A DNA stretch of 36,088 nt from a virus: the IMG/VR virus record IMGVR_UViG_3300017734_000027, positions 1-36,088 of that record; one strand, given 5' to 3'. The notes below the pieces were generated by a model. The model was not told the origin of the DNA, made no database searches, and saw only the letters and a list, made by a program, of their open reading frames with translations. Positions within the stretch are counted from its first letter, which is position 1; each line of letters opens with the position of its first letter. Of the stretch, positions 1 through 36,088 are shown piece after piece. The translations under genes were made by a program, and so were the position numbers.

Positions 1-178
1 CATTGCTATACAGCATCACCCAGCTGTTGAGTGACCTTTGGTAGGGGCTCGAAGCTCGGGTGTAGATAGCTGGGGATTTACTGTATCGTTTGCTTATTAG
101 CTCTTCACATTCTTTTAAGAGTCTCGAAATCGATGTTAATGACTCTCCCTCTGTTGTTTCTCTTTTGCTTACGCTAGC
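1..178 (-). pseudogene. Open reading frame leaving the window, possible frameshifted continuation of the adjacent minus-strand gene
   Basis: On the minus strand the frame after the TGA at 179-181 stays open to the window edge, about 59 codons, with a protein-like composition (for example SLTSISRLLKECEELISK, then SPAIYTRASSPYQRSLNSW). No ATG occurs in it until a GTG-ATG pair about 20 bases from the edge, so most of it has no evident start. It lies in the -1 register of the gene at 169-474, whose stop at 169-171 falls about 10 bases after this frame opens. It could be the rest of that gene after a frameshift (mutation, sequencing error or programmed), the end of a gene with an unusual start, or chance. 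No function is recognised. Confidence 0.3.
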
Positions 179-474
179 TCAACTCTTTCGAGTACAACAT
201 CTCTTACGTTGCTTGGCATTGCTGTTGACTGAGACCAGTAGCCTCGCTTCAACCAGCATGGCATTATGCTTAGCTTAGGCAACATTACTTTAAGCACTTC
301 ATCATGGTTGTAAGTTACTTTTTCTTTTTTGTTGTTGACAAAGGTTATTATCTGACCTCTACCATACCATGACTTTCTTACTACGAAGTTCTTACGTGTT
401 ATCGGTGGAAAGATTTCTTTTAATTCTTTCTTACTTAATTTACTGATTGCTTCATTTAATTTAGTGTTTGACAT
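169..474 (-). CDS. Small phage protein of unknown function
   Basis: A 101-residue protein read leftwards, divergent from the rest of the window. I chose the ATG at 472-474 (MSNTKLNEAISKLSKKEL...) because it follows a very AT-rich leader of the kind seen before other genes here. The frame is open further upstream to an ATG at 588, but that extension runs into the GC-rich island and has an unlikely composition. The N-terminal 35 residues look helical and basic; the middle contains WYGRGQIITFVNNKKEKVTY, which reads like a small beta-hairpin domain; the C-terminus contains MPSNVRDVVLERVELA. I do not recognise a family. The stop lies where a second open frame takes over in the -1 register, so the true product may be longer. 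Confidence 0.55.
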   Translation of the reverse strand: MSNTKLNEAISKLSKKELKEIFPPITRKNFVVRKSWYGRGQIITFVNNKKEKVTYNHDEVLKVMLPKLSIMPCWLKRGYWSQSTAMPSNVRDVVLERVELA

Positions 475-800
475 AATTTTAAATTTAATTGTTATATTAT
501 TATTTTTATTTGTTACACTTATATTATCAAAAAAACCTCGTAATGAATCTGCAAATGCTATACGACTTAGCTGGTCGCGTCGAGGCAACCCTGCTAGTCC
601 TGAGAACCTCGAAACGTAAACGGAAAACGCAAGGGGGACTGGGTAAATAAAAACAGCTTCCGAAAAGGCGGTGCAGGTAAAATACGATTGCGTAACCCAT
701 TTTCTCTATATATCTAATATGACATTAGCTACTAGTATATAATAGTAATACCCTATCGTCACGTTCTTAAAATTTTAATAATACAAGTGATAATATACAT
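475..800. other. Divergent intergenic region, presumed to hold promoters for both directions
   Basis: This is the only gap over 300 bases. It separates the minus-strand gene from the long plus-strand series, so promoters for both should lie here. The left part (481-540) is about 15% GC and the right part (701-780) about 24%, with a GC-rich island between them. I see no confident copy of the Bacteroidota promoter consensus (TTTG plus TAnnTTTG) and no Shine-Dalgarno sequence before the ATG at 801. An imperfect inverted pair TACTA...TAGTA sits around 730-747. Confidence 0.45.
561..700 (+). ncRNA. Candidate structured RNA in a GC-rich island
   Basis: By hand count these 140 bases are 50% GC, against about 15% and 24% in the adjoining gap. 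Long-range complements are visible: TCGAGG (580-585) with CCTCGA (607-612); CTAGTCC (594-600) with GGACTGG (636-642) including one G-U pair; CCTGC (590-594) with GCAGG (673-677); ACGCAA (627-632) with TTGCGT (688-693); TGGGT (640-644) with ACCCA (695-699). Several cross each other, so not all can form together unless pseudoknotted. I cannot match it to tmRNA, RNase P, a riboswitch or a known ribozyme. The plus strand is an arbitrary choice. A 35-codon ORF (543-650) overlaps it but uses codons unlike the other genes. Confidence 0.35.
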
Positions 801-1031
801 ATGGCACAGAAATTATCACCAACAGCACGCCGAGCAAAGGCAGCAAGGGACAAGAGATACGCTATGAGTGAGTGGGGTAAGTATAAAAAACGTACTGCAC
901 AGCAAAAAGCATGTCCTGATGGTTATGATTATGACCATAGGCTCAAAAAATGCGTAAAATCCTCTAAGAATAGAGCCGGGGGAAAAGGTGGTACCAAAAA
1001 CGAAAAAACTAGATCGCGTTATGGGTACTAA
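801..1031 (+). CDS. Small basic cysteine-containing protein, unknown function
   Basis: A 76-residue, strongly basic protein. The N-terminal half is a Lys/Arg/Ala-rich helix-like stretch; the centre has two cysteines in a short loop, ACPDGYDYDHRLKKCVK, which resembles the CPDGYxYD...KCV turn I have seen in small proteins of marine phages; the tail is Gly/Lys-rich. It has no signal peptide or membrane segment. The ATG follows the AT-rich leader of the divergent region and is the first gene of the rightward series. A nucleic-acid-binding or virion-internal role is possible from the charge alone; no function can be assigned. Confidence 0.7.
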   Translation: MAQKLSPTARRAKAARDKRYAMSEWGKYKKRTAQQKACPDGYDYDHRLKKCVKSSKNRAGGKGGTKNEKTRSRYGY

Positions 1032-1043
1032 AAACCAGTAATT

Positions 1044-1051
1044 TTACGTAA
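1044..1051. promoter_or_regulatory. TTACGTAA palindrome in a gene leader
   Basis: A perfect 8-base palindrome lies about 26 bases before the ATG at 1077, followed by TTATACTAATATAAAACC. The leader at 20403 contains a related arrangement (TACGTAAT followed by GATATAAACATAG). The shared ACGTAAT-n-ATA pattern could be an operator or promoter element, but with two sites in an AT-rich genome this is weak. Confidence 0.25.
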
Positions 1052-1076
1052 TTATACTAATATAAAACCAAAACCA

Positions 1077-1364
1077 ATGACATTTTATTACAAAACCTAC
1101 TCCTGGGCGAACAATAGTAGCCAAGAAGTACCTGAAGAAACCAGAAAACTCTGGGAACATTTAGCAGAAAAGAAAAACTGGCGAATTGTTGAACTACCTA
1201 ACGGCTTTTATCAAGCAGAATATCAAAAAGATGAAGAATGGGTTGACGTTACTAGACGTGAAACCATAGAATCGGCTGAAAAAGCAATTGATGGTAGCAT
1301 CGAACACTATAAAAAGAAGCTGGAGTTCGCAAATGGACCTAAAGTAGTGAAAACTTTTAAATAA
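1077..1364 (+). CDS. Small protein of unknown function upstream of groEL
   Basis: A 95-residue soluble protein of mixed charge. The middle reads as a short beta-sheet (WRIVELPNGFYQAEYQ, then EEWVDVTRRETIESAEKAID) followed by a helix, an arrangement like small phage domains in which a hairpin around NGFYQAEY precedes a helix of the E(S/A)AEKAID type. No catalytic motif, signal peptide or membrane segment is seen. It starts 45 bases after the previous gene, behind an AT-rich leader containing the palindrome TTACGTAA (1044-1051), and ends 27 bases before groEL, so it probably shares a transcript with the chaperonin genes. Confidence 0.7.
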   Translation: MTFYYKTYSWANNSSQEVPEETRKLWEHLAEKKNWRIVELPNGFYQAEYQKDEEWVDVTRRETIESAEKAIDGSIEHYKKKLEFANGPKVVKTFK

Positions 1365-1391
1365 TAACCACTTAAACACAAATTTAATCAA

Positions 1392-2954
1392 ATGGAATAT
1401 AATAACCCAAGTGAGATAGTAAAAAATCTGTCTTTCGGGACAGATGCAAGAGAAAAAATCATGCACGGGGTTGATAAACTAGCAAATGCAGTAAAGTCGA
1501 CCCTTGGTGCTTCCGGTAAATGCGTTATATATGAAGACGCTATGGGCCGGCCGGTCATTACAAAAGACGGTGTAACCGTTGCGGAAAGCGTAGTCTTATA
1601 TGATCCGGTCGAAAACATAGGCGCAACTTTAATTAAGGAAGCAGCTAGAAATACAGTAAAAGAAGCTGGTGACGGCACAACAACAGCGACAGTGTTAGCG
1701 CAAACATTGTTGCATTTAGCGTATGCTAAGATTGATTCTGACGGTATTCGTGATATTAAATTAGGTATATCATCAGGATTGGATAAAGTGACTGAGTACT
1801 TACAGGAGGAAGCATTACCGGTCGAAGGGGACATGTTAAGATCCGTAAGTGCTATCAGTTGCAATAATGATGAAGCTCTAGGCGATATAATATCGCAGGC
1901 ATATTCGAAAGTAGGCGGGGACGGTGTCGTTCTTATGGAAGAGTCTGAGACCCATGACACCTACGTTAAATTCGTAGAGGGCACTAGAATTAGTAGCGGA
2001 CTTAAATCGCCGCATTTTATGACAGATAAGGATAAAGGTAAGGCAGTGCTAGATAACCCGTACGTACTGATAGTAACATCGCCAATACCAAATATCCGTA
2101 AAATACAAAATGTATTGGAGTTTGTTATTAAAAAGAAAAGGAGTTTGTTAATCGTTGCAGGCGTAGAACAACAACCTATGGCAGCTTTATTAGCTAACAA
2201 GGTTAAAGGCAATATAAAAGTTAATGTTGTAGATCTGCCTGGATTCGGTCCAACTAAGCAAGATACAGTAGAAGATCTTGCGGTATTAACTGGAGCAAAA
2301 ATCATAAATGAAGAATTAGGTGATGATTTAGATCTAATTCAACCAGATGTTCTAGGCGAAGCAAAACAAGCTATAACTGATGAAACACACACTGTATTAC
2401 AAATATCTAATCAAGGTGAAGTAACAAAAGAGCGTGTTGATTTAGTTGAACAAAAAGTTAAAGATGAACAAAATCCGTTCTTTAAGAAGAAGCTACAAGA
2501 ACGTTTAGCTATGCTAAATGGACAAGTAGCAATGATTAAAGTCGGGGCAAATTCAAAAATAGAACTAAAAGAAAAGAAAGATAGGGTTGAAGATGCAATA
2601 TATGCTACAAAAGCAGCACTACAAGAGGGTATTGTTGCCGGTGGTGGAGTTGCTTTATTAGACGCACACTATAGTATCAAGCCAGAAAATGAAGGCGAAC
2701 GTATTTTATTAGAAGCTATAAAGTCACCTTATAAAACTATTTTAGATAATGCAAATTTAGAATACAAGGAAACAGGTAAAAAAGGAACAGGTCTTAACGT
2801 TATATGTAACAAACCTGTTAATATGATAGATGCTGGTATTATTGATCCTGTGCTTGTAACTAAAACGGCTCTTAAAAATGCAGTAAGTGTTGTCAACACT
2901 ATATTCTCTGCTGATTGTGTAATTAGTAATATTAGAATAAATGCAGGCAATTAA
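1392..2954 (+). CDS. groEL: Phage-encoded 60 kDa chaperonin GroEL (group I)
   Basis: ATP-driven protein-folding ring subunit, 520 residues against about 548 in E. coli. The equatorial ATP-binding residues are present: TKDG at 57-60, GDGTTT at 93-98 and the hydrolysis aspartate in RVEDA (Asp401), followed by EGIVAGGGVALL. The apical domain is recognisable (NIRKIQNVLEFVIKKKRSLL, VVDLPGFGPTKQD, TLTGAKI-like LTGAKI). Oddities: the phosphate-loop TLGP is TLGA (residues 37-40), GYLSPYF becomes GLKSPHF, the C-terminal equatorial segment is shortened, and the Gly-Gly-Met tail is absent (it ends INAGN). It overlaps the co-chaperonin gene by 14 bases, in the reverse of the usual bacterial groES-groEL order. 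It probably folds capsid, tail-fibre or other phage proteins; the substrate is not shown. The divergence makes recent capture from a host unlikely. Confidence 0.96.
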   Translation: MEYNNPSEIVKNLSFGTDAREKIMHGVDKLANAVKSTLGASGKCVIYEDAMGRPVITKDGVTVAESVVLYDPVENIGATLIKEAARNTVKEAGDGTTTATVLAQTLLHLAYAKIDSDGIRDIKLGISSGLDKVTEYLQEEALPVEGDMLRSVSAISCNNDEALGDIISQAYSKVGGDGVVLMEESETHDTYVKFVEGTRISSGLKSPHFMTDKDKGKAVLDNPYVLIVTSPIPNIRKIQNVLEFVIKKKRSLLIVAGVEQQPMAALLANKVKGNIKVNVVDLPGFGPTKQDTVEDLAVLTGAKIINEELGDDLDLIQPDVLGEAKQAITDETHTVLQISNQGEVTKERVDLVEQKVKDEQNPFFKKKLQERLAMLNGQVAMIKVGANSKIELKEKKDRVEDAIYATKAALQEGIVAGGGVALLDAHYSIKPENEGERILLEAIKSPYKTILDNANLEYKETGKKGTGLNVICNKPVNMIDAGIIDPVLVTKTALKNAVSVVNTIFSADCVISNIRINAGN

Positions 2955-3198
2955 TTATTACGTAGTCGTTGAAAAAATAAAGGAAGCACCGAAGAAAGTA
3001 GGTGGCTTAGAGCTTACAGAGGATCAAAATAAAGATGTAAGATATTTAAAAGGAAAAGTAATATCAGCAGGTCCAATGGCTGATGTACTAAAAAAAGACG
3101 ATATAGTTAGATACGACAAACAAGCAGGTCATGGTATTGAATGGAAAGATCAGCTATATTATGTTTTAAAGCTTGGCGATATAGTTTTAGTTGAATGA
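2941..3198 (+). CDS. groES: Phage-encoded 10 kDa co-chaperonin GroES
   Basis: The lid that caps the GroEL ring, 85 residues against about 97 in E. coli. It follows the family layout: an N-terminal strand (INYYVVVEKIKEAP), a mobile loop KKVGGLELTEDQ carrying the GG-hydrophobic-x-Leu contact, then KGKVISAGPMADVLKKDDIV and the C-terminal strands (YYVLKLGDIVLVE). The glycine-rich roof loop between the mobile loop and the core is reduced, which accounts for the shorter length. Its start lies inside the last codons of groEL (14-base overlap) and its stop overlaps the next ATG (ATGA), indicating translational coupling and a joint function with the neighbouring GroEL. Confidence comes from both the motif and the partner gene. 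Confidence 0.9.
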   Translation: MQAINYYVVVEKIKEAPKKVGGLELTEDQNKDVRYLKGKVISAGPMADVLKKDDIVRYDKQAGHGIEWKDQLYYVLKLGDIVLVE

Positions 3199-3635
3199 GA
3201 CTAGATCCTAGCGACATAAGAGAATTAAATTTATTAAAGTATTATAGGCTCATTCGTAAATGGGCCTGTAAAACTTATGGCTTAAAAGACGCAGATTTAG
3301 AACTTTTAGTCTATTTAGATTGCAAATCGCGATTTACACGTAATGAATTTATAGAAGGCGCGTATACATATTCATGGGATAAAAACCGATGGGAAAGACT
3401 CCGTAAAGACGGATGGATAGATGTATGGCGTAATCGCAATAGAACAACTATAAAATACAGTATATACAAAACCTCATTTAAATGTAGTCAACTTATATCT
3501 CGTATATACAGAATTATGCTTGCGCAAGAAGACTTACCTACTAGCGAGCGTAGCGTATTTTATAATAATAAATCATATACCGATAAAGTTTATAATAAAG
3601 CTATAGATGATATGATTAAAGATAAAGACAGATAA
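3195..3635 (+). CDS. Putative MarR-like winged-helix DNA-binding protein
   Basis: A 146-residue protein. Residues about 15-100 read as a MarR-type winged helix: a leading helix (LIRKWACKTYGL), helices around DADLELLVYLDCKSRFTRNE, a recognition-helix region with WDKNRWERLRKDGWI, then a wing hairpin WRNRNRTTIKYSIY followed by a long helix (SQLISRIYRIMLAQED) that in MarR proteins forms the dimer interface. The gene overlaps groES by ATGA and the next gene by TAATG, so it is cotranslated with the chaperonins. It may regulate phage or host transcription; the target is unknown. The fold is inferred from pattern and predicted helices, not from a strong motif, and an architectural DNA-binding role is an alternative. 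Confidence 0.55.
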   Translation: MRLDPSDIRELNLLKYYRLIRKWACKTYGLKDADLELLVYLDCKSRFTRNEFIEGAYTYSWDKNRWERLRKDGWIDVWRNRNRTTIKYSIYKTSFKCSQLISRIYRIMLAQEDLPTSERSVFYNNKSYTDKVYNKAIDDMIKDKDR

Positions 3636-4036
3636 TGGGCTACAAAATGAAAACTAACATATCGGAAATGTTGGGTATGAATAAAGAACTTTCAACACCT
3701 GATACACCAGTATTTGAAGAAAATTTAGGTGGCTCCTGGGGTTATGCTAATATGGATAGAACAATTCATATAAACAGCAAGCTTAATAACTATCAAAAGA
3801 AAAAAGCCGTTGAACACGAAAAAGAGCATATTATGCAAATGAGAAAGGGTGAGGCTTGGTTTGATAGTAATAACGTTTATCATCAACCCGATAAAAGTAA
3901 ACCAATACAAACTTACAAAAGAGTTGGTAGTGGAATATTAGTTAAGGGCAAAGTTATACCTAATGGGCATGAACAGAACCCAATTGAAAAACCTGTGTAT
4001 AATACAACAGGGTTTAAACCTACAAAGTTAAGTTAA
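3635..4036 (+). CDS. Putative small zinc metallopeptidase-like protein (HExxH)
   Basis: A 133-residue protein with HEKEH at 61-65 in a helix (KKAVEHEKEHIMQMRKGE), the zinc-binding and catalytic motif of gluzincin and minigluzincin-type metallopeptidases. The motif is preceded by strands that fit the family (GSWGYANMDRTIHINSKL). I recall a group of small marine phage proteins with the pattern DHExxHxxQxxxG followed by W/Y-rich residues, and this fits it. A third zinc ligand is not obvious, so activity is unproven. The start at 3635 shares one base with the previous stop (TAATG); MGYKMK is a start form I recall from this group. There is no signal peptide, so it would act inside the cell or virion. 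Possible roles are prohead or virion maturation, or cleavage of a host protein. Confidence 0.6.
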   Translation: MGYKMKTNISEMLGMNKELSTPDTPVFEENLGGSWGYANMDRTIHINSKLNNYQKKKAVEHEKEHIMQMRKGEAWFDSNNVYHQPDKSKPIQTYKRVGSGILVKGKVIPNGHEQNPIEKPVYNTTGFKPTKLS

Positions 4037-4038
4037 TT

Positions 4039-4332
4039 ATGGCAGATAAAAACGCACCATCAAAGAAAAAATCTCTTGGTTATTACAACCCCGTAAAAAA
4101 TAAGAAGAAAGAAGGGGCAGCAGCTGGAGGGGGAATGACTAAAAAAGGTGTAGCTAAATACAGAAAAGACAATCCGGGCAGTAAGCTTAAAACAGCAGTT
4201 ACCAAATGTGATGTTAAAGTAGGTACAAAAGCATACAAAAGACAAAAAGCATTTTGCAGTAGATCAAGAAGTTGGACTGGTGAAAGAGGTAAAGCCGCTA
4301 GAAGAAGATGGTGCTGCAGTAGACACAGATAA
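4039..4332 (+). CDS. Small, very basic conserved phage protein (KGVAxYRxxNPGSKLKTAVT type)
   Basis: A 97-residue protein rich in Lys and Arg. The centre carries KKGVAKYRKDNPGSKLKTAVT, then a Lys-rich stretch and KRQKAFCSRSRSW, ending in a Cys-containing basic tail (RRRWCCSRHR). The pattern GVAxYRxxNPGSKLxTAVT...KxRKxFCxR is one I recognise from small basic proteins of marine phages and large viruses annotated only as domains of unknown function (possibly DUF6321 or DUF5872; I cannot confirm which). The four cysteines could bind zinc. Its charge would suit DNA condensation in the head, but this is inference. It starts two bases after the preceding stop and is followed two bases later by the next gene. 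Confidence 0.7.
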   Translation: MADKNAPSKKKSLGYYNPVKNKKKEGAAAGGGMTKKGVAKYRKDNPGSKLKTAVTKCDVKVGTKAYKRQKAFCSRSRSWTGERGKAARRRWCCSRHR

Positions 4333-4334
4333 TT

Positions 4335-4502
4335 ATGTATAGAAACAAACCACAGGGTCTTGGAGACTCAATAGAAAATTTTACAACAAAAACCGGAATA
4401 AAAGGTTTTGTAGACAAAGTATCAACTGGATTGAATATCCCGTGTGGATGTGAGGGCCGAAGAGAAGCTATGAATAAATTTTTCCCATATAAATACAAAT
4501 AG
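4335..4502 (+). CDS. Short conserved phage protein with a CxC motif
   Basis: A 55-residue protein. It opens MYRNKPQGLGDSIENFTTKTG and closes with NIPCGCEGRREAMNKFFPYK. The layout GLGD-(hydrophobic)-T...TGI...CxC...R(R/K)E..N..FPYK is one I recall from tiny proteins of Bacteroidota and marine phages located among virion genes. The two cysteines and nearby basic residues could be a metal or nucleic-acid site, but no third and fourth ligand is visible, so a zinc finger would need oligomerisation. The spacing (two bases after the upstream stop, one base before the next ATG) supports a real gene in a packed operon. Function unknown. Confidence 0.7.
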   Translation: MYRNKPQGLGDSIENFTTKTGIKGFVDKVSTGLNIPCGCEGRREAMNKFFPYKYK

Positions 4503-4503
4503 C

Positions 4504-5001
4504 ATGAAATTTTTAAAAAAAATTAAAAATCACCCTTTTAAAATGGATAACTCTATATCTAGTGTTATTGATCCAAGTAGAAGTATGGGCGGGTTATTTA
4601 AACCATTAACAATACAGGATTTTAATAAACAGCAAGCAGATATACGTAAAGAACAGCAAGCTATGAATAGTGAAATGTTAGAGCCTTCTTTCGAAATTAC
4701 ATTTCCTAATTTTGATGCAAACGAATCTCCTACTAATTCAGATGTTGTAAATCCTGCAGAAACTTCACCAAGCGCTCAAACTAAAGCAAAAGTAACTGCA
4801 TACAATGAAATAAAAGATGCTAGATTAAAGTCTAGAGCTACTAATAGATTAAGAAGAAATGACAAAAATAAAGACGGTAGCACTAAAGAGGAATATGCTA
4901 GTAGAAAACAAACAAGAAAAAATAGAAAAAGCGAAATAAAAAAAGCTAAAGTAAAAAGAGATAAAGCATTAATAAAAAACATAAATAACAAAAAACAATA
5001 A
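4504..5001 (+). CDS. Protein of unknown function with Lys-rich C-terminal coiled region
   Basis: A 165-residue protein. The N-terminal part is mixed and likely disordered (SISSVIDPSRSMGGLFKPLT). Residues about 40-55 are Gln/Glu-rich and helical, the middle is acidic and Ser/Thr/Pro-rich, and roughly the last 65 residues are a Lys/Arg-rich helix (RLRRNDKNKDGSTKEEY... to the C-terminus). No enzyme motif, signal peptide or membrane segment is seen. It starts one base after the preceding stop and ends two bases before the next gene. The low-complexity and charged-tail organisation resembles head-internal or DNA-associated virion proteins, but this is only a contextual guess. Confidence 0.6.
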   Translation: MKFLKKIKNHPFKMDNSISSVIDPSRSMGGLFKPLTIQDFNKQQADIRKEQQAMNSEMLEPSFEITFPNFDANESPTNSDVVNPAETSPSAQTKAKVTAYNEIKDARLKSRATNRLRRNDKNKDGSTKEEYASRKQTRKNRKSEIKKAKVKRDKALIKNINNKKQ

Positions 5002-5003
5002 TC

Positions 5004-5801
5004 ATGCCAGACAAAAAACAAAAAGCCAAGGCAAAAGCTATAGCAAACGGGTTTGATCCCGTTGCAGCTGATAAGGTGTTTAAAATGAAATCACCTGAAG
5101 TTGCCTATATGGCAAAAGTAGCAGGTAGCCCAGCAATGGAAATGGACAAAGTAATGTACCAAGACCCTGAAGACAAAAAAACAGAAATAATAGGTGGTCA
5201 GCCTCAATTTGTAAGACAAAAATTTGACTCTTATAGAAAAGAAATATCCAGTACAAGAAGTAACTATGACGGAGCTAGAATGGCTAAAAATTATTTAGGA
5301 GGCAGGGGAAATAGAGCTTCCGAAATACCAACAAGAGAAGCTGTTGGCGGTGGAAAACAAACCAGTGCAGATTATGCTGTAATTAAAGGAATGGTGAAAG
5401 ATTCTTTAACAATGGTAAACAAAGGCCAAGGATTTAAAGCTCAGCAATTGTATGGCAAGGATTTAGGAAAAGACTTTAAAAAATATGGTAATAATCCTGA
5501 AGGTTTAAGTAGCTTAAAAGCGCATACAATGTACAATCTTAGAAGAAGTGGCGTTACAGATGGTAATTATAGTAAAGAAAGAAAACCATACCCAGGACAA
5601 TTTTTCAGCGGAGGTAATATACCTACGAATGCACCTTATTTACAGAAAAACCCACAAGAAATGGATGGGGGTAATCTTAAAAAATTCAAAACAAAATTTT
5701 ATAGAGATGATCAAACTTCTAGCCGAGCTAGAAAAGAAGATGCAAGTAATGTTCTTAAAAGGGCTTTTAAAAGAGGACGAAATGCTTTTGAACAAAATTA
5801 A
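5004..5801 (+). CDS. Protein of unknown function, possible virion-internal protein
   Basis: A 265-residue basic protein, rich in Lys, Gly and Asn. It begins MPDKKQKAKAKAIANGFDP and includes regions such as DYAVIKGMVKDSLTMVNKGQ (helical) and SLKAHTMYNLRRSGVTDG, ending in a basic tail (KRAFKRGRNAFEQN). I see no catalytic motif, signal peptide or membrane helix and do not recognise the family. It is the last of the tightly packed small-gene series before the (AAATT)6 leader of the next gene. The abundance of Gly/Pro-containing linkers and basic residues fits a structural or ejected protein; this is not demonstrated. Confidence 0.6.
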   Translation: MPDKKQKAKAKAIANGFDPVAADKVFKMKSPEVAYMAKVAGSPAMEMDKVMYQDPEDKKTEIIGGQPQFVRQKFDSYRKEISSTRSNYDGARMAKNYLGGRGNRASEIPTREAVGGGKQTSADYAVIKGMVKDSLTMVNKGQGFKAQQLYGKDLGKDFKKYGNNPEGLSSLKAHTMYNLRRSGVTDGNYSKERKPYPGQFFSGGNIPTNAPYLQKNPQEMDGGNLKKFKTKFYRDDQTSSRARKEDASNVLKRAFKRGRNAFEQN

Positions 5802-5815
5802 GTAAATTTTTGCTT

Positions 5816-5845
5816 AAATTAAATTAAATTAAATTAAATTAAATT
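5816..5845 (+). repeat. Perfect pentanucleotide tandem repeat (AAATT)6 abutting a start codon
   Basis: Six uninterrupted AAATT units fill the 30 bases directly before the ATG at 5846. A run of this length ending exactly at a start codon is unusual even in an AT-rich genome. In this position a change in unit number would alter promoter-to-gene or leader spacing by five bases and could tune or switch expression. Confidence 0.97.
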
Positions 5846-6244
5846 ATGAAAAAAACAATTTTATTAATAGCTCTGCTGTTTAGCGGAACTATATTTAGTC
5901 AAGACTATCAAGGACTATGGGCTGATACCCAAGTAGAAGACAATTATGTAGCTATATCATATAATGAAAAAAATGGATACGAGTTTACAAATTTTTCTTT
6001 TGCGGGGAATAACTTAATCAAAGAAGAGGTGTTAAGCGTTGAAAACGATTTAATACTAGTTTATGAAGAAGATGAGTATAAAGATATAGACACTCTATCG
6101 ATAAAAACAAAAATTGAACATGTAAATATTGATGAGTGGGTGGTATATGCAGAATATAGATTTGTAGATGAATCGATTATAGAAGTGCTCTATACTGGTG
6201 ATTATCATGCAACCCATAATCTTATTAGAAAAGAAATAAAATAA
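5846..6244 (+). CDS. Secreted (periplasmic or surface) protein of unknown function
   Basis: A 132-residue protein with a clear Sec signal peptide: MKK, a hydrophobic core TILLIALLFSGTI, and a cleavage region FSQDY with probable cut near residue 18-19. The ...FSQ ending is typical of flavobacterial exported proteins and supports a Bacteroidota host. There is no lipobox cysteine, so it is not a lipoprotein. The mature part is acidic and beta-strand-rich (NYVAISYNEKNGYEFTNFSF, NDLILVYEEDEY, DEWVVYAEYRF). It sits directly before the holin (one base between them). That could suggest a periplasmic lysis accessory or a superinfection-exclusion factor; neither is shown by sequence. The (AAATT)6 leader may affect its expression. 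Confidence 0.7.
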   Translation: MKKTILLIALLFSGTIFSQDYQGLWADTQVEDNYVAISYNEKNGYEFTNFSFAGNNLIKEEVLSVENDLILVYEEDEYKDIDTLSIKTKIEHVNIDEWVVYAEYRFVDESIIEVLYTGDYHATHNLIRKEIK

Positions 6245-6245
6245 T

Positions 6246-6644
6246 ATGTCTAAAATATTATCTAAACTATTTGGTAATGCTGGCGGTGTAGTTGTAGACA
6301 AGCTGGCTGGCGTTGCTGATAAGTTTATACGAACTAAAGATGAAAAAGCTGAGTTCGAAAAAGAAATGACGCAAATATTTATAGAAGCAGAAAAAGAAAT
6401 GCAAAAGAATGTTACCGAAAGATGGAAAGCAGACTTGGAGCATGGAAACTGGTTAACCCGTTCGGTTAGACCTTTAGTATTAGTATTCTTAATTGTAACT
6501 ACTGTATTAATGGTTTTTATTGATTCTGGTTCTATAGAATTTACAGTTGAAGAAAAGTGGACAGACTTACTTCAGCTAGTTTTAATAACTGTAATCGGCG
6601 CATATTTTGGCGGACGATCAGTCGAAAAAATAAGAAAAAAATAA
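6246..6644 (+). CDS. Holin of the GTA/3TM phage holin family
   Basis: Inner-membrane protein that permeabilises the cell at the end of infection, 132 residues. Residues 1-60 form a charged amphipathic helix region (FIRTKDEKAEFEKEM...). The signature RWKADLEHGNWLTRSVRP at 59-76 corresponds to the R-W-x-x-D...W-L-x-R-x-x-R-P pattern of the GTA_holin_3TM family. Two clear membrane segments follow, about residues 77-93 (LVLVFLIVTTVLMVFI) and 106-123 (LLQLVLITVIGAYFGG), and a basic tail ends it (SVEKIRKK). The family is about this length. No endolysin gene is evident beside it. Its stop overlaps the next ATG (TAATG). Confidence 0.85.
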   Translation: MSKILSKLFGNAGGVVVDKLAGVADKFIRTKDEKAEFEKEMTQIFIEAEKEMQKNVTERWKADLEHGNWLTRSVRPLVLVFLIVTTVLMVFIDSGSIEFTVEEKWTDLLQLVLITVIGAYFGGRSVEKIRKK

Positions 6645-6985
6645 TGCCTAGAATTAAAAACCTTTCTGTAGATAATACTATCAATAATAATGATAAGCTT
6701 TTAGGTACAGATGGTACAACTGGCCAAACAAAAAATTATAAAATTGAAGATTTAAGAAAATTTATAAGAAAAGGGTCTGTTTATACACATCATCAAAATA
6801 CAGCATCAAATACTTGGACAATAAATCATGATACTGAATCCTTTCCAAGTGTTAGCTTAAAATTCTCAAGCAGCGATGAAGTCTATGAAAATGTAGGCGC
6901 ATTTGCTGGCGTAAAATACAACAACAACAATACTATAACAATAACTTTAGCGGCTGCAGAAAGCGGTTACGCATACTTAAACTAA
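6644..6985 (+). CDS. Short tail-tip or fibre protein with N-terminal anchor type A
   Basis: A 113-residue protein. I chose the ATG at 6644, which overlaps the holin stop (TAATG); the frame is open to an ATG at 6557, but that would overlap the holin membrane segment. The N-terminus IKNLSVDNTINNNDKLLGTD matches in pattern the start of the 2167-aa fibre (IKKLSTELQVKDKLLDTS), suggesting a shared docking segment. The remainder (about 45-113) is a compact beta domain of the kind that ends phage fibres: TWTINHDTESFPSVSLKF, then NVGAFAGVKYNNNNTITITL. A similar domain closes the next gene. It is likely a structural tail protein; its partner is unknown. Confidence 0.65.
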   Translation: MPRIKNLSVDNTINNNDKLLGTDGTTGQTKNYKIEDLRKFIRKGSVYTHHQNTASNTWTINHDTESFPSVSLKFSSSDEVYENVGAFAGVKYNNNNTITITLAAAESGYAYLN

Positions 6986-6989
6986 AACT

Positions 6990-8408
6990 ATGGCAATACC
7001 ATTTTTAAATCACTTAGACTTACGAGATGTATCAGAGCTGCAAAACGCTATTTTACATAAAACAACCTCTGGCGCAGCAGCAAACGTAAGGGGTAAATTA
7101 ATATACGATACTGGAACTAATACAATAAAGTACTATTCACACCCAGATGGTGGATCCGGGGAATGGGTTTCATTAACAGGAGATACAAACACATTTAGAA
7201 CTGTTCAAGCAGATGGTTCTTCAATTGGCGCTACTGAAACATTAAACTTAATCGGTGGTACAAATATAACATTATCTGAATCAGGCGGTGCTATTACAAT
7301 TGATGGAGCTGCCGCAATGAAATTTTTCTTAGAAGATGGCGAGGGGACCGAAAAAACAATAAATCATAATAAAGAAGTTAAATTTACTGAAGGTGGCGGA
7401 GTTGACATCACCTGGACTGGAACTGGTACAGGTGGGGACACTGATCCTTTTACTTTAGAGTTCAGAAATACAGACAAAGGTTCTGGTCAAAATATATTCA
7501 AAACAGTTGCAACAAACCCAGCGCACAGTGGCTCACTTACTTTTGCATCAACAAGAAACCTTGAGGCTGATAGTAATAATGATACTTTAAAATTATTTGA
7601 CGGTACTGGTATTAAAATTGAAGGTGCTTCCCAAGATGATATAATTAGAATAAGAATTGCAGATGGTGGGGTAGACACATTACAATTAGCTGCTGATGCT
7701 GTTACTGGCGCTAAAATTGAAGATGATGCTATTAACTCAGAACATATTACTGATGGTTCTGTTGATAATGTACATTTAGCTAATTCTAGTATGACTGTTA
7801 ATGGAACAGAAAGAAACTTAGGTGATTCTTTTACAACTCCAAACGACGATGTTAGTGAAGCAAATTTAAAAAGCAGATTAGCCGGGTTTGATTCTGGTGA
7901 TACTGTTTATATTGGGGATGGAGATAATGATACAGTAGTAGTTGTTAGAGGTACACTTACGGTTGAAGGTACTACAACAACTGTAAATTCTGAAACATTA
8001 ACAGTTGATGATAATAAAATTGTTCTTAATGATAATGTAACTGGCACACCAACTGAAGATGCTGGTATTATAATTGAAAGAGGTAACCAAACTAATGTTG
8101 AATTAAGATGGGATGAAACTGATGATGATTGGGAATATACAGCATTTGATCATGCCTCAACCCCAGCCCTTACTACATATAAAATACCTAGAACATTTGC
8201 AACAACTATCGGTGATGGTTCGGCTACATCAATAGCTGTTACCCATAATTTAGGTTCAAAAGATGTGATAGTTCAATTATTTGATGTTAGCTCTTATGAA
8301 ACTGTTTATGCTGATGTTGTAAGAACTAATAACAAGCAAGTTACAATGACATTTGGATCTGCTCCTGCAAATGGAGATGTTCGTGTTCTTATTAGTACAG
8401 TAGGTTAA
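6990..8408 (+). CDS. Tail fibre protein (472 aa)
   Basis: A Thr/Gly/Asp/Asn-rich, beta-strand-dominated protein typical of phage tail fibres. It opens MAIPFLNHLDL, the same start form as the next gene (anchor type B). Residues about 225-265 contain the fibre motif AVTGAKIEDDAINSEHITDG. Residues about 325-385 are the repeated module TVEGTTTTVNSETLTVDDNK...ELRWDETDDDWEY, also found in both giant fibres. Residues about 400-472 form a terminal beta domain (AVTHNLGSKDVIVQLFDV...NKQVTMTFGSAPANGDVRVL). It would form part of the adhesion apparatus. It starts four bases after the preceding gene and is followed by a 61-base spacer holding a strong hairpin. Confidence 0.82.
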   Translation: MAIPFLNHLDLRDVSELQNAILHKTTSGAAANVRGKLIYDTGTNTIKYYSHPDGGSGEWVSLTGDTNTFRTVQADGSSIGATETLNLIGGTNITLSESGGAITIDGAAAMKFFLEDGEGTEKTINHNKEVKFTEGGGVDITWTGTGTGGDTDPFTLEFRNTDKGSGQNIFKTVATNPAHSGSLTFASTRNLEADSNNDTLKLFDGTGIKIEGASQDDIIRIRIADGGVDTLQLAADAVTGAKIEDDAINSEHITDGSVDNVHLANSSMTVNGTERNLGDSFTTPNDDVSEANLKSRLAGFDSGDTVYIGDGDNDTVVVVRGTLTVEGTTTTVNSETLTVDDNKIVLNDNVTGTPTEDAGIIIERGNQTNVELRWDETDDDWEYTAFDHASTPALTTYKIPRTFATTIGDGSATSIAVTHNLGSKDVIVQLFDVSSYETVYADVVRTNNKQVTMTFGSAPANGDVRVLISTVG

Positions 8409-8422
8409 TAATATAAAAATAA

Positions 8423-8452
8423 AATATAGCGGTGCTTAGGTATCGCTATATT
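8423..8452 (+). terminator. 13-bp intergenic hairpin between fibre genes
   Basis: AATATAGCGGTGC pairs with GTATCGCTATATT around a TTAG loop; 11 pairs are Watson-Crick and two are G-U in RNA. It occupies the spacer between the 472-aa and 1639-aa fibre genes. There is no T-tract after the stem (CAATACAATTAAG follows), so it may be a weak terminator, an attenuator or an mRNA processing or stabilising element. Confidence 0.55.
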
Positions 8453-8469
8453 CAATACAATTAAGTAAT

Positions 8470-11400
8470 ATGGCAATACCATTTCTTTCTGACATTAGAC
8501 TTCCATCCGCTGGGAAGGTATATTTATGGACTGGCCATAACGACAACTTTTTAAAATATGATTTGTGGCAAGCTTCGGCTTCTGCAGGTATGACTATCAA
8601 AAATATTGCCAATTCTGGCTCTATATTTTTTCAAACAAATTCTACAACAGCTTTAACGCTAGACTCATCCCAAAATGTAATTGCAGCTGATGCTTTTACA
8701 GGTAAACTTCAAGGGGCAGTTACGGGTGCGCCAGACGCTACAATTTGGCGTGTTAGTGGTCAATATACTAATTGGGGTATTTTTTACGATGAAGGAACAC
8801 CTGATAAAATTCAATTTAAAGCAAGCGGAACTGTAACGTCTACAATTGCTTTAGATAATGGAGATATAACAACTTCAGGTATTTTAGATGTTAATGGAAC
8901 AGGAACCTCAACTTTTGCAGGACCAGTATCAATAACTCCCCCATCATCTACTGGATGGCAAGGCCTTACTATTACTGGGTCCGGTACCAGTCACACACAA
9001 GGCGCTATTATACTTAAAAGTTCAACTACAGATACTCCAGAAGCCAGAGGTCAGGGTGTATTTATGTTTAATGAAGGTGATGATGTTACATGGTACATGG
9101 GTACTAGATACCAAGATGCAGATGAATGGCAATTAGGTAGAAAAACAGGAACATCTATAGATACTTCTGCCGCTGCAACAGATCAAGCACTTATAAAAGT
9201 TAATAGCACTGGTAATGCAACTTTTACAGGGGATATAGCTGTTGGGCCAAAAAGCAATGCAACTGTACAGGTTTCAGAAAGTGGTAATTCAACAGTAAAA
9301 ATGTTAGCAGGGAGTGTAGGTAGAGTTGGTACGTATAGTAGTCATAATTTAAATTTAATGGCTAATAGTAACACTGTATTAACATTAGATACATCACAAA
9401 ATGCAACTTTTTCGGGTAATGTAGATATTTCGGGTACTAAGATTACTATGGATACTATAATGCTGCAAGACGCAGCTGGTGGTAGATTAGGTTTTAATAG
9501 AGATACAAGCAATGGTGATATACACGATTCTAGTTACAACGCTTATCAAATACAAAATAATACAGGCGCAAGTCAGGGCGGTAAATTAGAAATACAAGAA
9601 TACAATAGTAACGGGGTTTATGTAGCTTCAACTTTTATTACTGGAAATAAATTATACTTAAATGACTATGTAGTTCATAATGGTGATGAAAATACTTATT
9701 ATGGATTTGAAGCATCTGATACATGGAGAGTTGTTGTTGGTGGCGCAGAAGCTTTAAATATAAATACTTCGCGAATTAGAACTAACAAGCACATAGAACC
9801 CGCGGCTGATTCAACATATAACATAGGTACTAACTCTGTAAGATTTTCAAACGTGTATGCCGATACATTACATGGTACTGTTGCATTATCTTCAGAAGCA
9901 AGTAACTTGGGTTCTTTTGATGACAGAGATATGGCCCCAGAGGATATGTCTTTTAGTGATGATTTAAAATTATTCTTTGTTGAAAAATCAGGTATAGAAG
10001 GCGGAACAGTCGGAAGCAATTGGCAAGACGCATTATTTATTAGTTCTTATGTTGATTCTTCAGGTGGTAATCCTAACCTATTAGCTTTTGATAAAAGTGA
10101 AAAGAAAATATATCATTATCAAGCCAGCGCAACCGCTACAAGCTGGGGAACACCAAAAGAATTAGCATATACAGATAGTGTTTTAGATTTAAATGGAGGC
10201 ACTTTAAGTGGTGATATTGCTATGGGTAATAATGATATTACAGGTGTTGATAGAATTGCCTTTGATGATGGTATAGAGTTATATGGATCTGGCAATAATA
10301 ATTATTTAAGATTTAGATCATTAAGTACTGCTAATGGAGGTATTCATTTTTATGATGGAGACAATACTACACAAGGTTATTTATATTATGATGGAGGCGC
10401 TACCTCTGCAATTGGTTTCTTAGACGGTACTGGTTCTTGGGCGGTAAGATGTGTAGAAAACCAATATGTAGAATTAAGATATGATAATTCTGTAAAATTT
10501 AGAACTTCAAACACAGGTGTTAATGTAACAGGTAATATGGCTGCAACTAACGATGTTTCTGGCGCAGGAGATTTATCTATAAGAAATGTAAAACTAAATC
10601 AAGGTAATTCACCCACTATTACATTAGGTGTAGTTAATAGTTCAACTGGTAATTCTAAAATTCAGTTTTATAGTAAAAATAGTGGTAATGCAAATGGTTA
10701 CGCTGTACAATATAATAAAGATACTAATATTGATAGATTAGAATTTATTGATGGCAGTGGTACTGCAAACATTAAATTTATTAATGGTGGTGCTGCAGAA
10801 TTTGCGGGAAGTGTAACAGCAACACAAATTAATACAGGACAAGGTGCTACAGAGGTTCATTTAATGAATCAAAATCTTAGAACAACTGATGATGTAACAT
10901 TTGATAATTTAATTGTAACTGGTAATATAACAGTTACTGGTGATTTAAACACAGTTAGTGTTACTGATTTAGATGTTTCAGATAAAACAATAACTGTTGG
11001 TGTAGGGCAATCCGAAGCAAACTCAGGTGGTTCTGGGTTAAAAGTATCTGGACCAAGCACACAGCCAAGTATACTTTGGGATGAAGGCAATGACACTTGG
11101 GATTTTAATTATGGTATACATGTTAGCGGACAATCAGTTTTTGAAGCATTAGACGCTTCTGAGAGTATTATTCAACATTTAAGATGTAGCAATGGAAATA
11201 ATGCTGCAACTTTTAGAACTTCTGCAAACGGTCATGTATTTGAAATAAGATCACAAAATAATGGATCAATAAAAATAGATTCATCAAACACATCTTTTAC
11301 GGGCTACGTAAATGCTGCAAATGGATTTAGAATGGATTCAGGCCAAGCAATAGATTTTGTAGATAGTAATATTGGTTATAATTCTATAAAAAGGAATACT

Positions 11401-13389
11401 ACATTAGGCGGTATACAAATAACTACTGGTGGAAATTCTTCTATGAATTTATTAGACAACGGGAATGTTGGAGTTGGAGGAGCGCATAATCCAGGCAGTA
11501 AATTTCAAGTTGATGATTATACTGTTGGTTCAAATGGTAGTCAAACTATTTATGGAAATATATCTAGTTTTTCAGATAGTGGTTCAGAAAATTTGTTTTT
11601 AGGTATTAAAAACGCTTCATATCCTAATAGAGGGTGGGCATTTAATCCGGTTAATAGCGGTGTAAATTGTGATTTAGTTATTAAAGAGCATGGATCTACC
11701 GCTGAAAGAATGCGTATTAAATCAGGAGGAGTAGTAACTATTAATGATACAGGTGAAGAAGGCTGGTCAGGTAATAAGTTAAACATTGGAGATACTGGTG
11801 ATACAGCTTCAGGTATAAATATACTCACATCAACAACAGGTAATGCTTATATTTTATTTTCAGATGTAGTAGATGATAGCGCGACTGAATATGCTAATCA
11901 AATAAGATTTAGTCATACCGATAATTTCTTATCAACAAATATAGGTGGAACAGAAAGAATGAGGATTAATTCTTCAGGGGATGTCGGAATCGGAACGAGT
12001 AATCCTACCGCAAAACTGCACGTTAATGGTAATTTAGAACTACAAGCTTCTTGGCAAATTGGTAGTAATGATGGTAGTTACTGGCAAAGAATAAGAACAG
12101 TTGATTCTTCATCTGCAACCGCGCAAGCATTTAATTTTGAAACAAGAAATGGTTCTGGGTCGTTTATTACTCATGCAACTATTTTAAACAACGGTAACGT
12201 AGGTGTTGGAATTGCCCCTGTAGCAAAACTGCATGTTTATCAAAATGATTCAGCCGACGATACAACAGCTGGAGTTACTATAGAACAAGATGGTACAGGC
12301 GATGCTGCTTTGTCTTTCCTGCTTTCAGGTACAAGGAGATGGAGATTAGGAATTGATAATAATGACTCTGATAAATTTAAAATATCAGACTCTACTAATT
12401 TAGCTACAAGTAATAAATTAACAATAGATACATCTGGTGATGTAGGTATCGGAACAACTTCCCCTACTAGAAAATTAACTGTAATTGATGCTGGCTCGGC
12501 TAATGGGTCACAAAATATTACAGCCCAATTTTCAAATCAAACCTCAGGTGCAACTTCTAGCGCAATATATATAGGTGCTAGTTCGGGTGCTGATTGGCTT
12601 ATAGGTAAAAACATATATGGTGTCACTAGTCAAACTTATTTCCAAATAGGTAATCAAGCTGGAACTACACCAGCTTTAACAATAGCACACACTACTAACA
12701 ACGTTGGTATAGGAACTACTAGCCCAAGTGCAAAACTACATATTGAGGGGGGTGAACTTTTAATGAAAAACCCTAGTGGGAGCGCCGCACCTTCAATTAG
12801 ATTTGAAGGAAATAGTGGTGGTACACAAAATGCGACATTAACTTTTGACCAATCTTCCCAAAACACCTTCACAATAGCAACGGGATATGTTAGCCCAACA
12901 GATTTAAACAGAATAAATATTGCACCAGCTGGTGACGTTGGATTAACAGTTATAGGTGGATCATCTAATACGCCTCAGGTCGGCATCGGCACTACTTCCC
13001 CTACATATAAATTAAGTGTTGCAGGCGCTATTTCAGGTAGTGGATTTGTTACATACACAAAAAATTATGGTTCATTAAACTCATCTGGGAATGCAGTGGC
13101 AGGAATAACAGCAGATGCAAATGGAAATGGTAGTTCATGTGGGTTTACATTTACATGCTTTGGAGGAGCTGGTAAATATCAAAAAGTGGTGTACGCTTGT
13201 TACAATGATTCTGGAACATGGAGGACTAAAAAAGTTATAGATGAAGGTACTAATGATTTAGACGTGGCTGCTTCAGCTGATGGTTCCACAATTACATTTA
13301 CATTTAGAGCAACATCATCAACCCAATATTATACCCCAAGAGTAAAAGTAGAAGCAGAAGGCCACAATATAAATTCAACTTACGCATAA
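8470..13389 (+). CDS. Giant tail fibre protein 1 (1639 aa)
   Basis: A repetitive, Gly/Ser/Thr/Asn-rich beta-structured fibre. It begins MAIPFLSDIRL (anchor type B), then GKVYLWTGHNDNFLKYDLW, a form common at fibre N-termini. The body has many short repeats ending in ATF(S/T/A)G. A module at about residues 817-880 (VTGDLNTVSVTDLDVSDKTI...ILWDEGNDTWDF) is shared with the neighbouring fibres. The C-terminal third has six spaced copies of a VGIGTTSPxAKLHV-type motif (near 11467, 11975, 12196, 12441, 12703 and 12979). The last 120 residues form a distinct beta domain (GFVTYTKNYGSLNSS to the end) that may be the receptor-binding head. No S74-type self-cleaving chaperone is recognisable at the C-terminus. 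It is expected to be a trimer contacting the cell surface. Confidence 0.85.
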   Translation: MAIPFLSDIRLPSAGKVYLWTGHNDNFLKYDLWQASASAGMTIKNIANSGSIFFQTNSTTALTLDSSQNVIAADAFTGKLQGAVTGAPDATIWRVSGQYTNWGIFYDEGTPDKIQFKASGTVTSTIALDNGDITTSGILDVNGTGTSTFAGPVSITPPSSTGWQGLTITGSGTSHTQGAIILKSSTTDTPEARGQGVFMFNEGDDVTWYMGTRYQDADEWQLGRKTGTSIDTSAAATDQALIKVNSTGNATFTGDIAVGPKSNATVQVSESGNSTVKMLAGSVGRVGTYSSHNLNLMANSNTVLTLDTSQNATFSGNVDISGTKITMDTIMLQDAAGGRLGFNRDTSNGDIHDSSYNAYQIQNNTGASQGGKLEIQEYNSNGVYVASTFITGNKLYLNDYVVHNGDENTYYGFEASDTWRVVVGGAEALNINTSRIRTNKHIEPAADSTYNIGTNSVRFSNVYADTLHGTVALSSEASNLGSFDDRDMAPEDMSFSDDLKLFFVEKSGIEGGTVGSNWQDALFISSYVDSSGGNPNLLAFDKSEKKIYHYQASATATSWGTPKELAYTDSVLDLNGGTLSGDIAMGNNDITGVDRIAFDDGIELYGSGNNNYLRFRSLSTANGGIHFYDGDNTTQGYLYYDGGATSAIGFLDGTGSWAVRCVENQYVELRYDNSVKFRTSNTGVNVTGNMAATNDVSGAGDLSIRNVKLNQGNSPTITLGVVNSSTGNSKIQFYSKNSGNANGYAVQYNKDTNIDRLEFIDGSGTANIKFINGGAAEFAGSVTATQINTGQGATEVHLMNQNLRTTDDVTFDNLIVTGNITVTGDLNTVSVTDLDVSDKTITVGVGQSEANSGGSGLKVSGPSTQPSILWDEGNDTWDFNYGIHVSGQSVFEALDASESIIQHLRCSNGNNAATFRTSANGHVFEIRSQNNGSIKIDSSNTSFTGYVNAANGFRMDSGQAIDFVDSNIGYNSIKRNTTLGGIQITTGGNSSMNLLDNGNVGVGGAHNPGSKFQVDDYTVGSNGSQTIYGNISSFSDSGSENLFLGIKNASYPNRGWAFNPVNSGVNCDLVIKEHGSTAERMRIKSGGVVTINDTGEEGWSGNKLNIGDTGDTASGINILTSTTGNAYILFSDVVDDSATEYANQIRFSHTDNFLSTNIGGTERMRINSSGDVGIGTSNPTAKLHVNGNLELQASWQIGSNDGSYWQRIRTVDSSSATAQAFNFETRNGSGSFITHATILNNGNVGVGIAPVAKLHVYQNDSADDTTAGVTIEQDGTGDAALSFLLSGTRRWRLGIDNNDSDKFKISDSTNLATSNKLTIDTSGDVGIGTTSPTRKLTVIDAGSANGSQNITAQFSNQTSGATSSAIYIGASSGADWLIGKNIYGVTSQTYFQIGNQAGTTPALTIAHTTNNVGIGTTSPSAKLHIEGGELLMKNPSGSAAPSIRFEGNSGGTQNATLTFDQSSQNTFTIATGYVSPTDLNRINIAPAGDVGLTVIGGSSNTPQVGIGTTSPTYKLSVAGAISGSGFVTYTKNYGSLNSSGNAVAGITADANGNGSSCGFTFTCFGGAGKYQKVVYACYNDSGTWRTKKVIDEGTNDLDVAASADGSTITFTFRATSSTQYYTPRVKVEAEGHNINSTYA

Positions 13390-13392
13390 GAT

Positions 13393-16300
13393 ATGGCACA
13401 AATTAAAAAATTATCAACTGAATTACAAGTAAAAGATAAATTACTAGATACAAGTGGAGATGCGGGATCCAGCGGACAAATATTAAGTTCTACAGGTACT
13501 GGTACTAATTGGATTAATGCTGCAACATTTAGCGGCGGTACAGTTGCTAATGCAGCAACTTTTAGTAGTCTAGCAACTTTTAATAATGACATACTTGGTA
13601 ATGGCCATATTTATGGTAGGGCTGTAGATGGTCAAAGTTCTAGACTATATAGATTTGGCGGTTTATATTTAACTTGGGACAGTGATAGCTATGGTACTAA
13701 TGACTCCCATTCATTAAGATCCACATATGGCAATAACTTTACAGATAGTATTACATTAAACTCATATAATCACATAAGATTTAATATTGATAGTAATGAC
13801 AATAACTCTACAAGTTATTTTGAAGTTGGTGATGGCGTTACTGATACTAGTAATGTTATATTTAGATTAAACCAAGACGGTAATATAAACACAACAGGTA
13901 ATATAACTTTTGACAGCACAACAAACCATAGTTTAAATTCAGTAGTTAACTTAGTATTAAATGCTGATAGCGATTCTAATAGTAGCACTGCTTATAGAAA
14001 TATAATATTTAAGAGTAGAGGAACTGAAACAGGAAGAATAGACTATGAAGGTAATGCAACTTTTACAGGGAATGTTGATTATAAACCTTACCATATCCCA
14101 AGTACTGGCGGTACTGCAGGTTGGTATAAAATAGGTGCATTATCAAGCTTTGGGCAAGGTGGGAACGTGGCTGTTATAGAAATAGAAGGGCATCAAGGTT
14201 ATAACGCTGCAAATAATCAAGACTATTCTATTAAGCTATATTTTAAAACATCTAATGGAAATGGTGGCGGACCTAATAATCAAAATTTTAATTCTTGGTA
14301 CGAAAGAACAGGATTAAATTCATCATTTATTGAGCTGGTATGGAAAACTTCAGCTAGCAACGTATATGATTTATATATGTATATTCCAACACATTCTCAA
14401 TATGGTTATTATACAGTAAGAAAATCAACAGGTACATGGAGCCATTCAGGCACATCATCTAGTGATCCTGGCGCTAATAGTAGTACTATTTTAGAAGCAA
14501 CACAATTATTTAATATAGATGGACCTTTAACAGTTGAGAGTACTGCAACTTTTGCAGGTAATATACAAGTGGGAGGATTCGATGATGGTAGTAACTATAG
14601 CGCGACGATAGGTTGGAACGCTGTTGATAGTGAGGCTGTAGGTACTAAAAGATCTAATTTAACTTTTGAGACTGGTCAAACTTCTGTTAATCAAGAAGAT
14701 ATATACAAGTGGTCTATAGCAATGATTGCTGCACCTGCTACTGTTAGTGGAGAGGAATTTGGATCTGATTTAGCTTTTTTAAGAAGCACTAGAAGTAACA
14801 CATATACAGACGAACCTTCATTAACCTTAGGTAGAACAGGTAATGCAACTTTTGCAGGTAATGTAACTACTTCAACAGGTACTCTAACAATTAATGGCGG
14901 CACTGAAAATCTTTTAGGATCATTTGTTTCTACAGACAGTATTGCAGAAATAAGAATACAGGATAATAGTAAATATACGAGATTGCTAACTGTAGGCACT
15001 CAGTTTAAAATAATGCCAAATAATGGTTCTGAAACTTTAATATTAGACGGTAATAATGATTCAGCAACTTTTAAAGGCAGTTTAACTATGCCTAATTATA
15101 TTATTCACGATGGCGACTCAGATACTCAGTTTGGTTTTAGTGGTGCTAATACTTTTATAGTACACACAGGTGGTAGTGATAGATTTAGTATTACTGGTGA
15201 TGTTGGTGTAGTAGGAGCAACTGATTTCTTTATACCACAAGGTAGAAAATTATTATTAGATGGTGCTGGTGGTCATACTTATATAGAAGAAGAAAGTGAT
15301 AGTAATCTTAAATTTTACGTTGGAGGTACTGAAGCAATGCTCGTTTCAAATGCTGGTACACATTTTACCTCAACTTTAACTATACCAAGCTACATATACC
15401 ACGCTAGTGATCCTAGTACCGATACATATTTTGGATTTAGTGGTAACGACACTTTTGTAGTTTATACAGCAGCTGGTAAAGGAATAGAAATTGATTCAAA
15501 TAGAAATGTAGATTTTACAGGATCTGTAGGTGTTGGTGTCGCGGGAGGTTCTAATGCTAAATTAGAAGTCGTTTCTGCAACTGGTGAAGTTTTCAGAGCT
15601 GATGCAGCTAGCGGTGCTTTTAGAATAGTTGCAGACCAAACAGGAGTAAATACTCAAGGTGTTTTAGCTCACGCGGGTAACGCAACTTTTTCAGGTGATG
15701 TAACAATTAGTGGTGATTTACAAGTTAGTGGCGAAACAACAACAACTAATGTTGTAAATTTAGATGTATCAGATAATATAATAGGTTTAAATAGAGGATC
15801 AACATCAAATGCTAATGATTCAGGTTTAATAATTGAAAGAGGTAGTACAGGTAATAATGCTGCTTTCTTATGGGACGAAGGGGATGACGCTTTTGTATTT
15901 GGTACAACAACAGCAAACCCAGCAGCAACTGGTAATATAACTTATGCTTTTGCACCTATAAAAGCTGGTAGTGCAACTTTTTCAGGTACAGTAACAGCTG
16001 ACAATATTGTAAAAGCAACAAATGCTGGCACTGAAAACGCTATGCTTCAAGCAAGCGCTACAGGAACTGGTTATGCTGGTGTGTACTTAGACGCATCTAA
16101 TGGGGATTTTAGTGGTAATGATTATTTTTCTATTGTACAAAAAAATGATTTATCCGTTGAATTCGATGTAAGAACGAATGCTGGTAATACAATATTTAAA
16201 TCAAAAGGTGCTACCAACCTTACAATGGATGGTGCAAATTCAACTTTTTCAGGCGATGTATCATTAGGAACAGGTAAATCTATTTATTTAAGTGGAACTT

Positions 16301-19300
16301 CTGGATTAAGGTTATTACACGATGGCTCTAATGCTCATATAATTAATGGAGGTACTGGAGATTTAAACTTTAAAAATGACGCTTCTGATAAAGATATATA
16401 CTTTACTGGTACAGATGGAAGTACTGCTGTAACTGCTTTAACCTTAGATATGTCAGAGGGTGGTAACGCAACTTTTGCAGGAACAATAACCACAACAAGC
16501 ACAGCAACAGGGGCTATAACTCTTAATGGTGGTACTGGGGTATCAACTACAGGTGCTTTTATTTTAAGACAAAACGGTGATGGTTCGGGTAATGGTATGG
16601 CTATTACAAGTAGTCACGCTACTAGCCACAGAATATGGAAAGACGCTGATGGAGTTTTAAATATTGGCGGTAGTGGTAATCCAAATGCTTTTCAACAAGA
16701 TATTACAGGTAATGTAACTATTGAAGGTGATGGTACTTTTTCAGGTGATGTTGGAATAGGCACAATGCCATCAGGTGGTCCACAAGCTGCTTTACATGTT
16801 TCTGGACCGTTTAACACTAATGCACCCACAGGTAATGGTGTTTTAATGGGGTTATATAATAGCACGCATGGCTATATACAATTAAATGGTACCTCTGGTG
16901 GTTATATAGATTTTTCTGTTTCAGGTGTAGATCATAAAGGTAGAATATTATATGATAATACCTCTAATTATATGCGTTTTGATACTAATGGTAGTGAAAA
17001 ATTGCGCATTGCCTCTAATGGTAATGCAACTTTTACAGGCGCTGTTACAGCTACGGCTTTTGGATCTACAAATATAGTAACAAATAAAGTTGTTAAATTT
17101 GATGGAACTTATTTCAATGATTCTACTATTACAGATACTGGCTCAGCAATTACATTAGGCTCAGCAACAACAATTAGTAATAAACTTTTTGTTGATGGGG
17201 GCTATGGTGTTCAAAAAGGAACATATGCTGAAAGAACTTTTACATCAGGTTATTTTGCAAATGGAACATCTAATCTAGGTATACTTCTAGAATTACAAAA
17301 TGTTGCAATACAGGGTATGCTTAAAATAACTTTATCCGGCAGTTATTCTCATCAAAATATAACAGGTGAGCTTGAAGTTATAATACCTTTTGGTTTTAAT
17401 CCTGGCTCAGGAAATAGTAGTGGTATTTGGGGTAATGGCTCAAATAAAGCAATTAGAGCAACAGGTGGAATAGGCGATGCATTCACTGTCGGTGATTTAG
17501 CTTGGAGTCCTTCAACACAAAGACATTATATACCTATATATAAAATAAATTCGCATGGTAACTCTGTAAAAGTTAGAGTGCAATATTTTGGTGGTAGTGC
17601 GCAAGAAATTGAAAACTTTAATTTAACATCACCAGCTGCAGTAACAATACCAACAGAATATCAAACAAAACATAAATCAATAACACAAGGAGATTTAGAT
17701 TTAAAAGGTGACTTATATATACCAGGATATATAAATCATACTGGTGATTCTGGGACTGCAATTGGATTTGATGCTAACGATGTTATAAGATTAAAAACAG
17801 CTAGCTCAACAGCATTGCAAATTGATTCAAGTCAAAATGTAAAAGTTGTAGCTGGTAAGTTACAAATTAGTGGTGATAATGATCATTTTGTAGAACTTGT
17901 ACAAAGTGGTGATGGTGATTTTACTATTGATGCACCAGATGATCTTAGGTTAGACGCAGGAGGTGGTGATGTAGTATTAAGAGCAGGTGGTACTGAATAC
18001 GCTAGATTAACACATAACAATACAGGTTTAAATGTTACAACATCAGAATCGAATTCTAGTATATATTTATCACCAAATGGAACAGGTAATGTATATGCAA
18101 GTACAGATACTTTTATTATAACCGCAACAGAAGGTGAAATTGCAAAATTATTATTAAGAACAGACGAGGGCGATGACAATGGGGATGATTGGTACATACA
18201 AAACCACACCAATAATAATTTATTATTTACAAATGATAGAACAGGTTCACAATTAGCAAATCTAACATTAACCCCTCAAAGTCCTTCAAGTAGTGCAATA
18301 GCAACTTTTGCAGGTGATGTAGTAGTTGGAAATAGAATTCAAACAGCGGTTGGGAGCTCGGGAGCCCCAACATATACTTTTACTGGTAAAACTGATACTG
18401 GTATGTATGCTCGTGATCACAGTAGTAATGATAGATTAGCGTTTTCAGTAGATGGTTCGGAAAGAGGTTATTTTGATTCAAATGGTTTTCAAGTAGTAGG
18501 CAATGTGTATCTAAACTCAGGTAATTCGTTTAGAAACTATTCTGGTGTATGGGCTGCTACAACAGGTCAGACAGGTAATGGATTTACATTTTCTAATACA
18601 GCAGATAACAGCGGCGCTGTATTACTAAGTATTACATCTGACTCTTCTTCGGCTTCGGCTTCAGTTGCAACTTTTTCAGGTAAAGTTAGTGTTGGAGGTG
18701 GTGATATATCAACAGCACAAATGGCTTTAAAAGGTCAACAAAGTTTATTGAGTTTTATTAGAGGAACTTCTGGTGATGCTCAATTTTTTATGAGCTCTGA
18801 CTCATCAAAATTATACTTTACACATACAGATATACAAAGCACTAATCAAATTTTAACATTAAACTCAAGCGACGAATCTGCAACTTTTGCAGGTGATGTA
18901 TTATTAGGAGATGGACAAAAAGCTAAATTTGGTGATAACCCAGATCTACAAATATATCATAACGGATCACATAGTTTTATACAAGATGTAGGTGCTGGTG
19001 ATTTAAGATTATTAGCGAGCTCAATAAAATTACAAAATACTTCTGAATCTAATATATTAACATTAGCTAGTGATTTATCTGCAACTTTTGCAGGTTCTGT
19101 AACTGCTTCGGGAGATATTATTGCAAGTGGTCAAGCATCACCTACAATAAGTATATCAAGTAATACCGCGGGTACAGGTAAAACTTATTCTTTAATATCA
19201 AGATTTGATGGAGACTTTGAGATTCGAAATGGTAATACAAATTTTTTATTAATTGATGGTACAGCAAATAGCGCAACTTTTGCAGGTGTAGTAATAGCTC

Positions 19301-19896
19301 CATTAGGAAATAAAGGTGCAGCATCATATAGTTTTACTGGAGATACAAATACGGGAATGTTTTCAGATTCTGCTGATACACTGAAATTTGCAGCGGGAGG
19401 CAATACTATGCTCCATGTAAATGTAAATGCAGGAAAAGTAGGAGTTGCTGGAAGTTTAACAGTGTCTTCAGATATTGAAGATAGAGACATACCTTGTTTG
19501 TTTAATAGTAATTGGTATGACGGAACATCTAACGCGATATTACTAGTGCCATTTAATAGACATGATAATGAAGCAACAGTTTCTAGTAAATCATATTATC
19601 ATTACTTAACTATGCCCGCTGCTGGAAAAGTAACTAAAGTTGTTATGAGAACCGTAACAGGTAGCGCAAGTAGCGGCATGACAACACAGCTTTTCCTTTA
19701 TGTAAATGGTTCACAGGTGACTAGTAGCTCAGAGTTAACCATTTCAGGCAGTACAATAACATGGTCACCAACATCAAGTAATACATTCGCCGAAGGAGAT
19801 GAATTGAGTTTTGGTTACCAAAAAAATGCGTCAGGAAAAACATGGGATGGAGTTTCTATGGGAATTATAGTAGAATTAACAGATTACGATATATAA
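13393..19896 (+). CDS. Giant tail fibre protein 2 (2167 aa)
   Basis: The largest complete gene here. It starts MAQIKKLSTELQVKDKLL, anchor type A as in the 113-aa protein at 6644. The shaft is built from repeats of about 30-150 residues whose ends read NATFAGNV or SATFSGDV. Globular domains appear to interrupt it: about residues 230-380 (WYKIGALSSFGQGGNVAVIE...YYTVRKSTGTW), about 1270-1430 (TYAERTFTSGYFANGTSNLG...VRVQYFGGSAQEIE) and a C-terminal domain (about 2025-2167, DRDIPCLFNSNWYDG...). The shared LIIERG...LWDEGDDAFVF module lies at about 770-836. Internal direct DNA repeats make it prone to recombination. It is the probable main host-range fibre. A nucleotidyltransferase-like gene follows one base later. 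Confidence 0.85.
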   Translation: MAQIKKLSTELQVKDKLLDTSGDAGSSGQILSSTGTGTNWINAATFSGGTVANAATFSSLATFNNDILGNGHIYGRAVDGQSSRLYRFGGLYLTWDSDSYGTNDSHSLRSTYGNNFTDSITLNSYNHIRFNIDSNDNNSTSYFEVGDGVTDTSNVIFRLNQDGNINTTGNITFDSTTNHSLNSVVNLVLNADSDSNSSTAYRNIIFKSRGTETGRIDYEGNATFTGNVDYKPYHIPSTGGTAGWYKIGALSSFGQGGNVAVIEIEGHQGYNAANNQDYSIKLYFKTSNGNGGGPNNQNFNSWYERTGLNSSFIELVWKTSASNVYDLYMYIPTHSQYGYYTVRKSTGTWSHSGTSSSDPGANSSTILEATQLFNIDGPLTVESTATFAGNIQVGGFDDGSNYSATIGWNAVDSEAVGTKRSNLTFETGQTSVNQEDIYKWSIAMIAAPATVSGEEFGSDLAFLRSTRSNTYTDEPSLTLGRTGNATFAGNVTTSTGTLTINGGTENLLGSFVSTDSIAEIRIQDNSKYTRLLTVGTQFKIMPNNGSETLILDGNNDSATFKGSLTMPNYIIHDGDSDTQFGFSGANTFIVHTGGSDRFSITGDVGVVGATDFFIPQGRKLLLDGAGGHTYIEEESDSNLKFYVGGTEAMLVSNAGTHFTSTLTIPSYIYHASDPSTDTYFGFSGNDTFVVYTAAGKGIEIDSNRNVDFTGSVGVGVAGGSNAKLEVVSATGEVFRADAASGAFRIVADQTGVNTQGVLAHAGNATFSGDVTISGDLQVSGETTTTNVVNLDVSDNIIGLNRGSTSNANDSGLIIERGSTGNNAAFLWDEGDDAFVFGTTTANPAATGNITYAFAPIKAGSATFSGTVTADNIVKATNAGTENAMLQASATGTGYAGVYLDASNGDFSGNDYFSIVQKNDLSVEFDVRTNAGNTIFKSKGATNLTMDGANSTFSGDVSLGTGKSIYLSGTSGLRLLHDGSNAHIINGGTGDLNFKNDASDKDIYFTGTDGSTAVTALTLDMSEGGNATFAGTITTTSTATGAITLNGGTGVSTTGAFILRQNGDGSGNGMAITSSHATSHRIWKDADGVLNIGGSGNPNAFQQDITGNVTIEGDGTFSGDVGIGTMPSGGPQAALHVSGPFNTNAPTGNGVLMGLYNSTHGYIQLNGTSGGYIDFSVSGVDHKGRILYDNTSNYMRFDTNGSEKLRIASNGNATFTGAVTATAFGSTNIVTNKVVKFDGTYFNDSTITDTGSAITLGSATTISNKLFVDGGYGVQKGTYAERTFTSGYFANGTSNLGILLELQNVAIQGMLKITLSGSYSHQNITGELEVIIPFGFNPGSGNSSGIWGNGSNKAIRATGGIGDAFTVGDLAWSPSTQRHYIPIYKINSHGNSVKVRVQYFGGSAQEIENFNLTSPAAVTIPTEYQTKHKSITQGDLDLKGDLYIPGYINHTGDSGTAIGFDANDVIRLKTASSTALQIDSSQNVKVVAGKLQISGDNDHFVELVQSGDGDFTIDAPDDLRLDAGGGDVVLRAGGTEYARLTHNNTGLNVTTSESNSSIYLSPNGTGNVYASTDTFIITATEGEIAKLLLRTDEGDDNGDDWYIQNHTNNNLLFTNDRTGSQLANLTLTPQSPSSSAIATFAGDVVVGNRIQTAVGSSGAPTYTFTGKTDTGMYARDHSSNDRLAFSVDGSERGYFDSNGFQVVGNVYLNSGNSFRNYSGVWAATTGQTGNGFTFSNTADNSGAVLLSITSDSSSASASVATFSGKVSVGGGDISTAQMALKGQQSLLSFIRGTSGDAQFFMSSDSSKLYFTHTDIQSTNQILTLNSSDESATFAGDVLLGDGQKAKFGDNPDLQIYHNGSHSFIQDVGAGDLRLLASSIKLQNTSESNILTLASDLSATFAGSVTASGDIIASGQASPTISISSNTAGTGKTYSLISRFDGDFEIRNGNTNFLLIDGTANSATFAGVVIAPLGNKGAASYSFTGDTNTGMFSDSADTLKFAAGGNTMLHVNVNAGKVGVAGSLTVSSDIEDRDIPCLFNSNWYDGTSNAILLVPFNRHDNEATVSSKSYYHYLTMPAAGKVTKVVMRTVTGSASSGMTTQLFLYVNGSQVTSSSELTISGSTITWSPTSSNTFAEGDELSFGYQKNASGKTWDGVSMGIIVELTDYDI
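14056..19288 (+). repeat. Short interspersed direct repeats GCAACTTTT(G/T/A)CAGG inside the giant fibre gene
   Basis: At least 12 in-frame copies of GCAACTTTTnCAGG, most followed by T, occur at about 14056, 14545, 14845, 15682, 15973, 16468, 17026, 18301, 18667, 18880, 19081 and 19273, encoding ATF(A/S/T)G. The same codons are used almost every time (GCA ACT TTT) although synonymous choices exist. Related copies lie in the preceding fibre gene near 9217 and 9403. Several copies extend into GTGATGTA. Confidence 0.9.
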
Positions 19897-19897
19897 T

Positions 19898-20392
19898 ATG
19901 GGATATTTTGAAAATTTAAACACGGCAAACCTTAATCTTAAAACAGATGGAGAGGTAAGATATGTAAACGGAGGATATACACTTGTTCCTTGGATGGAAA
20001 GCTTAGACGATGATTTATACCAAGGTTGTATTGACGATCTATTAAAAATGAATTGGGCACATTATAAGTTATATTTAGTTGGAGGTCTTTTACAAGGCTG
20101 GAAAACAACTGATATAGATATTTGCATAACAGGAGAAGTTGATGAAAATTTACCAGTTTTAATGAAAGCAGCAATGAAGTTAGGCCCCTTTGACATGTAT
20201 TATGTAAAGTCTTTAGATGATATAAAAGGAACAGGCAATAGAATATGGGAATTTGCAAAACCTGATTGTAAACCACATGAAGGATCAGCTAGATGGCACG
20301 GACAATGGAAAGCTGATGGTATGTTCTGGATGACTGAAAAATTTGATCCTAAAGGTAGAACTTACGATAAAGAACCTTTAGCATTAAATTAA
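19898..20392 (+). CDS. Nucleotidyltransferase-fold protein next to the tail fibres
   Basis: A 164-residue protein with the pol-beta-type nucleotidyltransferase signature: YLVGGLLQGWKTTDIDICI, giving Gly62-Gly63, then Asp72-x-Asp74 after eight residues, and a third possible acidic ligand at Asp99 (GPFDMYYV). This fits hG(G/S)x7-13Dh(D/E)h. The C-terminal part is aromatic and charged (SARWHGQWKADGMFWMTE), unlike tRNA-processing or antibiotic-modifying members that I know. The donor and acceptor are unknown. It follows the 2167-aa fibre after one base (TAATATG), so it may modify a fibre, a receptor or a host RNA or protein, or the fold may have been recruited to a non-enzymatic virion or assembly role. 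Confidence 0.65.
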   Translation: MGYFENLNTANLNLKTDGEVRYVNGGYTLVPWMESLDDDLYQGCIDDLLKMNWAHYKLYLVGGLLQGWKTTDIDICITGEVDENLPVLMKAAMKLGPFDMYYVKSLDDIKGTGNRIWEFAKPDCKPHEGSARWHGQWKADGMFWMTEKFDPKGRTYDKEPLALN

Positions 20393-20402
20393 TAAAGTAA
20401 AA

Positions 20403-20421
20403 ATTACGTAAAATACGTAAT
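20403..20421. promoter_or_regulatory. Perfect inverted repeat ATTACGTA-AAA-TACGTAAT
   Basis: An 8-bp perfect inverted repeat with a 3-base spacer lies in the 66-base gap between the tail and packaging gene groups, about 38 bases before the ATG at 20459. No T-run follows, so an operator or promoter-proximal site is more likely than a terminator. A related TTACGTAA palindrome precedes the gene at 1077. Confidence 0.45.
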
Positions 20422-20458
20422 GATATAAACATAGTAATAACAATTAAAATTAAATTTT

Positions 20459-20725
20459 ATGACAAAGAAAACAGATGATTTAAAAATCACAGACGAAGAA
20501 TTAAAACTAATTCAAGAAAAAGTACAAGAAATTAATAATTTGCAAATGCAAGTTGGTGGATTGGAAATTCAAAAACAAATGGGTGTAATGCAAGTTAACC
20601 AAGCACAAGCTCAATTAGGAGAGTTACAAAAAACGCTTGAAGAGAAATATGGTAAAGTTTCAGTTAACTTAACTGACGGCACCATAAAAGAGATTGAAGA
20701 AGATGAGCCTAATAAGGAAGATTAG
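20459..20725 (+). CDS. Small coiled-coil protein
   Basis: An 88-residue protein, mostly one predicted coiled coil: DEELKLIQEKVQEINNLQ, then Gln/Leu-rich heptads through about residue 62, followed by a short strand-like segment GKVSVNLTDGTIKEI and an acidic tail (EEDEPNKED). The arrangement, a coiled coil followed by V-N-L-x-x-G-x-I, is familiar from small phage proteins just upstream of terminase genes. No signal peptide. It is probably an oligomeric assembly or scaffolding helper; its specific role is unknown. It is the first gene of the packaging group and overlaps the next gene by 23 bases. Confidence 0.7.
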   Translation: MTKKTDDLKITDEELKLIQEKVQEINNLQMQVGGLEIQKQMGVMQVNQAQAQLGELQKTLEEKYGKVSVNLTDGTIKEIEEDEPNKED

Positions 20726-20921
20726 TATAGGTAGAGATTATAAAAATGATGCAATGCATTATTCCGTTGGACAAGAAGTTTACGGTGGCCATACAATAGA
20801 TTCAATTATTGAAGAAGATAATAAATTTTCTATTTTTATTAAAAAAAAGAACGAGGTTTTACCTTGGAAAGATTTTAATAAGAATATGGCTGTTGCAGTT
20901 GAATATAATTTAGAGTATTAA
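20703..20921 (+). CDS. Small protein of unknown function
   Basis: A 72-residue beta-rich protein. I chose the ATG at 20703 (MSLIRKISIGRDYKND); a TTG at 20694 in the same frame is a less likely start. The segment HYSVGQEVYGGHTIDSIIEEDN, then KFSIFIKKKNEVLPWKDFN and AVAVEYNLEY, reads like a small beta-barrel that I have seen as an uncharacterised phage protein. It overlaps the coiled-coil gene by 23 bases and ends by TAATG overlap with the next gene, so it is translationally coupled to both. Function unknown. Confidence 0.6.
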   Translation: MSLIRKISIGRDYKNDAMHYSVGQEVYGGHTIDSIIEEDNKFSIFIKKKNEVLPWKDFNKNMAVAVEYNLEY

Positions 20922-21508
20922 TGCGTAGTGTTTTTGACTTTATAATCAAACCAAAAAATAAAAGATACGACAATATAAAACAAATCGATGATAAAGAGCT
21001 GATATTAAATTCAGAAATATCTGATCATCGATATGTAAGTCGTGTTGGTGTAGTTTTATCAACTCCTAAACTAGAAAATACCGAAATTAAAATAGGTGAT
21101 GAAGTTATTGTACATCATAATGTTTTTAGAAGATGGTATGATGTTAGGGGTGTAGAACAAAATAGCAGAAGTTATTGGGAAGATAATAAATATTTTGTTA
21201 AGTCAGACCAAATATTTTTATATAAAAGAAATAACAAGTGGTATTCGCCAAAGGGCTATTGTTTTATTAAACCAATTGAATCAAATAATATATTATTAGA
21301 AAAAGAAGTTCCATTAAGGGGTATTATCAAATATGTTGATAAAGAGCTTAAAGATATAAATAAAGAAGATTTAGTTGGATTTACACCGAGCAGTGAATAT
21401 GAATTTATTGTTAACGGTGAAAGATTGTATAGAGTATTAACTAATTCAATATCTATTAAGTATGAACGTCAAGGAAACGAAAAAGAATATAATCCAAGCT
21501 GGACATAG
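20921..21508 (+). CDS. Protein with two apparent GroES-like domains, upstream of terminase
   Basis: A 195-residue protein that looks like a tandem of two co-chaperonin-like beta barrels. Domain 1 (about 38-103) has VGVVLSTPKLENTEIKIGDEVIVHHN, which parallels the GroES core (GEVLAVG...VKVGDIVIFN), and ends KSDQIFLYK. Domain 2 (about 110-186) has YCFIKPIESNNILLEKEVP, RGIIKYVDKELKDINKEDLVGF and a closing strand LYRVLTNSISIKYE, aligning by eye with the phage GroES (KGKVISAG...KKDDIVRY...YYVLKLGDIVLVE). I recall related proteins beside terminase genes in marine phages. It could be a second lid for the phage or host GroEL, or a structural use of the fold. The assignment rests on pattern only. Its end overlaps the small terminase gene by 47 bases. 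Confidence 0.5.
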   Translation: MRSVFDFIIKPKNKRYDNIKQIDDKELILNSEISDHRYVSRVGVVLSTPKLENTEIKIGDEVIVHHNVFRRWYDVRGVEQNSRSYWEDNKYFVKSDQIFLYKRNNKWYSPKGYCFIKPIESNNILLEKEVPLRGIIKYVDKELKDINKEDLVGFTPSSEYEFIVNGERLYRVLTNSISIKYERQGNEKEYNPSWT

Positions 21509-21737
21509 AGCGGTCGAAGAACTTATTAAGGTTGCCAAAGAAGCTATTGTAGATTCAGATGATGATATATCAGCTGATAGGTTAAAAAATGCAGCCGCTA
21601 CTAAAAAGCTAGCTATATTTGATGCTTTTGAAATACTTAATCGAATACAAGAAGAGGAAAATATGTTAAATGATAAACCTAAGGAAATTAAAAAACAAAA
21701 TGTTTTTAAAGGGTTTGCTGAAGGAAGATCTAAGTAA
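21462..21737 (+). CDS. Probable small terminase subunit
   Basis: A 91-residue all-helical protein immediately before the large terminase. It has a leading helix (KKNIIQAGHRAVEELIKVAKEAI), an acidic turn (DSDDDISADRLKN), and a second helix (AAATKKLAIFDAFEILNRIQEEE), then a basic tail (KKQNVFKGFAEGRSK). The small terminase is expected to recognise the packaging site and form an oligomeric ring; the position, size and helical content fit, and I recall similar proteins before TerL in marine phages. No classical helix-turn-helix is certain. It overlaps the upstream gene by 47 bases in another frame and the TerL ATG by one base (TAATG). Confidence 0.6.
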   Translation: MNVKETKKNIIQAGHRAVEELIKVAKEAIVDSDDDISADRLKNAAATKKLAIFDAFEILNRIQEEENMLNDKPKEIKKQNVFKGFAEGRSK

Positions 21738-23965
21738 TGTATAAACAATCATTATATAGCGTTATAGAGCCTATAAAAATCAATACGATTAAAAGGCTTA
21801 ATAAAGCAAAAAAGTGGAAATACGGCTATAATAAGGAGCACGACGTTGTCGTTATAAGTAAAACGGGAATGATTGGTGAGATATATGAGATACAAAATCT
21901 TAAAATAGCTTTACCAAAACAAAAAAATATATATAAATTTGAAAATAACAAGTGGGGAAAGTTTGAATATCCAAAACCTTTAGAAAGAATTAAAAATGTT
22001 TTAGATTTTAAACAATATCCACAAGAATTTAAAGAAAAGTGGTATGATTACATCGATAATGAGTTTATCCGTAGGGAAGAAGGTTTTTGGTTTTATAACA
22101 AAGACGTTCCTACTTACATTAGTGGTACTCATTACATGTACTTGCAGTGGTCTAAGATTGACGTCGGGGCACCAGAGTTTAGGGAGTCAAATAGATTATT
22201 CTTTATTTTCTGGGAAGCTTGTAAGGCAGATTCACGATCCTATGGGATGTGTTACCTTAAGAACAGGCGTTCCGGGTTTTCTTTCATGGCCTCAGGAGAG
22301 GTGGTTAACTTGGCAACCATATCAAGTGACAGTAGGTATGGTATATTATCCAAGTCCGGTGCTGATGCAAAGAAGATGTTCACAGATAAGGTGGTACCCA
22401 TATCAGTTAATTATCCCTTCTTTTTCAAACCGACCCAGGACGGAATGGACCGTCCAAAGACCGAACTTGCCTACCGTGTCCCCGCAACCAAGTACACCCG
22501 TCGTAAACTTACCGCCGCCCCCACCGCAGCCGATGAAACCCTGGAGGATCTCAAGGGACTTGACACGACCATCGATTGGAAGAACACCGGTGACAACGCC
22601 TATGATGGGGAGAAACTCAAACTCCTCGTACATGATGAATCGGGGAAGTGGGAAAAGCCCAACAACATCCTCAATAACTGGAGGGTCACGAAAACCACAT
22701 TAAGATTAGGAAGTAGAATAATCGGAAAATGCATGATGGGCTCAACAAGCAACTCATCAGATAAGGGAGGCGAAAACTTTAAAAAATTATACCATGACTC
22801 AGATGTTACCAAAAGAAACCGCAATGGACAGACTCGCTCAGGACTCTATTCTTTGTTCATTCCTATGGAATGGAATTTCGAAGGATTCATTGATTCTTAT
22901 GGAATACCTGTATTCGAAACACCGAAAAAAGAAATTAAGGATTTCCACGGATCAATTATTGATGTTGGAGTTATTAGCCACTGGGAAAATGAAGTTGAAG
23001 GGTTAAAAGGCGACCAAGATGCTTTAAATGAATTTTATAGACAGTTTCCAAGAACTGAAGAACATGCCTTTAGAGACGAAACAAAAAATAGTATATTTAA
23101 TTTAGCAAAAATTTACGAGCAAATTGATTACAATGATGAAGTCGCAAATCTGTCACAAGTTACCGTCGGCAGCTTTACGTGGAAAAATGGAATTAAAGAC
23201 ACAAAAGTCCAGTTTACGCCAAATCCTAACGGAAGGTTTAAAGTCAGCTGGGTTCCGAGTGTAAAATTACAAAATAATATTATAATTAAAAATGGTATAA
23301 AATATCCAGGCAACGAGCATATGGGTGCTTTTGGATGTGATAGTTATGATATATCAGGAACAACCGATGGTCAAGGCTCTAAAGGAGCTTTACATGGGTT
23401 AACTAAATTTAGTATGGAAAATGCACCTGCTAATATGTTTTTTCTTGAATATATAGCTAGGCCACAAACGGCAGAAATGTTTTTTGAAGATGTATTAATG
23501 TCTTTAATATTTTATGGTATGCCAATATTGGCGGAAAATAATAAACCAAGATTATTATATTATTTAAAAAGAAGAGGTTATAGAGGCTATTCAATGAATA
23601 GACCAGACAAAGCAAGAAATAAATTATCAGTAACAGAAAAAGAAATAGGTGGTATACCAAACTCAAGTGAGGATATAAGACAAGCCCACGCTGCTGCTAT
23701 TGAAACATATATTAATGATTATGTTGGTATTTTATCAGATGGCGAATATGGTGATTTATATTTTAACAGAACACTTAACGACTGGGCAAAGTTTGACATA
23801 AATAAAAGAACAGCGTTCGATGCTGCAATTAGTTCTGGTTTAGCTATTATGGCTTGTAATAAAAATAAATATAAACCACACGCTGAAAGAATAAAACAAA
23901 AAGTAAATATTAATTTTTCAAAATACGAAAATAAAGGAAGTTTATCAAAAATAATAAAACAATAA
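21737..23965 (+). CDS. terL: Terminase large subunit (DNA-packaging ATPase and nuclease)
   Basis: The DNA-packaging motor, 742 residues. N-terminal ATPase: a degenerate Walker A, LKNRRSGFSF, around residues 174-183; Walker B KLLVHDE with Asp300-Glu301; coupling motif GST at 335-337. C-terminal RNase H-like nuclease: first catalytic acid Asp535 in AFGCDSYDI, a second acid likely in FFLEYIARPQTAEMFFED, and a third near DINKRTAFDAAISSG. The lead-in YNKDVPTYISGTHYMYLQW is typical of a Bacteroidota/marine phage terminase family that I recall. Odd: about 22060-22700, strongest at 22441-22680 (54% GC by hand count), uses GCC, ACC, CTC, AAG and CGT codons, unlike the AT-rich rest. The reading frame is intact across it. 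It is flanked directly by TerS and the portal, which are transcribed with it. Confidence 0.95.
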   Translation: MYKQSLYSVIEPIKINTIKRLNKAKKWKYGYNKEHDVVVISKTGMIGEIYEIQNLKIALPKQKNIYKFENNKWGKFEYPKPLERIKNVLDFKQYPQEFKEKWYDYIDNEFIRREEGFWFYNKDVPTYISGTHYMYLQWSKIDVGAPEFRESNRLFFIFWEACKADSRSYGMCYLKNRRSGFSFMASGEVVNLATISSDSRYGILSKSGADAKKMFTDKVVPISVNYPFFFKPTQDGMDRPKTELAYRVPATKYTRRKLTAAPTAADETLEDLKGLDTTIDWKNTGDNAYDGEKLKLLVHDESGKWEKPNNILNNWRVTKTTLRLGSRIIGKCMMGSTSNSSDKGGENFKKLYHDSDVTKRNRNGQTRSGLYSLFIPMEWNFEGFIDSYGIPVFETPKKEIKDFHGSIIDVGVISHWENEVEGLKGDQDALNEFYRQFPRTEEHAFRDETKNSIFNLAKIYEQIDYNDEVANLSQVTVGSFTWKNGIKDTKVQFTPNPNGRFKVSWVPSVKLQNNIIIKNGIKYPGNEHMGAFGCDSYDISGTTDGQGSKGALHGLTKFSMENAPANMFFLEYIARPQTAEMFFEDVLMSLIFYGMPILAENNKPRLLYYLKRRGYRGYSMNRPDKARNKLSVTEKEIGGIPNSSEDIRQAHAAAIETYINDYVGILSDGEYGDLYFNRTLNDWAKFDINKRTAFDAAISSGLAIMACNKNKYKPHAERIKQKVNINFSKYENKGSLSKIIKQ

Positions 23966-23966
23966 T

Positions 23967-26390
23967 ATGGCTGAATCAGTTATGAAATCACATTTTCCAA
24001 GTCAAACCGTAGGAGACGACGTAAAGTTAAGTATGGATTACGGCTTAGAAGTTGCAAGAGCTATAGAAAATGAATGGTTTAAAAAATCTCATGGAGTAAA
24101 TAGATTTTTCCAAAACCAAAATAATTTTCATAAATTAAGATTGTATGCTAGAGGAGAACAGTCTATTCAAAAATATAAAGATGAATTATCTATTAATGGT
24201 GATTTATCATATTTAAATTTAGACTGGAAGCCAGTCCCTATTATACCTAAGTTTGTTGACATAGTTGTAAATGGTATTGCGGAAAGAACTTATGACATAA
24301 AAGCATATTCACAAGACCCATTTGGAGTTAATAAAAGAACTCAATATATGGAGGGTATACTTATGGATATGAAAACTAAAGAGTTATCCGATTATGCTCA
24401 AAAAGAATTTGGTATTAACATGTACAATACCCCTGCGGACCAACTTCCTGAAAATAATGAAGAGTTAGAATTACACATGCAACTAAGTTATAAACAAGGA
24501 ATTGAAATTGCAGAAGAGCAGGCTATATCAACTATATTTAATCAAAACAATTACGAGTTAACAAAGAAAAGATTTTATTATGATTTAGCTGTTCTTGGAA
24601 TGGCTTGTGTTAAAAACAATTTCACACAATCTGAAGGAATAAAAATTGAATATGTTGATCCTGCAAATATTGTTTACTCTTATACTGAATCCCCGTATTT
24701 TGATGACATATATTATGTAGGTGAAATTAAAAACGTTAATATATCAGAAGTTAAAAAAGAATTTCCAAATTTAACAGATGAAGATTTAAAGAAAATACAA
24801 AGCCAGGGTAACGGGGACTACAATAGCTATAACAAATATAATTCCCAAGTTAATAATACAGATAATAATTCTATTCAATTAATGTACTTTAGTTATAAAA
24901 CGTACATGAATGAAGTTTATAAAGTAAAAGAAACGGCAACTGGGGCGGAAAAAATTATTAAAAAATCTGACGCTTTTAATCCACCAATGGCTGAAGGATT
25001 AAAATTTGAGCGTATTGCTAAAAATATTGAAGTTGTTTATGAAGGTGTGTATTTACCAGGAGCTAAACAATTACTTAAATGGAATCTTTGCGAAAATATG
25101 TTGCGTGAAAAAAGCGATGTAAATAAAGTTAAACTTAATTATTCTATAGTAGCACCAAGATTGTATAACGGCAAGGTTGAGTCTTTAGTTAGTAGGGTTA
25201 CTGGTTTTGCAGATATGATTCAGTTAACTCATTTAAAAATTCAACAAATACTTGCAAGAATGGTTCCGGATGGAGTATATGTAGATGCGGATGGATTAGC
25301 GGAAGTTGATTTAGGAAACGGCAGTAATTACAATCCACAAGAAGCATTAAATATGTTTTTCCAAACAGGTAGTATTATAGGTAGATCATTTACATCTGAT
25401 GGCGATATGAACCCAGGGAAAGTTCCAATACAAGAAATAAGTAATAATTCTGGTACAGGAAAACTATCTGCTTTAATTAGCACTTATAATTATTATTTAC
25501 AAATGATGAGAGATGCTACAGGGTTGAACGAAGCAAGAGACGGTAGTACTCCGGATAAGAATGCCTTAGTAGGTGTGCAAAAGCTTGCAGCGGCAAATAG
25601 CAATACAGCTACGAGACATATATTACAAAGCGGATTGTTCTTAACAGCTGAAATGGCTGAAAAAATATCATTAAGAATTTCTGATGTTTTGGAATATTCT
25701 CCAACAGCAAACGCTTTTATACAAAGCATAGGATCACATAATGTTGGAACTTTAAAAGAACTAGCAGAGTTGCATTTACATGATTTTGGTATTTTCTTAG
25801 AATTAGAACCAGATGAAGAGGAAAAACAATTATTAGAAAATAATATTCAAGTAGCAATAGCACAAAATAATATTGAATTAGAAGATGCTATTGATATAAG
25901 AATGATTAAGAATGTTAAACTTGCTAATCAACTTTTAAAATTAAGAAGAAAAAAGAAGCAAGAAAGAGACCAACAAATGCAACAACAAAATATACAGGCT
26001 CAGGCACAAGCAAACGCCCAAGCACAACAAGTTGCGGCACAAGCAGAAATACAAAAACAACAAGCGTTAACTCAAAGTAAAATACAATTAGAACAGGCTA
26101 AAAGTCAGTTAGATACTAATAAACTTTACAGAGAGGCTGAATTAAAGAAACAATTAATGCAAATGGAATTCCAAATGAACATGGCTTTAGCAAAAGTTAA
26201 AACCGAGGCGGAGTCCGGTGCAATGAACAAAAAAGAAGATCGTAAAGATGAACGTACAAAAATACAAGCATCTCAACAATCTGAATTAATCGACCAGAGA
26301 AAAACTGGTAGACCGCCTAAAAATTTCGAATCGGCAGGAAACGATATAATAAGCGGTAATTTTAACTTAGGTGCATTTGAACCTAAGTAA
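23967..26390 (+). CDS. Portal protein
   Basis: The dodecameric ring at the DNA-packaging vertex, 807 residues. It lies one base after TerL, the standard portal position. Segments typical of this portal group include FHKLRLYARGEQSIQKYKD near residue 53, PIIPKFVDIVVNGIAERTYD near 90, IEYVDPANIVYSYTESPYFD near 225, and RDATGLNEARDGSTPDKNAL near 515. The C-terminal 150 residues are a long Gln/Ala-rich coiled coil (about 665-770: QQQNIQAQAQANAQAQQVAA...) with a basic/acidic tail, a region that in podovirus portals forms the barrel or crown extending into the capsid. The length, about 800, is large but usual for this phage type. Confidence comes from the context plus these segments. Confidence 0.9.
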   Translation: MAESVMKSHFPSQTVGDDVKLSMDYGLEVARAIENEWFKKSHGVNRFFQNQNNFHKLRLYARGEQSIQKYKDELSINGDLSYLNLDWKPVPIIPKFVDIVVNGIAERTYDIKAYSQDPFGVNKRTQYMEGILMDMKTKELSDYAQKEFGINMYNTPADQLPENNEELELHMQLSYKQGIEIAEEQAISTIFNQNNYELTKKRFYYDLAVLGMACVKNNFTQSEGIKIEYVDPANIVYSYTESPYFDDIYYVGEIKNVNISEVKKEFPNLTDEDLKKIQSQGNGDYNSYNKYNSQVNNTDNNSIQLMYFSYKTYMNEVYKVKETATGAEKIIKKSDAFNPPMAEGLKFERIAKNIEVVYEGVYLPGAKQLLKWNLCENMLREKSDVNKVKLNYSIVAPRLYNGKVESLVSRVTGFADMIQLTHLKIQQILARMVPDGVYVDADGLAEVDLGNGSNYNPQEALNMFFQTGSIIGRSFTSDGDMNPGKVPIQEISNNSGTGKLSALISTYNYYLQMMRDATGLNEARDGSTPDKNALVGVQKLAAANSNTATRHILQSGLFLTAEMAEKISLRISDVLEYSPTANAFIQSIGSHNVGTLKELAELHLHDFGIFLELEPDEEEKQLLENNIQVAIAQNNIELEDAIDIRMIKNVKLANQLLKLRRKKKQERDQQMQQQNIQAQAQANAQAQQVAAQAEIQKQQALTQSKIQLEQAKSQLDTNKLYREAELKKQLMQMEFQMNMALAKVKTEAESGAMNKKEDRKDERTKIQASQQSELIDQRKTGRPPKNFESAGNDIISGNFNLGAFEPK

Positions 26391-26423
26391 TATATAAATT
26401 GTATAATCATATAATATTTTATT

Positions 26424-27677
26424 ATGGCAAAAGAAATTAAAGCTAAAGTGTTAGACACAGGTGAGGAATTATCTGTGCAAGAAAAAGAAGAAGTAGTACA
26501 AAAAAATGCTGGATTCGATGAAGAGGCTGGTGTATATAAAGTTGACTACAGTAAAATTAATAATCAAGAAGATGCCGTTCAAGAACAAGAAACAGAAGAT
26601 AGCGTGCCTAGCGGAAGCGTCGAGGTTGAGGAAACTGGGGAAGAAGTCGAAGTGGGATTGCAAGAAGTACGAGAAGAAGAAGAAGAAGTAAAGCAAGAGG
26701 AACCGGCAGAAGAAGAATCGGTATTACAAGAAATTACAGATGAAGAGGATTCAACTGACAATACGGGAGTGGAAGCAGGCACTGAAATTACCCAGCCCAC
26801 ACCGCAACAAGAAGAAGTATTACCGGAAGTTGAAGCACAAGAATCAATAGACTATCCAGAAAATATTCAAGACTTAGTTAAGTTTATGAATGAAACTGGT
26901 GGGGATTTAGAGGATTATGTTGCTTTAAATAAGGATTACGAAAAGTTCGAACAAATGGATTTACTACAGGAATATTATTCTCAAAGTAAACCTCATTTAA
27001 CGCAGGAAGAAATAACATTTTTAATTGATGATAGTTTTTCTTACGATGAAGAAGTTGACGAACCTAAAGATATAAAAAGAAAAAAATTAGCTTTTAAAGA
27101 AGCTGTTGCTGAGGCTAAGTATAAATTAGAAGACGCTAAAGCAACATATTATAAAGAAATTAAAGCTGGGAATAAGCTAACGCCTGAAGCCCAGAAAGCT
27201 ATGGATTTTTTCAATAGATATAATGAAGAAACCGAAGCTAATCAAAAAATAGCACAATCTCAAAGAGATGTGTTTAACAATAAAACCACTTCGCTTTTTA
27301 ACGATAAGTTCAAAGGTTTTGAATACAATATCGGGGATAAGAGATTTAGGTTTAATGTGAAGAATGTAAATGAGGTTAGAGAAACCCAGAGCGACATCAA
27401 TAACTTTACTAAGAAGTTCTTAGATAAAGAAAATAAGATGGCTGATGCTCCTGGCTATCATAAAGCTTTATTTACCGCGATGAATTCCGATGCTATCGCT
27501 CAACACTTTTATGAACAAGGCAAGGCAGATGCTATTAAGCAATCTGTTAAGTCTGCTAAGAATATCAACATGAGTCCTAGATCAGGACATCAAAATGTTG
27601 AAGCTGGCGGAATGAAAGCAAGAGTTGTTAGCGGAGATGATTTGTCAGGAATTAAACTAAAATTAAAAAACTATTAA
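26424..27677 (+). CDS. Acidic scaffold-like head-assembly protein
   Basis: A 417-residue protein between portal and capsid genes, the usual place of the scaffold. Residues about 35-140 are extremely Glu-rich and disordered (for example VREEEEEVKQEEPAEEESVL). Residues about 145-300 are helical, including FKEAVAEAKYKLEDAKATYY. Residues about 290-345 contain KFKGFEYNIGDKRFRFNVKN. The C-terminus is basic (GGMKARVVSGDDLSGIKLKLKN), as in scaffolds that bind the capsid through a positively charged tail. It is expected to guide procapsid assembly and then leave. It is preceded by a 33-base AT-rich leader and followed 13 bases later by the major capsid gene. Confidence 0.8.
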   Translation: MAKEIKAKVLDTGEELSVQEKEEVVQKNAGFDEEAGVYKVDYSKINNQEDAVQEQETEDSVPSGSVEVEETGEEVEVGLQEVREEEEEVKQEEPAEEESVLQEITDEEDSTDNTGVEAGTEITQPTPQQEEVLPEVEAQESIDYPENIQDLVKFMNETGGDLEDYVALNKDYEKFEQMDLLQEYYSQSKPHLTQEEITFLIDDSFSYDEEVDEPKDIKRKKLAFKEAVAEAKYKLEDAKATYYKEIKAGNKLTPEAQKAMDFFNRYNEETEANQKIAQSQRDVFNNKTTSLFNDKFKGFEYNIGDKRFRFNVKNVNEVRETQSDINNFTKKFLDKENKMADAPGYHKALFTAMNSDAIAQHFYEQGKADAIKQSVKSAKNINMSPRSGHQNVEAGGMKARVVSGDDLSGIKLKLKNY

Positions 27678-27690
27678 AAACTTTTGAAAA

Positions 27691-29142
27691 ATGGCAAACG
27701 ATAATACGTTTACTGGCCCATTAGCCAGTAGTTTAGTTAGCCCAGCGTCGCAAAAAGTAACGCTGTCATCTAACTATTTAAATTTTCATGGTACAGATGG
27801 TAAGAATTGGTCACAACAATTTCTACCTGAATTGTACGCCCAAGAAGTTGAAAGATACGGAAACCGTTCTGTTTCTTCATTCTTGAGAATGGTAGGTGCT
27901 GAAATGCCTATGGCTTCTGATCAAGTTATTTGGTCTGAGCAGGGTAGATTACACTTGGCATATAAAGGAACTATTAACTGTACAAACGGTTTAGTTAATG
28001 CAATTAAAGACGTTGACAACGAATCAGGTTCTTCAATAGCTCACTCTGTAAGAGTTGGTGCTACTGTAGTAGCTTCTATCGTTGGAGCCGCTGGAACTGT
28101 AGTAGTTAAAGCTAAATGTACAGCTGTAGCTTCTGATAACCTTTCTTTAACATTATTACCTTACGGTGCTGAAAACTTTGATGATTTAGCAACATTAGCA
28201 GGTGGAGACACAGCTGTTGTTATTAGATTCTTTGTTTACGGTTCTGAATTTGTAAAAGGTTCTGATTCAATGACTGACGCTGTTGAGCCAAACTTTAAAT
28301 CATTTACTAACAGACCAATTATTATCAAAGATCACTTTGAAGTTTCTGGTTCTGATACAGCTCAAATTGGTTGGGTTGAAGTAAGTGGTGAGTCTGGAAT
28401 GGCAGGTTACTTATGGTATATGAAGGCTGAAGGTGATACTAGAGTAAGATTTGAGGACTATTTAGAAATGTCTATGATTGAAGCTGAAAAAGCAGCTACA
28501 GGATCTGGAACTGCTGCTTCTGATGTAGCTGTTCAAGGTACTGAAGGACTTTTATCTGCGATTGGAACTAGAGGTATTGTTGCGACAAACCAATTCAACG
28601 CATCAGCTGAATTATCAGAATTTGACGATTTATTAAAGGAATTAGATAAGCAAGGTGCTATTGAAGAAAATATGTTATTCTTAAATAGAGATGCAAATCT
28701 AGTTATTGACGACTTGTTAGCGGGATTAAACCCAGGTATTACAGGTGGTGTAAACTTTGGTGTATTTGAAAATTCATCTGACATGGCGCTTAACTTAGGA
28801 TTCTCTGGATTTAGAAGAGGTTCTTATGACTTTTACAAAACTGACTGGAAATATCTTAACGATAAATCTACAAGAGGTTTAGTAGGAGGATTAAAAGGAC
28901 TTTTAGTACCAGCTGGTACATCTTCAGTGTATGACCAAATGTTAGGTAAAAACGTTAGAAGACCTTTCTTACACGTAAGATATAGAGCTTCTGAAACTGA
29001 TGATAGAAGAATGAAATCATGGATTACTGGTTCTGTAGGTGGAGCATCTACAACTGGTAAAGACATTATGGAGGTTCACTATCTTTCAGAAAGATGTTTA
29101 GTAGTACAAGCTGCTAACAACTTTATCAGATTTGACTCTTAA
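27691..29142 (+). CDS. Major capsid protein (HK97-like fold expected)
   Basis: The shell subunit, 483 residues, downstream of the scaffold and immediately before a strong terminator. It starts MANDNTFTGPLASSLVSPAS. Segments recalled from marine and crAss-related capsid proteins are present: FTNRPIIIKDHFEVSGSDTA around 208-227, then GYLWYMKAEGDTRVRFEDYL, and the C-terminal GKDIMEVHYLSERCLVVQAA. Residues about 95-185 (SGSSIAHSVRVGATVVASIV...) look like an inserted beta-rich domain. The gene uses more GGT, AAC and TCT codons than its neighbours, consistent with high expression. The terminator hairpin after it would give an abundant capsid transcript with reduced read-through. The HK97 fold is inferred, not visible from sequence alone. 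Confidence 0.88.
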   Translation: MANDNTFTGPLASSLVSPASQKVTLSSNYLNFHGTDGKNWSQQFLPELYAQEVERYGNRSVSSFLRMVGAEMPMASDQVIWSEQGRLHLAYKGTINCTNGLVNAIKDVDNESGSSIAHSVRVGATVVASIVGAAGTVVVKAKCTAVASDNLSLTLLPYGAENFDDLATLAGGDTAVVIRFFVYGSEFVKGSDSMTDAVEPNFKSFTNRPIIIKDHFEVSGSDTAQIGWVEVSGESGMAGYLWYMKAEGDTRVRFEDYLEMSMIEAEKAATGSGTAASDVAVQGTEGLLSAIGTRGIVATNQFNASAELSEFDDLLKELDKQGAIEENMLFLNRDANLVIDDLLAGLNPGITGGVNFGVFENSSDMALNLGFSGFRRGSYDFYKTDWKYLNDKSTRGLVGGLKGLLVPAGTSSVYDQMLGKNVRRPFLHVRYRASETDDRRMKSWITGSVGGASTTGKDIMEVHYLSERCLVVQAANNFIRFDS

Positions 29143-29152
29143 TACTTAATTT

Positions 29153-29194
29153 AAAAGGAACGGGTGCTTCGGCACCCTGCCCTTTTTATTTTTA
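29153..29194 (+). terminator. Rho-independent terminator after the capsid gene
   Basis: GGGTGC-TTCG-GCACCC (29162-29177) is a perfect 6-bp stem with a stable UUCG loop. It is extended by AAAAGG (29153-29158) pairing with CCTTTT (29181-29186) across a 3/3 internal loop, and followed by a T-rich run (CTTTTTATTTTT). It is the clearest terminator in the window. Confidence 0.88.
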
Positions 29195-29213
29195 ACTTTT
29201 ATTATATTATATC

Positions 29214-29999
29214 ATGGAAAAAACAAAAAAGACTAAGGTTGTAGAACCTATAGTAAAAAAGGCTGTGGAGCCTGTAGTAAAAAAACCACAATTTGTAGAT
29301 AAATTATATGAACTTTCAATAGGTGAATCTCCTATAGTTTATATAATAAAAAGTAGAGGATGTTTATGGTTTGACAAAGAATTAGGCTATGAAAGAGAAA
29401 TTAAATATTGTGAAAATCAAAAAACAATATTTGTAGATGAAATGAAAGGACCTCAAAAATTAAGCCATATTATGTTTAAAGATGGAAAATTATTTGTTCC
29501 AAAAGAAAAACAAACTTTACAAAAATATTTAGCACACCACCCAGATTTAAATAAAAAATTTAAAGAACATAATCCAGTGCAAATAGCTGAAAATGATATA
29601 GACTATTTAGAAATGGAAATTAAAGCTTTAAATCTAGCTCAAACTTTAGAATTGGATCATATTGAAGCAATTTTAAGAGCTGAGATTGGAAATGGAGTGT
29701 CTAAGATGACTTCTAAGGAACTTAAAAGAGATTGCTTACTATTTGCTAGAAGGAATCCTTTCTTATTCTTAGAATTAGCTAATGATGAAAATCTAAATAT
29801 TAGAAATGTAGGTATAAAAGCAACAGAACAAGGTATTATTAAACTATCTAATGACCAAAGAACATTTATGTGGGGGTCAACTGATAGAAAATTAATTAAA
29901 GTTCCATTTGATGAAAACCCATATTCAGCATTAGCAGCTTACTTTAAAACCGATGACGGAATTGAAGTATTTCAAAATATTGAAAAAAAATTAAAGTAA
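29214..29999 (+). CDS. Conserved-position head-region protein of unknown function
   Basis: A 261-residue protein between the capsid and neck genes. The N-terminus has a short duplicated segment (VVEPIVKKAVEPVVKKPQF), a basic, Pro-containing linker. Residues about 27-105 form a beta-rich domain (SPIVYIIKSRGCLWFDKELG, ENQKTIFVDEM, DGKLFVPKEKQTL). The second half is helical with basic patches (KELKRDCLLFARRNPFLFLE) and ends in a small domain (NVGIKATEQGIIKLSNDQR...FMWGSTDRKL). No enzyme motif is seen. The position after the capsid gene suggests a head-completion, decoration or cargo protein. It starts 20 bases after the terminator T-run with an AT-rich leader, so it either uses its own promoter or relies on read-through. 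Confidence 0.65.
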   Translation: MEKTKKTKVVEPIVKKAVEPVVKKPQFVDKLYELSIGESPIVYIIKSRGCLWFDKELGYEREIKYCENQKTIFVDEMKGPQKLSHIMFKDGKLFVPKEKQTLQKYLAHHPDLNKKFKEHNPVQIAENDIDYLEMEIKALNLAQTLELDHIEAILRAEIGNGVSKMTSKELKRDCLLFARRNPFLFLELANDENLNIRNVGIKATEQGIIKLSNDQRTFMWGSTDRKLIKVPFDENPYSALAAYFKTDDGIEVFQNIEKKLK

Positions 30000-30012
30000 A
30001 GCAATTGTAGGA

Positions 30013-30036
30013 AAAGGCCTGCGATTGTGGGCCTTT
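30013..30036 (+). terminator. Hairpin between head-region and neck genes
   Basis: AAAGGCC (30013-30019) pairs perfectly with GGCCTTT (30030-30036) around a 10-base loop. No long T-run follows (AACCTATAAC), so it may be a weak terminator or a transcript-processing site rather than a full stop. Confidence 0.5.
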
Positions 30037-30055
30037 AACCTATAACAATAATATA

Positions 30056-30763
30056 ATGGCAGTAAACGTAAACACAGTATACCAAAGAGTGTTAGCTATA
30101 ACTAACAAAGAACAACGAGGATATATTACTCCTCAGGAATTTAACACAATGGCCAATCAAGCTCAGTTAGATATATTTGAGCAATACTTTTATGATTTAA
30201 ATCAATTTAGTAGAATACCTGGAAATCAAACAGAATATTCTGATATAATGGAAATCTTAGAAGAAAAAATAAGTATATTTGAAAAAGTATTAATATCAGT
30301 TTCTGGAGGCACTACCTTGCCAGCTGATTTATACAGATTAGGTTCTATATTAACGAACTGTCCTACATGTAGAGAAGCAGAGCAAGTATCTCAAAAAGAA
30401 TGGCTATATCTTCAAAAATCACCTATTGCTCAACCATCAAATGAATTTCCTATATTTATAAGAGACAACGCTGGCATAAAAGTATATGGTGATGTTAATA
30501 CAACTACAAATTTAGCAACACAAATAACTAGTGGTGTTCATGCTAATTATATAAAAGTACCAGCAACAGTATCATGGGCTGCTAACAGCGGAACAGGATT
30601 ATATAACTCAGCAAATTCTGTAAATTTTGAGCTGCATGAATCTGAGGAAACAGAATTAGTTAATAAAATATTAGCATTGTCTGGTATATTATTAAAGGAC
30701 GGTAATCTTTACCAAACAGGCTCAGCCGAAGAAATGAAGGATATTCAACAAGAAAAAGCATAA
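30056..30763 (+). CDS. Probable head-completion / neck protein
   Basis: A 235-residue protein. The N-terminal helical part (NTVYQRVLAITNKEQRGYIT, PQEFNTMANQAQLDIFEQYF, YDLNQF) is one I recall in neck proteins of marine and Bacteroidota podoviruses, where it contacts the portal. The C-terminal half is beta-rich (about 150-200: VHANYIKVPATVSWAANSGT) ending with a helix (ETELVNKILALSGILLKDG). It ends three bases before the next neck gene and sits between head genes and the nozzle, consistent with an adaptor ring below the portal. The exact ring position cannot be decided from sequence. Confidence 0.65.
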   Translation: MAVNVNTVYQRVLAITNKEQRGYITPQEFNTMANQAQLDIFEQYFYDLNQFSRIPGNQTEYSDIMEILEEKISIFEKVLISVSGGTTLPADLYRLGSILTNCPTCREAEQVSQKEWLYLQKSPIAQPSNEFPIFIRDNAGIKVYGDVNTTTNLATQITSGVHANYIKVPATVSWAANSGTGLYNSANSVNFELHESEETELVNKILALSGILLKDGNLYQTGSAEEMKDIQQEKA

Positions 30764-30766
30764 TAA

Positions 30767-31873
30767 ATGGGATTTATAAATCAAACACATTATCAGTATT
30801 ATACACCAGGGCAAAAATTTACTGCAACAGCAAATCAAACTGAGTTTCTATTAACATTAGATCCTTTGCCGTCAAACAAATCATTTATTATTGTTTTTAT
30901 AAATGGATCTGAGGTAGACGACAATATATATAACTATGCATCATCTGGGAGTAATGCAGGTAAAGTAATATTTACATCTGGAAGAACTGTTGGGGATTTT
31001 ATAGAGGTTAAGTTAACAACGCCTTCTGGAGGTTATAGATATATATCTTTATCGGATATAGTTAATAATTTTATGATTTCTTATGTTGGTAAAGATAAAA
31101 TAATACCTAGAGTTAAAAGAACAGATGTTTTGTTTCACGCAAAAAGAGGGCTACAAGAGTTTAGTTATGATTTAACTAAAGTTGAAAAAATACAAGAAGT
31201 TGAAGTTGGTAGTTCTTTATCAATATTAATGCCACAAGATTATGTAGATTATGTTCAAATATCTAGAGTTGATAAGGCTGGTGTAGAAAGACCTTTATAT
31301 CCTATAAGATTTACATCTATACCAACAGAATCTATATTACAAGATTCAGAAGCTGCATATTTATTTGATGATGACGATAGTTTGTTAACTCAAACACCAA
31401 CTACCCAAACAAGATTCAAAGATAATAACAGTGGTAATTTTACAGGACTATTTGATAACGATGTAAACAACGACCTAGAAAGAGCACATGAAAGAATATC
31501 TGAGTATGGTGGAAGATTTGGGTTGGACCCAGAAATTGCTCAAAAAAATGGTAATTTCATGATAGATGAATTAAATGGTAAATTTCATTTTACATCTGAT
31601 TTAGCTAATGCTATAATAACAATAAAATATATTTCAGATAGTATGGGTACTGATTCTGAAATGAAAGTACATAAATTTGCTGAAGAAGCGTTATATAAGC
31701 ATATTGTATATTCTATAGTAAGTGCTAGAACAAATTTTCCAGAATATGTAATCCAAAGATATAAAAGAGATAGATTTGCATCAATAAGAAATGCAAAGTT
31801 AAGGTTAGCAAACTTGAACCCTAAAGAGCTTGTTCAAGTAATGAGAAATAAATCTAAAGTAATAAAACACTAA
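30767..31873 (+). CDS. Probable tail adaptor / connector protein
   Basis: A 368-residue protein. Residues 1-90 are an immunoglobulin-like beta segment of a type frequent in podovirus tail proteins (TATANQTEFLLTLDPLPSNK, then VFINGSEVDDNIYNY). Residues about 95-180 are an adaptor-like helical domain (SDIVNNFMISYVGKDKIIPR, DVLFHAKRGLQEFSYDL) followed by QDYVDYVQISRVDKAGVERP. The C-terminal third is helical and basic (HKFAEEALYKHIVYSIVSA, RFASIRNAKLRLANLNPKEL). It resembles, by memory, the family that joins the portal to the tail nozzle in short-tailed phages. The very next gene is the long nozzle-like protein, supporting that role. Confidence 0.65.
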   Translation: MGFINQTHYQYYTPGQKFTATANQTEFLLTLDPLPSNKSFIIVFINGSEVDDNIYNYASSGSNAGKVIFTSGRTVGDFIEVKLTTPSGGYRYISLSDIVNNFMISYVGKDKIIPRVKRTDVLFHAKRGLQEFSYDLTKVEKIQEVEVGSSLSILMPQDYVDYVQISRVDKAGVERPLYPIRFTSIPTESILQDSEAAYLFDDDDSLLTQTPTTQTRFKDNNSGNFTGLFDNDVNNDLERAHERISEYGGRFGLDPEIAQKNGNFMIDELNGKFHFTSDLANAIITIKYISDSMGTDSEMKVHKFAEEALYKHIVYSIVSARTNFPEYVIQRYKRDRFASIRNAKLRLANLNPKELVQVMRNKSKVIKH

Positions 31874-31876
31874 AGT

Positions 31877-34800
31877 ATGCCAGAAATTAAAAATGCTTTT
31901 ATACAAGGTAAAATGAATAAAGACCTTGATGAAAGATTGATTCCTAATGGTGAATATAGAGACGCTGTAAATGTTGATGTTGACTTTTCAGAAGGTAGCG
32001 ACGTTGGAGCGTTAAAAAGTATTTTAGGCAATACGCAAAGAGATACAATAAGTTTATCTAATGCAAAATGTATTGGTACCGTAAAAGATATTGAAAATAA
32101 TAAAATATATTGGTTTATTACATCATCAGCAAAAGATTTAATAGCAGAGTGGGATTATCAAGCAAACACATACGATACAATAATAGTTGACCAAAGTAAT
32201 ATATTAAATTTTAATACTGCTAATTTTATAACTGGTGCAAATGTTATTGATGGTATTTTATTTTTTACAGATAATTTAAATGAACCAAGACAAATAGATA
32301 TTGAATATTGGAGAGGCCAAACTTCTGGGTCAGCTGGAACCAGCTCAGGATTAAGTGCGGAAAGAATTACTGTTATTAAAAAATCTCCATTAGCTGCGCC
32401 AACTTTAGAAATGAATAGCTCGGCAAGAGGTGGAAATGGAACAGCAGGTAATACAGCTATATTTGTAGATGCTAATTTAAGTACTGAAACCACTAGTGCT
32501 GGTAATTTAGGAACACCTAGGGATTCTGGATATACAATTTCTTCATCACAAGCGGGAGTTAGTAAGTTTAAAGTAGCTGGTGGTACAGCTACAAACCCTA
32601 ATTATCAAGCAAATGATGTTGTTGTATTAACACATAAATATACAGAATCTGATGATACTGTAAAAACAATTAAAGTTAGAATAAAACTAGCAAGTAATTA
32701 TACCCAAGGCAGCGGTACTAATGTTGGCGCTTTTTCAAATGCTGAAATACTGACTATATCTGAAAGGGTTCCTCGGGAAGCTGCTTTATGGACATGTATA
32801 TTAGAAGAAGAGGAACCATTGTTTCAAGAAAAATTTCCTAGATTTGCTTATAGATATAAATATAATAATGGACAATATTCTTGTTTTTCTCCATTTTCTA
32901 ATGCCGCGTTTTTACCAGACCCAACAGTAGGGGCAGGTACTGGGATAGAGTATGACGTAAAAGCGGGATCTAATTTAGCAATGGTTAATAGTCTAAGGTC
33001 GCTAAAAATAAAAGATTTAAATCACAATACACATGCTGATGTTGAAGAGATAGATATACTTTATAAAGACTCTGTAGGTACAAATTGTTATTTAGTTGAC
33101 ACTATTAAAAAAAATTCTAGCAATGCTTTTCCAAGTCCTTTGGAATTTGAAGTAAAAGATGATCAAATATTTAAAACGTTGCCATCAAATCAATTATTAA
33201 GATTATTTGATAGTGTGCCTAGGAAAGCTAAAGCACAAGAAATTACAGCAAATAGATTAATATATGGTAATTATACTGAAAACTTTAATTTAAAAGATTC
33301 TAGCAATAACAATGTAGAGCCTGTATTTTCAGTAGGTATACATAATAGATACAACCCTACTGATTCAAATTATGATGATGTTAAAAAAGAAAGACAATCT
33401 ATAAAGTCAAAAAGAACATATCAATTTGGTGTTGTTTATATGGATGAGTTTGGTAGACAAACACCTGTGTTAACAAGCAAAACAGGTATTGTAAAAGTTG
33501 GTCAAGAAGGAGCTTCTTTTTCAACTAGATTTAAGGCAGCTATAACTTCCAACCCACCTTCATTTGCAAAAACTTATAAATATTTTATAAAAGAAATATC
33601 ATCTAAAACACATAACTTTATAGGTGATAGTTTTTATCAAGATAAAGAAGGGTTTATATATGTTGCAATACCATCTGCCGATGTTAACAAAGTAGATATT
33701 GACGATAAAATAGTACTCAAAAAGAAAAGAGGTAATGATATTTCAAATATTACAGAAGAATTTAAAGTATTAGATAAATATACTACCCCACCTCCGTTTT
33801 TAGCTAAACCTTTAAAAGAGGTATATGTTCCAGATGTATTTGTATTTAGTAAAAACCTTGAACAGGATAGAGACTTACATGTATTAAAACCCGGCGCCTC
33901 ACCTGTGCCAGGTAGAAATAGAATAACTGTTGCTGCAATGTATAAATTACAAGAAACAAATATTGATAGTGGTGATGAAATTGGCAGTGACACTAAAAGA
34001 GGTGTAAGTAAAGAAGCATATGGTTTTTTAAACCCAGGAGCAAAAGTAAAATTTGTTACTGGTTCGGGAGAAACAGATGTGTATACAATAGCAAATAAAG
34101 AATTAGATTTAGGAGACAATAATGATTTTGAATTGCATTTTACGCAGGAATTTGGAGATGATGTAAAAATTCTTTATGATGATTTTGACAGAGATAAACT
34201 GTTAAATCCTAGTGGTAATATAAATGTTGGAGCCACGTTAGTTGGTGGTGACTCGTCTTTAAACGTAAGTACTACTAGCGGCGGAAAACATTATGGAGGT
34301 GGTATAAAAATGGTTGTTGTTGATACGGTTGATGAAAGCGGTAAAGAAGAATATCAAGGTAAATTTTTTATAAAAATAAGAAATAATACTAACTTATTAG
34401 CGGAATTAAAAGGTGAAGAAGATTTAAATAACCTACAAGTATTAAGTACAATATCTTTAGACGGTAATCAGACTGATGACGACCCAAGACAATTTCATAT
34501 GTATGGTGGTGGTTTAGCGAATAGCGACTCATCTATAACAAGAATTGGTGGTTCTAGTCCAAAAACACCAATGCAGGGTGGTTTTAGAGGAGATACTAAT
34601 CATGGTACTGGTCAAACTGCAACTGATGGTCAATCTTTTAATCCTTCAAGAGGATTTATTACTAATACAGAACTAGACCAAGGTTATCATTTTTGCATAA
34701 GAACAGATAAGCCATACGCTGATAAAAATTCAAAATATGCAACATTACCTTTAGTTACTGGTTTAGAAAAAGCCCCATCTAATAAAAATAATTACAATAC

Positions 34801-36088
34801 AGACAATCCTGTTTATTTAAAATTTGATAGATCAAGAACACAAATTACAGCAGGCCAAGCAGCAGATAATAATATATATAAAATAACAAGAGTATTTAAA
34901 TATCTTGAAAGAGGAGGGAGCCCTTCCCAGTTTAACGATGGAGATGCTGTTTATTTAATAAAGCTAGATAAAAATTTAGCTCAAAATTTGATTTTTAATG
35001 GAGATGTAGAGCCTGCAACAACTGGCACGGAAGCTAATATAATGCAAATATCAGTTCTTGAGTTTAGAAAAGATGACCAGCTAGTAGGTATACCAGAACC
35101 ACCTATATTTGAAGTATTGCCTAAGGATGATGTTGATATTGATATATATTATGAAACACAAGAAGTTTTTACAATAGCATCTGACGGAACAAATAATCAT
35201 GGTAATGCTAATGTGTTATCTTATTATAATTGTTTTTGTTTTTTAAATGGAGTTGAGTCTATGTCAATTAGAGATACTTTTAATGGTGCTCCATTAGGAA
35301 AAGGTGTTAGGGTATCAACTGTTTTTGAAGATAAACCTTATATAGAAGAAAATCATAAAAATAATTTAATATTTTCTCAGATATATAATAATAAAAATGG
35401 CTTAAATAGATTAAACCAATTTATTATTGCTGAAGCTATTACTAAAGAAATTAATCCAGATTATGGTAGTATACAGTTATTACATACTAGATATAATGAT
35501 ATAATTGCTTATTGTGAAAATAAAGTTGTAAAAATATTAACTAATAAAGACGCATTATTTAATGCCGACGGTAATGTTAATGTTACATCTAATAAAGCAG
35601 TTTTAGGGCAAGCAATGCCTTATAATTCTAATTATGGTATAAGTACAAATCCAGAGAGCTTTGCTTTTTATACTCATAGAGCGTATTTTACAGATAGAAA
35701 AAATGGAGTAGTAGTTAGGCATTCTATGGATGGCATGGAAGCTATATCAGATTATGGTATGAAAGATTTCTTTAGAGACGCATTACCTGCAAATACTGGA
35801 TATATGGTGGGTTCTTATGATATTAGAAAACATCAGTATAATATTAGCACTCACCCTACAAATGCAAACAGTACTATTTCTTTTTCTGAATCAATAAATG
35901 GATGGACTAGTAAAAAGTCCTTTATACCTGAAGCTGCGGAAAGTATACAAAATAAATATTTTACTTTTAAAAATGGTCATATATATGAACATCATGTTGG
36001 GGATGTTTGTAATTTTTATGGTTCAAAAGTAACACCATATGTGGAGGTTATTTTGAATGAAGCCCCTGCTAATATGAAAAATTTTAGC
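31877..36088 (+). CDS. Long tail-nozzle / tube-like protein, cut by the window end
   Basis: An ATG at 31877 opens a frame that I read through to the last base: 1404 codons without a stop, so the protein is at least 1404 residues. The N-terminus (MPEIKNAFIQGKMNKDLDER, then PNGEYRDAVNVDVDFSEGSD and LGNTQ) is a hallmark of long podovirus tail proteins annotated as phage stabilisation or T7 gp12-like nozzle (crAss muzzle) proteins. The region near the window end (INGWTSKKSFIPEAAESIQN, YFTFKNGHIYEHH) matches the C-terminal half of the same family as I recall it. It should form the beta-rich nozzle through which DNA leaves. The gene is in frame with the window edge, and its end is not in view. Confidence 0.8.
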   Translation, partial: MPEIKNAFIQGKMNKDLDERLIPNGEYRDAVNVDVDFSEGSDVGALKSILGNTQRDTISLSNAKCIGTVKDIENNKIYWFITSSAKDLIAEWDYQANTYDTIIVDQSNILNFNTANFITGANVIDGILFFTDNLNEPRQIDIEYWRGQTSGSAGTSSGLSAERITVIKKSPLAAPTLEMNSSARGGNGTAGNTAIFVDANLSTETTSAGNLGTPRDSGYTISSSQAGVSKFKVAGGTATNPNYQANDVVVLTHKYTESDDTVKTIKVRIKLASNYTQGSGTNVGAFSNAEILTISERVPREAALWTCILEEEEPLFQEKFPRFAYRYKYNNGQYSCFSPFSNAAFLPDPTVGAGTGIEYDVKAGSNLAMVNSLRSLKIKDLNHNTHADVEEIDILYKDSVGTNCYLVDTIKKNSSNAFPSPLEFEVKDDQIFKTLPSNQLLRLFDSVPRKAKAQEITANRLIYGNYTENFNLKDSSNNNVEPVFSVGIHNRYNPTDSNYDDVKKERQSIKSKRTYQFGVVYMDEFGRQTPVLTSKTGIVKVGQEGASFSTRFKAAITSNPPSFAKTYKYFIKEISSKTHNFIGDSFYQDKEGFIYVAIPSADVNKVDIDDKIVLKKKRGNDISNITEEFKVLDKYTTPPPFLAKPLKEVYVPDVFVFSKNLEQDRDLHVLKPGASPVPGRNRITVAAMYKLQETNIDSGDEIGSDTKRGVSKEAYGFLNPGAKVKFVTGSGETDVYTIANKELDLGDNNDFELHFTQEFGDDVKILYDDFDRDKLLNPSGNINVGATLVGGDSSLNVSTTSGGKHYGGGIKMVVVDTVDESGKEEYQGKFFIKIRNNTNLLAELKGEEDLNNLQVLSTISLDGNQTDDDPRQFHMYGGGLANSDSSITRIGGSSPKTPMQGGFRGDTNHGTGQTATDGQSFNPSRGFITNTELDQGYHFCIRTDKPYADKNSKYATLPLVTGLEKAPSNKNNYNTDNPVYLKFDRSRTQITAGQAADNNIYKITRVFKYLERGGSPSQFNDGDAVYLIKLDKNLAQNLIFNGDVEPATTGTEANIMQISVLEFRKDDQLVGIPEPPIFEVLPKDDVDIDIYYETQEVFTIASDGTNNHGNANVLSYYNCFCFLNGVESMSIRDTFNGAPLGKGVRVSTVFEDKPYIEENHKNNLIFSQIYNNKNGLNRLNQFIIAEAITKEINPDYGSIQLLHTRYNDIIAYCENKVVKILTNKDALFNADGNVNVTSNKAVLGQAMPYNSNYGISTNPESFAFYTHRAYFTDRKNGVVVRHSMDGMEAISDYGMKDFFRDALPANTGYMVGSYDIRKHQYNISTHPTNANSTISFSESINGWTSKKSFIPEAAESIQNKYFTFKNGHIYEHHVGDVCNFYGSKVTPYVEVILNEAPANMKNFS

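Follow-up and report, generated by a model that had tools for sequence, protein, structure and literature searches.

The window analysed here is a 36,088-nucleotide stretch of viral DNA (IMG/VR record IMGVR_UViG_3300017734_000027, positions 1 to 36,088), and its terminase large subunit gene, terL, holds a second open reading frame (ORF) wholly nested in the +1 frame. The features at the locus are listed below.

21737 to 23965, plus strand: terL, coding for an intact terminase large subunit of 742 aa (matches PHROG 6681 'terminase large subunit' at E 2.8e-163; translation without internal stops)
21959 to 22696, plus strand: segment acquired from an L009/L014/L065-like terL into an L001-like terL (best single-segment fit, with identical limits for the three donors)
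22059 to 22703, plus strand: nested ORF, 214 aa, ATG at 22059 and TAA at 22701-22703, in the terL +1 frame; open run beyond chance
22060 to 22700, plus strand: GC3 island of terL, with the GC peak at 22421-22660
22074 to 22145, plus strand: nested residues 6-29, predicted N-terminal helix, probably membrane-spanning (AlphaFold2; hydropathy above that of synonymous redraws)
22137 to 22151, plus strand: nested residues 27-31, CTCSG motif at the helix end (present in 81 of the 83 nested proteins whose start is complete)
22152 to 22700, plus strand: nested residues 32-214, a basic tail rich in Ser, Thr, Pro and Arg, fast-evolving and predicted to be disordered

An alternative in-frame ATG at 22044 appears in the six-frame listing and would extend the nested product to 219 aa (22044-22703). 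The portal and other head genes neighbour terL, and a separate holin-family gene lies at 6246-6644. The window also carries a GroEL-like gene (PHROG 5725), an adjacent GroES-like gene (PHROG 3188) and a second GroES-family gene (PHROG 13932), at 1392-3198 and 20921-21508, the last of the three two ORFs upstream of terL. Also upstream of terL, a 2167-aa ORF (13393-19896) has no PHROG match at E 0.001.

An earlier note on this DNA had described an intact terminase gene interrupted in its composition by a GC-rich, codon-shifted island that takes in Asp300-Glu301, and much of this description holds. The reading frame of TerL is unbroken, the GC counts given at the time are reproduced (0.542 at 22441-22680 and 0.283 at 23461-23520), and Asp300-Glu301, which we take to be the Walker B pair, does lie inside the island in the TerL sequence. 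GC amounts to 0.466 over 22060-22700 and 0.338 over the whole window, and in 240-base windows moved in steps of 20 the island contains the GC maximum of the entire 36 kb (0.55 vs 0.34 window-wide). The codon shift is likewise real, while the abrupt edge described for it exists at the 3′ side only: at the 5′ side GC3 climbs as a ramp, the five consecutive blocks into which residues 108-322 were divided having 0.48, 0.45, 0.49, 0.60 and 0.67, before a fall to 0.37 and then 0.15-0.29. In carriers of the nested frame GC3 is back to 0.14 at residues 320-330, directly after the nested stop. What had been missed is that the edges of the island coincide with the limits of the +1-frame ORF.

This frame is open beyond chance. 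When each of the 27 genes of the window was compared with 300 synonymous shuffles (135 frames), the 232-codon open +1 run of terL reached a z score of 9.8, the next highest frame having 2.9. The same frame recurs among relatives, taken as the best 80 TerL matches kept from IMG/VR (75-86% identity), which together with the window make 81 rows. All 81 have an unbroken terL, and in 32 of them, the full carriers, the open +1 frame extends as far as residue 322 or 324 and encodes 203-221 aa; nine (L002, L004, L011, L033, L036, L037, L039, L048 and L056) have a shorter nested ORF of 116-181 aa, and in the remaining 40 no nested ORF here reaches 100 aa. Synonymous shuffles in which the TerL protein and the codon usage of the island were both held fixed contained on average 3.6-7.0 stops where none is observed, and the stop-free share was at most 0.4% for each of the 32 carriers (500 shuffles each), so the frame was not opened by high GC alone. 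A GC3 of at least 0.46 at residues 235-322 is found in 31 rows, all of them full carriers, and the thirty-second carrier, L013, keeps its frame open with a GC3 of only 0.20 at residues 235-280.

The nested frame is more narrowly distributed than the gene that contains it, the full ORF being present in 32 of the 81 rows and in none of five annotated relatives that were examined out of 87 records matching terL, with terL intact throughout both sets. One of these five is an uncultured circular genome (MW202828) and the other four are cultured phages; the annotated relatives are Elemovirus, Pachyviridae and Pervagoviridae records, mostly from seawater. The cultured flavobacterial phages elemoE, phi19:3, phi38:1 and Gundel_1 have a homologous TerL (31-44% identity), but their longest +1 run spans 39-87 codons and they lack the nested gene. 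Nor did any of 50,697 annotated phage records give a match to the nested protein of the window at E up to 1. In viral contigs, by contrast, the nested ORF is common: a search with the nested proteins confirmed at least 589 stretches, in which one contig may count twice (under two patterns). Among the matches listed we kept 80 loci, of which 79 received new locus ids (11 on contigs of the TerL-relative set), and all 79 match inside terL in the +1 frame. Contigs of metagenome-assembled genomes (MAGs) gave 14 loci with varied 3′ ends, several of their frames being shorter or closed; at the site the open run is only 42 codons long in L178 and L179 and 107 in L170. In L105, L152 and L158 the nested frame has stops or is truncated. 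In two of the MAG loci, L170 and L178, terL matches in more than one frame, through either a seemingly broken terL or contig errors. For the comparisons below, a joint set of 140 terL sequences was formed, leaving out identical, contained or short (<400 codons) terL, with 86 carriers, 50 non-carriers and four sequences (L105, L114, L134 and L152) in neither class.

It could be asked whether the nested frame is entered by ribosomal frameshifting, so that the N-terminus of TerL is fused to the nested protein. Ahead of the ATG the +1 frame is indeed open, from residue 89 onwards in the window and likewise in other carriers. In half of the full carriers (16 of 32), however, a stop interrupts the +1 frame around the ATG, at residues 100-111. 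Of the 86 carriers of the joint set, 83 have an ATG between codons -12 and +6 relative to the site, and the contigs of the other three begin inside the gene. The start codon is by itself weak evidence, since 38 of the 50 non-carriers also have an ATG near the site. On balance we regard entry by frameshifting as improbable, and a nested gene translated from its own ATG as the better account of the frame.

At the amino-acid level, selection on the nested protein is evident in its hydrophobic segment and weak or absent elsewhere. At terL residues 123-137, a segment picked after per-column conservation had been inspected, third-base conservation is 0.88 in 11 carriers (<82% identical) vs 0.59 in 12 non-carriers, and 6 of 10 third-base columns are invariant in the former vs 0 of 10 in the latter. 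The conserved third bases spell the nested motif LxLLxLxxCTCSG, those for CTCSG being fixed in all 11 carrier representatives and mixed in the 12 non-carriers. CTCS stands at the site in 32 of 32 carriers, the commonest form among non-carriers being CIYN (19 of 40); CTCSG is also found in eight of the nine partial nested proteins, and at least one non-carrier, L059, reads CTCSG too. In 42 close, non-overlapping carrier pairs the terL-synonymous changes in this segment number 44 vs 85.9 expected, whereas 23 non-carrier pairs show 85 vs 83.1. Its hydropathy averages 2.57 in the 86 carriers vs 1.19 in the 50 non-carriers, and the median share of stop-free synonymous redraws (300) that are equally hydrophobic is 0.000. 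Across the island as a whole, +1-conservative changes in carriers exceed expectation (363 vs 294, the bar on stops slightly raising the expected number), with 216.5 vs 208 in non-carriers and 546 vs 512 in the carriers' flank as controls. Outside the hydrophobic segment, third-base conservation is no higher in carriers than in non-carriers, and at residues 160-215 it is lower (0.61 vs 0.74); changes at residues 270-320 are above expectation (399 vs 351). Most of the nested protein thus evolves freely. An OLGenie-like ratio over 120 pairs, in which near-saturation of the synonymous sites leaves little information, gave a dNN/dNS of 0.84 (0.67-1.04), not below the values of the terL flanks (0.62 and 0.70). 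A count of new stops in carriers (1 vs 59.8 expected) was dropped as evidence, being circular because carriers were chosen for an open frame.

The base composition of the island fits the nested protein. In this register each third base of a terL codon is the second base of a nested codon. There C or G avoids stops and, in the tail, specifies Ser, Thr, Pro, Ala, Arg and Gly, giving rise to the GC ramp. C at third positions accounts for 0.27-0.49 per ten-residue block of residues 270-320 in carriers and 0.07-0.20 in non-carriers. The membrane segment keeps T instead, and at residues 120-130, where the nested protein is hydrophobic, T at third positions is 0.63 in carriers vs 0.48 in non-carriers and A is 0.09 vs 0.33. 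Local selection on codon use, one of the causes suggested before, was right as to the effect, the cause being a second coding frame.

A segment of terL has also moved between phages by recombination. The flank of the window's terL is closest to that of a non-carrier, L001 (85% DNA identity), whereas its island is 93% identical to that of L014, the flank of which is only 75% identical; the island's identity at codon positions 1+2 is 97% with L014 and 91% with L001. Inside 21959-22696 donor-like states occupy 149 of 171 informative sites with L014 as donor, 158 of 188 with L009 and 153 of 174 with L065, as opposed to 81 of 329, 78 of 336 and 84 of 337 outside. Separate phylogenies for the island and the remainder, which the earlier note had suggested, are discordant. 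In the tree of island DNA all 32 full carriers form one clade (support 98, several rows having a deviating base composition), while the flank tree of 81 rows requires 14 changes of full-carrier state and a single carrier clade is rejected (p-AU 0.0014). Island trees made from codon positions 1+2 and from the TerL protein give 6 and 10 changes rather than 1, so that, together with the deviating composition, shared codon constraint may supply part of the single-clade signal. One origin of the nested gene with repeated exchange is the likely history. Eight of the nine relatives with a partial ORF adjoin full carriers in the island DNA tree, and the nine partial forms may be steps of growth or of decay.

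Such mosaicism, with breakpoints near the edges of the island (about 21959 and 22696), is what one would expect if the island had been recombined in from a phage of higher GC, the +1 frame being open as a by-product of that high GC. The recombination part of this proposal stands and the GC-rich donor finds no support: among the best 80 relatives none is GC-rich outside residues 108-322, where GC3 does not exceed 0.33 and ranges over 0.14-0.32 in the 32 carriers. Moreover, codon usage like that of the island still predicts several stops in the +1 frame, L013 holds the frame open at low GC3, and the hydrophobic segment keeps T against the GC trend. An import of this kind is in our judgement slightly less credible still than frameshifting. 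A DNA packaging signal or an RNA structure constraining third bases within terL is very improbable. The island is bounded, and packaging signals often lie near terminase genes; yet the segment of the window folds no better than dinucleotide shuffles (z 0.03, one sequence and 20 shuffles), the mid-island third bases are less conserved in carriers, unlike a sequence signal, and the stop-free frame would be left unexplained. Least credible of all is an assembly chimera of two terL genes, for although assemblers stumble in the island, where the contigs of 10 of the 79 loci end or begin (L105, L107, L109, L111, L114, L120, L130, L134, L146 and L148), the same frame is found open again and again in contigs from many data sets, MAG contigs included, and a separate contig, L083, encodes a nested protein 94% identical to that of the window. 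L100 also stops inside the island, though its contig is longer, and other contigs end elsewhere in terL. The breaks in the island look as if assemblers fail where co-occurring phages share terL alleles.

Taken together, we consider that the island is very probably the footprint of an overprinted gene, at 22059-22703, for a predicted single-pass membrane protein. In its 214-aa product a single hydrophobic helix, closed by CTCSG, would follow a short basic N-terminal part and precede a long tail that is basic and disordered. AlphaFold2, applied to 72 of 83 nested proteins (<93% identity), gave a single helix at residues 6-29 with a mean pLDDT of 44 for the whole protein; the mean is 58 for residues 1-10, 85 for 11-20 and 79 for 21-30, and it is below 50 in 32-151 and 161-212. 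In 81 of the 83 proteins CSG lies within 17 consecutive residues that carry no charge. Net charge is +1.83 before the hydrophobic core and +0.23 after it, which under the positive-inside rule for membrane protein orientation suggests that the tail lies outside. The basic charge of the nested protein is partly automatic, its mean of +19.3 in carriers comparing with +14.7 for the read-through of non-carriers, whereas Ser, Thr, Pro and Gly together make up 36% of the nested protein vs 16% of that read-through. A TTSSTTG-like stretch is conserved near the end of the tail.

Similarity searches add little to this picture. Neither Pfam nor PHROG gives a match to the nested protein of the window at E 0.001, and among 30 aligned nested proteins (the near-identical L017 and L025 being omitted) there were weak matches only, to one PADLOC model in one protein (E 0.014) and to one PHROG in two (E 0.05). 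The best sequence match in the PDB, titin (E 0.064), was taken as chance. A fold search with the low-confidence model of the nested protein returned no match at E up to 0.001, and a PROSITE-style lipobox pattern was found near the N-terminus in none of the 83 proteins.

As to its role, the nested protein would be translated from its own ATG on the terL message and hence, beside the portal and other head genes, late in infection; more speculatively, it may reside in the inner membrane of the host with the tail outside and act on the envelope. We favour two possible functions, each with clearly less than even confidence: the protein may be an accessory to lysis or, a shade less plausibly, a superinfection-exclusion factor. 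In either case the gene is probably accessory, given that non-carriers have an intact terL without the nested ORF.

Small membrane proteins from embedded frames have a precedent in the outer-membrane spanins of the Rz1 type, whose gene is wholly embedded in the +1 frame of another phage gene and whose product is small and attached to the membrane. The nested ORF resembles them in lying wholly in a +1 frame and in its predicted small membrane-attached product, but it sits in terL rather than in an inner-membrane spanin gene and its products show no lipobox by the pattern used. Overprinted viral genes are described as novel frames in older conserved genes, with a restricted distribution, unusual codon usage and a disorder-rich, fast-evolving product (PMC8227390), and the nested ORF shares all the traits so described, differing in that it is found in a phage terL and is wholly nested over 645 nt. 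The median length of +1 overlaps in virus reference genomes is 14 nt (PMC8903798). Among overlapping phage ORFs, olg1 and gene 10 of Pseudomonas phage Fc02 have exclusion activity, and olg2, the +1 partner of olg1, has no detected product (PMC9936078). These Fc02 genes resemble the nested ORF in being overlapping phage ORFs, and differ, as described there, in not being located in terL. The portions of the open-licence literature on terminases and overlapping phage genes that were covered contained no gene nested in terL. Overprinting itself is thus already known, and the nested family is new as far as the searched libraries tell.

In tailed dsDNA phages long nested genes are easily missed, as gene callers tend to suppress them, and an anomaly of GC or codon usage within a gene can signal a second frame. 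We propose, tentatively and with somewhat less than even confidence, that the nested ORF is a de novo gene which arose in the gene of the packaging motor, exists in several lengths and moves between phages as an allele of terL. Swaps of the ATPase segment alone would then deliver or remove a late membrane effector. terL serves as a hallmark gene in phage taxonomy, and its trees within this group call for caution, as two histories are mixed in them. Carriers, partial carriers and non-carriers occur among close kin, which opens both the birth and the cost of an overprinted gene to testing. If the proposal is true, terL would be a vehicle for an accessory gene, and these phages would provide a natural series showing an overprinted gene in the course of growing.
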